Assembly (NCBI GenBank): GCA_018648265.1
Contig: JABGRN010000013.1
Coordinates: 1 to 64,000, forward strand
Length of the DNA: 64,000 nt
Reading direction: 5' to 3'
Source: Prolixibacteraceae bacterium
GTDB taxonomy: Bacteria > Bacteroidota > Bacteroidia > Bacteroidales > Prolixibacteraceae
The notes under the pieces were generated by a model. It had not been told where the DNA came from, ran no database searches, and worked only from the letters and a program-made list of their open reading frames with translations. How positions within the stretch are numbered: the stretch's first letter is position 1; the number at the start of each line of letters is the position of its first letter. Shown one piece after another: positions 1-64,000 of the stretch. The translations under genes were made by a program, and so were the position numbers.

Positions 1-26
1 CTTTTTTATTTAGATAAAGTTCATAT

Positions 27-398
27 TTACTTAACCTTTTCAGCGGTAAATGGCAAAGCACCTTCTGGCGAATCAGCAGTTCCCGTCAATTTTTTTCCTT
101 CAATTTTCCCTTTCAATTTAACAAGGTTGTAATCGACATAAAGGTTGCAATTGAGCTCATCATCAGAAAAAGTAACTTCTTTCAATTCCATTTTGTAACC
201 TTCAGCAAATTTTATTTCGCCTACTAATTTGCCTTCTTTTTCAGAAAATATGAATGAACCTTTATCGTAACCGTAAGGTGCATTCGGACTTTCAAATTTC
301 CACTCACCAACAATGTCTTTGTTACCCTGAGCAACACCGGCAGTTAATGTGCCTGAAACAATTGCAACTAAAAATGCAAGAACCAATAATTTTTTCAT
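27..398 (-). CDS. Small exported protein of unknown function
   Basis: A 123-residue protein with a clear Sec signal peptide (MKKLLVLAFLVAIVSGTLTA, cleavage likely near residue 24). The mature part of about 100 residues is rich in alternating polar/hydrophobic strands with recurring Gly-Lys turns (KLVGEIKF, KLKGKIEGKKLTGTA), which suggests a small beta-barrel or lipocalin-like fold in the periplasm; this is inference from pattern only. No lipobox or catalytic motif is visible. The start is well placed: the only Met before the hydrophobic segment. It stands alone, separated by about 100 bp from the next gene on the same strand. Confidence 0.75.
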   Translation of the reverse strand: MKKLLVLAFLVAIVSGTLTAGVAQGNKDIVGEWKFESPNAPYGYDKGSFIFSEKEGKLVGEIKFAEGYKMELKEVTFSDDELNCNLYVDYNLVKLKGKIEGKKLTGTADSPEGALPFTAEKVK

Positions 399-503
399 TT
401 TGTAATTTTTAAAGTTTTAATTCGAAAACAAATTTGTGATTGTTCTTTAAACTTTCCAAAATTATGGGATAGGATTCTGTATTCTGGGATGAAAGAATAA
501 ATG

Positions 504-1331
504 CTAAGTTATAAAGTCTAAAAACAGGGATGAATATTTTTGTGAAACAGGAATGAACTTTTCAAATTGTTTTACTTTGATGTTTAGTTTCTTTCCATCC
601 TTCTGAACAAACTCCACATTTTTGGTATTTACCATAAACGAGCGATGACAACGGATAGTAGCATTTTTATGCAACATTTCTTCCATATTTTTAAGCGTGT
701 TTCGAAGCAATTTACGTTGCATTTTTCCTTCCAAAATATAATGAACCGAGACGTAATTATCGGTCGATTCCAAAAAAACCAAATCTTTTGCTAAAACCGA
801 AAATTTAATTTTTCCGTTCTCATCGTTAAAAGAAATTAGCCGTTTCTCGGCAGGTTTTTTAATGTGTTTCTTTAGCTCTTCAATTTCTGCCCGCTGGTTT
901 TTGTAATAAATAATTAGCAAGGCAAAAGAGTAGGGGAGACAAATTCCGAGTAAAGTATATTTTAAAGAATAAATTAAATCGTTTACAAAATTTCCGATAG
1001 GATTTCCGTATAAAAAAATATAACCCAGACTGATTAGCATTATTTCGATAAGCAACCAGAGCAGGTAACTTTTAATTTTGAATGAATGCATTTTGAAAAT
1101 GTTCCGAAGTGGAAATTGGGTGAAAAGAAATACAAGAGCAACAACAATTCCATAACTCGACAAACGTAAAAACTGGATAATTCCAGAGTCGGAATACCAA
1201 CGACTAATATTAAAAGGTTCAAAAATATTCAGGAATAGAATGCTGAAAACCAAGATTATCGTTATCAATAAATATCTGTCTGATTTTTTATCGAGAAGAT
1301 TAAACGTATTGTTTAAAAAGGTAAGTTTCAC
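504..1331 (-). CDS. Membrane-anchored LytTR-family transcriptional regulator
   Basis: 275 residues. Four hydrophobic helices occupy roughly residues 22-40, 54-73, 88-108 and 121-144, followed by a short charged linker and a C-terminal LytTR DNA-binding domain (about 173-272) with the family signatures LVFLESTDNYVSVHY and IRCHRSFMVN. LytTR proteins of this kind bind direct repeats in promoters; here no receiver domain is present, so the membrane part probably acts as the sensor or partners with a 7TM/histidine kinase encoded elsewhere. No cognate kinase is adjacent. It might regulate the small exported protein downstream on the same strand, but nothing in the sequence proves that. Confidence 0.85.
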   Translation of the reverse strand: MKLTFLNNTFNLLDKKSDRYLLITIILVFSILFLNIFEPFNISRWYSDSGIIQFLRLSSYGIVVALVFLFTQFPLRNIFKMHSFKIKSYLLWLLIEIMLISLGYIFLYGNPIGNFVNDLIYSLKYTLLGICLPYSFALLIIYYKNQRAEIEELKKHIKKPAEKRLISFNDENGKIKFSVLAKDLVFLESTDNYVSVHYILEGKMQRKLLRNTLKNMEEMLHKNATIRCHRSFMVNTKNVEFVQKDGKKLNIKVKQFEKFIPVSQKYSSLFLDFIT

Positions 1332-1564
1332 TTTATAGTTACTGTTTTATTTTCAAGTATAGTAAAAGTTTATTACAACTGAAAAACCTAATTATATTCG
1401 CATTGCCTTTTTTCCTATGAAACTTTCTTTTTATGATAATTAAAGTATAGTAGGAACATATTCTTAAAGGCATAGTTTTTGCTAAAAAAAGCAAAATTCC
1501 TAAAAAATGGAAGTAAAATATTTAATTCACTTTTAAAATCTCTAATTTGTAAAATCGTAATTTA

Positions 1565-2671
1565 ATGAAATTCAATACAATATATTTTCTGGTTTTTATT
1601 CTCATTAATGTTTCATGTTCAAAAAATGATGATTTTGGGAAAGCGGTAAAAACAATTTATTTAAAGGAGACAAAAGATATACTGCCAATATCGAGCTTTA
1701 TTAAAAAACTGGACTATTTAGAATTAAGTTTTCAAGCTGATGAAATTTCAATTGGGAAAATAGAGGGAATAAAAAATATTGGTAATGAGATAATTATCAA
1801 GCAACGAAAAGCAAGAGAAACCAGCTATTTAAGGTTTTCTAAAGATGGAGTGTTTAAAAATATAATTGCACAAAGTGGGAATGAGATTGATGTATTTAAA
1901 GATATAATTAAATATAATAAAGACTTTGCTGTTTGGGGAGAAACCGGAATTCATATTATCTCAGGAACTGGAAAATATAAAAAAAAACTATTTGAACTGG
2001 ATGTGCCTGGGAATAGTTTTTTCTATTCTAAAAATAAATTTTTTCTTTTTCATGAATCTGTTTCACCGGGTTATTTGTCTCGTTACAATTCAAATGGGAA
2101 GCAGGAAAAAGTATATTTTCCAAATGAAAATCAAACAACAAATTCAGGTTATTCTAATATATCGATGCTGGGGAAAGATAATTATCAATTTTTTTCGCCT
2201 TTAATTGATACTGTTTTTGCATTTTCTGAAAATAAACTTATTCCTAAATATCGTGTCGATGGAAGTCCGTTTCCGACTTTTATTCAAATTCTAGAAAACG
2301 TTGGAGACCTAGATCGGTTGGAAACTTTAAAATACATTAATAACAACCAACATGTGGTAATAAAAAATTACCTGGAAAACAGAAATTACATATTCATTAC
2401 TTATTGGGTTGGATCGATTTCAAATAATTTAATAATAAATAAAAAAAGTTGGCAAACTACTTATTTTGATAAAGCAATAAACGATATTGATGGCGGAATA
2501 TGGGGAACACCACTGTACTTATCGGACGATGACATACTATATATTCCGATAAATTCGTCTAGAATTGGAAGTCATAAAATATTGAATAAACGTAAAAGGG
2601 GATTTGTAAAACTAAAAGAAAAAAATCAAGTGGGTGATAATTCGATAATAATGCGCTGTAAATTAAAGTAA
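1565..2671 (+). CDS. 6-bladed beta-propeller lipoprotein
   Basis: 368 residues beginning with a lipoprotein signal (hydrophobic segment ending INVSC, lipidated Cys18). The remainder has the spacing and wording of the Bacteroidota 6-bladed beta-propeller family (opening segment KTIYLKETKDILPISSFIKKLDYLEL, then strand-turn repeats such as YLRFSKDGVFKNIIAQSGNE), although overall similarity is by eye. Such proteins are exported, lipidated and often appear near signalling or gut-type surface loci; substrate unknown. Transcribed alone, divergent from the LytTR regulator across about 230 bp of AT-rich DNA, which could make it a target of that regulator (inference). Confidence 0.7.
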   Translation: MKFNTIYFLVFILINVSCSKNDDFGKAVKTIYLKETKDILPISSFIKKLDYLELSFQADEISIGKIEGIKNIGNEIIIKQRKARETSYLRFSKDGVFKNIIAQSGNEIDVFKDIIKYNKDFAVWGETGIHIISGTGKYKKKLFELDVPGNSFFYSKNKFFLFHESVSPGYLSRYNSNGKQEKVYFPNENQTTNSGYSNISMLGKDNYQFFSPLIDTVFAFSENKLIPKYRVDGSPFPTFIQILENVGDLDRLETLKYINNNQHVVIKNYLENRNYIFITYWVGSISNNLIINKKSWQTTYFDKAINDIDGGIWGTPLYLSDDDILYIPINSSRIGSHKILNKRKRGFVKLKEKNQVGDNSIIMRCKLK

Positions 2672-2763
2672 TAAAAATGCATTTGAATACTGTACTTTAA
2701 ATCAGAAATATTCCTAACTGCTAATTTTAACATCGCATATTTAGAAAGTCAATGATTTGTACA

Positions 2764-3384
2764 TTAATCAAAATAAGCCTCAGTAATTTCCCCCCGATTA
2801 TATTGAAACATCATTTTTATTTGCTCAACTGTATTTCTGGGAGTTGAAAGTTTTGGGATATTATTTTCATCAAACCATCCAACATCAATTGTTTCCGACC
2901 CAGTAGAAATGTTGTCATTCTGTTTTTCGCACAGCAGAAAAATTTTATAAACGTATTCGAAAGACGGTGGCATATTTTGTTTTTGTTTGTCCATAATTGC
3001 CAGTAAGCGGCTTGCTTTTACTTGTAATCCGGCTTCTTCGAAACACTCTTTTTCGGCAACTTCGCCCGGACTGTAACTAATATCTGTCCAGCCTCCCGGC
3101 ATTGCCCAGCAACTATCAACTTTTTCCTGAATTAAAAGTATTTGCCCTTTTTCGTTAAATACAACGGCACGAACATCGACTTTTGGGGTTTTGTATCCAT
3201 TTTTTTCTTCTATTATCGGGATAATTTTTTCAATGGGAATATCGGTAATCTTTTCCAGCAATTGCAGGCTAATTTCGTGTAGCTCTTCATACCGTTCTAT
3301 GTCGTATGAAATTTCAGAATATTCCAGACCAATTTCGGCCAGTGCCTGAATACGTTTTATTTTTTCGAAGAAGAAATTGTTCAT
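2764..3384 (-). CDS. NUDIX hydrolase with N-terminal helical domain
   Basis: 206 residues. Residues 1-60 form the charged helical domain seen in YjhB-like Nudix enzymes (IKRIQALAEIGLEYSEISYDIERYEE). The Nudix fold follows, with the box GGWTDISYSPGEVAEKECFE plus EAGL; the usual REUxEE arginine is a lysine (KECFEE), while the metal-binding glutamates are kept. Family members hydrolyse nucleoside diphosphates linked to another moiety, often ADP-ribose or sugar nucleotides; substrate cannot be told. It lies 6 bp downstream of the PLP-dependent enzyme on the same strand, so the two are probably one transcript. Confidence 0.88.
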   Translation of the reverse strand: MNNFFFEKIKRIQALAEIGLEYSEISYDIERYEELHEISLQLLEKITDIPIEKIIPIIEEKNGYKTPKVDVRAVVFNEKGQILLIQEKVDSCWAMPGGWTDISYSPGEVAEKECFEEAGLQVKASRLLAIMDKQKQNMPPSFEYVYKIFLLCEKQNDNISTGSETIDVGWFDENNIPKLSTPRNTVEQIKMMFQYNRGEITEAYFD

Positions 3385-3390
3385 TTTGTA

Positions 3391-4584
3391 TTAATCTGAT
3401 ATTGTTTCTAGTGCTTGTTCCAAATCGTCAATCAAATCACCTGCATCTTCCAATCCAACTGAAATGCGCATATCTCCCAGGGAAATTCCAAGTCCATTAA
3501 ACTGTTCCGGGCTTAATTCTTTCAGATAACTAATTGCGGGAGCATAAACCAAACTTTCGTGGCCTCCCCAACTTACACCAATTTTAAAAATTTTGAGGCT
3601 GTTAAAGAATGTTTTGATTTGAGATAAATTCGATGTTTTTAGTTTGAATGCCATTAATCCGCTAAAACCTGTCATTTGTTTTTTTGCCAATTCGTGTTGA
3701 GGAAAACTTTTTAGACCTGGATAATTTACGGTTTCAATTTTCGGATGCGACTCTAAAAACTGCGCCACTTTAATTGCATTTTCCTGATGAGCTTTCATTC
3801 TAATGGGCAGTGTTCTCAGGCTTCGCATTAACAACCATGCATCTAATGGAGCAGTTTTCCCGCCGAGTAATTCAAATTCATTTACGCTAATGCTATCGAT
3901 GTCTTTTGCATTTCCAATTACCAGACCGGCAACTACGTCGGAATGTCCACCAATGTATTTTGAGCAGGAATGTATTTCCAAATCGACGCCCATTTTTAGT
4001 GGTTTTTGAAATATTGGCGATGCCCAGGTATTATCGATAATCGTTTTAATTTCTTTTGAACGAGCCAGTTTGCAGATGCTTTCGATATCCTGAATATTGA
4101 AAATTGCAGTGGAGGGGCTTTCAAGATAAAATAGTTTTGTGTTGGGACGAATGGCATTTTTATATTCATCCAAATCGTTACCAGAAACAAATGTGGTTTC
4201 AATTCCCATTTTCTTTTTCAGATAAACGGAAATGAGATTATTGGCTGGCCCGTAAATATTTTTTATGGCAATTGCGTGGTCACCTGCATCCAGAAAATGC
4301 ATAACTGCCGCTGTAATTGCCGCCATGCCCGATGCAAAAAGCCGTGCTTTTTCACCACCGGCAAGCTTTGCTAATTTCTTTTCTACAATATTAACCCCGG
4401 GATTTCTTCCCCGCGAATAAATACTGGTGTTTATTCTGTCGTCGAAAGCTGCATCAATGGCATCCCAGTCTTTAAATGTAAAAAGTGTATTTTGAAAGAT
4501 AGGTGGTACAACTGCACCTTCGTATTTCTCTCTCTCTTCCGCAAAATGAGAAATCATTGTTTCTGGTTTCAATTCCTTTTTCAT
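3391..4584 (-). CDS. Cys/Met metabolism PLP-dependent enzyme (gamma-synthase / methionine gamma-lyase type)
   Basis: 397 residues, full length for the trans-sulfuration family. Visible are the N-terminal substrate/cofactor segment with YSRGRNPGVNIVEKKLA, the cofactor loop FASGMAAITAAVMHFL, the PLP-contacting TIIDNTWASP, and the PLP lysine in SCSKYIGGHSDVVAG (Lys209). The family covers cystathionine gamma-synthase, cystathionine lyases, methionine gamma-lyase and O-acetylhomoserine sulfhydrylase; the sequence alone does not separate them. The enzyme is cytosolic and heads a two-gene unit with the Nudix hydrolase. Upstream lies a 209-bp inverted-repeat element, which may affect its promoter. 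Confidence 0.9.
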   Translation of the reverse strand: MKKELKPETMISHFAEEREKYEGAVVPPIFQNTLFTFKDWDAIDAAFDDRINTSIYSRGRNPGVNIVEKKLAKLAGGEKARLFASGMAAITAAVMHFLDAGDHAIAIKNIYGPANNLISVYLKKKMGIETTFVSGNDLDEYKNAIRPNTKLFYLESPSTAIFNIQDIESICKLARSKEIKTIIDNTWASPIFQKPLKMGVDLEIHSCSKYIGGHSDVVAGLVIGNAKDIDSISVNEFELLGGKTAPLDAWLLMRSLRTLPIRMKAHQENAIKVAQFLESHPKIETVNYPGLKSFPQHELAKKQMTGFSGLMAFKLKTSNLSQIKTFFNSLKIFKIGVSWGGHESLVYAPAISYLKELSPEQFNGLGISLGDMRISVGLEDAGDLIDDLEQALETISD

Positions 4585-4678
4585 TTTTGTTTGTTATTCA
4601 GTTGTAAATATTTTGTCACAATTTTTGACTGGAAATCAAAAATTCCGCCAAAATTGTGCTATTTGCATATTTCTAACC

Positions 4679-4887
4679 CCAGGTTAAACAGACTGTGTGA
4701 AAACAGTCTTTTTATCCTTTACCGTCCCATTTATGGGACGGATTTAGCGATGACACAAACTGTTGGACTTTAGTCCAACTATCTTATATTCAGGACTAAA
4801 GTCCAATTCTCTTTCTCTATTCAATAACCGTTGGATAAATCCAACGGCAAAAAATAGTCCCATTTTCACACACCCTGTAAAACCTGG
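4679..4887. repeat. MITE/REP-cluster element with 25-bp imperfect terminal inverted repeats
   Basis: This fills most of the 318-bp gap between the PLP enzyme and nhaC. The ends CCAGGTTAAACAGACTGTGT... and ...CACCCTGTAAAACCTGG match as inverted repeats at about 21 of 25 positions. Inside sit four compact palindromes: 4722-4741 (CCGTCCCATTTATGGGACGG), 4763-4778 (TTGGACTTTAGTCCAA), 4793-4804 (GGACTAAAGTCC) and 4828-4847 (CCGTTGGATAAATCCAACGG). There is no coding capacity. This architecture fits a non-autonomous element or clustered REP sequence mobilised by a Y1 (RAYT-type) transposase; that link is inference. Confidence 0.7.
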
Positions 4888-4902
4888 AGCTATTGATTTC
4901 TT

Positions 4903-6351
4903 CTATTTACTTTTTGCGTCTCTCTTCTCTTTATAAAAACAGCCAATTCCGGTTATTGCAAGTATAGGAGCCACAACAATATTTGTTAACGATAATATTT
5001 GCCAATGCCAATAATCGGCGTACGAAACTCCAAGTGTTGCTACTATAAAAACGGTGGTAGTTGTCCACGGAACTAAACTTTCAATCATTGTTCCGTAGTC
5101 TTCCAACGAACGCGACAAAACCTTCCGTGGGATTTTCAACTTGTCATACTTTTTAATAAAAGCATCTCCCACAACAAAACTTGTGGCGTATTGGTTTGAG
5201 GTCATTGCATTCGTAATACTAGAAGAAAACAGTGATGAAATAATGACTGAACTTCTCTTTTTGGCAAATCGAAACACTCGTCCCACAATTGTGGTCATTG
5301 CATTAATTTTATCGATTGTACCGATGTAAACAAATACCATAATTGAAATAATAATTGGTTCGCTTAATTCGTACAAACCTCCGCGGTTAAATAGTTGATT
5401 AATGTTTTCGGGAACCTCTTCAATCCAAAAAGCCATTTTAGTATCGAAACCTTTGTAGATGGTTTGAATTACGTCTGAGAATTTAAATCCCTGAAAAATA
5501 AATGCGAGTACCACTGCAATTACAGTTGAAGTGAGTAAAACAGGAATTGTCGCTTTCTTTCGAATTGAACCGTATAAAATAATTGCCGGTGGAATTAATA
5601 AAAACCAGGAGAAATTGAATATTGATGAAATAGAATTTAGTGTGACGTCAACTTGTTCGGTTGCACCCGGCATATTTTCAGCAGGATAGATAAATCCGAG
5701 TATAAAAAAAGCGATTAGTGCAATTATTGCCGATGGAACAGTTGTGTAGGTCATCGAGCGAATATGGTCGTACAGTTTTACTTCAACTGCCAGCGCTGCA
5801 ATGTTTGTTGTGTCGGAAAGTGGCGACATTTTATCGCCAAAATAGGCACCACCGATAATTGCACCGGCAGTAATTCCCAAATGTGCATTTACAGTTATTG
5901 CAATTCCCATAATTACCACTCCAATTGTACCAATTGAACCCCATGAAGTTCCGGTAACAGTCGAAAAAATAATGGGCACAAAAAAGGCTAAAACGTAAAT
6001 ATAATCGGTATTTATAATTTTAATTCCGTAATAAACCAACATTGGAATTGTGCCACTAACAATCCAGCTGCCAATTATTAATCCAATTGCAAAAAGGATA
6101 AATAGTGTTGGTAATGCCTTTTTAAGTTTGTTGATAATACTTTCCTGAATTTCATCCCATGCAAAACCAAGAATCCTTAATTGTGTAATGGCAAAAACTG
6201 AGGCACTTAGAAATACAATTTCCAAAGGAAGAGCTTCCTGAAGTAAAAATACTGGCCGCAAAACAAGACCATAAATAATTATAGCAAAAAGAAAGACAAC
6301 CGGAAGCAACGCTTGTAAAAAAGTTACTTTTTTCTCATTTGGTTTCGACAT
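4903..6351 (-). CDS. nhaC: NhaC-family Na+/H+ antiporter
   Basis: 482 residues and about 11-12 hydrophobic helices. Family hallmarks are the conserved intramembrane segment VTGTSWGSIGTIGVV, GAIIGGAYFGDKMSPLSDTTN (the charged GDKxSPLSDTT motif of NhaC/ArsB-like carriers) and the C-terminal GTMIESLVPWTTTTVF. It would exchange external or internal Na+ (or an organic solute) for protons at the inner membrane. The gene starts 4 bp after the stop of the upstream GH92 mannosidase, so they are co-transcribed, which may indicate that this carrier serves glycan catabolism rather than general pH homeostasis; substrate preference is not readable. Symbol is by family only. Confidence 0.88.
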   Translation of the reverse strand: MSKPNEKKVTFLQALLPVVFLFAIIIYGLVLRPVFLLQEALPLEIVFLSASVFAITQLRILGFAWDEIQESIINKLKKALPTLFILFAIGLIIGSWIVSGTIPMLVYYGIKIINTDYIYVLAFFVPIIFSTVTGTSWGSIGTIGVVIMGIAITVNAHLGITAGAIIGGAYFGDKMSPLSDTTNIAALAVEVKLYDHIRSMTYTTVPSAIIALIAFFILGFIYPAENMPGATEQVDVTLNSISSIFNFSWFLLIPPAIILYGSIRKKATIPVLLTSTVIAVVLAFIFQGFKFSDVIQTIYKGFDTKMAFWIEEVPENINQLFNRGGLYELSEPIIISIMVFVYIGTIDKINAMTTIVGRVFRFAKKRSSVIISSLFSSSITNAMTSNQYATSFVVGDAFIKKYDKLKIPRKVLSRSLEDYGTMIESLVPWTTTTVFIVATLGVSYADYWHWQILSLTNIVVAPILAITGIGCFYKEKRDAKSK

Positions 6352-6355
6352 ACAA

Positions 6356-8680
6356 CTATTTCAACTCTTTATTTGGTTCAGCACCCATTTTCAAAAATAA
6401 TTCGCCTCCCGATATAATTTCATTGTGATATAAAAACATTCGGTTCAAAGGTTGCCCGTTTAATTTAACCGACTGAATATACAGATTCTCTTTGCTATTA
6501 TTTTGGGCAACAATCCTAAACTGTTTTCCTGAATAATATTTGTTGTCAAGCGAAATTGTAATCTCATTAAAAATAGGACTGCCAATTTGGTATTTTGGAT
6601 TTTCAGCAGCACCGGCATCCAATTGAAACAAACCGATTTTCATTAATACAGAAAGCGATCCCATTAAACCCTGGTCTTCGTCGCCGTTAAAACCAACATA
6701 GGGAGAAACGCCCGTGTAAACAGAATCGATAACTTCGCGGCTCCATTTTTGTGTTAACCACGGCGCACCGACCGTATTAAAAATATATGCGGTTTGCATC
6801 GAGGGTTGGTTTCCGTAATTAATAGATATGTTTCTGATTCGCTTTCGGTTTTCATCTGAATGCGATTTTCCTGCGGTAAAACCTTGTAATTTTGCTTGTG
6901 CAAATTCATTGTTCAGTTTGCTCACGAGAGCTTCTTTTCCTCCCATTAATTCTGCCAGTCCGTCGTAATCGTGGGGAACAAACCAGGTCATTTGTGCAGC
7001 GTTCGATTCTACAAATCCATCGTTTTGATATTCGTATGGGTCGTATGGAACCCGCCAGTTTCCATCAATATCTTTTGGGCGAATAAACCCATAACTTTTA
7101 TCAAACAGGTTTTTCCAATTATTTGAGCGGCTTAAAAAGTATTCGTAATCATCGGTTTTATTTAAGGCCTTTGCCAATTGCGCCAGTGTCCAGTCCTGAA
7201 AAGAGTATTCCATTGTCATTCCCGCGCCATCTTTATGCATGCCTCTAATTCTGGGTTTGTAAGGGTGGGGGACGTACCCATTTTCAATGTAAGGCTCAAT
7301 TCCACCACCTTCCGATGTAGAATGTTCGTAACCCGACTTTGCCATAATTCCGCCCGGCATGTGGTTTTTCTTTAATCCTTCGTAAGCAAGGTTAATATTA
7401 AAATCGCGAATTCCTTTCATCCAGGTGCTAACAACAAATGGAGTTGACGACGCCCCAACCATAACATAGGTATAATTTCCGCCGGATGGGCCACGTGGAA
7501 TTAAACCACCGTCGTTGTAATAATTGAGCATTGAGTTACAAAAATCGGAGGCAACTTTTGGGTAGGCGAGTGGCCATAGCGTTGAAATAGTCCATTGTGC
7601 ACCCCACATCGCATCAAAATTATGATGATTAAATTTTGGCATCCCGTTTTTATCCAGTGGAATTTGTTTGACTTTTCGTTCTTCTCCAGTAAAATCGGAG
7701 TAAGTTCCACTTGCATCGCTAATAATTCGTCTTCCTTGCAAACCATGCCAAAGGTCGGTGTAAAAACGTACCCGGTCGGTTTTGTTTGCTCCTTTTACTT
7801 CTATTTTATTCAGCCAATTGTTCCACTCTTCTTTCGATTCAGAAACTATTCTATCAAAATCCCAGTGTGTTAATTCAGCTTTTATATTCTTTTTTGCCTG
7901 TTCTTCGTTGGAGTATGAAATACCAACTTTCATTAAAACGGGTTCATTTAAATTATCTTTTAAAACCAACAGTGCGCCCGAATTTATTCCCCTAACTCCC
8001 TTACTGTTTTCGCTTATTTTATCATCAGTCCAGGTAATCAATTCTTTTACCGGTTTATTTAATTCGATATGAAAAAACACAGGAGTTTCCTTTGGTCGGC
8101 GGCGTGTTGAAGCATTCATTACATACCCCGAAAATTCGCGGGAATTTATCTTTTTGATTTCACCTTTGCTTATTGCGCATGGCCCATTCGGCCCGCTTAA
8201 TTTTATTAAAATTGATTTCTGATTTTTATTTTTGAAGGTGTATTTATGAAATCCAACCCGTGTTGTTGAAGTTAATTCGGCTGTAATATTAAACCGGTCG
8301 AGTTCAACTTTATGATAGCCGGGAGCAACTATTTCCGTTTCATGAGAGAACGGTGAATAATAGTCATCTTTAATGTCTTTTACATCTCCATTTACCGGCA
8401 TTACCGAAAGGGCAGAGAGTTGCCAGGCATGTACATGACTGAATCCTTTTATTTCGTGGGTGTCGTAACGATAACCACTTCCCCAAGCGCCACCCACTTC
8501 ATTGTCGGGACTGAGGTTTACTAATCCGAAAGGCCGGCTTGCCGATGAGAAAAAGAACCAGCGCGAGTTGGCTGCATCCAAATGCGGGTAAACCAAATCG
8601 ACAGGTTTTTCTTGTGCATTGATTCCTAAGCTTGATAGAAGTATAATTGATGAAAGAAACAGAAATTTGAATTTTAGCAT
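6356..8680 (-). CDS. GH92-family alpha-mannosidase, exported
   Basis: About 774 residues from the Met at 8680, chosen because MLKFKFLFLSSIILLSSLGINAQ is a standard signal peptide; an upstream in-frame start at 8758 adds 26 unlikely residues. GH92 signatures are visible: the N-terminal beta domain with DLVYPHLDAANSRWFFFSSA and FSHVHAW, the (alpha/alpha)6 domain with WHGLQGRRIISD, FDAMWGAQWTISTLWPL and VESNAAQMTWFVPHD, and near the C terminus the catalytic-base segment VGFNGDEDQGLMGSLSVLM. GH92 enzymes are Ca2+-dependent inverting exo-alpha-mannosidases acting on N-glycan or yeast mannan linkages. Linked to nhaC by a 4-bp gap. No SusC/D pair is nearby. Confidence 0.9.
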   Translation of the reverse strand: MLKFKFLFLSSIILLSSLGINAQEKPVDLVYPHLDAANSRWFFFSSASRPFGLVNLSPDNEVGGAWGSGYRYDTHEIKGFSHVHAWQLSALSVMPVNGDVKDIKDDYYSPFSHETEIVAPGYHKVELDRFNITAELTSTTRVGFHKYTFKNKNQKSILIKLSGPNGPCAISKGEIKKINSREFSGYVMNASTRRRPKETPVFFHIELNKPVKELITWTDDKISENSKGVRGINSGALLVLKDNLNEPVLMKVGISYSNEEQAKKNIKAELTHWDFDRIVSESKEEWNNWLNKIEVKGANKTDRVRFYTDLWHGLQGRRIISDASGTYSDFTGEERKVKQIPLDKNGMPKFNHHNFDAMWGAQWTISTLWPLAYPKVASDFCNSMLNYYNDGGLIPRGPSGGNYTYVMVGASSTPFVVSTWMKGIRDFNINLAYEGLKKNHMPGGIMAKSGYEHSTSEGGGIEPYIENGYVPHPYKPRIRGMHKDGAGMTMEYSFQDWTLAQLAKALNKTDDYEYFLSRSNNWKNLFDKSYGFIRPKDIDGNWRVPYDPYEYQNDGFVESNAAQMTWFVPHDYDGLAELMGGKEALVSKLNNEFAQAKLQGFTAGKSHSDENRKRIRNISINYGNQPSMQTAYIFNTVGAPWLTQKWSREVIDSVYTGVSPYVGFNGDEDQGLMGSLSVLMKIGLFQLDAGAAENPKYQIGSPIFNEITISLDNKYYSGKQFRIVAQNNSKENLYIQSVKLNGQPLNRMFLYHNEIISGGELFLKMGAEPNKELK

Positions 8681-8780
8681 TGGTTTTAAGTTAAATAAGT
8701 TGAAGACACTATTTAAAAATATTTTCAGTAAAAATAACAGGGGCATTTTATAAAACAAAAGTTTGGACGAATGATTTGAA

Positions 8781-9137
8781 TTAAAAATCTTCGTTTTTTA
8801 CTAAAATGAACTTATTGTTTTCCAGCTCGGCGTATCCCTGGTCGTAACAGAAGTAATAAACTCGCCCTGTTTTTGTGGTGTAAATGTTTGTGTAGTATTT
8901 AAAGTTGAATTCTTTTTTTTCGAGCACACTTTTAAAGGTTGTCGATTTTTCTTCGGGGTTTAGCTCCTCCAAAATAGCGTGGTTCTTTTTTAGAATGCGA
9001 TTTATTTTACGCATAAAATTAGTAGAGCCGCTCAATTTTTTATTGTTGTATGAATTCCGGCAAAGGTCGTTGCAAAACTTTTGGTCAGACCTTCCTTTTA
9101 AAGGTTCGCCACAATCGAGACATATTCTTGGTTCCAT
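8781..9137 (-). CDS. Small zinc-finger protein (intact copy)
   Basis: 118 residues. The N terminus carries a CxxC...C...C zinc-ribbon-like motif (ICLDCGEPLKGRSDQKFCND followed by LC), typical of the small DUF2116-like fingers seen in Bacteroidota. The remaining 90 residues are unassigned: a basic helical stretch (NFMRKINRILKKNHAIL) and a beta-rich C terminus (YYTNIYTTKTGRVYYFCYD). Likely a nucleic-acid or RNA-associated protein, but no function is established from the sequence. A truncated paralogue of its first 25 codons lies upstream beyond the transposase (see 9795-9896). Confidence 0.75.
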   Translation of the reverse strand: MEPRICLDCGEPLKGRSDQKFCNDLCRNSYNNKKLSGSTNFMRKINRILKKNHAILEELNPEEKSTTFKSVLEKKEFNFKYYTNIYTTKTGRVYYFCYDQGYAELENNKFILVKNEDF

Positions 9138-9165
9138 ATTATTTGTTTTTTTTATTTCTCATTCA

Positions 9166-9244
9166 TGCGCCAAAGGCGCAAAAGCAATAGCATAGGGTAA
9201 CACCCTATGAAAATAGGCGAAGCCATTAATCGCCCTGAAAGGGC
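9166..9244. repeat. REP-like palindromes downstream of the Y1 transposase
   Basis: Three short hairpins follow the transposase gene: 9166-9180 (TGCGCCAAAGGCGCA), 9191-9209 (CATAGGGTAACACCCTATG) and 9232-9244 (GCCCTGAAAGGGC). Their GC-rich stems stand out from the AT-rich background and mirror those on the other side of the gene, the arrangement usual for REP sequences flanking a RAYT gene. Confidence 0.7.
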
Positions 9245-9253
9245 AAAGGCCCA

Positions 9254-9706
9254 TTAGTCCCATACATAACGTTCATCGTATTCTATTTTATATTTATTTA
9301 AGAACGCCCTGAATTCTTTCTGGAAAGTTTTTGTCTTGTGATGCTCTTTTTGATTAACGATATAGTTAGTTACAATACCAATTTCTGAAGGATTTACCGA
9401 GAAAATTCCATATCCACTTTGCCAATAGAAATTGATATATTTCTTTCCTACGGTCTTTATCCATTTGGAGGATTCCTTTTTTAATTTTTCTAATAGCTTG
9501 GCTTGGGTAATTGTACGAGATAAGGTACAAAGAATATGAATATGATTTCTGTAACCACCAATTTGTATAGGATTGCAATCTAAACCTTTGCATATTCCTC
9601 CTAAATACTCGAATAATCTTTTTTCTATGTCTGTATCAATTATCATCTCTCTGTTTTTTGTGCTAAACGTGATGTGCGTATAAACTTTTGATAATGATTG
9701 CGGCAT
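9254..9706 (-). mobile_element. REP-associated tyrosine transposase (RAYT / IS200-like Y1 HUH transposase)
   Basis: 150 residues, normal length for single-domain Y1 transposases. The HUH metal-binding motif is NHIHIL (His55, His57) and the nucleophile lies in IVTNYIVNQKEHHK (Tyr115), with the conserved FYWQSGYGIFSV between. All catalytic residues are present, so the gene looks intact. Y1 enzymes nick and join single-stranded DNA at hairpins; RAYTs act on REP palindromes, and palindromes flank this gene on both sides (9166-9244 and 9741-9819). There is no tnpB/IscB partner. The element interrupts what looks like a tandem pair of zinc-finger genes. Confidence 0.92.
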
Positions 9707-9740
9707 AATATTTCATTTTAGTTTTTGTCCTTGTTTTTGA

Positions 9741-9819
9741 CCCTTCAGGGCGATTTGTTCTGTTGCGACTTAGTTCACAGGGCGATGCCCTGTGCTATTG
9801 CTGTAAGCCCTTTGGGCTT
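9741..9819. repeat. REP-like palindromes upstream of the Y1 transposase
   Basis: Three hairpins: 9741-9750 (CCCTTCAGGG), 9776-9794 (CACAGGGCGATGCCCTGTG) and 9805-9819 (AAGCCCTTTGGGCTT). The GGGC/GCCC cores match those on the 3' side of the transposase gene. The innermost sequence abuts the point where homology to the zinc-finger gene stops. Confidence 0.7.
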
Positions 9820-9896
9820 GAATTACAGTTGCAAAATTTATGGTCGGCTCGTCCTTTTAAAGGTTCGCTACAATCGAGGCATATTCTTTCATCCAT
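9795..9896 (-). pseudogene. Truncated second copy of the small zinc-finger gene
   Basis: Starting at an ATG at 9896, the frame reads MDERICLDCSEPLKGRADHK then FCN, against MEPRICLDCGEPLKGRSDQK then FCN in the intact gene at 8781-9137. Homology is about 70 bp at DNA level and ends abruptly at 9826 or so; the frame then runs through REP palindromes to a stop at 9795. The remaining 90 residues are missing. This is best read as a broken paralogue, either cut by the REP/RAYT insertion or left over from a duplication. Confidence 0.75.
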
Positions 9897-9948
9897 AATT
9901 TCAATTTTTGATTGACTTGTTAGCTTGAAAATTCACGAAGTATAGCCC

Positions 9949-10413
9949 TTAATATTCAATTTCTACATCAAGTTGTTTTCCGGCCTCCTTCGCTTTTTTA
10001 TCCATTCCCATTCCAAATGTAATTCCTATAATCATTCCCATAATTATTCCATATCCAATAAAAGACATATTTCCTATACTCGCTCCAATAGCAGCTCCCA
10101 TAGGAATTCCAAGAGCAGCCATTCCAATGGCCAGCCATCTGTTTCGGTAATGATTTTTTGTAACCAGTTTAAGTTCTTTTTCTACCAATTTTAGTATTGA
10201 GGCTTGTGCCTTTCTTATTTGTTTTAAAAAATCTCTATCTGAACCCGAAAAAGCATTAATCTCCTCAATATAATTAATAATTGAATTTACTATTTCCGAA
10301 GGTAAATCCTTTTTATTCAATTCTTCAATCAGTTTTTCAAAAAGACCATACTTTCTGTTTAATCTTTTATTTTGTGCAATGTTTGGTCTTTTGTTTAGTT
10401 CTTTAATTTCCAT
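9949..10413 (-). CDS. Membrane protein with C-terminal glycine-zipper hairpin
   Basis: 154 residues. Residues 1-85 are helical and charged (FEKLIEELNKKDLPSEIVN, FLKQIRKAQASILKLVEKEL), probably a coiled coil. Residues 92-140 form two Gly-rich hydrophobic helices (WLAIGMAALGIPMGAAIGAS, GYGIIMGMIIGITFGMGMD) with small-xxx-small spacing, a glycine-zipper hairpin. No function is recognised. It is the last gene of a three-gene run (rsgA, RibD-like reductase, this gene) with a 19-bp gap. A similar Gly-zipper protein occurs at 55520-55945. Confidence 0.7.
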   Translation of the reverse strand: MEIKELNKRPNIAQNKRLNRKYGLFEKLIEELNKKDLPSEIVNSIINYIEEINAFSGSDRDFLKQIRKAQASILKLVEKELKLVTKNHYRNRWLAIGMAALGIPMGAAIGASIGNMSFIGYGIIMGMIIGITFGMGMDKKAKEAGKQLDVEIEY

Positions 10414-10432
10414 CTATTAATATTTATTTGAT

Positions 10433-10972
10433 TTATTTTGTTCTTTCATAATGACTTTGAACAATCTGATTCAGAAATACTTCTGTTTTTAAGTGATTAA
10501 ATTTCAACGATTTTGGTAAAACATCAAACAACGAAATTCCATCACCTAATAAAATTGGAATTGTAGAAATTCTCAGTTCATCAATCAAATCTTCTTTAAG
10601 GAAATTTTGAACCGTTTTTCCTCCGTCGATATATAATTTGTAAAATCCTTTTTCGTGAATATTGTTGAGAATCTCATTCACACTGCCATTTAGCAAAGTT
10701 GCTTTCTCTTTCAGCTTTTCAGGGATTTCACTTAGTGAATTACTTAATACAAATAAGTGTTTATTGTAAGGCCATTCACCATCAAAACTGCATACCATCT
10801 CGAATGTTGTTATTCCCATAACAATCGCATCAATTTCATTCATTAAGCTGACAAAGCCCATGTCATTATTTTCTGGATTTGGTATGGATTGTAACCAGTC
10901 GAGTTCTCCGTTTTTCCCGGCTATAAATCCATCTATACTTTTTGCAATAAATACGATATTTTTATTTTTCAT
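10433..10972 (-). CDS. Dihydrofolate reductase / RibD C-terminal domain family protein
   Basis: 179 residues. It opens with the strand KNKNIVFIAKSIDGFIAGKN and GELDWL, the NADPH-binding start of the RibD-C/DHFR fold, followed by AIVMGITTFEMV, LFVLSNS and YIDGGKTVQNFLKEDLIDEL, and ends with the typical PILLGDGISLF. Members reduce diaminopyrimidine or unknown pteridine-like substrates; many stand-alone copies have no assigned role. It is 10 bp downstream of rsgA and probably translated from the same mRNA. Confidence 0.88.
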   Translation of the reverse strand: MKNKNIVFIAKSIDGFIAGKNGELDWLQSIPNPENNDMGFVSLMNEIDAIVMGITTFEMVCSFDGEWPYNKHLFVLSNSLSEIPEKLKEKATLLNGSVNEILNNIHEKGFYKLYIDGGKTVQNFLKEDLIDELRISTIPILLGDGISLFDVLPKSLKFNHLKTEVFLNQIVQSHYERTK

Positions 10973-10982
10973 TATTCTATGT

Positions 10983-12059
10983 TTAGTATTTATTTGATTT
11001 TCTTGTATTCTTATAGTGTTTTATCATTTTCCCAAAATCTTTATCTTTTTTACGTTTTTCAGCAATGGTCGAATCAAAATGTTCTTTTTCCTTCTCCATT
11101 TTCTGGTAGTTGTCATAAGAATTTCTATCAATTTCTCCTTTGCGAACAGCTGTTAAAACAGCACAATCAATTTCTGTTGTATGTGTACAATCTTTGAATT
11201 TACAATCTCCAGATAGCTGAACAATAGTTTCAAATGTCCTTTCCAATCCATCAATTAAATCGGCAATCCCAACTTCTCTCATTCCTGGGTTATCAATTAT
11301 TATCCCGCCATTTTCAAGAATGAATAATTCTCGGTGGCTTGTAATATGACGTCCTTTGTTTGTGCTTAAACTTATCGTGTTAGTTTTCATATGTTGCTTA
11401 GCCGAAAGATTATTTAATAGAGAAGATTTTCCTACTCCGGATGAACCTAACAGACAATATGTTTTTCCCTTTACAATTGATTTTTTTAACCTTTCTATTC
11501 CTTTTTGAGATTCATTGCTTATCGCAATTACAGCAATTCCCTTTACTCTTTCCTGAACACTAAAAATTAATTTTGACAATTCAGATTCATTTATCAAATC
11601 AATTTTGTTGAGAATGATAATCGGTTCTACATTTGAGGCATTGCAGATTGTCAAATACCGTTCTAATCGGTTTATATTAAAATCATAATCAACTGACTGC
11701 ACTATAAAGGCAAAGTCAATATTTGTGGCTATTATTTGTTTCTCTCCTTGTTTGCCAACAGCTTGTCTTTCAATAATGGTTTTTCTCGGAAAAACAGAGT
11801 GAATAAGCACTTTTTTTTCATCAAATTCAGAGAAGGCTACCCAATCGCCAACAGCTGGGAAATCAGACCTTGTGTTTGCAGTAAATCTTAAATTCCCAAT
11901 TATCTCAGCATCATATTCATTTTCCTCGGTTTTTACAGTATATCTTTCTTTATGTTCTAAACTAACACGACCCACTCCAAATGAACCAAAGCCTTGATCA
12001 TTTCTGTAGTTTTCTAAATATTCGTTATATCCTAAATCTTCAAGTGTCATTTCTTTCAA
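10983..12059 (-). CDS. rsgA: Ribosome small-subunit-dependent GTPase RsgA (YjeQ)
   Basis: 358 residues with the circularly permuted GTPase order: OB-fold N terminus (about 30-100, ending PRKTIIERQ), then G4 NKID (151-154), G1 P-loop GSSGVGKSS (205-213), G3 DNPG (256-259) and a zinc knuckle with Cys286, Cys291, His293 and Cys299. RsgA checks late 30S maturation and is released by GTP hydrolysis. Bacteroidota often carry a housekeeping rsgA; this one sits in a region of cassette-like accessory genes, so it may be an additional copy (inference). It heads a three-gene run with the RibD-like reductase and the Gly-zipper protein. Confidence 0.92.
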   Translation of the reverse strand: MKEMTLEDLGYNEYLENYRNDQGFGSFGVGRVSLEHKERYTVKTEENEYDAEIIGNLRFTANTRSDFPAVGDWVAFSEFDEKKVLIHSVFPRKTIIERQAVGKQGEKQIIATNIDFAFIVQSVDYDFNINRLERYLTICNASNVEPIIILNKIDLINESELSKLIFSVQERVKGIAVIAISNESQKGIERLKKSIVKGKTYCLLGSSGVGKSSLLNNLSAKQHMKTNTISLSTNKGRHITSHRELFILENGGIIIDNPGMREVGIADLIDGLERTFETIVQLSGDCKFKDCTHTTEIDCAVLTAVRKGEIDRNSYDNYQKMEKEKEHFDSTIAEKRKKDKDFGKMIKHYKNTRKSNKY

Positions 12060-12202
12060 TTTGTATTAAACATAACTGCTGGTGCATGTTGCGGAGCGGA
12101 TTTCGGAGAGCGTTCTTGTCAGAGAGGACATGAATTGCGATGCGAGAATCCGCCTTTGATTGCCGCAACGACCCCGCTCTGAAATATGTACTTTCTAAGT
12201 TT

Positions 12203-13024
12203 TTATTTGTTTTTTTCTTTATCCCAAAATTCAGAACATCTTTGCTCTTCAGCAATTCTCAAAATTGAAAAACCCAATTCAATGGCTTTAGAAAAATTTT
12301 CACATGCTTTTTCTTTTTCCCCTAATTCGTATAAAGCTAGGCCTCTTAGGAAATAGGCATTTTTATCTGCGGGTTGTAATTCAATAGCTTTGTTACAATC
12401 TAATAAAGCCCCCTGCATATCATCAGGGAACTTTGTACCAGCCCTATTGATGTATGCCCTTGCATCAGTTGTGTTATGTAGTAGGTAATTGTCAAGGTCT
12501 GGTTTTGCTTGTTTAGAATTGCCAATTGCCATGTAAATCCTGGCACGGTTCAGATAAAGAATTGGTTTTTCCATATTTAAAATTTCTTTGTCTAATTCAT
12601 CGAGATTATCTTGGAAATTCGGACTTGTCCAAAACCCCATTGTAGATTTTATTCTCCCATTGCAATTATCATCCAGCAAGTCGAATGATATATAATATTC
12701 ATTCTGAAAAACTTTGTAAACACCTATCCCTTGGCACATTTTACCTTCTATGTCAATAAAGCTTATGGTATCATTTTTAATTTCATATTTCGAGGTCGCA
12801 TCAATTGTTTGATCATTTCCAAAATCGATTGCAACTAATCCATTTTCTTTAAACTCAAGGCTAATTGGACCTGTATGTCCAATTCTGACCCATTTCCCAA
12901 TAACAGGATTATTGATATTTTCAATTTTTTTCTCTTTGTTACCAGTTTTCCCTACTGTATGGGTACAACTTAATAAAAATCCGAATGTAACCACAAGTGT
13001 CAAAAAAATCCGATTAATTTTCAT
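12203..13024 (-). CDS. Lipoprotein with C-terminal TPR repeats
   Basis: 273 residues. Signal peptide and lipobox MKINRIFLTLVVTFGFLLSC with lipidated Cys20. Residues 40-130 form a beta-rich domain with GKWVRIGHTGPISLEFKENG, resembling the small DUF-type lipocalin-like domains that follow such signals. Residues 150-265 hold about three tetratricopeptide repeats (LYLNRARIYMAIGNSKQAKP, AYFLRGLALYELGEKEKACE). TPRs mediate protein contacts at the membrane surface; partner unknown. It stands as a single-gene unit with structured spacers on either side. Confidence 0.75.
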   Translation of the reverse strand: MKINRIFLTLVVTFGFLLSCTHTVGKTGNKEKKIENINNPVIGKWVRIGHTGPISLEFKENGLVAIDFGNDQTIDATSKYEIKNDTISFIDIEGKMCQGIGVYKVFQNEYYISFDLLDDNCNGRIKSTMGFWTSPNFQDNLDELDKEILNMEKPILYLNRARIYMAIGNSKQAKPDLDNYLLHNTTDARAYINRAGTKFPDDMQGALLDCNKAIELQPADKNAYFLRGLALYELGEKEKACENFSKAIELGFSILRIAEEQRCSEFWDKEKNK

Positions 13025-13211
13025 GTCAGTTAAGTTTTTATGATGAATTACAATTTTCTTAAATTGGCTATAACGTTTGTTCGAAGATTACGTTGCCGTT
13101 TTTTTTGCAATGTCTTTTCAATTTTCATATTCATTTTACCAAATGTATAAAACTCTCTAAAACCACCAAAGCAGACAATTAATTTTAGCGTTTGTTGGGC
13201 GTTCGTTATTT

Positions 13212-14150
13212 TTATTCCACATTTATCACCACTTTCCCCCGTGCATGTCCTTCGCCTAAATATTTCATGCAATCAGCGACCTTATCAAGTGAATAACGCC
13301 TGTCAATAATTGGTTTAATCTTGTCATCCTCTACGAGCTTTACGATAAATTCCAAATCCTTTTGGTTTGATTTCGCTGCAAGAGAACACATTTTCTTCGA
13401 GCCAAACGACATCAGCCAACCAAATAAAATAGACCTAAAAATCTGCAACAAAGCACCGCCAACCATGACATATATGCCGTTTGGATTTAAGATACGTTTG
13501 TAGGCGAAAAGTGGATGATTGCCGTTGATAGCTATAATAAGGTCGTAACATCTTTTGTTTTTGGTAAAATCCTCTTTTGTGTAATCAATGACATAATCCG
13601 CACCGAGAGAACTCGTTTGCGCCACATTTTTCGAACTACACACTGCTGCTACTTCCGCACCGAAATATTTGGCAAGTTGAACGGCAAAGGTTCCCACGCC
13701 ACCACCGCTACCCACAATCAAAACTTTTTGCCCTTTTTGAATGTTGCCTTTGTCACGCAATGCCTGTAGAGCTGTTATTCCTGCAATAGGTAAGGCAGCT
13801 GCTATTTCAAATAATACCTTAGTTGGTTTTGGTATCAATGCTTTCTCAGGAGCCACAGCGTATTCGGCGAAACCGCCAAATCCACAATCAGAAAGATCCC
13901 CGATTACTTCATCCCCAGGTTTAAACTGTCGGATATTTTTGCCGACCGATTCAACCCTACCTGCTATATCGGCTCCAAATATCCTTTTCTTTGGTATGAT
14001 TCCCATTCTCATCGAACGGTAATCTGCTGCATTTGCAGATACCGCATGTATTTTTATCAATACTTCGTTGTCGTTTGGTCTGGGCTTTTCTACATCACAA
14101 TAAATTAGCTTGTCAGGTAAGCCTTTTTTGTTATATACTACTGCTTTCAT
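13212..14150 (-). CDS. Zinc-independent MDR-type NAD(P)H quinone oxidoreductase / alcohol dehydrogenase
   Basis: 312 residues of the medium-chain dehydrogenase superfamily. The GroES-like N domain has EVLIKIHAVSANAADYRSMR and FGADIAGRVESVG; the catalytic zinc ligands of true alcohol dehydrogenases are missing, as in quinone oxidoreductases. The Rossmann domain shows VLIVGSGGGVGTFAVQLAKY (nucleotide-binding GxGxxG) and ADYVIDYTKEDF. C-terminal signature ARGKVVINVE. It probably reduces quinones or alkenals with NADPH in the cytosol. A single-gene unit in the cassette-like region. Confidence 0.9.
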   Translation of the reverse strand: MKAVVYNKKGLPDKLIYCDVEKPRPNDNEVLIKIHAVSANAADYRSMRMGIIPKKRIFGADIAGRVESVGKNIRQFKPGDEVIGDLSDCGFGGFAEYAVAPEKALIPKPTKVLFEIAAALPIAGITALQALRDKGNIQKGQKVLIVGSGGGVGTFAVQLAKYFGAEVAAVCSSKNVAQTSSLGADYVIDYTKEDFTKNKRCYDLIIAINGNHPLFAYKRILNPNGIYVMVGGALLQIFRSILFGWLMSFGSKKMCSLAAKSNQKDLEFIVKLVEDDKIKPIIDRRYSLDKVADCMKYLGEGHARGKVVINVE

Positions 14151-14336
14151 TTTTTCAATATTATCACAAATATTTGTATCGTACTCTGTTAGTCATATAA
14201 CGGTTAGCGGTATTTTTAACGGCGCTTTCCAGGTCTTTGGTTAAGTTATGGTTTCTTTCTTTTTAAATCGTTATTATTTTAATTGTATTAGTTGCGGAAT
14301 TAAAAATATGACCGCATTCTACCAACTTGGCTTTTA

Positions 14337-14915
14337 TTATTTCATTTTTATACATTCCACAAACGATTTTGTCTCTCTCACTATATTGAGAATTTTGGAA
14401 TCTTCTATTTTCATTTTTGTTTCAGATCTTGGTTGATGCCCATCTTCTATTATTACTCTACCATCCCTTTTAACTAGGCGACATAATTCTGTCAACAATT
14501 CTGCCGGTTGTTCTATCATATGAAACATATCTAAAGCGTAAACAACATCAGCTATTTCACTTTCAATGTCCGTTTTGTAGCCAATTGCAAGAGTGGCATA
14601 AACATTTGACAACTTATATTTTTTCATTTTTTCATTTACTTTTTTTAATGCGAGTGGATGAATATCAATTGCAATAACTTTACCTGAAGCTCCTACCATC
14701 CTAGAAGCATCTTTTATATATCTTGCAGGGCCACAACCATAATCTATAACAGTTTGCCCGGATTTAATATTTAGATTTCTAATGTTTCTGTTTGAGTAGT
14801 TTGTAAATAAATCCATTAATTCCATAATAAAAGCCATGCCCCTGAATGCGAAATTTGGAATCTTCTCTCTGCCTTTTCCTGTCATTAAGCTTTCAACCTT
14901 CTTACTTTTTTCCAT
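14337..14915 (-). CDS. Class I SAM-dependent methyltransferase
   Basis: 192 residues. A short helical lead (FAFRGMAFIMELMDLF) precedes the SAM-binding motif I TVIDYGCGPARYIKDA, then the acidic strand VIAIDIHPLALKKVNEK and motif IV-like DVVYALDMFHMIEQPAELLT, finishing DGRVIIEDGHQPRSETK. This is the UbiE/Methyltransf_11 layout; the acceptor is unknown. Lone gene, with structured spacers on both sides and the 'AACCGTTA' motif 47 bp before the ATG. Confidence 0.87.
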   Translation of the reverse strand: MEKSKKVESLMTGKGREKIPNFAFRGMAFIMELMDLFTNYSNRNIRNLNIKSGQTVIDYGCGPARYIKDASRMVGASGKVIAIDIHPLALKKVNEKMKKYKLSNVYATLAIGYKTDIESEIADVVYALDMFHMIEQPAELLTELCRLVKRDGRVIIEDGHQPRSETKMKIEDSKILNIVRETKSFVECIKMK

Positions 14916-15242
14916 TTTTTGAGAATAAATTCTATGAAGTATTTTTAATTAGCCTTTTTAGTAACGGTTGGTGTAAGTGGAGTGCGGGATTAAAAGTGAT
15001 GAACTTTCAAAACGCTAATATGTTTATTAATGCACTAATGTATAAATTATCCACCTATTGCCCAATGACATATGACACTTTGTTACCGCCTGGTGTTCAT
15101 TCATTTTAGTCATTTTTACTATCAATTTGCTACACTTTTTCCGTCTGCCGTGCATTGGGGTAGGCGAGCTCTTTGGCTGGTTTTGGTCGTGTGTTGGCTT
15201 TTTGTGCGACCAGCCAATGTGCTTGACTACGAAGCGTTGGTC
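14916..15242. other. Structured noncoding spacer of the cassette-like region
   Basis: A 327-bp gap without a plausible gene. On the minus strand it contains short complementary blocks (GGCTGGTCGCAC, ACCAAAACCAGCC, GCCAACACACG) and finishes with ACACCAACCGTTA ending at 14962, 47 bp before the methyltransferase start. The GC content is higher than that of its surroundings. It resembles the spacers at 12060-12202, 13025-13211 and 14151-14336, which also end in a GTTA motif before the next gene. Confidence 0.45.
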
Positions 15243-16259
15243 TTATCCTTTCTTTTTGCTTTTTATCTCTTGTTCCAGCTTTTTTAATTCTTCCAAATCT
15301 TCTTTGTCAGCTTGCAGTACTTCGTATTCCTTTCTCCTTTTATCAAAATTTGTATAAATCTCACTTACTTGTTTTTCCATCTCTATTTTACTTATCGAAC
15401 CTGCGTTTGCTAATATTTTTTTGTCTTGAAAATCAATGATTCTATCAACATTTTCACGCCAAAAATTAATTGTTATATCCATTCGGTTTTTTGCTCTAAG
15501 CTCCGCACTTTCAAGAAAGATAACTACTAATCGGTTTAGTGTATCAATTTCATCGTGAGTGAGATAATTTTTAGCAATGTAAATATCTTGTTTCCTGACG
15601 ATTGAACCTTTCCAAACTGTTAGGTTCATATTTGGTTTCTCTGCATTAGCTCTTGAAACAATCAATTCGGCAGCAGTTTTTCCTGTTACTGCATAATGAA
15701 GTTTATTTTGCGCCTCGGCAAAGAACATTTGAGTTGATTTATCATCTGGCTCATAATCACTACTAAGCGCAAACAAATCTTTTATTTTTTGATAAAAACG
15801 TTTTTCCGATGCACGAATATCTCGTATCTGTTCCAATAATTCATCGAAATAATCAGGTCTGCCATCAGGATTTTTCAGACGTTCGTTATCCATTACAAAC
15901 CCTTTTACCATATATTCTTTCAGGTTTTTATTTGCCCAAATCCTGAACTGTGTACCTCGTTTACTACGAACCCGAAAACCGATTGCCAAAATCATATCGA
16001 GCGAGTAAAAAGTAACATCGTACTTTTTACCATCATCGGCAGTTGTAAAGTAATTCTTTACAACTGAATCGTCCTCTAATTCCCCCTCTTCCAGTATGTT
16101 AGATATGTGTTGCCCAATGTTTTGTTTTGAGGTGGCAAAAAGTTCGGCAAGTTGATTTTGATTCATCCAAATATTGCCGTCTTTTGCATATAACGCCACC
16201 GATGCTCTACCATCGGCAGTTTTATAAATGATTATATTTTGTTGGTTATTGTTATCCAT
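15243..16259 (-). CDS. rhuM: RhuM-family protein (virulence RhuM-like, restriction-linked)
   Basis: 338 residues, the usual RhuM length. The N-terminal domain has the family phrase WMNQNQLAELFATSKQNIGQ, the H..I..IL..GEL segment and VTFYSLDMILAIGFRVRSK, RGTQFRIWAN; the middle has KLHYAVTGKTAAELI and AKNYLTHDEIDTLNRLV; the C-terminal 60 residues are a charged coiled coil. RhuM proteins contain a Bro-N-like/KilA-type DNA-binding lead and occur beside restriction systems, but their biochemistry is unsettled. If the upstream restriction gene is read in its expected 3' frame, it stops 2 bp before this ATG, which points to translational coupling. Confidence 0.88.
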   Translation of the reverse strand: MDNNNQQNIIIYKTADGRASVALYAKDGNIWMNQNQLAELFATSKQNIGQHISNILEEGELEDDSVVKNYFTTADDGKKYDVTFYSLDMILAIGFRVRSKRGTQFRIWANKNLKEYMVKGFVMDNERLKNPDGRPDYFDELLEQIRDIRASEKRFYQKIKDLFALSSDYEPDDKSTQMFFAEAQNKLHYAVTGKTAAELIVSRANAEKPNMNLTVWKGSIVRKQDIYIAKNYLTHDEIDTLNRLVVIFLESAELRAKNRMDITINFWRENVDRIIDFQDKKILANAGSISKIEMEKQVSEIYTNFDKRRKEYEVLQADKEDLEELKKLEQEIKSKKKG

Positions 16260-16302
16260 TTTTAGTGAATTGAGTTTTCTACAATGGCAATTTCATCATC
16301 GG

Positions 16303-19300
16303 TTAAATCGTAAAGTTGATAAACCATTTTGTCGATTTCTTTGTTGGTTGCTGAAATGGTTTGTTGTATTTGGTTGATTTCGGTTTTGTATGCATTAAAA
16401 TATATTCTTCCCACTCGTCTTGTTGAACAAGCGATAGTTTTAATTTTTGCTTTTTAAGCTCGGCAACAAAGATTTTAAAATCATAATCGTAGAACTCTTC
16501 GAGTTTGGTGCTGATTTTTTCTATCTCTAAATTGCTTATTATACGGTTGATAAAGCGTGCGGCTTTCTCTTGTAACTCTTTATTGTATGAAAGCATTTGG
16601 TCTGCTTTCACAATGAATGGTGATTGTTCAATATTTAACGGAACAGGAATTCTATTTGTTATTGGACTATCAAAGTGAATTGTTCTAATTGCCTTTGCTA
16701 TGATAAATCTATAAGAATACCAATTGATTAGTTTTGAATTAAATAATAAACAAAAAACTTTTGCATTATACTTTTCGTTAAATGTAATCTGATTAATTGT
16801 ATCAACGATTACAAAATCTCTCTTTTCGGGAATACAAGCTGTGATTTTTATATGGTCAACAGGGTTTTCAATGTGAGCGACTATATTTTGAGTTAATACA
16901 GAGTTGTCGTTAATTAAACATTTTTCATTAGATTCAATAATTGATTTATCAATATAACCTTTAACTCCTTTAATACCTTCTCGTTGTATTTCTGCACCGC
17001 CTAATACTTTAGTATCCCCATTATTAGAAATGTGTTTCTGAAATAATCCGCCGCGAGAATTGGTAGCTATATCTTTTATGAAAAATTTGCTTTTATTTAT
17101 GTTTTTTGCAATTTTCAGTTCTTGCTCTGAAATACCATTTAAGTAGAATCCAAATTCATTGAAAGTTTCTTTTTCAATAATACCTAATTCTAAAATATGA
17201 TTATCCTTTAATATACCTGAAACATAATTTCTTGAATTTACTCTCTTTGAAAAGAAAAACATAATTTGTTCTAATTTGACTTCTTTCCAAACTTTCTTGC
17301 AATCAATAATTTTGTTAATGTCATCAAGAATAAATTCTCTAATTGTTTGGTAATTTGAAGCAAAAGAAAAAGACTTAGGAATAATATAACCAAAACTACC
17401 ATTGTCTTTCAATAAATCTGAATATGATAATTTTATAAATGATATTGCTGTTTCAGCACCGCCTTTAATATATTTATTATTCAAATAATCTTGAGTTTTT
17501 TTATCAAGTTTAGCTCCATACGGAGGATTTCCAAGAACGACATCAAAACCACCATCATACTCGGTTCGTAGGGCATGTTCCAGTGTGCATAGGAATTCTT
17601 TTTTTAGCTTTTCTATTTCGGGATTTTCGGGCAATTCGTGCTTGGTGCGGTTAGTACGAATATATTCTATCGCATTCGCCAAATAGTCGCCAGATTTCAC
17701 TTCGCTTTTTCCGAACTTCTGCGTCCATAGAGCGTGCTGCGTTTCGCCACGAGAGCTGGAGGGGGAAGCAGTATCGTAGCCGGTATCGGTATCGGACAAC
17801 AAGGGGGCATGCCTCCTTGTTGTTGGTGGCGTAGCCGCCGCCGTAGTATCCGTAGCCGCCACTTTCGTTGTAGTAGAATACCCCCGTTCTCGGTTTCGGT
17901 TTTTCGCAGTTACCGATTTTATTTTTCCTACTATTGCCGTTAGTTCGTCCGCTTCGCATACGAGTAGCAGGTGCAAATGGTCGCCACAGAGGTTATATTC
18001 GAGTACATTTAGCCCGTCTTCTTTTACTATATCGGCAACGGTTTGCGTTATTATTTGTTCGTCTTCTTCGTCTATCCATTCGGGTTTGTCGGTAGTTATG
18101 TGGCAATCGAACATCCTTTGTGAGTAACGCGAGTTATGCGTTGCTGTGGTAATATGCCATATTTTCTTTTCTTTCTTTCGGAAAATTTGCGGAAATTCAT
18201 TTTGCCAATTAAATGCTTTTTCGCCCGCTACTTCGGGATCGTCAATTAGCGAGTTTCCGCATTTAATGTTATTATTCAGGTTCGAAAGTTTTCGCCCTTT
18301 TTGTGTTGTGCGCAACCACAACGAAAGTTTGGCAATTTCAACACTTTCATCGTTAATATCTACACCATAAAGGTTTTTCTCTAAAATGGTTTTGTCGGTA
18401 TCGAACAAACGGAGTTTTTCGCCTGTCAGTTCGGCAATAATATCGTCGATTTGTTGGTGTTCGATAATTAAAAAGTTGAGTGCCTGGTTCAGAAAAGCTC
18501 CCGAACCACAAGCCGGGTCAACAATTTTTAAATTAAACAACCAATCTTTGTACGCTTGCAGCGTTTCAAACAGCTTTTTCCCTTTTGCGGATACTTTCCC
18601 ATTTTTATTAATAATCGATTCGTCAAACTCAATTTCACGAATGCCAAATTTCTCACGCTTTTCGGTACATAGTTTTCCAATGGTATTTTCAACAATGTAT
18701 TGCGTAATGTATTTTGGTGTGTAAAAAACACCGTCTTTTTTGCGTTTTGTTTTGTTTTTATCGGTTGCCTTGCCTTCTATTTCGGCTGTAATTTCTTCAA
18801 TTTCGTTTAACGAATGTTCAAAAATATGCCCCAATATATTTACGTCAACTTCGGTGCTGTAATCGTATGACGAAAGCAAAAGAGCATCATTTTGCAACAC
18901 ATCATCGTCAATTATAATATTATCGAGAATTTCATCGGAGGCGAACAATCCACCATTATAAGCAGGCAAATTGTAAGTTTTGTATTTGTGCCCTTTGTCG
19001 AGATGAATGAAGAATTTGACAAATCGGCTGTAAAGTGAGAAATACTCATCGTTGTCGATAAAAAGTTGCCATTGTTCAACAATTTTCGAAATGGCGTTTG
19101 GCGGAACCAAACCTGTGTCTTCTGCAAAAAACACAAATAATAATCGGTCGAGAAATTTCTGCGATTTTTTGAAAAGTGTGAGTTTGTCGTATTGCGGATT
19201 GTTTTTTACAAGGTTGTTGTAAATTTTGTATTTGAACGAAGAATAATCTTTGTACAATTTGTCTGAAATGTTTTCCTCGTGAAATTTGGTTTCGGTTTTT

Positions 19301-19842
19301 AGTTTTAGCGGCAAGTCTGTAAAAATGCTGTCTTTTTGCAACAACAAATACAAAAGTTGAAAATCGTTTTTTTGCAAGTTGAACAAATCAAACTCCTCGT
19401 ATTCATTGGAATAGTCGATGTAAAAACGCAATTTTTGAAAATTTGATGTAATCACATATTTACATTCGGGCTGATTGTTTTTATAATTAAATGCTTGTTG
19501 AGTAACGTTTGTTAGTTCTTTTGTTTTTGTCGATTTTAGCTCGATTACAGCAATGGCTTTGTCGTTTTTCAAAATTGCACCATCGGCTTTTTTGCCATCG
19601 GTTTGATTTTTAAATTCTCGTGCAAGATTGTGATTGTCATCTGGTTTTAAAGTATATCCTAATATATCTACAAAAATATCCCGAAGAAATCCGTCTTGAT
19701 ATTCTTCCTCTTTCATTTTCTGAATCTCAGCGATTTTAGAAAAAGAGTAATTTTCATTGAATTTTTCAAATACTTTATCAACTTTCTCGCTATCGAGTTG
19801 CAATAAATGATTATTTATAACAGATTTTTGGAAAATACTCAT
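16303..19842 (-). CDS. Type IIG restriction endonuclease-methyltransferase with embedded Y1-transposase-like domain
   Basis: 1179 residues. N-terminal PD-(D/E)xK nuclease (Asp87, Glu101-x-Lys103 in AVIELKST), helical connector, gamma-type N6-adenine MTase with motif I DPACGSG (442-448) and motif IV NPPYG (772-776), then a target-recognition domain. Between FPQIF (550-554) and GGFDVVLG (764 on) sit about 209 extra residues with an HUH motif (DHLHLLL, His622/His624) and EYIRTNRTKH (Tyr727), i.e. an IS200/RAYT-like Y1 domain, with a low-complexity Thr/Ala/Ser stretch at about 650-700. The last 28 or so residues appear to be read in the wrong frame: shifting at a TATAT run near 16400 restores KEIDKMVYQLYDLTDDEIAI, the normal family C terminus, with a stop at 16262. 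Confidence 0.87.
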   Translation of the reverse strand: MSIFQKSVINNHLLQLDSEKVDKVFEKFNENYSFSKIAEIQKMKEEEYQDGFLRDIFVDILGYTLKPDDNHNLAREFKNQTDGKKADGAILKNDKAIAVIELKSTKTKELTNVTQQAFNYKNNQPECKYVITSNFQKLRFYIDYSNEYEEFDLFNLQKNDFQLLYLLLQKDSIFTDLPLKLKTETKFHEENISDKLYKDYSSFKYKIYNNLVKNNPQYDKLTLFKKSQKFLDRLLFVFFAEDTGLVPPNAISKIVEQWQLFIDNDEYFSLYSRFVKFFIHLDKGHKYKTYNLPAYNGGLFASDEILDNIIIDDDVLQNDALLLSSYDYSTEVDVNILGHIFEHSLNEIEEITAEIEGKATDKNKTKRKKDGVFYTPKYITQYIVENTIGKLCTEKREKFGIREIEFDESIINKNGKVSAKGKKLFETLQAYKDWLFNLKIVDPACGSGAFLNQALNFLIIEHQQIDDIIAELTGEKLRLFDTDKTILEKNLYGVDINDESVEIAKLSLWLRTTQKGRKLSNLNNNIKCGNSLIDDPEVAGEKAFNWQNEFPQIFRKKEKKIWHITTATHNSRYSQRMFDCHITTDKPEWIDEEDEQIITQTVADIVKEDGLNVLEYNLCGDHLHLLLVCEADELTAIVGKIKSVTAKNRNRERGYSTTTKVAATDTTAAATPPTTRRHAPLLSDTDTGYDTASPSSSRGETQHALWTQKFGKSEVKSGDYLANAIEYIRTNRTKHELPENPEIEKLKKEFLCTLEHALRTEYDGGFDVVLGNPPYGAKLDKKTQDYLNNKYIKGGAETAISFIKLSYSDLLKDNGSFGYIIPKSFSFASNYQTIREFILDDINKIIDCKKVWKEVKLEQIMFFFSKRVNSRNYVSGILKDNHILELGIIEKETFNEFGFYLNGISEQELKIAKNINKSKFFIKDIATNSRGGLFQKHISNNGDTKVLGGAEIQREGIKGVKGYIDKSIIESNEKCLINDNSVLTQNIVAHIENPVDHIKITACIPEKRDFVIVDTINQITFNEKYNAKVFCLLFNSKLINWYSYRFIIAKAIRTIHFDSPITNRIPVPLNIEQSPFIVKADQMLSYNKELQEKAARFINRIISNLEIEKISTKLEEFYDYDFKIFVAELKKQKLKLSLVQQDEWEEYILMHTKPKSTKYNKPFQQPTKKSTKWFINFTI
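17554..18180 (-). mobile_element. In-frame HUH/Y1 transposase-like domain inside the restriction-methylase
   Basis: Residues about 555-763 of the type IIG protein. Order: KKIWHITTATHNSR (the first strand of Y1 enzymes), YNLCGDHLHLLLVCEADEL (HUH, His622/624), KIKSVTAKNRNRERG (alpha helix), a compositionally biased insert encoding Thr/Ala/Ser/Pro with a REP-like palindrome, then HALWTQKFGKSEVKSGDYLA and IEYIRTNRTKH (Tyr727). The HUH-to-Tyr distance is about 103 residues, against 58 in the stand-alone RAYT at 9254; the difference equals the low-complexity stretch. All catalytic residues look intact. Base composition is visibly richer in GC than the flanking methylase. Confidence 0.85.
17796..17823. 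repeat. REP-like palindrome within coding sequence
   Basis: A 28-bp near-perfect palindrome, ACAACAAGGGGGCATGCC followed by TCCTTGTTGT, with one mismatched pair. It is translated on the minus strand as part of TTRRHAPL in the Y1-like domain. Such GGGGGCATGCC hairpins are typical targets of REP-associated transposases. Confidence 0.7.
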
Positions 19843-20244
19843 TCGTTCGGTTTATTATCGGGCAATAAAAATAGTCATTTCCACCGTGCGAAGGAAAAGA
19901 AACAGCTCTTTTGCAATTTTGGATTTGTGTGTAGGCTTGTACGAATTGTAAATGTGCTGTTTGTGCGTGAGCTTTTTATTCATTTTCAAGTAGTAAATTA
20001 TTGTATCATTCTGTCTCTTTTACACTTGGCGGTAACATTGTTGTAATATCGCCTTTGTTCCGTTTACATCTGCTAATATACAAAACTATATCCGTTTGTA
20101 AACGCTTACAAACGTTTATTGTCGATTACAAATGTTTAATAACCGGATAATGTTTGGCAGCCACTTTACCTTTGAAGTATCAATTTCGTGTAGGAGTCTG
20201 GAAGAAAACAGATTCTAAAATTATTAACATTAAAATTAATTATT
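19843..20244. promoter_or_regulatory. Divergent intergenic region between the restriction gene and ssb
   Basis: About 400 bp with no gene. At 20094-20113 there is a perfect inverted repeat GTTTGTAAACGCTTACAAAC (8-bp arms, 4-bp loop) followed by two related half-sites (ACAAACGTTTATT, TTACAAATGTTTA). This could be an operator for the divergent transcripts. No helix-turn-helix regulator other than RhuM is adjacent. The rest is AT-rich and featureless. Confidence 0.45.
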
Positions 20245-20586
20245 ATGAATGCTTTAAGAAACAGTGTCAGGCTTATCGGCCACTTGGGAGACGACCCAAA
20301 AGCAAGAAAGTTGGACAGTGGAAAAACAGTTGCTAATTTTAGTATAGCAACCAACGAAATTTACCGCGACAGTAAAGGAGAAAAACAAAGCGAAACAACC
20401 TGGCACCGTTTGGTTGCATGGGGAAAACAAGCGGAGGTTGTAGAAAGTTATGTGAAAAAAGGTTCGGAAATTGCCATCGAAGGAAAAATTACAAACCGCT
20501 CGTACGAAGACAAAAATGGGGAGAAACAGTACATTTCTGAAGTTGTTATCAGAGATATTCTTTTGTTGGATAAGAATCAGAATTAG
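20245..20586 (+). CDS. ssb: Single-stranded DNA-binding protein, short form
   Basis: 113 residues covering just the OB fold: NSVRLIGHLGDDPKARKLDS, GKTVANFSIATNEIYRDSKG, TTWHRLVAWGKQAEVVESYV, KKGSEIAIEGKI. It ends LLLDKNQN, without the Gly/Pro linker and acidic C-terminal tip (DDDIPF-like) that recruits partner proteins. Short SSBs of this kind are common in Bacteroidota as second copies or on mobile DNA. It lies divergent from the restriction gene; a ssDNA binder next to an HUH-containing enzyme is suggestive but unproven. Confidence 0.92.
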   Translation: MNALRNSVRLIGHLGDDPKARKLDSGKTVANFSIATNEIYRDSKGEKQSETTWHRLVAWGKQAEVVESYVKKGSEIAIEGKITNRSYEDKNGEKQYISEVVIRDILLLDKNQN

Positions 20587-20622
20587 TAGAAAGTTGTTAG
20601 TCGTAAGTAAAAAGTCGTAAGT

Positions 20623-20656
20623 AAAAAGTTGTCTTTAAGTTTTGGGGCGACTTTTT
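20623..20656 (+). terminator. Probable intrinsic terminator of ssb
   Basis: AAAAAGTTG ... CGACTTTTT forms a stem with one G-T pair around a 16-nt loop, followed by a T-rich run. A duplicated GTCGTAAGTAAAAA unit just upstream (20600-20627) offers an alternative stem. Confidence 0.45.
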
Positions 20657-20760
20657 ATTTGGGAAAATGTTTAGCTCAAAGTTTATGAAGAAGTCTCAAA
20701 GATTTCAAAGAAGTTTTTTTTCAGGCATTTTCTCATTTTTGAATTCACTAATTATTCTCC

Positions 20761-21924
20761 TTAAAAAGCCCACTTAATTCTGCCAAAAATAGCTTTTCCG
20801 TAATCGCCATATTCTGTTTCGTTGTCACCAAAAAATAGTTGCCCACTTACCATTAATTCGAGATTATTTCCGAGCGAGTAGGTACATGCCGGTCCAATAA
20901 ACGATGAACCGTCGGATGGATTTAGCATTCCTGAAAAGTTGGCTGAAAAAATAGGTGTAATTGGAAATGAGAATTGTCCGAATAAATTGTACATGGCAAG
21001 TGATAACATTTTTGCCGAAAGGTTTTGGTCGAAAAAGCTACGTCCGCCGGCTTTCCCCTTTGCACCGTGACTATTAAATAATACTCCACCGTGTAAATAC
21101 AAACTGTTTTTCAGCGTGTAATCGCCCGAAACGGAAGCAACAAAAGCTTCTACACTTCCATTATTTTTTTCGCGGGGAATAAAATAAGAAGCTTCTCCCC
21201 GGAAACCACCACCTTTAATATCGCCTGCCCAACCACCGCCAATTACATAATCTTTTCCAACCCAGCCGCCGAGAAACTGGAAGTCGTAATTAAATTTTGA
21301 AAACTGGTACTTTCCTGCAATTGCAGTTTCATCTTCGTTCCGGCCAATTTTATAAACCAATTCTGCCGAGGAAGTTACGCTGGTGTAATATTGAATTTTT
21401 ACAGCATCGGTTCCAGGCCGCTCTTCATAATCGAAATCGAAATACGAAAAGCTGTTAAAAATATCGTTGGGATTCCAAACCAGATTAATTCCCCAGTTTA
21501 TTCTTTGACGGCCAACCCGAACCTGCCAATTTCCTTTTGAATAGTCAAAATATGCACGATCGATAATCGAGTGCATAAACCATCCATTTCCTGTAAAAAC
21601 AGTTTCCGAAAGATCAAAGTATCCGTTATCAATGTCAACGATCTGATCGTATTCAGGAAATTCGCGAATCATTTGTCCGAAGAAAATACGGTTTCTGGCT
21701 TCAACTGCAAATGTAAGTTCATTTGAAGCAAACCATTTAAAATTCAAACGATTGTGAATAATGTTGGTTGCCAGATAATTCGATTCAATTCCCGGAATTG
21801 GGACTTTGGGTTTGTAATACATTCCCAAATCTTTTATGTAACCATTAAACGACCAATTATTTAATTGTGAATTGCCCTTCAGTACAAAAAGGAGAATGGG
21901 TATAATAATAATAAGTTTTTTCAT
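20761..21924 (-). CDS. Outer-membrane beta-barrel protein
   Basis: 387 residues. Signal peptide MKKLIIIIPILLFVLKGNSQ; the mature protein is a chain of amphipathic strands with aromatic girdles (LTFAVEARNRIFFG, WQVRVGRQRINWGINLVWNP, NLELMVSGQLFFGDNE) ending in the outer-membrane signal GRIKWAF (terminal Phe). The RQRINWG..WNPNDIFN phrase resembles the DUF1302/alginate-export-like porins. Last gene of the ABC/LolA-like operon, so it may act as the outer-membrane end of that pathway or as its cargo receptor; substrate unknown. Confidence 0.8.
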   Translation of the reverse strand: MKKLIIIIPILLFVLKGNSQLNNWSFNGYIKDLGMYYKPKVPIPGIESNYLATNIIHNRLNFKWFASNELTFAVEARNRIFFGQMIREFPEYDQIVDIDNGYFDLSETVFTGNGWFMHSIIDRAYFDYSKGNWQVRVGRQRINWGINLVWNPNDIFNSFSYFDFDYEERPGTDAVKIQYYTSVTSSAELVYKIGRNEDETAIAGKYQFSKFNYDFQFLGGWVGKDYVIGGGWAGDIKGGGFRGEASYFIPREKNNGSVEAFVASVSGDYTLKNSLYLHGGVLFNSHGAKGKAGGRSFFDQNLSAKMLSLAMYNLFGQFSFPITPIFSANFSGMLNPSDGSSFIGPACTYSLGNNLELMVSGQLFFGDNETEYGDYGKAIFGRIKWAF

Positions 21925-21925
21925 T

Positions 21926-22588
21926 TTAATTGTCTGTAAAAGAACCGGCGAAATCCATTACCCACATGCTTTTGTAACCGGGATGAGTTCCAACAGCAAC
22001 ACCCACGGTTTTGTAATCGGGATGCAAAAAAGTTTTCCGATGCCCACGATCACGAATTCCATCGTCGATTAGCAAATAAATTATAATCTGACGCGCCGAT
22101 AAACCACCGTAAGCAATATTTTCTGCAATGCGAATATTCCAGTCGCCATATCTTTCAATTCTTTCTCTAACATCTGAGCGGTCACCTCCACGATGTCCGG
22201 TTCTTCCACTTTTCGATTGATCATTTACATGGTCTTCTGCGGCTTTCGTTAATCCTAAATTCGGATAAACCAAAGGTAAACGTTTCGCCCTTTTTAATTC
22301 ACGAACGCATTCGTTTAAAGCACGAACTCCTTCGCGTGTTTTTAAAGGTTTATCGCCTGGATAATAGAGCATTTTGCTTTTGTAATTATTTGCTAAAGGT
22401 GCAATGTAGTTGATTGCATATTTTGCAGGGTTTGTACGTAACAAGTTTATTTCGTAGATAACTTCTTTTTCAAGAGTTGAGAGGTAACTTGCATTTGCTG
22501 CTGTATTTAAAATATCAATTGTTTCAAAATTTGTACTGTAAGCCAAATGAATTGAAAAAATAAAAAATAATGTTACTTGTAATCTCAT
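21926..22588 (-). CDS. CAP-domain (SCP/PR-1-like) exported protein
   Basis: 220 residues with signal peptide MRLQVTLFFIFSIHLAYS. The CAP domain covers about 60-215: EINLLRTNPAKYA, LTKAAEDHVNDQSKSGRTGH, IAENIAYGG, IRDRGHRKTFLHPDYKTVGV and a final WVMDFA. The paired His (GRTGHRG and RGHRK) and Glu of the CAP cavity are present. Bacterial CAP proteins are extracytoplasmic; function is mostly unknown. It ends 1 bp before the barrel gene's start region, so the two are co-expressed. Confidence 0.87.
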   Translation of the reverse strand: MRLQVTLFFIFSIHLAYSTNFETIDILNTAANASYLSTLEKEVIYEINLLRTNPAKYAINYIAPLANNYKSKMLYYPGDKPLKTREGVRALNECVRELKRAKRLPLVYPNLGLTKAAEDHVNDQSKSGRTGHRGGDRSDVRERIERYGDWNIRIAENIAYGGLSARQIIIYLLIDDGIRDRGHRKTFLHPDYKTVGVAVGTHPGYKSMWVMDFAGSFTDN

Positions 22589-22607
22589 GATACTCTCTTT
22601 AATTTAA

Positions 22608-22673
22608 CGTCATTCCGAACTTGTTTCGAAATCTCTTGATATTAACAGATGCTGAAATAAATTCAGCATGACG
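22608..22673. repeat. Dispersed Bacteroidota repeat, copy 1
   Basis: CGTCATTCCGAACTTGTTTC ... GAAATAAATTCAGCATGACG, with CGTCAT/ATGACG inverted ends. It is closely similar to the copy at 23452-23519. It lies between the ATPase and CAP genes and can form a hairpin in the mRNA. Confidence 0.75.
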
Positions 22674-22704
22674 TCTTTTTATTAGGCAAAACCATAGGCA
22701 ATAA

Positions 22705-23388
22705 CTATTTCTTTACATCGCTTATTATTTTTCCATCTTCGATGGTAATTACCCGCCGGGCTTTGTTTACAACCCGTTGGTCGTGTGTTGAAAATATAAA
22801 CGTTATTTTTTCCTCTTTATTAAGTTGTTCCATAATATCGAGTAAATTTTCTGTTGATTTCGAATCGAGGTTTGCGGTCGGTTCGTCGGCCAAAACAAAC
22901 TTTGGTTTCGATGCCAGTGCCCTAGCAACTGCAACTCTTTGTTGTTGTCCGCCAGAAAGTTTCGATGGGCGGCGATTCTCCATTCCACCCAAACCAACTG
23001 CTTGTAACAGTTCTGAAGTTCTGGCATCACGATCAGATTTTTTACTTCCTTGTAAATGCATAATAAATTCTACATTTTCTTTGGCAGTTAAAACCGGTAT
23101 CAGATTGTAAGCCTGAAAAACAAAACCTATGTTTTTCATTCTAAAATCGGTAAGTTTTCTTGCAGAAAGTTTATTGATTTGTATATTTTCGATGGTAACA
23201 GAACCTTCGGTTGCGTCATCAAGTCCACCAACAATATTTAATAATGTTGTTTTACCGGATCCGGAGGGGCCAACTATTGCTGTAAATTCACCTTCGTCAA
23301 AAGAGAGGTCAACACCATTTACTGCGTGTACAGAAACGGAACTTCCGTTGTAAATTTTGTGTAGGTTTTTTATTTCTATAATATTCAT
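22705..23388 (-). CDS. ABC transporter ATP-binding protein, LolD/MacB type
   Basis: 227 residues, a complete nucleotide-binding domain. Walker A GPSGSGKTTLLN, Q-loop FVFQAYNLIPVLT, ABC signature LSGGQQQRVAVARAL, Walker B FVLADEPTANLDS and switch His in FIFSTHD. This subfamily powers FtsX-type permeases that do not transport across the membrane but drive lipoprotein release or periplasmic machinery. The two FtsX-like permeases immediately upstream are the obvious partners. Confidence 0.93.
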   Translation of the reverse strand: MNIIEIKNLHKIYNGSSVSVHAVNGVDLSFDEGEFTAIVGPSGSGKTTLLNIVGGLDDATEGSVTIENIQINKLSARKLTDFRMKNIGFVFQAYNLIPVLTAKENVEFIMHLQGSKKSDRDARTSELLQAVGLGGMENRRPSKLSGGQQQRVAVARALASKPKFVLADEPTANLDSKSTENLLDIMEQLNKEEKITFIFSTHDQRVVNKARRVITIEDGKIISDVKK

Positions 23389-23451
23389 TTGAGTAATTTT
23401 ATTGGTTCTATATCTAATTTAATTTTATTTATAACTCAATAATTATTAGTT

Positions 23452-23519
23452 CGTCATTCCGAACTTGTTTCGGAATCTGCCAATTTTTGCAGAGATGCTG
23501 AAATGAATTCAGCATGACG
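23452..23519. repeat. Dispersed Bacteroidota repeat, copy 2
   Basis: CGTCATTCCGAACTTGTTTC ... AATGAATTCAGCATGACG, same element as at 22608-22673 with a few changes and the same inverted ends. It lies between the permease and ATPase genes of the operon. Confidence 0.75.
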
Positions 23520-23575
23520 CTTCAATGTTTTTATGATATTCATTTTGTACTTCATCTTATTTATTCACTTCTCTG

Positions 23576-24796
23576 TTAATCCGTTCTCGTTGCTTCCGCC
23601 GGATTCAATTTCAACGCTTTTCTAGCCGGATAAATAGCTGATAAAAGACCTGTAATAACAACAAGAATCGAAATAGTTACCAGAGTCTCAGTTTGTAGTG
23701 ATGTGTAAACTTGTGTTGCAAATCCGAATTCCCCCAGCCCTTCTGAAAACATTGACATATCAATTGGCGTAGTTTCAAAAAATTTGGTAATTCCTGAACC
23801 AAAAAGAATTCCGAAAAAACCACCGGTTAAAGTGAGCAATACCGATTCCAAAATTATCATTCTGAAGATCTTGCGTTTATTCATGCCAACCGCCATTAAC
23901 ATTCCAATTTCTTTAACTCGTTCCAATACCGCCATTAACATGGTATTTATTATTCCGAAGCACAAACCGAGTAAAATGATCAATATAAAAATGTACATGT
24001 ATTGGTCCATAGCATCAGTCAGCAAAGACATTTCAGGACTCAATTCTTTCCATGTTTCAACAACATTTTCACCCGCAATATTTTGGATAGACGATTTAAT
24101 AAGTGGAGCTTCATCTCCTTTATCAACCAGAATTGCAATTTCGTGCGCAGTGTTTTCTTCAATGCCCAATTGAGTTTGTAAATCCTTGGATCGGACAAAA
24201 AGATTTGTTTCATCGAAAGTGTTGTTTGTAGTTTTAAAAATGCCGCAAACACGATATCCTTTTGCCGATAAGTCCCCTTCCAAATCCACCATTTGAACAT
24301 TAATTTTTGAACCAACTTTCAGCTTTAGTTTTTTTGCAAGTTTGTCACCGATTAAAACCGGTGGCATCCTACTTGTTTTTTCAAGGTAAGTTCCATCGAT
24401 TAGATGTTCCCAAATATCGGTTACATTTTTCTCCTTTTCAATATCAATTCCAACAAGTTTGCCTCCGCCGGTTCCATGAGCAGCAGTAATAAATGGTTCG
24501 GCAATTAAACGCGAACTTGCTGCTTTTACGGAGTCGAGGTTTTCAATATTATTAACTAATTCTGTTGCATTTGAAATGTAAAATGAACTTTCATTATTTT
24601 CTGAAAAGTGGGGTGCATGAATTTGCAAATGAGCCAGTTCAGACTTGGTTGCCGATTCGATTCTTGCATCAACTGTTCCCTGCATAAAAGCCATTGTAAA
24701 TACTCCAGCGATTAATCCAAGTGCAATTGCAACAATCATTATTATGCTTCGCACCTTATTTCTCCAAACGTTTCGCCATGCTATTGACCATATCAT
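23576..24796 (-). CDS. FtsX-like ABC transporter permease (A)
   Basis: 406 residues with MacB/LolC-E topology: one N-terminal helix (IIMIVAIALGLIAGVFTMAF), a large periplasmic domain (about 45-265), then three helices (YIFILIILLGLCFGIINTML; VLLTLTGGFFGILFGSGI; LVTISILVVITGLLSAIYPA). The family motif ERVKEIGMLMAVGMNKRKIF between helices 2 and 3 is present. Acts with the neighbouring ATPase and the second permease as a heterodimer, in the manner of LolCE (inference). Confidence 0.9.
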   Translation of the reverse strand: MIWSIAWRNVWRNKVRSIIMIVAIALGLIAGVFTMAFMQGTVDARIESATKSELAHLQIHAPHFSENNESSFYISNATELVNNIENLDSVKAASSRLIAEPFITAAHGTGGGKLVGIDIEKEKNVTDIWEHLIDGTYLEKTSRMPPVLIGDKLAKKLKLKVGSKINVQMVDLEGDLSAKGYRVCGIFKTTNNTFDETNLFVRSKDLQTQLGIEENTAHEIAILVDKGDEAPLIKSSIQNIAGENVVETWKELSPEMSLLTDAMDQYMYIFILIILLGLCFGIINTMLMAVLERVKEIGMLMAVGMNKRKIFRMIILESVLLTLTGGFFGILFGSGITKFFETTPIDMSMFSEGLGEFGFATQVYTSLQTETLVTISILVVITGLLSAIYPARKALKLNPAEATRTD

Positions 24797-24965
24797 AATT
24801 GTAAATTTTAGTTGGAAGACTGAAGTCAGAAGTTTTTCTGTGCAAATTGAGTCCTATTATCTTCCATGAAATTATCACTTTTTTATCTTTTTATTTATTG
24901 CTTTTAAAAGCTTTTTACTGAATGTTTTCGTTTCTATTACTGAAAACTGCGACTGCTAACTTTCT

Positions 24966-26186
24966 TCACGACCGCATTGCTTTTGTAATTTTCAAGCGGC
25001 TAATGTTATAAATTGGGAAAATGGAAATAAAAACACTGATAATAAAAACTAAAATCATTTGGCTGTAAAACAATGATGATTTTAATGAGAAAAACATATA
25101 AGGTTCCATTCCATATTGTTCTGTTGCTTGCGCCATTTCTTCAGAAAGGGGGATGGGATTCAGGTAAAAATAGTAGCAAAACATGTAACTGATTGCTAGT
25201 CCAATGGTACATCCGATTAATCCAATAAATATGGTTTCAAAAAACATAATTATTGAAAGTTTATGTTTTTGCATTCCTACTGCATGAACAACACCAAACT
25301 CGCGGCTACGCTCTTTTACCATCATAATTACCACACTAAACATTCCGAATGCAATAATCATATACAATATTCCCAGCATTATTAAACCGCCTCCGCGGTC
25401 GCTTTCAATCATTTGTTGAAGTTCGGGTTGCATATCAACCCAGGTCATTACTCGGTTACTTTCGGGAAGTAGTTTTGCGATTGCTCTTTTTAGATGTTTT
25501 ACCTGATAATGGTCCCCGGTCATTACTACCAGCGAAGTCGACAAATCGTATGCTGAGTAAAAATCACGAGCAGTTTCAATATCGAGGTAAACCAGACGTT
25601 TATCGAATTCAGCATTGGGATGTGTTATAATTCCTATTATTGGGAAAAGTCCGCTGGCACTTATTCCATGATAACCCTGACTAATCATTACCAAAGTGTC
25701 GCCAACATTCAATTGAAGATAATTTGCAAGCCCTTCTCCGAGCACTGCTCCTTTATCTCCATTTTTAAGGAATTCACCCTTTTTTATTTTTTTTGAAATA
25801 TTGGTTATCTGGTCTTCCGCTTCCGGCTCAATACCCATAATTAACGCTGGTTTACTTTTGAAGTGATTAGCAGCCAGGGCAAACGATTCAATCCGGTTCG
25901 AAACCAATGTTACATCTTCAATTTTTTCGATGTTTTGTTTAAGTTCCGAAGTTGCTTCAAAACTATTATCAAGCGTGCGTTCATCCCAAAAGGCGGTGTC
26001 TTGAACCTGTAAATATCCGGAGTAAAATTTCACTGAATTTTCTATCATACTGTCGTACGAACCCTCCTGCATCGAACGCATCCACGAAGCCAGCAGCACA
26101 CTAAAAACAATGGACGAAATGGCGATTATTGTCCGCCGCCGGTTTCTCCAGAGATTTCTCCACGCAAGTTTTAAATTTGTATTCAT
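24966..26186 (-). CDS. FtsX-like ABC transporter permease (B)
   Basis: 406 residues, same topology as its downstream neighbour: TM1 (TIIAISSIVFSVLLASWM), periplasmic domain (about 45-270), TM2-4, and the coupling segment ERSREFGVVHAVGMQKHKLS. It opens with the family phrase LKLAWRNLWRNRRR. Equal length with a diverged sequence suggests an old duplication forming a heterodimeric permease. The 170-bp gap to permease A contains a fragment of the CTGAAAACTGCGACT repeat family. Confidence 0.9.
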   Translation of the reverse strand: MNTNLKLAWRNLWRNRRRTIIAISSIVFSVLLASWMRSMQEGSYDSMIENSVKFYSGYLQVQDTAFWDERTLDNSFEATSELKQNIEKIEDVTLVSNRIESFALAANHFKSKPALIMGIEPEAEDQITNISKKIKKGEFLKNGDKGAVLGEGLANYLQLNVGDTLVMISQGYHGISASGLFPIIGIITHPNAEFDKRLVYLDIETARDFYSAYDLSTSLVVMTGDHYQVKHLKRAIAKLLPESNRVMTWVDMQPELQQMIESDRGGGLIMLGILYMIIAFGMFSVVIMMVKERSREFGVVHAVGMQKHKLSIIMFFETIFIGLIGCTIGLAISYMFCYYFYLNPIPLSEEMAQATEQYGMEPYMFFSLKSSLFYSQMILVFIISVFISIFPIYNISRLKITKAMRS

Positions 26187-26270
26187 TATTGAAATAATTT
26201 CGTTGTTATTATTATCGGGTTTTCACTGTTGTCATTTTTCTGTAAACTGTGACTGAAAACTGCGACTTTT

Positions 26271-27014
26271 CTATCTAATTCTCTTCATATTCTGTTGCGA
26301 GAAAAACGACTCATTAATTTTAATGTTGAATTTCATTTCCTTGAAAACCAGAACTGTTTTATGTCCTTCGTCATCAGCCGGAATCATTTCCATTCGGGTT
26401 GGCATAACACGGTCGTCCATTTTTTTGACATCGGTTAGAATTTCTGTATTAACCAAATAACCGTCTTCGTCGTAAAACTCTGCTTTTAGCCAGTGTAATT
26501 CTTTCTTTGAAATCCACATCAAAACTTTTCCCCAAACAACAGGGGCATCATCGAGCGGAATTAATTCGGCTTTGTAACATTCAAATCCATCTATTATTTC
26601 TTCTCCAACTAATTTATGCGTATAATCTTTTACCAGCGACGATTCGCGTACTAAATCATCGTTTGTGAAATCAGATCCCATCCATGATTGCATCATCATT
26701 GATGGCGGAATTTTTATCATTCTTTCGATATTTGGCACCCAGTTCCACATTTCTTTTTCACGCTTCAAAAAAACCTGCCCTTTTTCTTTGGCGGGTGATG
26801 TGATATAAATTAAAGAGTATTCATTTCCTAAGGTCCAGTTTTTCATTGATACTTCGCGCGACCAGGATGGACGTTCGATTATCATTGTCATTTCTCCCTG
26901 GCTCGAATTCCCCCTGAATTTTTCGTCAGACTGCCGGATGATTTCTTTAATGTCTTGAGCGTTTAGCGCTGTTGCAGCGAATAGCAAAATAAGCGTAATA
27001 ATTTTTGTAAACAT
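26271..27014 (-). CDS. LolA-like outer-membrane lipoprotein-sorting protein
   Basis: 247 residues. Signal peptide MFTKIITLILLFAATALNAQ; the mature protein has the LolA-like half-barrel signature GEMTMIIERPSWSREVSMKN, AKEKGQVFLKREKEMWNWVP and the helix lid MMMQSWMGSDFTNDDLV. This branch is regularly encoded with FtsX permeases and a barrel. It probably carries a lipid or lipoprotein from the ABC complex to the outer membrane. Second gene of the TetR-headed operon. Confidence 0.87.
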   Translation of the reverse strand: MFTKIITLILLFAATALNAQDIKEIIRQSDEKFRGNSSQGEMTMIIERPSWSREVSMKNWTLGNEYSLIYITSPAKEKGQVFLKREKEMWNWVPNIERMIKIPPSMMMQSWMGSDFTNDDLVRESSLVKDYTHKLVGEEIIDGFECYKAELIPLDDAPVVWGKVLMWISKKELHWLKAEFYDEDGYLVNTEILTDVKKMDDRVMPTRMEMIPADDEGHKTVLVFKEMKFNIKINESFFSQQNMKRIR

Positions 27015-27094
27015 TGTGTTGCGTTTTTATATTTTCAATTTCGTTTAATTCTTTATTATTATTTAATTTTTCTCAACTGTTACAAAATACTGTG

Positions 27095-27132
27095 ACTGTG
27101 ACTGAACACTGAGACTGTGACTGAACACTGAG
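27095..27132. repeat. Tandem 19-bp repeat (2 units)
   Basis: ACTGTGACTGAACACTGAG occurs twice in direct succession, and a third partial unit follows. Related phrases (CTGTGACTGAAAACTGCGAC; CTGAAAACTGCGACTGC) lie in the intergenic gaps at 26240-26264 and 24940-24957, so this sequence family recurs at gene junctions of the operon. Confidence 0.7.
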
Positions 27133-27147
27133 ACTGTACTTGCAACT

Positions 27148-27738
27148 TCATCCATTAATAATTTTAAAACAAGCATTAATAATTTTTTCTTCCATTACTT
27201 CCATTGGGAAAACATCAGGAGCCACTACACTGTAAAGAAATGCTCCCTCAAGCATTGCACTAATTGCCATTAAATCGCCTTCCGGATCTTTGCTCCCTTT
27301 TGCATTTATAAAATCGAAAAGCATTTTAAACATGGGCGCACCCTTTTCCTTGTAGTCGTTTGAAAATGAGTCGGCAACTTTTGGCTGAAGTAGGAGAGAG
27401 AAAAAAAGTTTCCAGTGTTGCATATTATCGCGAAGCAATTTGAAGTTGTGTTTAATAAAAAATATAAATTCTTCTTCGGTTAAAACTCCATCGTGGTTTA
27501 TATCGAAATTCTCGAAAATACTGTTAAAACCATGTGTGATAAGTTCACCCAGGATTTCTTTTTTGCTCTCGAAATAGTTATAAGTAAGGCCTTTTGAAAT
27601 ACCGGCCTTTTTAGCAATCTGGCTAATTGAAGTGGCGTGAAAACCATTTTCTGCAAACAGTTCTAACGCCACGCCCATTATTAGTTCCTTTTTCTGTTTT
27701 CTGATATCGTCGAATTGTTTCGCACTTCGAGGTGACAT
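27148..27738 (-). CDS. TetR/AcrR-family regulator with an EF-hand-like loop
   Basis: 196 residues from the ATG at 27738 (MSPRSAKQ), preferred over an in-frame start at 27807 that would lie across the upstream operator. The HTH domain is at about 12-58 (ALELFAENGFHATSISQIAK, KAGISKGLTYNYFESKKEI). Unusually, residues 79-90 read DINHDGVLTEEE, an exact EF-hand Ca2+-loop pattern (D1, N3, D5, G6, E12), followed by FIFFI. The C-terminal ligand domain is typical in size. It probably represses the downstream LolA/FtsX/ABC operon, and itself, from palindromes at 27759-27776 and 27834-27847. Confidence 0.88.
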   Translation of the reverse strand: MSPRSAKQFDDIRKQKKELIMGVALELFAENGFHATSISQIAKKAGISKGLTYNYFESKKEILGELITHGFNSIFENFDINHDGVLTEEEFIFFIKHNFKLLRDNMQHWKLFFSLLLQPKVADSFSNDYKEKGAPMFKMLFDFINAKGSKDPEGDLMAISAMLEGAFLYSVVAPDVFPMEVMEEKIINACFKIING

Positions 27739-27758
27739 GATTTTTTTGTTTTTGTTTA

Positions 27759-27847
27759 TGACTGAACGGTTGGTCAAAAATAAAAACTCTTTTTGAAGAA
27801 ACAACACTTTTAGTGTTAAATAAATGTTAAAGTTGACCGCTTGGTCA
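27759..27847. promoter_or_regulatory. Probable TetR operators
   Basis: Two palindromic sites with the same core: 27759-27776 TGACTGAACGGTTGGTCA and 27834-27847 TGACCGCTTGGTCA. Both match the TGAC...GGTCA shape used by many TetR proteins and sit just upstream of the regulator gene, the second also facing the divergent oxidoreductase. An AACACTTTTAGTGTT hairpin (27803-27817) lies between them. Confidence 0.65.
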
Positions 27848-28007
27848 TTTTTAGTTTTGTTGAGTTGTTAAAGTTAAATAGTCGTTTCATCAAAAAAAAT
27901 ATCAGACTAAAATTTTAAATATAGAATTTTTTTGAATTATCCTCTTTCTATTAATTCAATTCTATTAATTTTATTGATTGAAAAATGTATTAATTAAAAC
28001 TTTATGT

Positions 28008-29324
28008 ATGAAATCAGATAGACGCAGATTTATTAAAAATTCGACAGTAGCCGCCGCTGGAATAAGTGTATTTCCTTCAGTTGTTAGTGCTTACGGTGGA
28101 TCGGCCAACGATAAAATTGTAGTGGGTTTAATCGGTTGCAAGGGGATGGGATTCAATAATTTAAAGGCATTTCTAAAACAGCCCAATGTAGAATGCGGTG
28201 CATTAGCTGATGTAGATCGGAATGTTTTAGAGGAACGAGCTGCCGAGGTTGAAAAGATTCAGGGGAAAAAGCCTTTGCTTTACAATGATTTCAGAGAATT
28301 GCTGGATAACAAAGATATTGATGCAGTTATTAATGCAACACCCGATCATTGGCATGCTCTGGTAGCAATTTATGCAATGGAGGCCGGCAAAGATTTATAT
28401 ACCGAAAAACCATTGGCCAACAGTATTCAGGAATGTAATCTGATGGTGAAAGCCCAAAAAAGATATGGAAAGGTAGTACAAGTTGGGCAATGGCAACGCA
28501 GTGATCCGCATTGGAAAGGTGCGGTAGAATATCTTCATTCCGGTAATATTGGGAGAATTCGTTCAGTCCGTGCCTGGTCGTATGTGGGTTGGAAAGGTTC
28601 TATTCCTGTTGTGGCTGATTCTGATGCACCTGCCGGTGTTGACTATGATTTTTGGCTGGGACCAGCACCAAAACGAGCATTTAATAAAAATCGTTTTCAT
28701 TTTACTTTTCGTTGGTATTGGGATTATGCTGGCGGTTTAATGGCCGACTGGGGCGTTCATTTATTAGATTATGCCTTATTTGGAATGAACCAATATGTAC
28801 CAAAATCAGTAATGGCGACCGGCGGAAAATACGCTTTCCCGAACGATGCTATGGAAACACCAGACACTTGTATGGCAATGTACGACTTTGGTGATTTTGG
28901 GCTGCTTTGGGACCACACAATTGGAATTTACGGAGCTAATTTTAACCGCGGTCATGGTGTGGCATTTGTTGGCGAATTTGGAACTTTGGTCGTTGATCGC
29001 CAGGGGTGGGAAGTAATTCCTGAAACAAGAAGTACCAGCACTAAAGAAGGGTACGAAGGTGTGCCTCTGCAAAAATCAACCGGGCAAGGACTTGATTTAC
29101 ATGTTGGGAATTTTCTTGATTGTATTAAAACCGGCGCGAAACCAAATTGTGATATTGAGATTGGGGCGCATATTGCACGCATTTCTCATCTCGGAAATAT
29201 ATCGTACCGCCTGGGACGCAAAGTATTTTGGGATCCTGACAAACAGCAATTTATTAACGACGACGAGGCTAATTATTTGGTTAATGCGCATTATCGTGCT
29301 CCCTGGGAATTGCCAAAAGTTTAA
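28008..29324 (+). CDS. Gfo/Idh/MocA-family oxidoreductase with Tat signal
   Basis: 438 residues from ATG 28008; a TTG start at 27978 is possible but would put ten residues before the twin-arginine signal SDRRRFIKNSTVAAAGISVF. Rossmann domain IVVGLIGCKGMGFNNLKAFL, then the EKPLANSIQECNLMV motif (Lys-Pro of the active site) and a C-terminal domain with YDFWLGPAPKRAFN and HFTFRWYWDYAGGLMADWGV, HLLD. This branch, common in Bacteroidota, acts on sugars or sugar derivatives in the periplasm. Divergent from tetR. Confidence 0.9.
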   Translation: MKSDRRRFIKNSTVAAAGISVFPSVVSAYGGSANDKIVVGLIGCKGMGFNNLKAFLKQPNVECGALADVDRNVLEERAAEVEKIQGKKPLLYNDFRELLDNKDIDAVINATPDHWHALVAIYAMEAGKDLYTEKPLANSIQECNLMVKAQKRYGKVVQVGQWQRSDPHWKGAVEYLHSGNIGRIRSVRAWSYVGWKGSIPVVADSDAPAGVDYDFWLGPAPKRAFNKNRFHFTFRWYWDYAGGLMADWGVHLLDYALFGMNQYVPKSVMATGGKYAFPNDAMETPDTCMAMYDFGDFGLLWDHTIGIYGANFNRGHGVAFVGEFGTLVVDRQGWEVIPETRSTSTKEGYEGVPLQKSTGQGLDLHVGNFLDCIKTGAKPNCDIEIGAHIARISHLGNISYRLGRKVFWDPDKQQFINDDEANYLVNAHYRAPWELPKV

Positions 29325-29344
29325 TGCAAAATTAGTAATGTAAA

Positions 29345-29416
29345 GCGGGAGTAGCTCAGTGGTAGAGCATCAGCTTCCCAAGCTGAGGGTCGCGGGTTCG
29401 ATCCCCGTTTCCCGCT
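29345..29416 (+). tRNA. tRNA-Gly (anticodon CCC)
   Basis: A 72-nt cloverleaf: acceptor GCGGGAG pairs with TTCCCGC (one G-T), D arm with GTAGCTCAGTGGTAGAGC, anticodon stem TCAGC/GCTGA around loop TTCCCAA giving anticodon CCC, and T arm GCGGGTTCGATCCCCGT. CCA is not encoded. It decodes GGG. Confidence 0.95.
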
Positions 29417-29558
29417 CTGTTTTCACTAAAAAGCTTGGCAATGATATTCAATCCAAAAGTACATCAGCATTATAATAAAAATTACTAACAAATTATAAGG
29501 ATTAAAATACCAAATCAAGTAAACACCTGTTTATATTATTGAATCAAAATTAAAAAAA

Positions 29559-30941
29559 ATGAAAAAGACTTTAGCAAAAAATTATCTTGTAATAATATTT
29601 ACACTTTTTATAGGATTATTATTAGTATCAACAAGTTGCAAGCAGGTGCCAGACGAATTTGCGGCGTCAGATAAATATAGGTTAGTTTGGAACAGTAATC
29701 CTGAAACATCGGTTACAGTGGGCTGGGACCAGTTACAAACTTCCGAAGTGGAAGTATTTTTTGGCTTGCAAGATTGGGGGAGAAAATACTGGAAATATGA
29801 TAAAAGTATAAAACCATCAGCCGGTAATCAAAAATATGGAATGAATACTCAATTTGCCAGTTTGGACGATTTACAATCTGGAATGAATTATTATTTTGTT
29901 ATAAAAGATGATTTTGGTGTGAGTGAAAGGTATTGGTTTAAGACTGCACCATCGGAGCCAGAAGCTTTTACTTTTATTGCCGGGGGAGATACCAAAAGTT
30001 CGGGTTTGCCTCTCGAGGCTGGAAGGGCCACAAGTAAGATGGTAAGTAAATTGCGTCCGCTATTCGTAATTTTTAATGGAGATTTTAATAGTGGAAGCGG
30101 GCTCGATTCTTTGAGTTGGCAACGTTGGTTGAAAGACTGGCAACAATTAACTTTCACAGAAGATGGCAGGATTATTCCGATTTTACCAATTCATGGAAAC
30201 CACGAAAATGGCGATAAAGGGAACCTGAACTATATTTTTAATTCTCCTTATCATAACAACGATTCCTCAAGTATTTATTATTCAACAACAATTGGTGGCA
30301 ATCTTGTTCATCTGATTGCCCTAAATTCTGAAATTGAAACGGGTGGTGCGCAAAAAGATTGGCTTGAAGAGGATTTGAAAAAGAATAATGATTGTACATT
30401 TAAAATAGCTGGATATCATAAACCTTTCAGACCTCATTATTCAGGAAAAAGGGAAAATGATTTACTGTACTCGCAATGGGTGTGGCTTTTCGACCAATAT
30501 GGATTGGACATTTCAATTGATGCCGATTCGCATATTCATAAAATTACCTATCCTGTTCGCCCCGATACTTTATCAGTTGATGCGGATATGGGATTTGTCC
30601 GCGACGATGAGAAAGGGACAATGTACATTGGCGAAGGAAGTTGGGGGGCATCTCCTCGCAAGACGGACGACGATAAATCATGGACATTGGCAAGCGGTTC
30701 TTTTAATCAGGTAAAATGGATTCACGTATTTCCTGATGAAAGTGAAACACCGGCTTATTTAGAAATTTTTACGGTAAAAACTGCATCTTATGACGCTGAT
30801 GGAAATCAAACTTTATATGTTGAAGATGTGGAGGCTTTAAACGAGGAAAACCTTTTTGATATTCCTGAAAATATTACTTTGTTCGAAGATGATATATTTG
30901 GAAAATCTGTTCGGTATCCATTTTATTTAAATAATAAATGA
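29559..30941 (+). CDS. Metallophosphatase lipoprotein, purple-acid-phosphatase-like
   Basis: 460 residues. Lipoprotein signal ending LLLVSTSC (Cys about 27). Residues 35-125 form a fibronectin-III-like domain (SVTVGWDQL, LQSGMNYYFVIKDD), then a calcineurin-like metallophosphoesterase: GGDTKSSG, FNGDFN, PIHGNHENGD, AGYHKPFRPHYSG and DADSHIHK, which together provide the dinuclear metal ligands. Fn3 plus phosphatase is the arrangement of bacterial purple acid phosphatases. Cell-surface or periplasmic phosphoester hydrolysis; substrate unknown. Followed by a PhoD-type phosphatase. Confidence 0.87.
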   Translation: MKKTLAKNYLVIIFTLFIGLLLVSTSCKQVPDEFAASDKYRLVWNSNPETSVTVGWDQLQTSEVEVFFGLQDWGRKYWKYDKSIKPSAGNQKYGMNTQFASLDDLQSGMNYYFVIKDDFGVSERYWFKTAPSEPEAFTFIAGGDTKSSGLPLEAGRATSKMVSKLRPLFVIFNGDFNSGSGLDSLSWQRWLKDWQQLTFTEDGRIIPILPIHGNHENGDKGNLNYIFNSPYHNNDSSSIYYSTTIGGNLVHLIALNSEIETGGAQKDWLEEDLKKNNDCTFKIAGYHKPFRPHYSGKRENDLLYSQWVWLFDQYGLDISIDADSHIHKITYPVRPDTLSVDADMGFVRDDEKGTMYIGEGSWGASPRKTDDDKSWTLASGSFNQVKWIHVFPDESETPAYLEIFTVKTASYDADGNQTLYVEDVEALNEENLFDIPENITLFEDDIFGKSVRYPFYLNNK

Positions 30942-31048
30942 AACTTCAATATTCGTACAAATCCTGAATAAAGAAGCATATTAATTAGCGGGGTCATTCG
31001 GCAATATCTTTAATTAATCGAATATTAATTATTAATATTTAGACAGTT

Positions 31049-32332
31049 ATGAGAACAATATTTGTTAATGTGATACTCATTTTTTTATTGTTGAGCCTTG
31101 CGACTTGTGGCCTGAAAACTAAAAATACTTTATCGCATGGCCCCCTGTTAAGTTCTGTAACAGATAGTTCTGCTGCAATTTGGGTCCGCACCGAAGTTCC
31201 CGGTAAAGTTATGTTTAAAGTTTCTGAAATAGATGAGAACAAAATTCAATGGAAAAGGAACATTTACGCAGGGGAAAATTCAGACAATACTTGTATAGCC
31301 AGGATCTCTGGTTTAAAACCAGATTCAAAATACAAATATAAAATTTCGGCAGGTGGTTCTATTTATGAAAACTATTTTTCTACAACTGGCCGATCATTTG
31401 TTAATAGAAGGATCCGTATAGTTTATGGTTATGGTTATCAGCCCAGGGAAGATGAAATGCCTGAAGGAAGTTCTGTTTTTTTGAAAATGAAAGAACGCAA
31501 AGCAGATGCCGTATTTTTTTTAGGCGATTTTCCTTATACCGAAAAAGGAAGCAGGGAGCAAATCAGGAATGGCAACAAGGAATTAAGGGAAATAACGGGT
31601 TTTAAGGAATTAACAGCGGGTACTGCGACTTATGGAATTTACGACGATCATGATTTTGGCCCAAATGATTGCGATGGTCTTCATGAATATGCAGACGAAG
31701 CATTGGAAGCTTTTAAGGAGTACTGGCCAAACCCATCATACGGTCTCGAAAATGATAAAGGTATTTACAGCTCTTTTATTATTGGGAGCGTGGAATTCTT
31801 TTTATTGGATGGCCGTTACGCAGCCCGGCAGGATGAAATTAACCCCACAATGTTGGGCAAAATCCAGTTCGATTGGTTATGCAAAGGTTTAAGCCAATCA
31901 ACTGCACGATATAAAGTTTTGGTTTCCGGTACACCATTTTCACGTTTTAAAAAAGATTGTTGGGCCGGGACTTATTATATTAATGAAAGAGATCGCCTTT
32001 TTAAATATATCAACGATAATAAAATAAGTGGGGTTATCGGAATTTCAGGTGATATTCACCGCAACGATATTTTTAAAATCCCCATTGGCGATAACAATTA
32101 TTTTTATGATTTTACTGCTGGTTCGCTTGCCAGAGTTCATCGTTCGCCACCTGAACAATATCCAGAAGAGATGATTTATTCCTATGGTTTTCCTGAAAGG
32201 AATATGTTTGCTGAAATTGATTTTTATACCGAACCAGAAAGTGATACGGCATTAGTTTTTAGGGCGTTTTCGGGAAAAAATGGCTTGATTTATGAATATG
32301 TATTATCTCCGGACGATTTAATAAATAAGTAG
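31049..32332 (+). CDS. PhoD-type alkaline phosphatase lipoprotein
   Basis: 427 residues with lipobox LSLATC (Cys about 24). Short N-terminal Fn3-like domain (HGPLLSSVTDSSAAIWVRTE), then the PhoD fold: FFLGDFPYTE, IYDDHDFGPNDCDG (characteristic DDHDFG), DGRYAAR and ISGDIHRNDIF. PhoD enzymes use Fe3+/Ca2+ to cleave phosphodiesters and monoesters. Slightly shorter than secreted PhoDs. With the preceding phosphatase, it suggests surface phosphate scavenging from organic phosphate. Confidence 0.9.
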   Translation: MRTIFVNVILIFLLLSLATCGLKTKNTLSHGPLLSSVTDSSAAIWVRTEVPGKVMFKVSEIDENKIQWKRNIYAGENSDNTCIARISGLKPDSKYKYKISAGGSIYENYFSTTGRSFVNRRIRIVYGYGYQPREDEMPEGSSVFLKMKERKADAVFFLGDFPYTEKGSREQIRNGNKELREITGFKELTAGTATYGIYDDHDFGPNDCDGLHEYADEALEAFKEYWPNPSYGLENDKGIYSSFIIGSVEFFLLDGRYAARQDEINPTMLGKIQFDWLCKGLSQSTARYKVLVSGTPFSRFKKDCWAGTYYINERDRLFKYINDNKISGVIGISGDIHRNDIFKIPIGDNNYFYDFTAGSLARVHRSPPEQYPEEMIYSYGFPERNMFAEIDFYTEPESDTALVFRAFSGKNGLIYEYVLSPDDLINK

Positions 32333-32537
32333 TTTCTGAATTATCGGTATATTGATTCTGAAATGAGATTTACTCGTAAAAACAGTTTTTTAATGTCGGC
32401 TTAGAGTTTTGAATGATATTTGCGATTTTTTCCTTTCCCCTATATTTTGGTCATGTTATCCATAAAACTGCTTCTTTCGTCTAAAAACATCTTATTTTTC
32501 AATTGATAAAGTTACTTTTAAAATTAAATTGAAATCA

Positions 32538-33764
32538 ATGTTGCCGATTCAGAAATATATTGAACATTTTACAGAGGTTTGGGAGAAAAGCCCTAACCAT
32601 TTACCCGCTTTTAGTCGTGAATATTCAAACGCCGAACAATTGATCCGCGAAAATAATTACAATAAGTTTCAACTAAATTTAAAAAAGTTACAATCGCATA
32701 AAGCAGCTTTTAAAATCCGTAATAATAAAGAAAATCCTTTTTTCCCTTTGTTTAAAAATTTTCTTGAAACAGTTTTTGATTTTGAAAAAAGGCAGCTAAA
32801 AATTATTCTTTCCGAACAATTTAAAAATGTATCGAAAGATTTTTTTTACAAAGCCCGCAAATTTGGATCCGAACTTGAGCCCGTAAATATTTACCAGGGA
32901 ATGAGAAATGTTTGGATAATGAATGGGATTCAGTTTATGATGGATGTTCCGGTAGAAATATCACCATCGGTTTTTGCTTACAGTATGATTTATCCGTACA
33001 GCGATAATTTTTTAGACGATATTACAATTGGCGATGTTGATAAAAAGGAATTTAGTCGTCGGTTTAATATGCGCCTGCATGGCGAAAATGTTGAGCCGTT
33101 TAATTTTATCGAAGAACAACTATTCAAGTTAGTTGGCATGTTCGAGTTTCAGTTTCCACGAAATGAATTTTCAGGAGTTTACGAAAGTTTATACGCCATT
33201 CAGCAGGGGCAAACCAACAGTTTAAAACTCTTGCAAAGCAACGGATTATCAGAAAAAGGGATTCAGGATATTTGTTTCGAAAAAGGGGGCGCTTCGGTTT
33301 TGGCAGATGGATATTTAGTTGCTGGTAAACTTTCTCAAGAACAGGAACAGGCATTATTTGGTTATGGTATTTATCTGCAATTACTCGACGATATTCAAGA
33401 TGTAAAAGAAGATTTGAAAGCCGAAACCAAAACCATGTTTTCGTTTTTAAACCAAAATGATTTAGGTGGATACGTTAATCAATCGATACATTTTGGCCGA
33501 TACGTTTTAGAAAGGATGAAATGTTTTTCAGGGGTTCAGAACATTGAATTTCTTGACTTGATGAACAGGAGTATCGAAACCATGATTATTGAGTCGGTTG
33601 GATTAAACCATACCAGATACAGTGTTGATTACTTAAAAGAAATTGAAAAATTTTCGCCACTTCATTTCAATTTTATCCGTAATAAACGAAGTGAGTCGAA
33701 ATCGCAACGGTTTTCAATTTTTCAAAAATATTTCGACCGGGAAAAATCAGAAGCAGTAAAATAA
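32538..33764 (+). CDS. Isoprenoid-synthase-fold protein of unknown product
   Basis: 408 residues from ATG 32538 (a TTG at 32529 is the alternative). All-helical. Two Asp-rich clusters resemble those of class I isoprenoid synthases: SDNFLDD (Asp156, Asp160, Asp161) and QLLDDIQDVKED (Asp284, Asp285, Asp288) preceded by GYGIYLQ. That spacing is right for Mg2+-diphosphate binding sites of prenyl or terpene synthases, but the first motif is not canonical and overall resemblance is weak, so function is inference. It lies alone between phoD and a convergent hydrolase gene. Confidence 0.6.
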   Translation: MLPIQKYIEHFTEVWEKSPNHLPAFSREYSNAEQLIRENNYNKFQLNLKKLQSHKAAFKIRNNKENPFFPLFKNFLETVFDFEKRQLKIILSEQFKNVSKDFFYKARKFGSELEPVNIYQGMRNVWIMNGIQFMMDVPVEISPSVFAYSMIYPYSDNFLDDITIGDVDKKEFSRRFNMRLHGENVEPFNFIEEQLFKLVGMFEFQFPRNEFSGVYESLYAIQQGQTNSLKLLQSNGLSEKGIQDICFEKGGASVLADGYLVAGKLSQEQEQALFGYGIYLQLLDDIQDVKEDLKAETKTMFSFLNQNDLGGYVNQSIHFGRYVLERMKCFSGVQNIEFLDLMNRSIETMIIESVGLNHTRYSVDYLKEIEKFSPLHFNFIRNKRSESKSQRFSIFQKYFDREKSEAVK

Positions 33765-33773
33765 ATTTTTGTC

Positions 33774-35489
33774 TTATAAATATTTAGCCATAAAATTAGA
33801 TAAAACTACTTCGTCGCCATTTCGTTTGTGCAATTCACTTTTTGTAAAATATTTACAATGAGTGCTGGCCATGGGAATTTCGTTTACATTAAAAAGTTTG
33901 GGCGTATTTTTTTGTCCTTTTATACCAACAACAAAATCGTGTTTCGCTCCCAGAATTAATTTTACAATTCCATCGGCAATACGCATCCAAAATCTTTTCC
34001 CACGGGTATCAATCAGTCCTTTTTCCCAGTCGTTAACAACGGCGGTAAATTGAGTTGTAGAATTTGCCAGTTTCGATTTTAATATTTTATTGAGCCTGTT
34101 ACTTTTAAAGGTCATCTGTTTTGCCCCGGGTTGATCCATAAAATAATCGGCAGAAAACTGTAAAAGTGCTAAGGCATAATTTGCCGGTGTACCGATGGTC
34201 ACTTTTTTTAAAATGCTTAGCCCAGTGGCCAAATTATCGCGAAGATCGAAATACGCAACTCCATTTGCCGGCGAAAAGAGTAAGCCTTTATCAACAGAAA
34301 AAGGTAAGGTTTTATCAGCCCCAATTGCCTGTGCTAAAATACACCCCCGGCTTGCGGCCAGAATTCCAATGCCCTGTTTAAATTTTTCTACACCTAATAA
34401 TTTCTTTAGTTCTTTTATGTTATCAAAAACATCGGCGCTTACAGTGGGGTGATTAAACGCAATTACTTGTTCATATTCACTCATATTCAGAAAATCCTCT
34501 AATTCAGATTCTCCGTTTTGGTACTTTACAAGGCCTTTGAATGTATTTAAAGTATTGGAGAAAGTACCATGGATGAGTAGCAATGTTTTTCTTGTCCTGT
34601 CAATTTTATTGTTTTCATCGACATTAAAAAAGGCTCCCCTCATATCGAAACGATTTTTGTTTGATGCAGCTACCGAGCTGGTTTTTATCCGGTTATCGTA
34701 AATATATAAGCCATATTTCTTTTTCCCGAATAAGTTGTATGTTAAGCTGCGGCCTTTTGTTGTAGCCAGCGTAATTATATTTTTTGTGCTGAAAAAATCT
34801 TTTAATAAAAAATCGGGACTTCCCTCTTTTCTTTTGAAGGTAATTATTTTAATGATAAAAGATGTGATCCGTAATTCGTCATCTTGAAGAATTTGACCAT
34901 TATTATCAATTGAATAATTATTGGGGGGCAGAATCTTAAAATAATAGCTTAAGCGATCTCGTTTTGTTGTGTAATTATCATCGGTTTTTTGACATTGAAT
35001 GAATTGCTCGAATACCGATTTATCGTTTAAATGCAGAAAATTTTCCTTTAACTGGTGATAATAGTAAACCATTGCACCTTCTGCGTCATCAACAAAAAGG
35101 TCTAAACGAAGTTCGGGAATATCATTGTATGTTTTTATTTCATCCCAATTTATTCCAAAGTCAGCCGATTCTAAATTTATGTATCGTTCAACAACATCGT
35201 TGGCAATATTTTTAATGTCGCCGTTGAAACTTTTGATGTTCTCAATAATTTTTACGGTAGAAATATCCCTTTTGTCTTCATTTGAATTACCATTTTTCGA
35301 ATTATTGATGTTTATATTAATGGGTTTATCTTCTTTCCATCCAAGTGTACCCCAAATACCAGGAAGTTTTGCCCTTTGCGATTTGCGTATAATTTTTTTG
35401 AGTTTTTTTTCGTCAGAGTACGTATTGATTATTTCGTCATCTCCCAAGATTAAAAAACGCTGGTCGAATTGTTTTTTCCTGTCGTTCAT
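33774..35489 (-). CDS. Alpha/beta-hydrolase-like protein (DUF7379-like)
   Basis: 571 residues. The central part has an esterase-type core: LLLIHGTFSNTLNTFKGLV (oxyanion segment), VIAFNHPTVSADVFDN and GILAASRGCILAQAIGAD, where Ser in AASRG occupies the nucleophile position (AxSxG in place of GxSxG). A late His in MASTHCKYF could complete the triad. The N-terminal 250 residues are unassigned, and there is no signal peptide, so it is probably cytosolic. Convergent with the isoprenoid-synthase-like gene with only 9 bp between stops. Confidence 0.65.
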   Translation of the reverse strand: MNDRKKQFDQRFLILGDDEIINTYSDEKKLKKIIRKSQRAKLPGIWGTLGWKEDKPINININNSKNGNSNEDKRDISTVKIIENIKSFNGDIKNIANDVVERYINLESADFGINWDEIKTYNDIPELRLDLFVDDAEGAMVYYYHQLKENFLHLNDKSVFEQFIQCQKTDDNYTTKRDRLSYYFKILPPNNYSIDNNGQILQDDELRITSFIIKIITFKRKEGSPDFLLKDFFSTKNIITLATTKGRSLTYNLFGKKKYGLYIYDNRIKTSSVAASNKNRFDMRGAFFNVDENNKIDRTRKTLLLIHGTFSNTLNTFKGLVKYQNGESELEDFLNMSEYEQVIAFNHPTVSADVFDNIKELKKLLGVEKFKQGIGILAASRGCILAQAIGADKTLPFSVDKGLLFSPANGVAYFDLRDNLATGLSILKKVTIGTPANYALALLQFSADYFMDQPGAKQMTFKSNRLNKILKSKLANSTTQFTAVVNDWEKGLIDTRGKRFWMRIADGIVKLILGAKHDFVVGIKGQKNTPKLFNVNEIPMASTHCKYFTKSELHKRNGDEVVLSNFMAKYL

Positions 35490-35681
35490 TATTGCTTATT
35501 TTTAAATTGATTTTTGCAAACAAACTTTAATACGATTGCTAATCTGATTTGTTATCCGTAAGGTACTACAAATAATAATGCCCTCCTGCAATCAGTTGTG
35601 ATAAAAAGTAGGTGAAGGAATAAATGAGTTTACGTTTTTGTCTTGCCTTTTTTTAAAAAGAAGTGGGAGCCTGCCTGGTAA

Positions 35682-38297
35682 TTATTTAGATTTCAAAATT
35701 TTGTATTTCCCCAATTCCTTGTCCATTAACTTATTCAGCTCCTCAATTTTACCCACATATTTTTCATCAGAAGTCAGATTTTTTTCTGCAACTTTTGATT
35801 TTGAGTGATCGTACAATTCAACTGCAACTACTTCATTCGGATTTTCGTATTTCTGCCAGCGCGTAAACCGGTAGTTTTCGGTGCGAATACTGTAACCCAT
35901 AATTTCGCTTTTGCGGTCATAATCTAAACTTTTTCCTCGTGGATACTGACTAATTGCTACTTTGTTAACTTCAACTTGTGGATCTTTTAAAACCGGAACT
36001 AAACTTTGGCCTTCCAAATGGATTGGTTTTTCAAGACCGGCCAAATCGCAAAGAGTAGGGTAGATATCGACAAACTCTGCCAACGACTTTGTTTTTAATC
36101 CTTTGTCCATCCACGGCACTGAAATAAATAGCGGTGCGTTTGTATCCATTTCAAAATTAGTGTGTTTGCACCAACCGCCATAATCGCCCAATTTCCAGCC
36201 ATGGTCTCCCCAAAGTACTACAATTGTATTTTCCGTTAAATTGTTTTCTTCGAGGGCATCCAGCAGTTTTCCCACTTGTGCGTCAATCATGCTAACGGCT
36301 GCGTAATATCCATGAATAAGGTTTTTGCTGGTTTCGTCGTCTAACGGCCCGCTTGCCGGAATTCCATGATATTTTCGTAACTCTCCAAACTGGTGTAAAG
36401 CCAAATCGGGCATATTTTTCGGAACTTGTCTTTTGGGGATTTCGATTTTAGTAGGATCGTACAAATCCCAGTATTTTTTAGGGGCAACAAAAGGCAGGTG
36501 CGGTTTAACAAAACCAACTGCCAGAAAGAAAGCTGAATCTTTTAAAATTTTTATTCTTTTTACTGCCTGGTTTGCCGTCATTGCATCTGTCATGTTTTCC
36601 TCAGGCTCGTTTGAACAGTACCAGGGTAATTTTTTATCGTTGATTGTTGGAAAATCACGTTCCAGCCCAATTGTGTCGCCCCGGCTAATTTTTTTGAATT
36701 TTTTTATTTCTGAGTTTCTGCTCCACGACGGAATCGACCACGATAATTTATCATCCGAATTACCATGCCCAAGATGATATATTTTCCCCATCGACTCGGC
36801 GTGGTATCCGTTGTTTATAAAATGCTGTGGTAGTGTAATTACATCAGGAACTTTCTTTCTGAAAAAAGTATATAAATCGTAAATGCCTAACGCATCCGGA
36901 CGTAAACCAGTCATTAAACTATTTCTGGAGGGAGCGCAAACTGCTTGCTGGCAATACGCCCGTTCGAAAATCATACCCTGTTTGGCAAGCCGATCTAAAT
37001 TTGGAGTGTGCATGTGTTTTGCCCCAAAACTGTTAATTTCGGTGCGTAAATCGTCAACTGCAATAAACAGGATATTTGGTCGCTTTTTTTGTTGAAAATG
37101 TGGATAAAGTAATATTTCCAAATTGGTTTCCGACTGGTCAATTGATTGTGCAATCTTTAAATATTCATTATTACCTGTTTTTAGGGCTCCAACATGGAAA
37201 TTAATTTTTAACGATTCCATTGAACTCTTAAAATCGGTGATTTGAGGCCACTCCCATTTTTTGTTTCCTGAAGCAAAAGGTGCTAAAAAATCGAACGCCT
37301 TTATTATTCCACGCCCGTCTTCAGTTTCGAAATTCCACAGATCAATACCCAGATTTTGACCCATGTTCGCGAGATGATAAAATCCCCGTAAATTCATTGT
37401 GCTGTATCCCAACGATTTGGTTCTGGCAAGTTCATGGGGTTGACTGCCATCGGGTTCAATTTGTGTTGCAATCCGGTGTTTGGTTTTTTTGTTAAGACGT
37501 TCTTTTGCCATTTCTGTTTTACCCAACCACAATGCAATTCCAACTGCCTGCACATCAAACCAGGTTCCATGATTATTGAAATAATCGTCTTCGAATTTGC
37601 CATAATCGTGAGTGTGCAACCAGGTAAAATAGTCTTCAAACCATAATTGCAATTTTTGTTTCGAGCTGGTTGAAATTAAATTATCTGCTTCCAAAATTTG
37701 AATTGATGAAATCAGGCTATTTATGCGCGACCAGTCGATAATTCCAATTCCGCGTCCTTCACAAATTCCCGGAATTCCCTGGGCATAATTCAGGTTTGGG
37801 TTCATTTTTGTTTTCGGGTCAACAAACCATGTTTCAAGCAATTCCAGTGTTTTTTTTGCATATTTTTCATCACCCGAAAAATAGTATGCCCATCCTAAAA
37901 TTTCAACATTGGCAAATAAATTTCTTGATGAAGTCCGGTCAACATTGTCACCACTGGTTTCCGGATTTCTTTCACCATCTTTTCTCATGTAAGGCAAACC
38001 ATTAGGTTCTGATGGATCCGGCCACCAATACGGGCCCATGCTTAGGTAATCGTGTTTGTTTCCGCTGGGTGGAGTGCGTTTTTTATCCATTACACTGAAT
38101 GGACCTTCTTCCATTGCCAATTTTGCTTTTTCAATTAAAGAATTGTATGCTGGCATGAAATTTTTATCCTGTTTTTGAATATGAATTTTTACTTTTTTTG
38201 TTTGGTTGAAATCGACAAAAATTCCTTTATTTTCTTTTGAAAATGAATAAGTACTTACTATGAGGAATGAAATAATGAAGAAAAGTTTTGCTTTCAT
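35682..38297 (-). CDS. Exported polysaccharide lyase-sulfatase fusion
   Basis: 871 residues. Signal peptide to about residue 20. Residues 30-400 match the alginate-lyase-family (alpha/alpha) toroid: DYLSMGPYWWPDPSEPNGLP, YMRKDGERNPE, NPNLNYAQGIPGICEGRGIG, NHGTWFDVQAVGIALWLGK. From about 410 a sulfatase begins at RPNILFIAVDDLR, with the formylglycine signature CAPSR (Cys454), the metal Asp pair (AVDD) and LWGDHGWKLGDYGGWCKHTN. It probably removes sulfate and cleaves uronic-acid linkages in an algal polysaccharide. Start codon overlaps the GntP stop (TAATG), so the two are translationally coupled. Confidence 0.87.
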   Translation of the reverse strand: MKAKLFFIISFLIVSTYSFSKENKGIFVDFNQTKKVKIHIQKQDKNFMPAYNSLIEKAKLAMEEGPFSVMDKKRTPPSGNKHDYLSMGPYWWPDPSEPNGLPYMRKDGERNPETSGDNVDRTSSRNLFANVEILGWAYYFSGDEKYAKKTLELLETWFVDPKTKMNPNLNYAQGIPGICEGRGIGIIDWSRINSLISSIQILEADNLISTSSKQKLQLWFEDYFTWLHTHDYGKFEDDYFNNHGTWFDVQAVGIALWLGKTEMAKERLNKKTKHRIATQIEPDGSQPHELARTKSLGYSTMNLRGFYHLANMGQNLGIDLWNFETEDGRGIIKAFDFLAPFASGNKKWEWPQITDFKSSMESLKINFHVGALKTGNNEYLKIAQSIDQSETNLEILLYPHFQQKKRPNILFIAVDDLRTEINSFGAKHMHTPNLDRLAKQGMIFERAYCQQAVCAPSRNSLMTGLRPDALGIYDLYTFFRKKVPDVITLPQHFINNGYHAESMGKIYHLGHGNSDDKLSWSIPSWSRNSEIKKFKKISRGDTIGLERDFPTINDKKLPWYCSNEPEENMTDAMTANQAVKRIKILKDSAFFLAVGFVKPHLPFVAPKKYWDLYDPTKIEIPKRQVPKNMPDLALHQFGELRKYHGIPASGPLDDETSKNLIHGYYAAVSMIDAQVGKLLDALEENNLTENTIVVLWGDHGWKLGDYGGWCKHTNFEMDTNAPLFISVPWMDKGLKTKSLAEFVDIYPTLCDLAGLEKPIHLEGQSLVPVLKDPQVEVNKVAISQYPRGKSLDYDRKSEIMGYSIRTENYRFTRWQKYENPNEVVAVELYDHSKSKVAEKNLTSDEKYVGKIEELNKLMDKELGKYKILKSK

Positions 38298-39643
38298 TAT
38301 AAAAAGATTAGAGTTAAAAAATAGATAAAAACCATGGAACTCACACCTTGAATTAGTGTGCCTAATGTTTGAGTTTTATAACCTGTTTTTACATCCATTC
38401 CGGAGAATTGCGTTACCACCCAGAAAAAGCTATCGTTAGCGTGCGAAATGGTCATTGCGCCGGCGCCCGTTGCCATAACTGCCAGTACTTTTCCGTTAAG
38501 AGAATCGAGCCCGATTGTAGAAAGTAGAGGAGCAATTAAAGCCGAAGTTGCAACCAACGCAACTGTTGATGAACCTTGTGCGGTTTTAAATGCAGCAGCA
38601 ATTATAAATGGTAGAAAAATCCCCAGTTCGTAACCTGCCAATAAACTTCCTAAAGTATCGCCAATTTGTGTTTCTTTTAGAATAGTCCCAAATGCACCGC
38701 CTGCACCTGTAATTAGCAAAATTGGTGCGGCAGCGGTTATTCCGTCGCCAATCCAGCCGGTTAAAGTTTCTTTATTAAATTTTGGAAAAAGTAAAAAGGA
38801 TAAAAGAAATCCGGTTAATAATGCATTTATTGGCTGCCCGGCGAAATTCAAAAAATTGTATAAAAAACCTTCGCCAAAAGGTTGGGTGGGGTAGGTTGCA
38901 ATAGAACGAACTGCAATTAATACGATAGGAACCAAAATAGGCAGCAATGATTTTGTTGCCGAAGGAAGTTTAACATTAATTTCGGAAGTATCTGGTTCTG
39001 AAATGTTGTTTTCGCTGGTTTTGTATTTTTTCCCGACATACGATGCCCAAAAGTAGCCTGTCAACATTGCGAAAATAGCTACAACTAATCCGAATAAAAT
39101 AACTGTTCCCAATTGATCGTCGAGACCAAGATTTCCGGCTGCGGCAATTGGCCCCGGTGTTGGTGGTACAAAAGTGTGGGTTGCATACAATCCGGTTGCC
39201 AGTGCAATTGAAAGTGCAACCGATGATTTTCCTGTTTTTGCAACTAAAGATTTTCTTAACGACGAAAGAATTACAAATGCAGAATCGCAGAAAACGGGAA
39301 TGGAAACTATGTATCCGATTATAGACATTGCAAGTCCCGGAAAACGTTTTCCTACAATTTTTAATACTATTTCGGCCAGTTTAATAGCGGCATTCGATTT
39401 TTCAAGAATCACCCCGATTATTGTTCCCAGAATAATAACAATTCCGATGTAAGCCATAATATTTCCGAAGCCAGTTGCAATTATTGAGGCTATTTTTTCG
39501 ATTGGTAATCCGGCCATTGCACCCACAACGTAAGACGCCAAAAGAAGTACAATAAACGGGTGCATTTTTAATTTGGTGGTTCCTAAAATGATAAATAAAA
39601 TAGAAACTAAGAGAACTAATATTAACCAGTATGTTTCAGCCAT
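38297..39643 (-). CDS. GntP-family gluconate/sugar-acid:H+ symporter
   Basis: 448 residues, about 12 helices. GntP landmarks: ATGLYATHTFVPPTPGPIAA, GFGNIMAYIGIVIILGTIIG, AAPILLITGAGGAFG, AAAFKTAQGSSTVALVATSA and ISHANDSFFWVVTQFSGMD. The family takes up gluconate and related sugar acids. Coupled to the lyase-sulfatase (1-bp overlap) and 10 bp after the Nif3-like gene, it likely imports the uronate products (inference). Confidence 0.92.
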   Translation of the reverse strand: MAETYWLILVLLVSILFIILGTTKLKMHPFIVLLLASYVVGAMAGLPIEKIASIIATGFGNIMAYIGIVIILGTIIGVILEKSNAAIKLAEIVLKIVGKRFPGLAMSIIGYIVSIPVFCDSAFVILSSLRKSLVAKTGKSSVALSIALATGLYATHTFVPPTPGPIAAAGNLGLDDQLGTVILFGLVVAIFAMLTGYFWASYVGKKYKTSENNISEPDTSEINVKLPSATKSLLPILVPIVLIAVRSIATYPTQPFGEGFLYNFLNFAGQPINALLTGFLLSFLLFPKFNKETLTGWIGDGITAAAPILLITGAGGAFGTILKETQIGDTLGSLLAGYELGIFLPFIIAAAFKTAQGSSTVALVATSALIAPLLSTIGLDSLNGKVLAVMATGAGAMTISHANDSFFWVVTQFSGMDVKTGYKTQTLGTLIQGVSSMVFIYFLTLIFL

Positions 39644-39653
39644 TTTTCAGTTT

Positions 39654-40505
39654 TTATAATTCAGTGAAATTTGCTTTATTTTCGATAAAATGAATTGGAA
39701 TTCCTTTTACAAATCCTTTTAGCCATTCAGCACAATATTCCATGCCTGCCTCTTCCGATTTTATGTGACCAAGAAAAATAACCCCTTTGTTTTTACCCTG
39801 CGAAATGGCATCGTTGGCATACAAATAGGTTTCCCATTCTGGAGCTTCACCAGCAATTAAAACTTCAACATCATTATTATTAAGCATTTGAATATGTCTC
39901 TGACCACCCGGCGCACCTGCCATAAATGCAATTTTGCTGAATTTCATATTTGGATTTCCAATTATCCGAATCGATTCCATTTCAAATTTCTTTTTAAGTT
40001 CTTTTGAAAATTTGGCAACTGTTGTTTCCGGAATTTGAAAGAATGTTTGTGATTCACCGATAGAATAATTTTTTATTCCCATTTTGTTAATCATTCCTAC
40101 CGAAATTCCGTCAGGTTCTGTTCGGTGAATGTGGTCGTGAAACCGAAACACAACAAGTTTGTTTTCTTCAATAAACTTTGCTTTTTCAAGGTAAACCGGA
40201 TTTGTTGAATAAGTTGAAACTTCGTCAAGGTGGTTATAAAAAACTGGTTCGTGTGTGATTATAAAATTACAACCCAATTCAACGGCTTTTTTAAGTGTTG
40301 TCATGTCGGCAAACATACAAACGGCAATTCCTTTAACTTCCGAATTCGGGTCGCCGGCTTTAAAAGTGTCAACCGTTTTTTCGGCCCATTCGCAGGTAAC
40401 GTTTTGTTTAATTTTGCTTACAATTTCGTTGGGTGTTTTTACTTTTTGAACAAATGAAAAAAGGGGAATTAAAACAATCAGGATTACCAACTTTTTTAGC
40501 CGCAT
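39654..40505 (-). CDS. Nif3-like dinuclear-metal protein with a signal peptide
   Basis: 283 residues. Nif3/DUF34 hallmarks: WAEKTVDTFKAGDPNSEVKG, NFIITHEPVFYNH (metal His), VFRFHDHIHRTEPDGI and a late GHIKSEEAGMEYCAEWL. Unlike most family members it opens with a hydrophobic leader (KKLVILIVLIPLFSFVQKV), so it may be exported or tethered to the inner membrane. Family function is unsettled (metal insertion or nucleotide-derived hydrolase). It is the first gene of a unit with GntP and the lyase-sulfatase. Confidence 0.83.
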   Translation of the reverse strand: MRLKKLVILIVLIPLFSFVQKVKTPNEIVSKIKQNVTCEWAEKTVDTFKAGDPNSEVKGIAVCMFADMTTLKKAVELGCNFIITHEPVFYNHLDEVSTYSTNPVYLEKAKFIEENKLVVFRFHDHIHRTEPDGISVGMINKMGIKNYSIGESQTFFQIPETTVAKFSKELKKKFEMESIRIIGNPNMKFSKIAFMAGAPGGQRHIQMLNNNDVEVLIAGEAPEWETYLYANDAISQGKNKGVIFLGHIKSEEAGMEYCAEWLKGFVKGIPIHFIENKANFTEL

Positions 40506-40685
40506 GATAAGTTTTTATTGGTTCAGCCTAAAAATAGTGTTTTTTTTGAAAGAAAGTAATTCGGGAGTATTTTAAACAGGTTACAAACAGTCTAAAGTTT
40601 TATCAAATAAATTTTTGTGGATTGTTACGGGGATAGTCAATCTAAAGAAATTTCAATATTTTAAAAAAGTACTATTAATGAGTCA

Positions 40686-41288
40686 TTATTCATAAATCCG
40701 AATTATTTCACCGGTTCTTTTTCCTTCTATACTTCTTACAAAACCATTAGCAACTTTTTGCATTGAAACCGGTGAGTGTCCGGGAAAAAAATCGGCATAT
40801 TTTTCAGCGGAGTCTTCTACCAAACCCGGCGCCACAACATTAATTCGCAATCCGTTTTTTAATTCTTGCGAAACTGCCGTAACAAATCCGTGAATACTGC
40901 CATTTACCATCGCTGCATTTGTTGTCATGTAAACCGGATCTTCAGCCAAAATACCGGTTGTTAAAGTAATCGAACCTCCATCATTTAAATAATCTTTTCC
41001 AATTCGTACCAGATTAACCTGGCCCATCATTTTACTTTTTATTCCGATGTAAAAATCATCTTCAGTCATTTCGTTAAAAGCTGCCCATTTTGCTGCACCG
41101 GCACAACAAACTACGGCATCAAGTTTATCAGTTTCCTTGTACATGTTTTTTATCGAATCGATATCAGAAATATCAACTTGAATATCGCCACTTTTTCTTC
41201 CTGCAACAATTATTTCATGTTTTTCTTTTAAACGGTTTACAACTGTTTTTCCGATAGTTCCGTTTCCTCCAACTACTAAAATTTTCAT
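40686..41288 (-). CDS. Short-chain dehydrogenase/reductase
   Basis: 200 residues, a compact SDR. GGNGTIGKTVVNRL is the nucleotide-binding turn; CCAGAAKW follows strand 4; the catalytic Tyr is not in a normal YxxxK context (the segment at that position reads NAAMVNGSIHGFVTA), as in the small SDR group related to NAD(P)-dependent sugar epimerases and YbjT-like proteins. C-terminal RINVVAPGLVEDS is standard. Activity is uncertain. Probably co-transcribed with the serine hydrolase 24 bp upstream. Confidence 0.83.
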   Translation of the reverse strand: MKILVVGGNGTIGKTVVNRLKEKHEIIVAGRKSGDIQVDISDIDSIKNMYKETDKLDAVVCCAGAAKWAAFNEMTEDDFYIGIKSKMMGQVNLVRIGKDYLNDGGSITLTTGILAEDPVYMTTNAAMVNGSIHGFVTAVSQELKNGLRINVVAPGLVEDSAEKYADFFPGHSPVSMQKVANGFVRSIEGKRTGEIIRIYE

Positions 41289-41312
41289 ATTTATTTAAAT
41301 GAAAATATACAA

Positions 41313-42734
41313 CTACTGTTCAATGCGAACAGAAAAATTTCCGTGCTGACTGAATTTTACAATTTTACCATTTTCATCGCGCTCAAAAATAATTGCCTCT
41401 CCTAATTCTTTGTCTTTTCTAATTCTACGGAATGTATCTCCTTCGATGTGTTTAAGAAAAGTTAGTGAACTTCCGGGTGATTCGTTTGGTAAACTCATGG
41501 CAACCAGTTTTCCATTTAAAATGCCGATATATTCTTCGCTCCACCATGGTTGCTGGCTGTAAATACCAGTATATTCGCTTAAATCTTTATCATGTTTTTC
41601 AGGTTCTTTTACTTTCGACAAAATACTTTTTATTCCGGCTACATATTTTGCAGGGTTTGCACCGCTGGCATTTATCATTACCGAAAAAGCCATTTTTTCT
41701 TTTGGGTACATAGTAAGTGTTGATCGGTATCCCGGGCAACTGCCACCGTGACTAACAACTTTATTTCCTTCAGAGTCCTTTCTTACTGCAAAACCTAGCC
41801 CCCAGGTTGTACTCCAGTTGGGATCGGTAAAATGAACACGTTGCATGTTTTTCAATGTTGAAGGTTTTAGGATTTCAGTTGTTGTTGTATCTAACAAACG
41901 AAATTGCCACGATGCAAACTTCCCTAAATCTTCTACGTTCGATGAAAAACCGGCTGCCGCTTTTATTCCATTTGCCTGAAATAAATTGACCTTTGCGCGC
42001 TCGAGGTTTCTATTTTCAGAACTATATCCAAACGCTAATTCTTTCCCATATTTGTCTTCAGGAAGTTTGGTTCGGGTATTATTCAGCTTTAATGGATCAA
42101 AAATGTTTTGTTGAATAAATTCATCGTAAGTCTGACCCGATAATTCTTTAATAATTTCACCTAATAACGATAATCCTAAATTACTGTATTGAAAATAGGT
42201 TGAAGCGGGATACAAAGTTTCCTGAGTTTCTAATTTCGATTTAATTTCTGCCGAAGTTGGAAAAGGGAAATCCGGGCCAGTCCAATAGGGATGAGCCGAT
42301 TCGCGTGGCAAACCAGAAGAGTGCGTTAATAATGTGCGAACTGTAATTGGACCGCTAACATTGTATTGTTGTTCAAGATTGTACCACGGTAGTAAATCAA
42401 CAATTTTATCATCTAATCTAAGTTTTCCCTCATCGTATAATTTCATAATTGCAACCGAAGTAAACAGTTTAGAAATGGAACAAATACTGTAAAGTGTTGA
42501 TGGCTTTGTAATTTCACCAGTTTCAGAATTTGCTTGTCCAAATCCACCTTTCCAAAGTACATCCTGATCTTTAACAACTATCGCTGAAATTCCGGGGAGG
42601 TTTTCAAAATCTTTTTGGGCTTCGAGCCAGACTTCAACTAATTTAAAAGCATCGGTATAATCTAAATCTTTTTCCTGCGCATAAACCGAAATGGAAATAA
42701 TTGCTACAATTGCAACGACGAGTAGTTTCTTCAT
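41313..42734 (-). CDS. Exported serine hydrolase, beta-lactamase class C family
   Basis: 473 residues with signal peptide MKKLLVVAIVAIISISVYAQ. Penicillin-binding fold motifs: SxxK in SICSISKLFTSVAIM, YxN in YSNLGLSLLGEII and HGG in VSHGGSCPGYRS (equivalent to KTG). The 100-residue C-terminal beta domain (YTGIYSQQPWW...) is the lipocalin-like tail common in these enzymes. Many are D-aminopeptidases or esterases, not antibiotic resistance factors. Followed downstream by an SDR. Confidence 0.9.
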   Translation of the reverse strand: MKKLLVVAIVAIISISVYAQEKDLDYTDAFKLVEVWLEAQKDFENLPGISAIVVKDQDVLWKGGFGQANSETGEITKPSTLYSICSISKLFTSVAIMKLYDEGKLRLDDKIVDLLPWYNLEQQYNVSGPITVRTLLTHSSGLPRESAHPYWTGPDFPFPTSAEIKSKLETQETLYPASTYFQYSNLGLSLLGEIIKELSGQTYDEFIQQNIFDPLKLNNTRTKLPEDKYGKELAFGYSSENRNLERAKVNLFQANGIKAAAGFSSNVEDLGKFASWQFRLLDTTTTEILKPSTLKNMQRVHFTDPNWSTTWGLGFAVRKDSEGNKVVSHGGSCPGYRSTLTMYPKEKMAFSVMINASGANPAKYVAGIKSILSKVKEPEKHDKDLSEYTGIYSQQPWWSEEYIGILNGKLVAMSLPNESPGSSLTFLKHIEGDTFRRIRKDKELGEAIIFERDENGKIVKFSQHGNFSVRIEQ

Positions 42735-42828
42735 TGTCTCTCAAATTTTTGGTTTACTATCTATATTTTTATGAAATGGATTGATCATTAAAAATTAAAT
42801 TTATCAACAATAAAGATAGGGGTATTTA

Positions 42829-43000
42829 TTTAAGGGCATCTCTAAAAACTCTGAAAACCCTTCGGGAACGAAGATAATAAACAATCTGACTGCGTTATAA
42901 TTTTTTGAAATAGCTACGGCTATTCTAAAAAATTATGCCTTGCATATTATTCATTATCTTCATTTTTTGAAAGAAATAAGTTTTTAGAGATGCCCTTAAA
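42829..43000. repeat. 172-bp hairpin MITE with 22-bp terminal inverted repeats
   Basis: The ends TTTAAGGGCATCTCTAAAAA and its exact complement (TTTTTAGAGATGCCCTTAAA) bound a unit whose interior is itself nearly self-complementary (GAAGATAATAAA...ATTATCTTC; AATTTTTTGAAATAGC...GCTATTCTAAAAAATT; turn near TACGG). Such a full-length hairpin with perfect ends is typical of a miniature inverted-repeat transposable element. No coding capacity. The last bases of the right end supply the stop codon of the adjacent cyclase gene. Confidence 0.85.
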
Positions 43001-46000
43001 ATAATTTCGATTGGTTAACAAAATACATATCAACATCGCCTTTATTTTTGGCAGTAATTTTTCCACGGTAGTGGCAGTCGAATTTACCATTTACCAAACT
43101 ATATGTATCTCCCGAAATATTTATTTTACCGGGTTCGCTGCCGGTTTCTATTCTGGCCGCTGTATTTACGGTATCTCCCCAAATGTCATATGCAAACTTC
43201 GATTTCCCAACAACTCCTGCAGAAACGGGACCGGAATGCATGCCAATTCGCAATTGAAAAGGTTGCCGGTTTTCTGCTTCTTTTTGAACATTTAATTTCT
43301 GTGTGAATTCAATTATTTCAAAAGCAGCTATTACAATATTTACCGCCGACTCACCATCATCAAAATCGTCTAACCCGGCAGCGCACAAATAGGCATCGCC
43401 AATGGTTTTTATTTTTTCAATTCCATATTTGCTTACAATATCATCTACTCCCGAGAAAAATTCATGCAATTCAGTTACAAGGGTTTTAGCGTCCAGTTTT
43501 TCTCCCAGGTTGGTAAAACCAACAATATCGCAAAACATTACTGTAACATTTTTATAGCTCTGAGCCTGGTAATTCCCTGTTCTTTTTAACTCTTCAGCAG
43601 TTCTTTTTGGCAGAATATTAAGCAATAAAGAATCCGATTTTTCTTTTTCGTGTTGAAGTTGAATTTTTTGTTTTTCTATTTCCTTTGTTCTTTCAAGAAC
43701 TTTATCTTCAAGGTTTTCATAAAGAATCGAATTTTCAATAGAAATACCAATTTGGCCAGATAACATTTCCAGAATCTTTATTCTGTTTTTGTTGAATACT
43801 CCTTTTAGTAAATTGTTTTCCAGATACAAAAGTCCATTTATTCTTCCTTGCGAAGTAATTGGCAAACACATAACTGAAACCGATTTATTTGCTTTAAAAT
43901 AGAGTTCAGAATTAAATTGATCTTCATCGTTTGCATCGTCAACAACAAAACTTTCTCCCGAACGCCAACAATAGTTAATAAAAGATTTTGGTATCAAATC
44001 AGTTTCAGAAACCAGAACAGATGGATACAATTTAATATCACTCTTTCCTGAAATTCCTTCTGCTTCCAAACATAGGTTATTTCCCTTTCTTAACAACAGA
44101 CACCCTCTTTTTGCCCCTGCATTTTCAATCGCAATATGCATTAACCTTTGTAGCAGATCGTTGTATTTAACCTGGCTTGCAATACTTTGCGAAGCTTTCA
44201 TTACACTGGCCAAATCAAGTGCATTTTTACTCGACGTGGTTGAGTCGCTAGAAACCTGTTGTGTTAATTGCCGGAGGGTTTTAGAGCTTTTCAGGCTAGG
44301 GAAATTACTTTCCAGCTGGTTGCATTTTATAATAGCTCCCCAACTTTTATAAGCTTCCCAGGCATCATTAAGGTAAATTTTGCCCTGCTTAAAAAGTTGA
44401 GTTTTGTTACAAAGCAGCGCAGCTCTTTCGCTCGCAATTGCTTCAACATATTTAAAGTTATTTTGATTTGCTATTTCAATAGATTTCTCGTAAAAGCGTC
44501 TGGCTTCATCTAATTTGTTTTCTATTAATAATAATTCAGCTTTTAAAAGATAATAGTGCTGAATATAATTTTCAGGGCACCCTTTCGCCCACAACTCCAT
44601 GCTTTTTAAGTGCTTCCTGAATATTTTAAGGTATTTCTTTTGATCCTTTTTTTCCAGTTCGCTGTAATAGGCAGAAATAGACAATGAAGTAAAAAAAGCT
44701 TGCAACGCTTCTACTAAATCGCCTAAAATATTGTCGGAGTATTTTAGTGAATTCTCGCTAACTTTCAGTGCTTCTTTATAATTTCCAAAAAAATAATGCT
44801 GAATACTTTGTGCCGAATGGAAAAATGCCAGTTTGGTTTTATTTCCTTCGTTTGTAAGTCGCTGAACTGTTGCCTGTTCATTAAACAAATTGTTGTTCCA
44901 GTTATCATCTCCGGTTTGACCATTTAATGCTTTTGTTAGCTGATAAAATCCTTCGAAAAAGTCAAATCCGCCTTTTCCATTTTGTATTAATGGAAGTTGG
45001 TCTTCCGAACCATCGAGTATTTGTTTCAGGTTTTCGCCCGAAATAAACCTGGCTCTATGATACAAAGCAACAGAATAGCCTGTGAATATCTGATCGCCAT
45101 TTAGTACGCAAGCTTTTATTGTTTCGAGTATGCTTTGAAATCCGCTTCGGAATGGAACCTTCCAGGGATTGCTAAAACATAAAACTGTATAATTAAGTCT
45201 CCATTTTATGAGTGGTGAATGAGTTTTGTTGTGCAATTTGGTAGTTAAATCCCAAAGTTTAAATCCTCGTTTTTGCATTTTTAAAGCCGACAAAACCACC
45301 ACCGAGAATCCCGAAAAACCCCAGCCACTGGCATCGGTAAAACCATATTTTAAATAGTTTTTTATAATTCTGAAAATAACCAGCATCATTAGATTTTGGT
45401 CTTGCTGGTAAGCACTTGTAGCCAAATCGATCAGAAATTTATTGAGAGCAATTAGTTCTTCGTCATCACAATCTTTTAAACGGAAAAGGCTTTCCTGGTT
45501 TTTGTATTTCGTTGAAAATAAAATAAGATACTTAAACATTGTAAATAATGTTTTTACCTGTATAGAATTTTTGTTTTTCGGGAAATGAATATTGTAAAGT
45601 TTTACAGCTTCAAGTCCAAGCCGCAACGATTCAGTTGTATTCCCCATTTTCAAATACAGCGAAGAATGCAGATAGAAAACTTTCAGTTTTTCAAATTTTG
45701 TTTTCGAATGTTTTAGTATTTCTTCAAAGATTTGCTCGGCTTTTACGGGATTATCATTTAAATATTCACATTCGCCAAGTTCAATTAAAGTATTATAGGT
45801 TAATTTATAATTTTCATTCCAGTTATTTGCACCAAGTAGGTTCTTGCCAATTTCTAAAAACCGAACACTCAAACTATACGATGTTGAATCCTTAGCTTTT
45901 ATTCCGGCAATTAAACAAAGCTGGGTAATTGTAGTTTTTTCGTCTCTTTCTTTAATAAGGTGAACTCCAATTGCAAAGTGGTTTAACAGCTCAAAAATAC

Positions 46001-48203
46001 CTTCGTTTAATTGTGCTTCAGTTTTGTTTTGAATGAGTAAACGTCCAATTTTTAAATGTACAGCGGCCAGTTCTGATTCGGAAATTAAATTGTAGGCAGC
46101 CTGCTGAACTTTGTCGTGAGTAAATGAAAATTGTGCTGTTTCGGCAGTCAATTGTTGCTCCAAAACATCATGTTTGTTTATCGAACTTAAAGCTAACGAA
46201 CGGTATCCTTTATCTAGAGAATTAATATAATTTTCCCTGATTGCGGGTTTTAAGAAATTAAAAACATCGGACTGCGATTTTTTTGTAACATCAGATAAAT
46301 CTGCAAGTTTAAACCTATTTCCAAGCACGGCAGCAAATTTCAGGATTTCCTGCGTATGTGTCGGCAAAACGGTTAGTCCTTCTGTCATTAAATCAATAAC
46401 ATTGTCGGTATATTCTAACTTGTCAATTTCCTGTTTATCCCATTCCCATTTTCCGCTGGTGTTTCTGATAATTAAGCGTTTGTCGAAAAGTGATTTTAAA
46501 AAACTATGAATAAAAAATGGATTCCCCTTGGTTTTAGTATATACACTTTGGCCCAGTTCATTTGCTTTTTCTGCGCTCATGGCAAATGAATCGGCTGTTA
46601 TTTTACATGTTGTCTCCTTGTCTAATGGTTTTAACTGAATTGTTTTTACATAATTATCGGTACTACTTATTTGTTTTAGTGTTATTAATAGCGGATGACC
46701 TCTTTCAACTTCATTATCGCGAAATGCCCCAAGAATTAGAATACTGTCCTGCCTGGGATTTTCTATAATCCTTTTCATTAAATTTAACGAAGAAAGGTCG
46801 GCCCACTGCAGATCGTCTAGAAAAATCACCAACGGACTTTCGGTGGTACTAAATGCATAAATAAAATCGAGAAGAACCATATTAAATCTGGCTTCCTGCT
46901 CGGCTGGTTGTAATTTAGGAGCAGCAAGTTGTTTATCTATAATTTTTTCCAGCTGAGGAACAACTTCTGTAATAATGCCCGCATTATCGCCTAATATTAA
47001 TGTAATTCTTTGTTTCCAGTAATTTATTTTTTCGTCGGGCTCCGAAAGTAGATTTTTTATAAATTCCTGAATGGCCTCAATAAATGCATAATATGGAATA
47101 TCTTTTTTAAACTGGTCGAATTTCCCGCTGATAAAAGTCCCTTTGTTCTGAATAATAGGAAATTTTACATGCCTGATTAATGCAGATTTTCCTATTCCTG
47201 AATAACCTGCAACCAACACGAGCATCGACTTTAACCGGGCAAGATTATTGTAATATCCCAACAATTCACTTCTTTCTTTTTCGCGCCCGTACAAACGCTG
47301 GTTTTGTTTGTATTGTCCTGTAAAGTCTTTAATTCCGGGTTTAAAGTTATTTAGAGTTTTATTTGAAACACAGTGTTTTTTTATAATTTCTAAATCGGCT
47401 TTTAAACCAATTGCACTCTGGTAGCGATCGTCGGGATTTTTTTCTGTTAATTTTGAAATTACCTGTTCTATACCATTTGGTATTTGCGGTAGAATTGTAC
47501 TTATTGGAAGCGGTTTTCTTGTTAAATGAAAATGAATAATTTCAAGTGGATCTACTGAGTCGAAAGGAAGTTTGCCTGCCAGCAATTCGTAAAATAAAAC
47601 ACCACACGAATAAAAATCGCATGTATGAGTTGTTGCATAAGCCGTTCTTCCGGTTTGTTCAGGAGAAATGTAGTTTAAAGTACCCTCAATTTGGTCAACA
47701 TTTAATATTTTGTTTGTTTCTGAATTGAGGTTCGACGAAATGTCAAAATCCAGTAATTTTATGTCTCCATTTTTGGCGATCATAATATTTCCCGGATTTA
47801 TATCTTTATGAATTATACCTTCCAGATGGATGTAATCAAGAATATCGGCAAGTTGAATAAATATATTAAGTACTTCTAATGTGCTTAATTTATTTTTGAA
47901 ATTGTATTCCTTAAGATTCGTTCCTTCAATGTATTCCTGTACCAAAGAATATTTTGTTCCATCGTATAATACGCCAAATACTTTAGGAATATTTTTATGG
48001 TCGAGTGTTTTTAGTAAGTCGTATTCATGACCCGCTTTTGATTTTTTTTGAGAATTTTCATCGTGAAATAAAGATTGTTTCAGAACTACCTGCAAATCAT
48101 CGGAAATACGACGGGCCAGTAGAATTTCGTGCTGTTCATTTTTAACAAGGGGTTTTACTATTTCATATCCTTTTACATTAATATTCTTTTCTAATACACT
48201 CAT
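42996..48203 (-). CDS. Giant kinase-AAA-TPR-GAF-adenylate cyclase signalling protein
   Basis: 1735 residues from ATG 48203 (2 bp after the methyltransferase stop; the ATG at 48242 would overlap it). Domains: Ser/Thr kinase, about 10-280, with Lys42, HKDINPGN (Asp134) and DFD in place of DFG; AAA/MalT-like ATPase from about 315 with P-loop GYSGIGKS (Lys339) and LVIFLDDLQWAD; long TPR-like helical array; GAF domain at about 1360-1500; coiled coil; class III cyclase at about 1555-1735 with Asp1559 and Asp1603 (metal), Lys1599 and Asp1673 (ATP choice), Asn1680 and Arg1684. It would link several inputs to cAMP. Stop codon lies in a MITE. Confidence 0.9.
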   Translation of the reverse strand: MSVLEKNINVKGYEIVKPLVKNEQHEILLARRISDDLQVVLKQSLFHDENSQKKSKAGHEYDLLKTLDHKNIPKVFGVLYDGTKYSLVQEYIEGTNLKEYNFKNKLSTLEVLNIFIQLADILDYIHLEGIIHKDINPGNIMIAKNGDIKLLDFDISSNLNSETNKILNVDQIEGTLNYISPEQTGRTAYATTHTCDFYSCGVLFYELLAGKLPFDSVDPLEIIHFHLTRKPLPISTILPQIPNGIEQVISKLTEKNPDDRYQSAIGLKADLEIIKKHCVSNKTLNNFKPGIKDFTGQYKQNQRLYGREKERSELLGYYNNLARLKSMLVLVAGYSGIGKSALIRHVKFPIIQNKGTFISGKFDQFKKDIPYYAFIEAIQEFIKNLLSEPDEKINYWKQRITLILGDNAGIITEVVPQLEKIIDKQLAAPKLQPAEQEARFNMVLLDFIYAFSTTESPLVIFLDDLQWADLSSLNLMKRIIENPRQDSILILGAFRDNEVERGHPLLITLKQISSTDNYVKTIQLKPLDKETTCKITADSFAMSAEKANELGQSVYTKTKGNPFFIHSFLKSLFDKRLIIRNTSGKWEWDKQEIDKLEYTDNVIDLMTEGLTVLPTHTQEILKFAAVLGNRFKLADLSDVTKKSQSDVFNFLKPAIRENYINSLDKGYRSLALSSINKHDVLEQQLTAETAQFSFTHDKVQQAAYNLISESELAAVHLKIGRLLIQNKTEAQLNEGIFELLNHFAIGVHLIKERDEKTTITQLCLIAGIKAKDSTSYSLSVRFLEIGKNLLGANNWNENYKLTYNTLIELGECEYLNDNPVKAEQIFEEILKHSKTKFEKLKVFYLHSSLYLKMGNTTESLRLGLEAVKLYNIHFPKNKNSIQVKTLFTMFKYLILFSTKYKNQESLFRLKDCDDEELIALNKFLIDLATSAYQQDQNLMMLVIFRIIKNYLKYGFTDASGWGFSGFSVVVLSALKMQKRGFKLWDLTTKLHNKTHSPLIKWRLNYTVLCFSNPWKVPFRSGFQSILETIKACVLNGDQIFTGYSVALYHRARFISGENLKQILDGSEDQLPLIQNGKGGFDFFEGFYQLTKALNGQTGDDNWNNNLFNEQATVQRLTNEGNKTKLAFFHSAQSIQHYFFGNYKEALKVSENSLKYSDNILGDLVEALQAFFTSLSISAYYSELEKKDQKKYLKIFRKHLKSMELWAKGCPENYIQHYYLLKAELLLIENKLDEARRFYEKSIEIANQNNFKYVEAIASERAALLCNKTQLFKQGKIYLNDAWEAYKSWGAIIKCNQLESNFPSLKSSKTLRQLTQQVSSDSTTSSKNALDLASVMKASQSIASQVKYNDLLQRLMHIAIENAGAKRGCLLLRKGNNLCLEAEGISGKSDIKLYPSVLVSETDLIPKSFINYCWRSGESFVVDDANDEDQFNSELYFKANKSVSVMCLPITSQGRINGLLYLENNLLKGVFNKNRIKILEMLSGQIGISIENSILYENLEDKVLERTKEIEKQKIQLQHEKEKSDSLLLNILPKRTAEELKRTGNYQAQSYKNVTVMFCDIVGFTNLGEKLDAKTLVTELHEFFSGVDDIVSKYGIEKIKTIGDAYLCAAGLDDFDDGESAVNIVIAAFEIIEFTQKLNVQKEAENRQPFQLRIGMHSGPVSAGVVGKSKFAYDIWGDTVNTAARIETGSEPGKINISGDTYSLVNGKFDCHYRGKITAKNKGDVDMYFVNQSKLF

Positions 48204-48205
48204 TA

Positions 48206-49057
48206 TTAATTCTTTTTCATCGAAAGCAAGCCATAATACCACAATTTATTTTGCAAGGCTTCATATTGTTTTATTGAACCAAAATGATTGCCATGATTTA
48301 CATCGTTTCTGAAGCCGATTTTTTTTAGAATTTTTCCAAATTTCCAAAGTTTATTCGCCATCGAATGCAGGTGTTTAAGTGAGGGTTCTGTATATTCTGT
48401 AATATTTTCGATTTCAAAATCAACAAAACCATTATTTACTGCATTTTTTTTATGCTCAGAAAAAGTATCTAAATCTTTAATCGACCAGCCAGCCAGCCAG
48501 TCGTGTATAAGTTTTTCATCTTTCTGTTGAAAATCTCTTTCGGTCCTAAAATAGTCGGCACAAATAATTCTGCCACCAGGTTTTAGCAAACGATATGCTT
48601 CTTTATAAAAATCTGATTTGATTTCGGCGTGGCACATACTTTCGCAAGCCCAGATTACCGAAAACGATTCATCGTCGAAACTTGTATTACAATAATCTTG
48701 CTCGGAAAACGTAACCCTGTTATTAAGTTTAAGTTTTTGCGCATGTTTTTTTGCAATTTTTACCTGGTGCGGAACCAAAGTAATTCCTTTTACTTCAACA
48801 TCGTAGTTCTCCGAAAGCCAAATTGCACCGGCACCCTGGCCACAACCTGCATCCAGTATTACATCATCTTTTTTAACTTCAACTTTGTTGGCTAAAACTT
48901 TATTCAGATTAAGCAGTGCATCGCCATGAGATTTTACTCCTTCATCGTAAAATCCAAAATGAACCGAGCGTGTATTTTTTCTGAACCAGAGTAAACGATA
49001 ATCCAGCCTGGTATTGTCGTAGTAGCTAACTATTGATTTTTTATATTCAAAATCCAT
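48206..49057 (-). CDS. SAM-dependent methyltransferase (cyclopropane/tocopherol-type)
   Basis: 283 residues. Motif I ILDAGCGQGAGAIWL, post I VKGITLVPHQVKIAKKHA, motif II FSVIWACESMCHAEIKSDF and GGRIICADYFRTERD. The layout matches the small-molecule C- or O-methyltransferases (tocopherol, phosphoethanolamine and fatty-acid types). Located between an MpaB-type oxygenase (9 bp) and the kinase-cyclase (2 bp), it is in one operon with both. A lipid-like substrate shared with the oxygenase is plausible but is inference. Confidence 0.87.
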   Translation of the reverse strand: MDFEYKKSIVSYYDNTRLDYRLLWFRKNTRSVHFGFYDEGVKSHGDALLNLNKVLANKVEVKKDDVILDAGCGQGAGAIWLSENYDVEVKGITLVPHQVKIAKKHAQKLKLNNRVTFSEQDYCNTSFDDESFSVIWACESMCHAEIKSDFYKEAYRLLKPGGRIICADYFRTERDFQQKDEKLIHDWLAGWSIKDLDTFSEHKKNAVNNGFVDFEIENITEYTEPSLKHLHSMANKLWKFGKILKKIGFRNDVNHGNHFGSIKQYEALQNKLWYYGLLSMKKN

Positions 49058-49066
49058 AAAGAAAGT

Positions 49067-50446
49067 TTAACCTTTTAAATCCCAATTATCCTGTAAAGAG
49101 CCAGGTATTCTAAAACCCGAATTTTTCCCTTTTCTAAAATAAAGCGATAGTATAGAAATAAAAATCCCTCCAAATGCCGACATCGAATTGACAATCATAT
49201 GTTCTTCAAATTTTTCAACAACATTCCCTTTATCATCATGCAAAATATTATGAAACAATCCGAGGTGCTTGTCATATAAATGGGACCTTTTTTTACGAAT
49301 TCCTAGCGTCTCTAAAAGCCATTCTGAAAATCGTTTGAAAACCCCTTGTTTTTTTACGTAATCGTTTCTTTTCTCAGTTAATGTTGTATGATATTCTTTT
49401 AAATGGTCGCGAAAATGCAGGTTTAAGAGCAACTGATGTTTATCTCTTTCTTCTTGTGTTTGATGTTCTTTAAATACATCGGGGTATTCATCTTTGTACG
49501 TTGGACCTAACATACGTGTAAAACAATCGGGGAATTGTTCGTCGGCCAACAATGCTCTCATAATAAGTAAAATAAGTTTTAGCGGAAGGTGAAAATGATG
49601 TAATGTCTCAACCAGCGCTTTTGCGAGTGCAATTCCTGAATGTGTTTCATCATTAAATAAATGATCGTAAATTTTATGTTGCAATTTCCAGGCTTCATCA
49701 ACGTCTTTCGAAATTAAGTTATCTTGAACACCCATTAATTTGCCAATTGTTTTCCACGTATGAAACCAGGCTTGCTGATCTTTTACATCCAGGGTTTTGC
49801 CCAACATTGACATACCTTTAAAAAACTCTAAGGAAAAAACCTGGTTGGTAGCAACCAAATCTTCCTGACTAATTGGCTTGCCCCAATCCATATTCCACTG
49901 ATCTCCGGTTTTGTTTTCGTCTAAAATTACATGCCGCATCGACGAGTGCATTATCCTGATTTTTAATGCCGTCATTATTCCTCTTTTACCGGGTTCCCAC
50001 CAATTTCTGTCCATAACGTCGAAAACAAACTGGGCGGTTTCAAAAATTCTGCGTTCGGTATGTGTTTCAAGCAATTTTGTAATTCGTAACACATTGGCTG
50101 GTTTTTCGGCCATGTAAGTATATGGCAATGCTCTGAAAAACAAAATGAAAATAAATTGCATTCCATGTTTTTTCCAGATGTGGTGGGTAGCTTCGAAATT
50201 AGCAATATCGTCGTCGGAAAACGTATAATTTAATTCTCCCTGAACAAAATCGTGCATTGGTTTTGGTAGCTTTTCAGAAACGAAACTATCATTTATGGCC
50301 ATGTCTTTTAATATTGTTCGTAACTGAGCCATCGATTGCGACTGAAAAATAGATTCTACGGCATCGTCTGATGGTTTATCCATTACCAATCGAAGCTTTT
50401 CCAAATCAAGTCCATTCCATTCATATTGTTTTACCATTTTTTTCAT
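49067..50446 (-). CDS. Oxygenase MpaB / DUF2236-family protein
   Basis: 459 residues. The DUF2236 core is recognisable: FFRALPYTYMAEKPANVLRI, the heme-ligand segment ALKIRIMHSSMRHVIL and WGKPISQEDLVATNQVFSLE with a downstream LHHFHLPLKL. Relatives include latex-clearing rubber oxygenase and the fungal MpaB oxygenase, b-type heme enzymes that cleave isoprenoid double bonds. There is no signal peptide; a C-terminal helix (SMSAFGGIFISILSLYFRKG) may attach it to the membrane. First gene of the operon with the methyltransferase and cyclase; its upstream region shares a 29-bp element with the FIST operon. Confidence 0.78.
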   Translation of the reverse strand: MKKMVKQYEWNGLDLEKLRLVMDKPSDDAVESIFQSQSMAQLRTILKDMAINDSFVSEKLPKPMHDFVQGELNYTFSDDDIANFEATHHIWKKHGMQFIFILFFRALPYTYMAEKPANVLRITKLLETHTERRIFETAQFVFDVMDRNWWEPGKRGIMTALKIRIMHSSMRHVILDENKTGDQWNMDWGKPISQEDLVATNQVFSLEFFKGMSMLGKTLDVKDQQAWFHTWKTIGKLMGVQDNLISKDVDEAWKLQHKIYDHLFNDETHSGIALAKALVETLHHFHLPLKLILLIMRALLADEQFPDCFTRMLGPTYKDEYPDVFKEHQTQEERDKHQLLLNLHFRDHLKEYHTTLTEKRNDYVKKQGVFKRFSEWLLETLGIRKKRSHLYDKHLGLFHNILHDDKGNVVEKFEEHMIVNSMSAFGGIFISILSLYFRKGKNSGFRIPGSLQDNWDLKG

Positions 50447-50605
50447 ATTAATTTTTACTGTAGGATTAATAGTTTGAATTTATTTCGTGTTATCAATTTC
50501 AAAAGATATTTATATCCGAAACGTATTGAATTTATCAGTTTGTCTGATTTGATTTATTTATTTTCATAAAGGTTTAATTTGAGTATATGTTATTGTAATT
50601 AACCG

Positions 50606-50634
50606 AATAACATTCTAATTGTCAAATGGTTCAA
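50606..50634. promoter_or_regulatory. Shared upstream element, copy 1
   Basis: AATAACATTCTAATTGTCAA followed by ATGGTTCAA, 160-188 bp upstream of the MpaB-type gene. It matches the copy at 53009-53037 upstream of the FIST operon at 27 of 29 positions. No palindrome is visible. Confidence 0.55.
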
Positions 50635-50643
50635 TTGGATATG

Positions 50644-51222
50644 TTATCTTAGTTTTTTTGAAATCTCCTTTATAAACTTTTGTTTAATAGGTTCGCGATA
50701 TTCTTTTGCAAATGGGGTGTGATATTTGTGTTTTTGCAAAAAATTAAGTTGAATGCTATCCCATTGTTCTCTGCTGCTTATTTTATTAAAAGCCATTAAT
50801 TCATTGAACAAAGTTTCGCCAATCGAATAAAATAAATCAGTTCCCAAATAATCGAGGTCTGAATCACCCATTATTTGCTCTAAAACGGTAAGTGGTTTTT
50901 GTGGTATTTTGGTCGCCCGAATCATCCCGGTAATTTTATTTATTTCCAGTTCCGAATAATTCCAGTTGGGCAATATTTCTTTAGCATAAACAATACTTTC
51001 GTCCTCGTGGTTATCGTATGTTCTTATAAACCCGGTATCGTGCATTAATGCAGCTGTATATAAAAGGCGGGCGTCGTTGTCCGAAATATTCATCCGACTT
51101 ACATACTGTTTGCAAATTTCTAAAACGCCCAGTGTGTGGTGTACACCGTGGTAAGTGAGTTTATCGGAAAGTTCGTTTTCTAATTTTTCAGTAACGAAAT
51201 CTTTTAATTTTTCTAGGTTCAT
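50644..51222 (-). CDS. HD-domain phosphohydrolase
   Basis: 192 residues. Metal ligands appear in order: HHTLGVLEIC (first His), AALMHDTGFIRTYDNHEDES (HD plus later His), and LEQIMGDSDLDYLG (final Asp). This matches the small HD hydrolases that act on nucleotides, cyclic nucleotides or (p)ppGpp. It lies 1 bp after the YitT stop in an operon that begins with a FIST sensor; near a big cyclase it might degrade a nucleotide signal, but that is inference. Confidence 0.88.
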   Translation of the reverse strand: MNLEKLKDFVTEKLENELSDKLTYHGVHHTLGVLEICKQYVSRMNISDNDARLLYTAALMHDTGFIRTYDNHEDESIVYAKEILPNWNYSELEINKITGMIRATKIPQKPLTVLEQIMGDSDLDYLGTDLFYSIGETLFNELMAFNKISSREQWDSIQLNFLQKHKYHTPFAKEYREPIKQKFIKEISKKLR

Positions 51223-51223
51223 T

Positions 51224-52111
51224 TTAATATTCCTTTCTGTGTTTTTTCAAAAAACTACCCTTAACTTCTTTAATGCTTTGTACATAAAAGAACGCATTTG
51301 GATCTATTTCTGAAACAGCTTTTTTTATTCTGTGAATTTCGAGCCGGGTAACCACAGTTACTACAACATCAACATCGTGTTTAATATGAAATGTTCCGGG
51401 CAGATACCCGCGTTCTCCTTTGTACACTGTAATTGCTTTGCTAAAATCGTTAACAATCAACGATTTTACACTGTCGTACTCTTTCGAAACAATACTTAAT
51501 GAAGTAAATTCCTCAATACCGTCAACGACATAATCAGAAGTTTTCATCGCTGTAAAATAGACTAGAATGGAATACATGGCCGGTTCAAGTCCAAATTCGA
51601 ATGCTGCCCCAAGAATTACCAGGGAATTAAAAACCATAATAATTTCACTTGTAGTAAATCCTATTTTGCTTTTTGTGAATTGGGCAATTACTTCCAGTCC
51701 GTCAACAATTGCGCCGCCACGAATTACGAGTCCTATTCCGAGCCCCATCAAAAAACCTCCAAAAACGGCGATTAGTAATTTATCTTCGGTTACAGTTGGT
51801 ACTTCTAAAACAAACATTAGAACAGCCAAAAGGATAATTGCAATTAGCGATTTTAAAGCGAAGGTCCTGCTTATTATTCGATAACCAATGTACAAAAATG
51901 GGAGATTTAAAATGACCAAAAAATAACTAATATGAATTTGAAATATCTCTTTAAATAATATTGAAATTGCGGTAACATCGCCATCAACAAAATTGTTTGG
52001 AATCATAAAACCTTTTAGTGCAACAACACTAATTGAAACTCCAATAACTGTAGATAAAATGTATTGAAAAGAAAAAATTGAATTCCAGTTTATTTTTTTT
52101 GGATCGCTCAT
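51224..52111 (-). CDS. YitT-family membrane protein
   Basis: 295 residues. Five or six hydrophobic helices in residues 15-205 including FMIPNNFVDGDVTAISILFK and GFLMGLGIGLVIRGGAIVDG, which are YitT/DUF161 signatures, then the cytosolic DUF2179 domain (SIVSKEYDSVKSLIVNDFSK, HDVDVVVTVVTRLEIHRIKK). Function of the family is unknown; a small-molecule carrier is suspected. Separated from the FIST gene by 2 bp and from the HD gene by 1 bp. Confidence 0.9.
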   Translation of the reverse strand: MSDPKKINWNSIFSFQYILSTVIGVSISVVALKGFMIPNNFVDGDVTAISILFKEIFQIHISYFLVILNLPFLYIGYRIISRTFALKSLIAIILLAVLMFVLEVPTVTEDKLLIAVFGGFLMGLGIGLVIRGGAIVDGLEVIAQFTKSKIGFTTSEIIMVFNSLVILGAAFEFGLEPAMYSILVYFTAMKTSDYVVDGIEEFTSLSIVSKEYDSVKSLIVNDFSKAITVYKGERGYLPGTFHIKHDVDVVVTVVTRLEIHRIKKAVSEIDPNAFFYVQSIKEVKGSFLKKHRKEY

Positions 52112-52113
52112 TT

Positions 52114-52872
52114 TTACTCAATTACTTCGTAAACAGATAATGCATTTGATTTGTTTTTTAAATTCAGTTCACCAAACTCATTACACTTAAAAAATTCTTT
52201 TGTTTTTTTGGTACGAGTTATAGTCTTGTCGTCGACTTTAAATATTCTACTTCGTTTACTCTCTGTAAATGTTTTAACCATTCCCAGCGAATTCCAGCCG
52301 CAAATTGTTGTGCCATTCATTTCTATCTTGTTATTGTCGAAAACCAACGCAATAAGTCCGAAGGCGCTTCTTTTATTTATATTGAAAACCACACCGTTAA
52401 CAAATGTTAGTTTATCACCTGCTATTGCACCGTAAACCAAAGTTTCGTTTCCTGCAACATCTGTAATTCCTTTTAGAAATTGCACATAGTTAATCTCAAA
52501 TTGGCTGCTTGCAATTAAAAATGAGGGATCCGAAAAATCAGAAATGGCTCGTTCAGCAATTCTTTTTGTTGCAAGGTGTGCTGTAGCTAATTCATATTCT
52601 TCAAAATAAATTTTAAAAAAAGCCGGATTAATCTCAAGAAGCAAAACAGATATACTTCCGTACATTATTTCATCCTCATTTATTTCGCCTAATGTTGAAG
52701 AGCCAAATACATCAATTTGCTGCTCAGTAAAAAAAATATTAATACCCTCAATATCTTGTTCAACAGATAAAAATAGTAGAGCAAGTGTTGGTTCGAAGTC
52801 ATCTGAAATATATTCGAAATATGCGGATTTGATTTCTTCTGCGCTTGTGCCTTTAATGGTTTTTGAGTTCAT
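52114..52872 (-). CDS. FIST-domain sensor, shortened, with a cyclase-like C-terminal tail
   Basis: 252 residues. Residues 10-215 follow the FIST_N domain (LALLFLSVEQDIEGINIFF, DVFGSSTLGEIN, GITDVAGNETLVYGAIAGDK, GTTICGWNSLG), a ligand-binding sensor domain. FIST_C is missing. The last 30 residues (KEFFKCNEFGELNLKNKSNA then LSVYEVIE) look like the terminal segment of a class III nucleotide cyclase. The protein may be the result of an internal deletion in a FIST-cyclase gene. Not enough cyclase is left for catalysis. First gene of the FIST-YitT-HD operon. Confidence 0.72.
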   Translation of the reverse strand: MNSKTIKGTSAEEIKSAYFEYISDDFEPTLALLFLSVEQDIEGINIFFTEQQIDVFGSSTLGEINEDEIMYGSISVLLLEINPAFFKIYFEEYELATAHLATKRIAERAISDFSDPSFLIASSQFEINYVQFLKGITDVAGNETLVYGAIAGDKLTFVNGVVFNINKRSAFGLIALVFDNNKIEMNGTTICGWNSLGMVKTFTESKRSRIFKVDDKTITRTKKTKEFFKCNEFGELNLKNKSNALSVYEVIE

Positions 52873-53466
52873 ATTTGGATATACATTATAAAAGTTATTA
52901 AACTAAAAAGATATATATCTGAAATGACTTTTCGGAATTGGATAATATTTGTTTGGTTTTAACCTTTTCATAACAGTTGAGCTGAGTTGTTTAGTAATTG
53001 CTAGTTTTAATAACATTCTAATTGTCATATAGTTCAAAACAAATATAAATTGATTCTTGATATTAGATCTACGTTTCAGGAAAGGAGCGCTTCTCTCATT
53101 TTTCGGAAGAATTGAAGCTTAATAAATAACATAGTTTTTGATAAATGGTTCATTATCATCTTACTGTTGAGATTGATGATTAAGTTTCTTTTAATTCGGA
53201 GAGGATCATCTCCAAAAGCATTTTTTTATCCCTTATTCCGGGTAGGGGAACAAAAGCACTCTGTACAAATTGTTCAGTTTATTTGTGCTGAAACATTTAA
53301 TTGTTTTTTATAGTTTGAAGTTTTAACTGGCTTAATATTTCGATGAATTCTATTGAATTAGATTTTATTTCAGCAAGTGTTTGAGATTCAGCTTTTGCAA
53401 ATACTAGTGTAAAAAATAAACCAGATTATAACTTCAATCTATGGTATTTATGCAACTTCTATTTTT
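52873..53466. other. Intergenic region with shared element and possible gene remnant
   Basis: 594 bp. The right part (about 53150-53420, minus strand) contains stretches that read like protein but lack a start and are broken by stops (for example LFFTLVFAKAESQTLAEIKS and QSAFVPLPGIRDKKMLLEMI). This may be decayed coding DNA. At 53009-53037 lies the element shared with the MpaB upstream region. Confidence 0.4.
53009..53037. promoter_or_regulatory. Shared upstream element, copy 2
   Basis: AATAACATTCTAATTGTCAT followed by ATAGTTCAA, 137-165 bp upstream of the FIST gene, 27/29 identical to 50606-50634. The stretch between element and gene also shows looser similarity in both cases (AAAGATATxTATxxGAAA next to each start). 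Confidence 0.55.
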
Positions 53467-53817
53467 TTAAATGCCAAGAAAGTAGGAATATGATTTTACA
53501 TCTAATCCTTGTAACGAATTCTGAACTTCCTCTGATAAATTACCATAAATATCGCCGGTTAAAGTTGAAATCTGTAGTAGTTGCCCAAGTAGTTCGCCAA
53601 CATTTCCCATATGAATCATTAATGCAGCAGAGTCGGCGTACGATTCCAGTACGTGGCATTTGCTTCCATCGGTGTTAAAATACCAATCGTATTGCGAACA
53701 GGTTTTTCCCTTTTCTTTTTCCTGCACCACCGCAACGCATTGTTCAGCAATACTTTTAAACTTCTCTGTTTCGCCTTCTTGAATATGAAATTTAGCTGTT
53801 AAATGAATTTGTCTCAT
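53467..53817 (-). CDS. Antibiotic-biosynthesis-monooxygenase (ABM/YgiN-like) protein
   Basis: 116 residues with one ferredoxin-like ABM fold: FHIQEGETEKFKSIAEQCVA, SQYDWYFNTDGSKCHVLESY and DSAALMIHMGNVGELL. This fold occurs in quinol monooxygenases and heme-degrading enzymes, and also in non-catalytic proteins. No partner gene is adjacent. Confidence 0.8.
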   Translation of the reverse strand: MRQIHLTAKFHIQEGETEKFKSIAEQCVAVVQEKEKGKTCSQYDWYFNTDGSKCHVLESYADSAALMIHMGNVGELLGQLLQISTLTGDIYGNLSEEVQNSLQGLDVKSYSYFLGI

Positions 53818-54139
53818 TATTTAAAAATTTAATTATAACGAAAGCAAGTTAAAATATTTTTTAATAAAATACAAATATATCTTTATATGTTTATTAGTGA
53901 AAAAAGTTGTAACTCAGTGGAGTATCTGTAAGAAATTATATTGAAAAAAATATCCAGGACTTTAAAAGAATGAGCATTTTGAATTTGTCCAGTGAGAGTA
54001 GGAGTAGGTAATTTGTATTTTTTGTGAGAATAACAACTCATATTTGTCAGGTTCTTTTCTTTAATGGTTTTAATACAAAACCTAACAAATTAGCCAAAGG
54101 GGTAAAAGGAATATTCTAATTAAAAATGAGGCGCACTTT
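53818..54139. other. Intergenic, no feature seen
   Basis: 322 bp of AT-rich DNA between the ABM gene and yccF. No open frame, tRNA, repeat or clear hairpin was noticed. Confidence 0.5.
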
Positions 54140-54508
54140 TTAAACTACCCGCCGTCCAAATGGTGTAAGTGCCAACGATGCCATTTTAAAATGTTGTTTT
54201 CCCCATGGAAATCCGATTATTGTAATCGAAAGTAAAATACCAAAAAACAGGTGAGTCAGTGCAATCCAGATTCCGCCAATAAAAAACCAAATAACATTCA
54301 TAACCGTTGATAAACATCCGGGGGCGTAATCCATGTACTCAATTTTTTGTCCGAATGGCCACAAAGCCAGCACTCCAAGTTTGAAAGCCTGTAGCCCAAA
54401 AGGGATACCAATAATTGTAATGCAAAGTGCCAATCCAGCAAAAATGTATTCTAAAAAAATGGCAAAACCGCCAAAAACCAACCAAATAATGTTTCCAAGT
54501 ATTTTCAT
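54140..54508 (-). CDS. yccF: YccF-family inner-membrane protein
   Basis: 122 residues with three or four hydrophobic segments and the duplicated YccF motif: ITIIGIPFGLQAFKLGVLAL and ITIIGFPWGKQHFKMASLAL, each followed by PFG. The function of the YccF (DUF307) family is not known. It follows the PD40 lipoprotein gene by 2 bp. Confidence 0.92.
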   Translation of the reverse strand: MKILGNIIWLVFGGFAIFLEYIFAGLALCITIIGIPFGLQAFKLGVLALWPFGQKIEYMDYAPGCLSTVMNVIWFFIGGIWIALTHLFFGILLSITIIGFPWGKQHFKMASLALTPFGRRVV

Positions 54509-54510
54509 AA

Positions 54511-55518
54511 TTATTCGTTTTCAGTAAAGGTAGCTTTTTCTTTTAAATCCGCTATAAAACCCGCTTTCACCCAGTAGATATTTGAGTTCCCGTTTTCAGG
54601 AGTGTTGTGCATTTTAACCAAATTATCCAAAGTTAGTTTCTCTTTCATTGATGGTTCTGAACGTGTTGACATAAAAAAGAAATACTTACCATCTGGAGAA
54701 AAGCTGGCTGAATATTCGTTTCCGCCAGGTGTATTGATTTTCTCACCCAGATTTAATGGATTGCTCCAGCCTTTTCCTTTGTCAAAAAACGAAATATAAT
54801 AATCGGTTGCTCCATAAGAATCAGGCATTCCGAAAGTTGGGATAATGATAAAACTTTCGTCTTTGGCAATGGTTGCATTAAATCTGGCAAGCCCGGCATT
54901 CACTTCAACGGGAAGTTTCTCAGGTTTTTGAGATTTCCCATTTTGAAATTCAGATTTGTAAATAAATCCTTCTCTGGTTTCAGCATTCTCACGGGCGAAA
55001 TATAAATTCCCATTTTCAGCTACAGTGGGAAAAAACTCTGAATCGGCTGAATTTATAGTTGAATCGAGTTTGTAAGGTTCGCCCCAAAAATTGTTTTCGC
55101 GTTCGGCTACCCAAATATCAGTTACAAATCGGTTTGTGGCTGTAAACTCATTTCCTTTATTTGTCACAAAAAATAGTCTTTCTCCATCTGGCGAGACAAA
55201 AGGTTCAATAAAAATAAATTCAGGATTTTGTGCAAAAGGTACAACTTCCGCTTGAGTCCAGCCTTCTTCTGTTTCTTTGCAGAATAGAATTGTAGAAAAG
55301 GTTGAAGTGCCAATATTTTTTCCAAAATAAATTTCCTTTCCATCGGGTGTAAAAGTAATATCGCGGGTGGCAATACCATCGTTTACAATTCCTGGCGCAA
55401 AAAGTTCGGGTGAATTTCCCGGTAAATTTTGGCCTAAATAGGGGCCGATTAATTTTTGATCAGATTGAGAACAACTAAAAAGGAGAACAATTATGATGGA
55501 CAAATAAATATATTTCAT
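54511..55518 (-). CDS. PD40/TolB-like beta-propeller lipoprotein
   Basis: 335 residues. Lipobox LLFSC (Cys16). Repeated WD40-like blades with the PD40 signature: ITFTPDGKEIYFGKN, PFVSPDGERLFFVTNK, ATIAKDESFIIIP and ASFSPDGKYFFFMSTR. Such lipoproteins are anchored in the outer or inner membrane and bind peptides, carbohydrates or other proteins. Member of a three-gene run with the Gly-zipper protein and yccF. Confidence 0.88.
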   Translation of the reverse strand: MKYIYLSIIIVLLFSCSQSDQKLIGPYLGQNLPGNSPELFAPGIVNDGIATRDITFTPDGKEIYFGKNIGTSTFSTILFCKETEEGWTQAEVVPFAQNPEFIFIEPFVSPDGERLFFVTNKGNEFTATNRFVTDIWVAERENNFWGEPYKLDSTINSADSEFFPTVAENGNLYFARENAETREGFIYKSEFQNGKSQKPEKLPVEVNAGLARFNATIAKDESFIIIPTFGMPDSYGATDYYISFFDKGKGWSNPLNLGEKINTPGGNEYSASFSPDGKYFFFMSTRSEPSMKEKLTLDNLVKMHNTPENGNSNIYWVKAGFIADLKEKATFTENE

Positions 55519-55519
55519 A

Positions 55520-55945
55520 CTAATTCATTTTCAGAAAAAATATTAAACCAAGAACCAGAATGCCAATTAATACAGTAATAATACCAATAATTAGAGGTAA
55601 TTTTTTATTTGGGGATTGAGGATAAGAATGCAATTGTGGATTTAATCTTCGTTCTTCTTCCTCTTTCTTTTTAAAAGCACTCCCAAATGCAACTCCCATC
55701 GAAACTCCAATTCCCATTCCGATTGCAATACCCATTCCAATATTATCCAGGGCAACACCAATAGCAACCCCGGTTCCCATTCCAATGGCAATTCCAATCC
55801 CCATTCCTTTTCCCATGGCGTCGCCAGAAGTTGAGTTTTCTGTCCGATAAGAATCGGATTTATTTTGTTTTATAAGAAAGATAATAAGAAACAGAATTAA
55901 TACTATTGCAACAATTACTGCGATTAAAATAAATGGGATATCCAT
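55520..55945 (-). CDS. Membrane protein with long glycine-zipper segment
   Basis: 141 residues: N-terminal TM helix (FILIAVIVAIVLILFLIIFL), short polar linker, a Gly-xxx-Gly region at about 45-92 (GKGMGIGIAIGMGTGVAIGV and GMGIAIGMGIGVSMGVAFG) and a C-terminal TM helix (LPLIIGIITVLIGILVLGLI). Repeated GxxxG tends to pack helices tightly and may form oligomeric pores. Function unknown; 1 bp upstream of the PD40 lipoprotein gene. Confidence 0.75.
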   Translation of the reverse strand: MDIPFILIAVIVAIVLILFLIIFLIKQNKSDSYRTENSTSGDAMGKGMGIGIAIGMGTGVAIGVALDNIGMGIAIGMGIGVSMGVAFGSAFKKKEEEERRLNPQLHSYPQSPNKKLPLIIGIITVLIGILVLGLIFFLKMN

Positions 55946-57280
55946 ATTTTTTGTTTTATTGGTACTTAGATAAAAGTAAAATTACAAAAAAACACTCGTA
56001 ATTTCTAAAGTCAAAAAGTCTGTACAGATTTTGTCCCTAAATATTAATTCGTACTGTTTATTACAATGATTGCCTTTAATAGTTCTTTATTTTTTCAATG
56101 GGAAAGTATAAGTTGTAATCTAAAAAACACAAATGGGAGCTATTCTTTTACGAATAGCCCCCATTCACTTGAGGCAACCGAAGTCTCCTCACGTGCCAGG
56201 CTACGGTTATTACGCTTGGCGTTGATTATCTTCTCAGATAACTTCTGCCCTGTACCTTTGGTTGAGCTTTCTACGGCTTAAACTTTCCGGTAGTCCATTT
56301 TGCATTCCGGTTTGCTTTCCTGGACAAAGTGTCTTTTCAGTGTACTTAGCATCATCCTTTCGGATTTTGCTTTTTCAACAACATTCCTGGGTTTCCCCTT
56401 TTATGTTGTGCAGTATTGCTTTTAAAAGCCGAAACTTTTTTGCTTCCTGCCTGACGACCCAATCATGAAAGAACTTCTGGATTTTCTTTCAGCTGATTGC
56501 CTGAACTTTGATATTCCAGTTTATCTCGTTCAAACTTCGGTTTTTCCAGTGTACCACCCCGAAGGATGAGATGAAACGATTCCGGGTTCAACTAAGAAAC
56601 TTTCTCGTCTCTACACTTTTAAACAGCATTTTATGGCTCACCTGATGAATCAAACCTACATTATTTATATTAATCAGAGAAGGGTTTTGCAACTGTTTGT
56701 ATCCACGAATAATTAACGGTTGTTATTAACAATTGTTGAAAAAGTTTATTTCATATCAAAAATAATGGAACTAATCAGTGTGCCAAAAGGTAATTTTGAT
56801 GAGGATTTTAATAATTGTAACTAAATACCTTTAATATCAATTGTTCTTCAATATGCCGTATAGCAAATTTTGAAATTAAAATGGTTAATGACGATACAGC
56901 AAAGAAGCATAATGTGCAAATTGAAAGTTTGCGACATTTTGTTGTCAAATCGATATAATTATTTTATGAACTTTGTTAATAGCTATTAAACAAAGTATCA
57001 CAAAAATTATAATAGCTATTGGAAGTTATTAAGAAAACTCAGATTTTTACTATGGGTTTTTGAAATTAATATGTCGGAAAAAAATTATCTAAAATCGATG
57101 CAATTGATTAATTTTTATGTTGAACTATTCGTTTTTTAATCAAAACCACTCAAAACTTAACATTATGTAATTTTAAATCTATTAAGATTAAAAAAAAATA
57201 AGGTGCCTCTACAAAATAGAAATCATAATTAGTTATATTAGCAATATTAAAAATTGTTTTAACCTCATTTCAAAAAAAAA
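55946..57280. other. 1.3-kb region without an assigned gene; GC-richer block inside
   Basis: The outer parts are AT-rich and featureless. The block at about 56150-56620 has visibly higher GC and, on the minus strand, several overlapping short frames that read like coding DNA broken by stops (for example ILRGGTLEKPKFERDKLEY and ERMMLSTLKRHFVQESKPE). It may be a decayed gene or insertion. I could not identify the family. Confidence 0.4.
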
Positions 57281-60200
57281 ATGAAAAACAATATCAATAT
57301 TATCCGATTTATTTCATTCTTTTTCGTTTTAATTCTTTTCAATTTAGTTATTAATATTGAAAGCAGTTTTGGCATCGTTGGCCATGCTTTTAATAGTGAT
57401 ATTACTTTGAATTTGGATTCTGAATCTGGCAATGGCTGCGAAATAATCATTACAAATGATAGTCAAATAAAAGGAATTTGGGGAGATTCATGTAATGTAT
57501 ATAAGATAAGTAGCGACGTTAGGGTCAAAAGTGGGGATACATTAATTATTTTGCCTGGTACAAAAATTTTGTTCGAGGCCGAAACATCGCTTACAATTCA
57601 GGAAAATGCAAAATTTATTGCGGTAGGAAATTCTATCGATTCGATAATTTTTAGAGGTATAGATCCGGTTTTTCCATGGTCAGGAATTCAATTTGAAGGT
57701 TCTTTATCACCGGAAATTAAATACTGTAAATTTTCGGATACAGGATTGGATGAAGACCGGCTGGTGCTTGCTGCATTACATTTCGAAGAAATCTCAGATA
57801 GTTTTAATGAGTTATCAAATTGTTCATTTCAAAGTAACAGGAATGGGGCAGTTTATATAAGTAATTTTAATAAAAGGGAATTTAAATTATCTGATATAAA
57901 AATTGATGATTGTCAAGGTATTGCAATTTCAATCGATGGAGGTAATTTCTATGATAAACTTGCATTCGAAAACATTGAAATAAATGGTGTAAATGAAAAT
58001 ATTGCTTTAACCGGTTTGGACATATCGGATTGTGGGGAGATAAAATGTTTAGAATTTAAAAACATAAAAATTAGCGGTTGCGAAGATAAAAAGATAGATT
58101 CAAAATATAGGTTAGATAACGAAGGATCAGCAATTTATGTGGATAGGTTTATTGAAATTGAAAAAGTAAAAATTGATTCATTATTTTTAAGCAGAAACGA
58201 AGCATTAACAAGTGTGTTATTTGTTCATTCTAACGATTCAATAATAATCAATAAATTAAACATACAGGAATGTGAAGCCAAAAAAGGGGCATCTAATTTC
58301 CTATGTAGGTTTTTAGAAATTAATAATTCAATTTTTGAAAATTGTAAACCACTGAATAATGATTTAGAAGGAGGTGCAATTTTATTCGATGCAATAGGGA
58401 ATGAAAAACAAAATAAAGCCGCATTATCAATTAGCAACTCAGGTTTTTTTAATAATGAAAACAAAAACCGGAACGGGAATGCAATAAACATTAATAACCC
58501 TGATTTAGGATTTGATAAAATAGAGATAAATAATACAGCATTTCGGAATAATAAATCCGTTGGTTCAAATAAAGGATCTGGTGGTGTGTTTGCTGTTACA
58601 GCCCTTAATATCGATACGTTAATGTTTAAAAACTGTGTTTTCGAAGATAACATTGCCCGGGATAATGGTGGGGCAATATATTTAAATCTTTCTGAATCTG
58701 CGGATTATAATGAAATTTGTGATAATAGGTTCGATAATAATATTGCTGGAAAATCGGGTGGCGTTATTTCTATAAATGCAAAGGATATTGGGAATTTTGA
58801 ATTTATAAATGACACAATTAACGGGAATTTTGCAACCGACGATGGTGGTATAATTAACATTGTTTCCGATAAGCTGGGATTATTAAATTTATGCAGCAAT
58901 ATATCGGAAATAGATACTTTTTGTTTTAGTAAAAACGGAAGCGGGGGATTTGCAAATATTGATGTTGACATTATAAAAGAAGTCAATATAAAAGAAAATA
59001 ACAATTTAAATACCTGGGCAAAACTTGATGGAGGTTTTATTAATTTGGCTTATGTAAAATCTGATATTGATTCCATTTTAATAAATAATAATACGGGGAT
59101 TTATAGCCGAAGTATTGATGGTGATGGTGGATTTATGAAAATTTCTGGCGATACTTTGCTGAGTTTTGAATTTAAATCGAATGAAATTATTCAACTAAAA
59201 GCCCAAAATGGAGGTTTTATTTCAGCAGAATTTGAAAAAGCAGAAAATTTTATTGGATCGGATAACATAATTGACGAAACCGACGTGTCGGGAAATGGGG
59301 GTGTTTTGTCTTTATCGGTTGGGGAATTAAAAAACAGATTTGAATTTTTGAGGAACAACGTTAAAAAAATAAATGCTCTTGGCGATGGAGGATTGTGTTT
59401 TATAAATGCAAACTCTGTTCAAAAATCAATCAATTTTAATGAAAATAAGGTAGATTCTATTAAGTCGCTTGGTTCTGGCGGAGTGCTTTTTTTGGGCGCA
59501 TTAAATGATTCATGCAAAGTAGGGGAATATTTGGAATTTAAGGGGAACACTATAAATTATTCAGAATCGAAAAACCTTGGTGGTATTATTTATTCAAATG
59601 CTAATATCAATGATGGAATTAAAATAGAAAGCAATAATATTAGCGAGGTGTTAACTGAAAATTCAGGTGCCTATTATTTTAACGATTTTTCAAATTCAGA
59701 CGAGCCGATTAAATATATTTATGTTAAAAACGAGAACGAAAATATCGAGCCTGTTTCAAATATAAGCAAAAATGGAAATGGGGGTGTTTTTTGGATTGAA
59801 TCAAACAGGGATATTAATCAATTGGAAATTACAGGTAATAATTTTAATAAGGTAGAATCAGTTGAAGGTTCGGGCGGTGGCTTTTTTATTGAAGCACCAA
59901 CAGTTTTGGATCTAAAAATAGATTCGAATAATATTGAAAAAGCCATTGCCGGTAAAAATGGGGGTTTTATTTGTTTAAATACAGATGCGATCCATTCAAC
60001 AGAAATTCTATCGAATAATGTTACTGATACTTCAGGGGCCGTTGGGTTTGGTGGATTTGCCTGTTTTTCAAAATGCGATTTAGTTGACACTTTTATGTTT
60101 GAAAATAATACTATTGATGGTTTGGTTTATGCACAAAACGGAGGGATATTGTTTATTGGGGATATCGATACGACCCAGATACCATTGTTTAAAGGGTTGA

Positions 60201-63130
60201 GCATTAAAAATAATGTAATGCGTGCAAATAGTATTGTTGAGAATAACGGAGGATATTTTTATTTGAAGGGAAATGTTCAAGAAGATTTTGCATTTTTTGG
60301 AAATGAGTTTTATGGTTCTGCTGACGTTACTAATTATGGAGGTATTTTATTCTGGCATAACAATTATGAGCTCACCGTTCCTGAAAATAATTTACCATTG
60401 GAATCAATTTTCTTTCAGTCGAATAAAATTTTCAAAAATAATAATCGCATAAAGTGTAAACGAGGGGGATTTGTTTATTTAGATGGTGTATTAAATTTAA
60501 ATGAAATTGGTTTTGTTGATAATTCTTTTGATTGTGATTCAATAATTTATAATGAACATGAAGCTGAAGGTAGTGGCGGAATAGTAAATATTTTCGGGGA
60601 CAATATTTCGATCGATAATGTTTTATTTAAAAACAATAATTATTCTGGAATTATTTCAGGCAAGTCTGATTTTTCAAAAGGTGGTATCTTGAATTTTAAC
60701 GCAAATTTGAATAATAACTTAACAATAATGCAAGATTCTTTATTCGGGTCTGCTTCTGTTGGCACAGGAGGTGCATTTAATATTGAAAATAATTCAGATG
60801 CTGTAATCACTTGTAAAATCACCCAAAGTTCTTTTAAAGAATTAAATACCCATAAATCGAACGGGGCATTAATAAACCTGAAATCTCAAAATATCGATAC
60901 TTTACAATTTAAGGGAAATGTTTTAAATACTTTTAATACCGAGGGGAGTTCGGCGGTTTTTGTAAATAGTTCAAATATTGACAGGATTTTAAGTGAAGAA
61001 AATAAATTTACAGGTTCTTCAAAAAACAATGGGGGTGTTTATAATATTAGCTCGTTTGATGAAAGTACTTCAAAAATTAATTCTGTCTCGTCGGTAAGGG
61101 ATACTTTTGAAAATTGTCATTCAAAAGATGGAAGTGGCGGGGCTTTTTATTTTAATGTAGATGAGATTGATGATATTGCAATATATTCTCCTTATATAAA
61201 CGAGGTTACAGCAAAATTGAACGGTGGATTTTTATGTTTGGAAGATAATACCAGATTGTTGGATTTTAAATTTAATGAATCAGAAAACATAAAAAATGTT
61301 GAAGCAAAATCGGGACATGGAGGGATGTTTTATTTCAATAATTCGGTAAACAGTATTAAGTTCATTACTAATAAAATGGAAAATATTTCTGCTGGGAAAA
61401 ACGGTGGCGTATTTTATTTTAATGGAAAAATAAATATTGTCCACATTTATAATAGTACTATTAAAAATGTTTTTTCCGGAGATAACGGAGGTGTGGTTTA
61501 TTTTAACGGAGACAAGGATTCGTCTGAAATTGAGTTCAAAAATAACTTTGTAAGTAACGGCCCAAATTCAGAAAGTAGTTTAAATGGCGGAATCATGTTT
61601 TGTACTAACTTGAAAGAATTGCATATGTCCAATAATAAAGATTTGAGTTCTATTAATGTAAAGGGGCTTGGAGGGACATTATACGCCGATGATATTGAGG
61701 AGATTTATATAGATAATAATTCTTACATTTCTAATGTTGCGGGTTTAAAAGGGGGGGCAGTTTATATTTCCCAGGCACAAAATTTAGAAATTAAAAACAA
61801 TAAATTTACCTCAAATGAAGCAGGGGAAAGCGGTGGTGCGATTTATGTTACAAATACCAAAAATATCGATTCTGAAAATAACAAGTTTAATTCTAATGTT
61901 GCTACAAAAAAAGGAGGGGCAGTGTTTGCCCAGGGGACTTCAGCTAATATGAGTTCCGATATTTTAATTTATAATTCAGCCCACGATGGTGGGGCAATTT
62001 ACTTTGAATCGGTAGAAGGGGGAATTTACGATTCAAAATTTGAATACAACTTTTTGGAAAATAAAGATCAGGATGGGCTTGAATTAAAAGGAGGTGCCTT
62101 ATTTGTTGATATTAGTACAAGCAAGCTCGATATACACGATTGTAGTTTTGGCTATCATACTTTGGCAGAACAGGGAGGTGCAATTTACGCTAAATCGGGT
62201 AAGTTAAATTTTATAAGAAGTTCGTTTTTTAAAAATCAAGCCCGGAAAAAAGGAAGTGCTGTTTATCTTTTAAAAGATGCGGCAAATTCTTCATTTTATA
62301 ATTGTTTATTCGATGATAACAATAATACTACTAAACCGATATTAAAAAGTGTATGGGATGACGAAGACAGGGCTGTAATTAATGCTCAGATTGGAGTTTC
62401 AAACGATTCGATTAAAGTTGTCAACTGTACTTTTAATAAAGGGAACCTTTTTGCAATTGGGTTAGAAAAAGTAACAACCACGCCTACTTTGGGACGATGT
62501 ATTATTAAAAATAGTATTGTATTCAATTTTAACGATGCAGGTTTTGTTTCGGTGTACGATCCTGGTAATTTAAGAAAAATTGATTTTTGTAATTTAAGCC
62601 GTGCCGATGTGAAACTTTCTGGTGATTCATGTATTTACGGCGATCCCGGATTTGATACAATCGTTGAAAATTGTTTTATTTTAAAAGAGGGGTCACAATG
62701 TATTGACAGAGGTGATACATTGGAATTGTATAATGATCTTTTGGAAACCGGGTGTCAGAAGGGAACTGTTCGAAATGATTTGGGCGTGTCCGGAGGCCCG
62801 TTTGCCATGTGCGATTGCACAACTCCATTAGCCGTTAATATAAAAACACCCAAGGAAATTGGATGGGAAAATGACGCTGATTTTGGGATTAATCTATACC
62901 CAAACCCTGCTACTCATTCAATAAATGTTCAATTGGGCGAGTTTTACGGTTTAGATGTTTTTATTGAAGTATTTACAATAACCGGAGTGGTTTTAGATAA
63001 TATTGTTTTCAAAAAACCTATTCAGGGAGAAATTAAAAGCATCGATTTAAATGGGTTTCAAACGGGAACATATTTTTTGAGGATAAGAAATAATAAATAT
63101 ACCGTTGCAAAACAGTTTGTGGTAATGTAA
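57281..63130 (+). CDS. Giant Pmp-like beta-helix surface protein with T9SS sorting domain
   Basis: 1949 residues. Signal peptide 1-31. From about residue 60 to 1790 the protein is a ladder of roughly 40 short repeats, each with a 'GG[AVIF] + aromatic/aliphatic' turn (GGAIYL, GGVFYF, GGFINL) and a nearby FxxN (FKNN, FDNN), the pattern of chlamydial polymorphic membrane proteins and of right-handed beta-helices. A final segment with GDPGFD...SQCIDRGD resembles the choice-of-anchor Q ending of such helices. Residues about 1873-1949 (INLYPNPATHSINVQLG ... GTYFLRIRNNKYTVAKQFVV) are a type A T9SS C-terminal domain, so it is secreted by the type IX system and attached to the surface. Confidence 0.9.
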   Translation: MKNNINIIRFISFFFVLILFNLVINIESSFGIVGHAFNSDITLNLDSESGNGCEIIITNDSQIKGIWGDSCNVYKISSDVRVKSGDTLIILPGTKILFEAETSLTIQENAKFIAVGNSIDSIIFRGIDPVFPWSGIQFEGSLSPEIKYCKFSDTGLDEDRLVLAALHFEEISDSFNELSNCSFQSNRNGAVYISNFNKREFKLSDIKIDDCQGIAISIDGGNFYDKLAFENIEINGVNENIALTGLDISDCGEIKCLEFKNIKISGCEDKKIDSKYRLDNEGSAIYVDRFIEIEKVKIDSLFLSRNEALTSVLFVHSNDSIIINKLNIQECEAKKGASNFLCRFLEINNSIFENCKPLNNDLEGGAILFDAIGNEKQNKAALSISNSGFFNNENKNRNGNAININNPDLGFDKIEINNTAFRNNKSVGSNKGSGGVFAVTALNIDTLMFKNCVFEDNIARDNGGAIYLNLSESADYNEICDNRFDNNIAGKSGGVISINAKDIGNFEFINDTINGNFATDDGGIINIVSDKLGLLNLCSNISEIDTFCFSKNGSGGFANIDVDIIKEVNIKENNNLNTWAKLDGGFINLAYVKSDIDSILINNNTGIYSRSIDGDGGFMKISGDTLLSFEFKSNEIIQLKAQNGGFISAEFEKAENFIGSDNIIDETDVSGNGGVLSLSVGELKNRFEFLRNNVKKINALGDGGLCFINANSVQKSINFNENKVDSIKSLGSGGVLFLGALNDSCKVGEYLEFKGNTINYSESKNLGGIIYSNANINDGIKIESNNISEVLTENSGAYYFNDFSNSDEPIKYIYVKNENENIEPVSNISKNGNGGVFWIESNRDINQLEITGNNFNKVESVEGSGGGFFIEAPTVLDLKIDSNNIEKAIAGKNGGFICLNTDAIHSTEILSNNVTDTSGAVGFGGFACFSKCDLVDTFMFENNTIDGLVYAQNGGILFIGDIDTTQIPLFKGLSIKNNVMRANSIVENNGGYFYLKGNVQEDFAFFGNEFYGSADVTNYGGILFWHNNYELTVPENNLPLESIFFQSNKIFKNNNRIKCKRGGFVYLDGVLNLNEIGFVDNSFDCDSIIYNEHEAEGSGGIVNIFGDNISIDNVLFKNNNYSGIISGKSDFSKGGILNFNANLNNNLTIMQDSLFGSASVGTGGAFNIENNSDAVITCKITQSSFKELNTHKSNGALINLKSQNIDTLQFKGNVLNTFNTEGSSAVFVNSSNIDRILSEENKFTGSSKNNGGVYNISSFDESTSKINSVSSVRDTFENCHSKDGSGGAFYFNVDEIDDIAIYSPYINEVTAKLNGGFLCLEDNTRLLDFKFNESENIKNVEAKSGHGGMFYFNNSVNSIKFITNKMENISAGKNGGVFYFNGKINIVHIYNSTIKNVFSGDNGGVVYFNGDKDSSEIEFKNNFVSNGPNSESSLNGGIMFCTNLKELHMSNNKDLSSINVKGLGGTLYADDIEEIYIDNNSYISNVAGLKGGAVYISQAQNLEIKNNKFTSNEAGESGGAIYVTNTKNIDSENNKFNSNVATKKGGAVFAQGTSANMSSDILIYNSAHDGGAIYFESVEGGIYDSKFEYNFLENKDQDGLELKGGALFVDISTSKLDIHDCSFGYHTLAEQGGAIYAKSGKLNFIRSSFFKNQARKKGSAVYLLKDAANSSFYNCLFDDNNNTTKPILKSVWDDEDRAVINAQIGVSNDSIKVVNCTFNKGNLFAIGLEKVTTTPTLGRCIIKNSIVFNFNDAGFVSVYDPGNLRKIDFCNLSRADVKLSGDSCIYGDPGFDTIVENCFILKEGSQCIDRGDTLELYNDLLETGCQKGTVRNDLGVSGGPFAMCDCTTPLAVNIKTPKEIGWENDADFGINLYPNPATHSINVQLGEFYGLDVFIEVFTITGVVLDNIVFKKPIQGEIKSIDLNGFQTGTYFLRIRNNKYTVAKQFVVM

Positions 63131-63142
63131 AAAATAATAGAT

Positions 63143-64000
63143 ATGATAAATAAGTTATTTCTTTTATTGATTCTGATTGTCTATATCCCCGTTTTCACAA
63201 ATGGGCAAATTTGTGATAATGTTATAATCGATTACTCGATTATTTTTCAGTACGAAGAACACGATATCGACCAGGGTAACGATTATTATTATTCGATAAA
63301 TAGTGGGGTAAAAATAGAGTTGACAATTAGTGAAGACAATGAAGCAGAAAATCTAATAAAAATTCCACGTTTAGATTTAATTGAAGGGGAAAATGAACTG
63401 AGGATCTTTTCTGGTGATGTTGAAATTAAGCTGGAGGAATTAATTTATTATCCGCCTGACGTTAATGTTGCCGGTTTAGATGACCTTGAAGTTGTTGCAA
63501 ATGATGTTTATGTGGTTAAAGGTATCAACGAGCTGGCATTGTCTGTTAGTGTTAGAAAACCTTGCGATGATTGTGGAGCGGAGAATTGCGACGTTGACAA
63601 TATAAAAATTTTTGTAAACGATGAACATCAGGATGCTGAACTCAATAATGAAGTGTTAAATACTACTATTAGATTAAACGCGGGTTTAAATTATATCAGG
63701 CTTGAAATTAGGGGAAAATATGATTCCGATATTGAAGATATAATTGCAGACTATGAAGAGATAGTAATAAAGACATTTAAGATTTTTTATATCGACTTAG
63801 AGATGCCCCTGGGACTTATTAATAATGAATTGTTAAGGGTAGATAAAATTTATAAATTAAAGGGTATTCCCGAGGGCGGATATTTTAACGGCCTGGGCGT
63901 AGTTTCAAATACAGGTTTGTATAATCCGGCAAAGGCGGGCGATGGAGCAGACGAAATTACTTACCACTACATTCTTGAAGGGGATACATTTTCAATATCG
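63143..64000 (+). CDS. Exported protein, 3' end beyond the window
   Basis: Open from ATG 63143 to the window edge (286 codons, no stop). Signal peptide MINKLFLLLILIVYIPVFTN. It contains Cys-rich and Asp/Glu-rich beta-strand segments, and near the end GIPEGGYFNGLGVVSNTG then LYNPAKAGDGADEITYHYI, a repeat common in large T9SS substrates of Bacteroidota. It begins 12 bp after the Pmp-like protein and is probably co-transcribed with it. Confidence 0.8.
   Translation, partial: MINKLFLLLILIVYIPVFTNGQICDNVIIDYSIIFQYEEHDIDQGNDYYYSINSGVKIELTISEDNEAENLIKIPRLDLIEGENELRIFSGDVEIKLEELIYYPPDVNVAGLDDLEVVANDVYVVKGINELALSVSVRKPCDDCGAENCDVDNIKIFVNDEHQDAELNNEVLNTTIRLNAGLNYIRLEIRGKYDSDIEDIIADYEEIVIKTFKIFYIDLEMPLGLINNELLRVDKIYKLKGIPEGGYFNGLGVVSNTGLYNPAKAGDGADEITYHYILEGDTFSIS

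Follow-up and report, generated by a model that had tools for sequence, protein, structure and literature searches.

RAYTs are mostly low-copy, 'domesticated' transposases, and how they persist is an open question. Inteins and homing endonucleases present another pattern, in which a nuclease-bearing selfish insert lies beside the most conserved motif of its host enzyme and is present or absent among close relatives. Among described RAYT/TnpAREP proteins, subclass 2.4 is abundant in Bacteroidetes and contains in-frame palindromes within its own gene, in the region from HuH to Y, which varies in length and sequence; the same survey excluded a few proteins of unexpected length, regarding them as fused genes or as errors of annotation (Quentin et al. 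2018, PMC6006769). In vitro, TnpAREP cleaves and recombines single-stranded REPs (PMC8266576). REPs in coding genes and the Rickettsia palindromic elements can lie in frame within proteins, sometimes twice per gene, and many such intragenic palindromes fall in replication and repair genes (PMC3733652). The target-recognition parts of restriction enzymes are themselves mobile, moving by recombination between two positions and between loci, a process termed DOMO (PMC3077401). Statements on these four papers, here and below, extend only to the portions of their text that were available. In a search limited to a collection of open-access papers, with subscription papers, preprints and REBASE outside the scope, no account was found of a restriction enzyme that contains a RAYT or Y1 domain; a sequence-only reading of the DNA studied here, which had inferred such an architecture, likewise knew of no description but did not rule one out.

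The window, by which we mean the whole 64,000-nucleotide stretch analysed from a Prolixibacteraceae bacterium, encodes a protein of 1179 amino acids in a single frame (Table 1), and the in-frame architecture of a transposase domain within a restriction enzyme is in itself nearly certain. As the sequence-only reading had it, the frame is open throughout, and methylase motif I (DPACGSG, 442-448) and motif IV (NPPY) are both in place. PADLOC assigned the protein to REase_MTase_IIG with an E-value of 9e-214 (best stretch, residues 1-556), and Pfam matched N6_Mtase at residues 439-536, MmeI_Mtase at 426-551 and Eco57I with a best stretch at 722-848. Residues K85, D87, E101 and K103, which we take to form a PD-(D/E)xK-like motif, are invariant across nine aligned fusions, and HSDR_N_2 (Pfam) scored narrowly below its cut-off. 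The TaqI_C profile (Pfam) matched the target half below cut-off, and the target part of the assignment rests on this match and on position. The protein thus combines nuclease and N6-adenine methylase motifs with a target part in a single chain, which is, as far as sequence can tell, the makeup of a type IIG enzyme; its restriction activity is inferred. Two of the three fusions in this genome are immediately followed by a RhuM-family gene (window 15243-16259, minus strand; L006 4675-5706, minus strand), and the one in the window is defence candidate PDC-S05 in PADLOC.

Table 1. Features of the fused gene in the window, and pairs of loci compared in the text.
Feature	Position	Strand	Basis
Restriction-methylase gene of type IIG carrying the RAYT insert in frame (1179 aa)	16303-19842	-	open frame and profile matches
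PD-(D/E)xK-like nuclease residues (presumed motif), K85-A-D87 ... E101-L-K103	19534-19590	-	alignment and HSDR_N_2
Methylase motif I, DPACGSG, residues 442-448	18499-18519	-	sequence, alignment
RAYT/Y1 (HUH) insert, about residues 555-763	17554-18180	-	Pfam, NCBIfam, AlphaFold2, Foldseek, slot comparison
HUH motif, H622-L-H624	17971-17979	-	H at both places in 44/44 inserts
Variable low-complexity linker from HUH to Tyr, about residues 655-700	17743-17880	-	pLDDT <50
Palindrome ACAAGGGGGCATGCCTCCTTGT (plus strand), in frame as RRHAPL	17799-17820	.	pattern search
Candidate catalytic Tyr727	17662-17664	-	Y in 43/44 inserts
Methylase motif IV, NPPY, residues 772-775	17518-17529	-	sequence, alignment
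Target-recognition half, about residues 790-1090	16573-17475	-	comparison with L207; block replaced between close relatives
Pairs with the insert more alike: L096/L067, L081/L083, L007/L097, L027/L023, L095/L096			

The segment that the sequence-only reading had delimited at 17554-18180 as a HUH/Y1 domain coincides with residues 555-763, of which about 557-763 make up the Y1/HUH domain. Y1_Tnp (Pfam) matched it with 30.4 bits against a cut-off of 23 over residues 585-652, between the N6_Mtase and Eco57I stretches. The best NCBIfam model of the insert was REP_Tyr_transpos (34.2 bits, residues 586-741), which did not reach its equivalog cut-off of 80, and the REP-associated profile (NF047646, 2e-8) ranked ahead of one for IS200 (NF033573, 1.5e-5), both below cut-off. 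AlphaFold2 modelled the window insert with a mean pLDDT of 73, with values of at least 90 in 87 of 234 residues and below 50 in the linker, and models of nine inserts have a confident core and a disordered linker at 114-158. In Foldseek comparisons with the PDB, the best 30 matches were all Y1 transposases (probability 0.99-1.00), including E. coli TnpAREP 4er8, with modest E-values (4.5e-4 to 2e-2) and low query TM-scores (0.27-0.40); a sequence-only PDB search gave eight weak matches, all named transposases, with a best E-value of 0.0054. Structure prediction had been proposed for the fusion in the sequence-only reading; the model of the insert matches Y1/HUH folds, and that of the full-length protein was too poor (pLDDT 57, pTM 0.38) to show how the domain packs on the methylase. 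The residues that this reading had named as catalytic, His622, His624 and Tyr727, recur throughout, and the tyrosine is missing only from L026, where the frame breaks in the linker ahead of it. With an HUH motif, a tyrosine on a following helix and a matching predicted fold, the insert fulfils what is expected of the Y1 (HUH) superfamily, and its sequence matches place it with the REP-associated (RAYT/TnpAREP) type; cleavage of hairpins is inferred. No intein splicing domain (Hint) was matched in Pfam or NCBIfam up to an E-value of 1. Ratios of dN/dS for the insert were 0.06-0.24 in 14 of 14 pairs, higher than in the upstream part in nine of the ten pairs computable for both, and by this measure the insert is under purifying selection.

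As with inteins and homing endonucleases, an insert of selfish type lies by a conserved motif and is patchily distributed among close relatives. Unlike an intein, it has no splicing domain and stays in the protein, and it is a HUH transposase, for which homing has not been shown, rather than a homing nuclease. With subclass 2.4, as far as the accessible text describes it, the insert shares a REP-type HUH/Y1 domain, a palindrome of its own between HuH and Y and a variable linker, but the present domain is fused inside a restriction-methylase (PMC6006769). Its motifs also differ: DHxH occurs in 44 of 44 inserts where subclass 2.4 has NH[IFV]H, and YIxxNRxKH replaces YIxNNP, with N731 in 43 and R732 in 42 of 44 inserts at the places of N and P, such that the inserts do not show the full set of key motifs of that subclass (NH[IFV]H, WQ and YIxNNP). 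Compared with the elements covered by the available part of PMC3733652, the present palindromes concentrate in the transposase-encoding gene itself and in other restriction genes, and compared with DOMO (PMC3077401, same limitation), it is the transposase domain that occupies, leaves or changes in one slot.

To compare enzymes with and without the insert, as the sequence-only reading had suggested, 85 methylase relatives in fetched stretches were sorted into 41 with the insert, 41 without and three undecided (contig ends, one frame break). This is not a random sample, as insert genes came from insert searches, the others were the best methylase matches, and L141 was fetched for its palindrome. 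Between FxWxxEF and GNPP, genes with the insert hold 178-374 residues (n = 41), whereas 31 of the 41 without it hold exactly 13, for example FNWQNEFPEIFKNGGFDVVIGNPPY, in agreement with the earlier statement that homologues run straight from motif to motif. The slot is 65-86 residues long in nine further insert-free genes and 34 in one. By eye, a coiled-coil-like segment of 76-86 residues fills it in L210, L223, L229-L232, L237 and L238, and in L227 and L239 it is occupied by 65 and 34 residues that look unrelated.

The window genome has three fusions, with frames of 1182, 1269 and 1268 codons and the insert at the identical place in each. Their inserts are only 51-62% alike, and the IS200/IS605 criterion of near-identical copies within one genome is therefore unmet. 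A further fusion lies in G036, a single-contig genome of the genus; because of these four occurrences the fusion is more than chance. A chance match or a pseudogene was rejected on the three copies, the profile score, the single-contig genome, the open frames and the conserved HUH and tyrosine. Within the genus, six of 37 genomes matched the insert profile, every one in a fusion frame, of which one is truncated at the end of its contig. The profile was also found in 31 of 295 genomes of the order (by manual count, 22 as fusions, including two that lie at contig ends, and nine only as short frames or fragments) and in seven of 395 genomes of a phylum sample (six as fusions), each count including the window's own genome. 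A pattern search of named records returned relatives at no fewer than nine loci in Draconibacterium, Lutibacter, Polaribacter and other Bacteroidota, and phyla beyond Bacteroidota were covered only by this search. Plasmids and phages gave no tblastn match, and none of 600 pattern matches in viral contigs was confirmed; on these results a phage or plasmid as the vehicle was rejected. The window genome also has two ordinary stand-alone Y1 genes (window 9254-9706, minus strand; L001 1393-1896, minus strand), whose proteins both carry YI[EV]NQKEHH and have no close kinship to the insert; the accessible text of PMC6006769 gives Y---Q--HH as the signature of subclass 1.2. At L080 (5976-6734) a stand-alone RAYT ORF begins with MSLFQES, resembling the first residues of restriction genes.

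To follow the history of the insert, a tree of 84 genes was computed from the sequence that precedes it, with L073 excluded (cut short) and the three undecided genes counted as insert genes. The insert label needs 22 state changes on this tree, at least 18 of them forced by starred branches, compared with 28.4 on average for shuffled labels (4 of 500 shuffles needed as few as 22); as the shuffles mostly need more, some clustering of insert genes is indicated. An AU test on a quick tree with one very long branch (L104) rejected a single clade of insert genes (p 2e-48), and single gain with vertical descent alone was rejected on this test and on the 22 changes. The nearest relative of the window gene, L207 from the same genus, is 91% identical before the slot and has no insert; its target half is 35% identical overall (19-33% in individual alignment windows), with one alignment window at 83% behind the target half. 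In five pairs (Table 1), similarity reaches 80-87% in the insert, compared with 62-77% in the upstream part and 26-36% in the target half. Conversely, the four insert-bearing pairs that are alike on both flanks (upstream 82-91%, target 70-90%) are only 42-57% alike in the insert, and inserts of different subtypes replace each other in otherwise alike enzymes. Because inserts can thus be far more alike, or far less, than their host genes, the module moves between enzymes. The pair L102/L103, with 100% similarity immediately upstream and 98% within the insert, counts against exchange; it is absent from the both-flanks test because the L103 frame is cut short in the target half.

Synonymous divergence agrees with exchange in some pairs only. 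For four of the 13 pairs with both values, dS is 0.44-0.62 in the insert versus 1.73, 2.86 or saturated upstream; in the remaining nine the two are closer, and two of these nine, L069/L081 and L094/L095, have an insert that is no younger. These pairs were hand-chosen, and saturation makes the high dS values rough. Over 741 pairs, insert similarity correlates weakly with upstream similarity (rho 0.12) and not appreciably with that of the target half (rho 0.02), the latter value excluding an insert that travels together with the target half. Overall, the comparisons show repeated gain, loss and exchange of the module, independent of either flank. The stand-alone RAYT ORFs at L084 and L105, which carry repeated palindromes, have a remnant of motif IV downstream behind a stop, which implies that such modules also exit restriction genes; both adjoin DHFR-like coding sequence, with a thymidylate-synthase-like sequence upstream of L084 (by eye, from translations).

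The insert also contains palindromic DNA. In the window, the palindrome (ACAAGGAGGCATGCCCCCTTGT on the coding strand) lies inside the linker and is the only match at up to 3 mismatches, against 0.15 expected. The 22-base pattern (at most 2 mismatches) occurs at only four places in the window genome, three of them inside two fused genes, and a large REP family in this genome was dismissed on that count. Short tandem repeats of GATACC/GGTATC lie beside the palindrome (window 17743-17880; L006 about 7560-7640), widening the linker and adding further palindromic DNA. The family element can be written AACAAGGGG-N6-CCCCTTGTC, with a self-complementary centre and a length of 24 bases or 8 codons, and two of the three phases are used, giving TRGHVPLS in 35 and NKGINPLV in 19 of 54 copies (at most 1 change). 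Copies occur in the linker between HUH and Tyr, behind the tyrosine, ahead of the methylase, in the nuclease loop and close to the C terminus; 24 of 41 genes have one (at most 1 change) within the insert, some behind the tyrosine. GT[AG]G, the foot of described REPs in the available literature, is lacking: it was seen within 10 bases of 1/54 copies, versus 3/54 random 10-mers from the same genes, and recognition, if any, must therefore differ from that of described RAYTs.

These REP-like palindromes meet the expectation of an association with the insert, as judged by their occurrence. Allowing 2 changes, they occur in frame in 33 of 41 insert genes (77 copies) and are absent from eight, compared with three of 41 insert-free genes (8 copies). 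Counting only copies outside the insert, the figures are 20/41 and 3/41 (Fisher 5e-5, a test that ignores kinship), or 10 genes and 1 with exact arms; the rest of the same stretches, 532 kb, has 8 copies, 4 with exact arms. Of the tree-matched pairs (17 on average, L141 excluded), 6.6 have the palindrome on the side of the insert, 0.4 have it on the opposite side and 10 show no difference, with a median p of 0.03 (range 0.002-0.375). The three insert-free genes with copies are L141 and L236 (G446) and L219 (G527), both of whose genomes have fusions; the centre is that of a fused gene in G446, but not in G527, whose two fused genes have no palindrome.

Copies within a gene tend to share their centre. 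This holds for 27 of 40 within-gene pairs (0/5000 permutations), and for 23 of 35 such pairs, in 16 genes, once copies less than 40 codons apart are dropped. For pairs of copies from different genes the figures are 54 of 368 when both sit at the same site and 96 of 1023 when the sites differ. With one vote per gene and without L086 and L141, centre sharing was 0.60 versus 0.11 when shuffled (0/3000). The arms are exact in 41 copies, have one uncompensated change in 14 and two changes in 36; 32 of these 36 are compensated by a complementary pair. As the 32 fall into only 17 sequence types, they cannot be treated as independent, and an appearance of compensation could also arise when template switching repairs a palindrome. 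Fusion-bearing genomes have 47 exact copies whose centre is near-self-complementary, and 37 of these lie inside restriction genes (manual tally; of the ten others, one in G056 was left unexamined).

Our preferred reading, which we consider probable, is that the RAYT-type transposase, its active site intact, persists with its palindromes in type IIG restriction-methylases as a module that stays in frame, does not splice and can be exchanged. Its one permissive slot lies just before methylase motif IV, and domain and palindromes together would make up a REPtron-like unit nested in the restriction gene. Translated as part of the enzyme, the domain would use its HUH/Tyr site to recognise hairpins of the approximately 24-bp palindrome on single-stranded DNA and to nick and rejoin them, with the result that copies spread preferentially into its own gene and sometimes into other restriction genes. 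The module itself might move by copying into empty slots, aided by conserved coding DNA on both sides; its cost would be low because slot and linkers are loops, and it would gain persistence from a mobile, hard-to-lose host gene. None of these activities, nor any cost or benefit, nor restriction by the fused enzymes, has biochemistry behind it. The palindromes behave as mobile copies of one hairpin per gene that follow the domain, of which the simplest cause would be the embedded RAYT acting on them; we propose this on the strength of the activity of TnpAREP on single-stranded REPs in vitro (PMC8266576, available portion). That they favour restriction genes may stem from cis action of the domain, from exchange among such genes or from loops being tolerant, and the three were not separated. 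A further step, to a homing HUH transposase that is never spliced, keeps to one conserved slot, seeds its own palindromes and has the restriction gene as its vehicle, is possible but tentative.

The data do not tell apart a module that moves through chemistry of its own from one carried by general recombination between restriction genes. The slot may be a hot joint of homologous recombination between restriction genes, in which a RAYT landed long ago and has moved only thereby, with palindromes arising through slippage, gene conversion, template switching or other enzymes. Among pairs at least 85% alike upstream, target halves are alike in just 3 of 42 insert-free pairs, as against 2 of 66 insert pairs; since the target half is exchanged as freely without the insert, ordinary recombination could move the module unaided. 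Ten of the 41 insert-free genes have other segments of 34-86 residues in the slot, of which eight look like coiled coils by eye. Judged from the borders of four pairs, exchanged blocks seem to take in about 20 bp of conserved flank and to stop inside it, a pattern compatible with recombination and with homing alike. A mere passenger is nonetheless unlikely in view of the intact HUH and tyrosine, the purifying selection on the insert and the palindromes that follow it. The same rampant swapping in insert-free genes leaves the insert unsupported as a driver of target exchange, and we think it highly improbable that transposase and palindromes flanking the target half promote its exchange to alter recognition. 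For such a role it can be said that the module sits at the edge of the swapped block, that palindromes also occur behind the target half, and that upstream and target similarity are less correlated in insert genes (rho 0.008) than in those without (rho 0.197; a difference matched in 22/1000 label shuffles, a post hoc test); the window gene, however, has no palindrome behind its target half.

A domain that adds single-strand nicking or hairpin binding to a defence enzyme, for instance against single-stranded or replicating foreign DNA, would be expected to keep its active site and to be under purifying selection, as the insert does. RhuM-like ORFs (a PADLOC defence candidate) accompany 8 of 44 insert or undecided stretches compared with 2 of 41 without, the insert stretches being mostly longer, and in the order 22 of 26 matches to a related stand-alone protein lie in fusion-sized frames. 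Yet close relatives lack the insert or have another segment in the slot, and inserts of other subtypes interchange in otherwise alike enzymes, and such an accessory function seems to us quite unlikely. Of the two alternatives offered by the sequence-only reading, the selfish element that spares its host gene is accordingly favoured, because the module is gained, lost and exchanged independently of its flanks and palindromes lie in the same genes; the domesticated nicking domain is not, with a role in defence neither shown nor excluded. The REP-associated kind of the domain, the palindrome in its linker and its recurrence are points beyond that reading. Many of the genomes are fragmented assemblies, but three copies in one genome, the fusion in single-contig G036 and dozens of open frames leave virtually no room for an assembly chimera or annotation accident.

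As a RAYT class persisting inside a defence enzyme, the fusions amount to a natural experiment, since among many close pairs the module is present, missing or exchanged. They make testable whether RAYTs move palindromes and themselves, and whether restriction genes shelter other mobile elements. For annotation, such proteins can be dismissed as fusions or errors, and restriction enzymes of Bacteroidota differ in length, and perhaps in how they behave, because of the module. Were the homing reading true, a defence gene would in effect also be a mobile element.

Palindromes were also followed beyond the fused genes. Their copy number per genome is low, which counts against the nested module that we prefer, as do the four exact copies in G025 and ten in G456, where no fusion was found, and four exact copies in G689, which lie in signalling genes (TPR or propeller-SpoIIE). 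G456 has just a degenerate stand-alone relative, and its loci L150 and L151 are arrays of three palindromes at 42-base spacing with short frames only. In G689 (L138, L139 and L140) the palindrome is in frame in large proteins ending in SpoIIE domains, and in the three proteins scanned it lies between the TPR or propeller repeats and the SpoIIE part. In genomes with a fusion, L142 and L145 carry it in frame in other restriction families (DUF7149-type Eco57I; type ISP). At L102 (about 4455-4502), a long palindrome with 15 more paired bases on each side lies just downstream of the fused gene and is perhaps a terminator.
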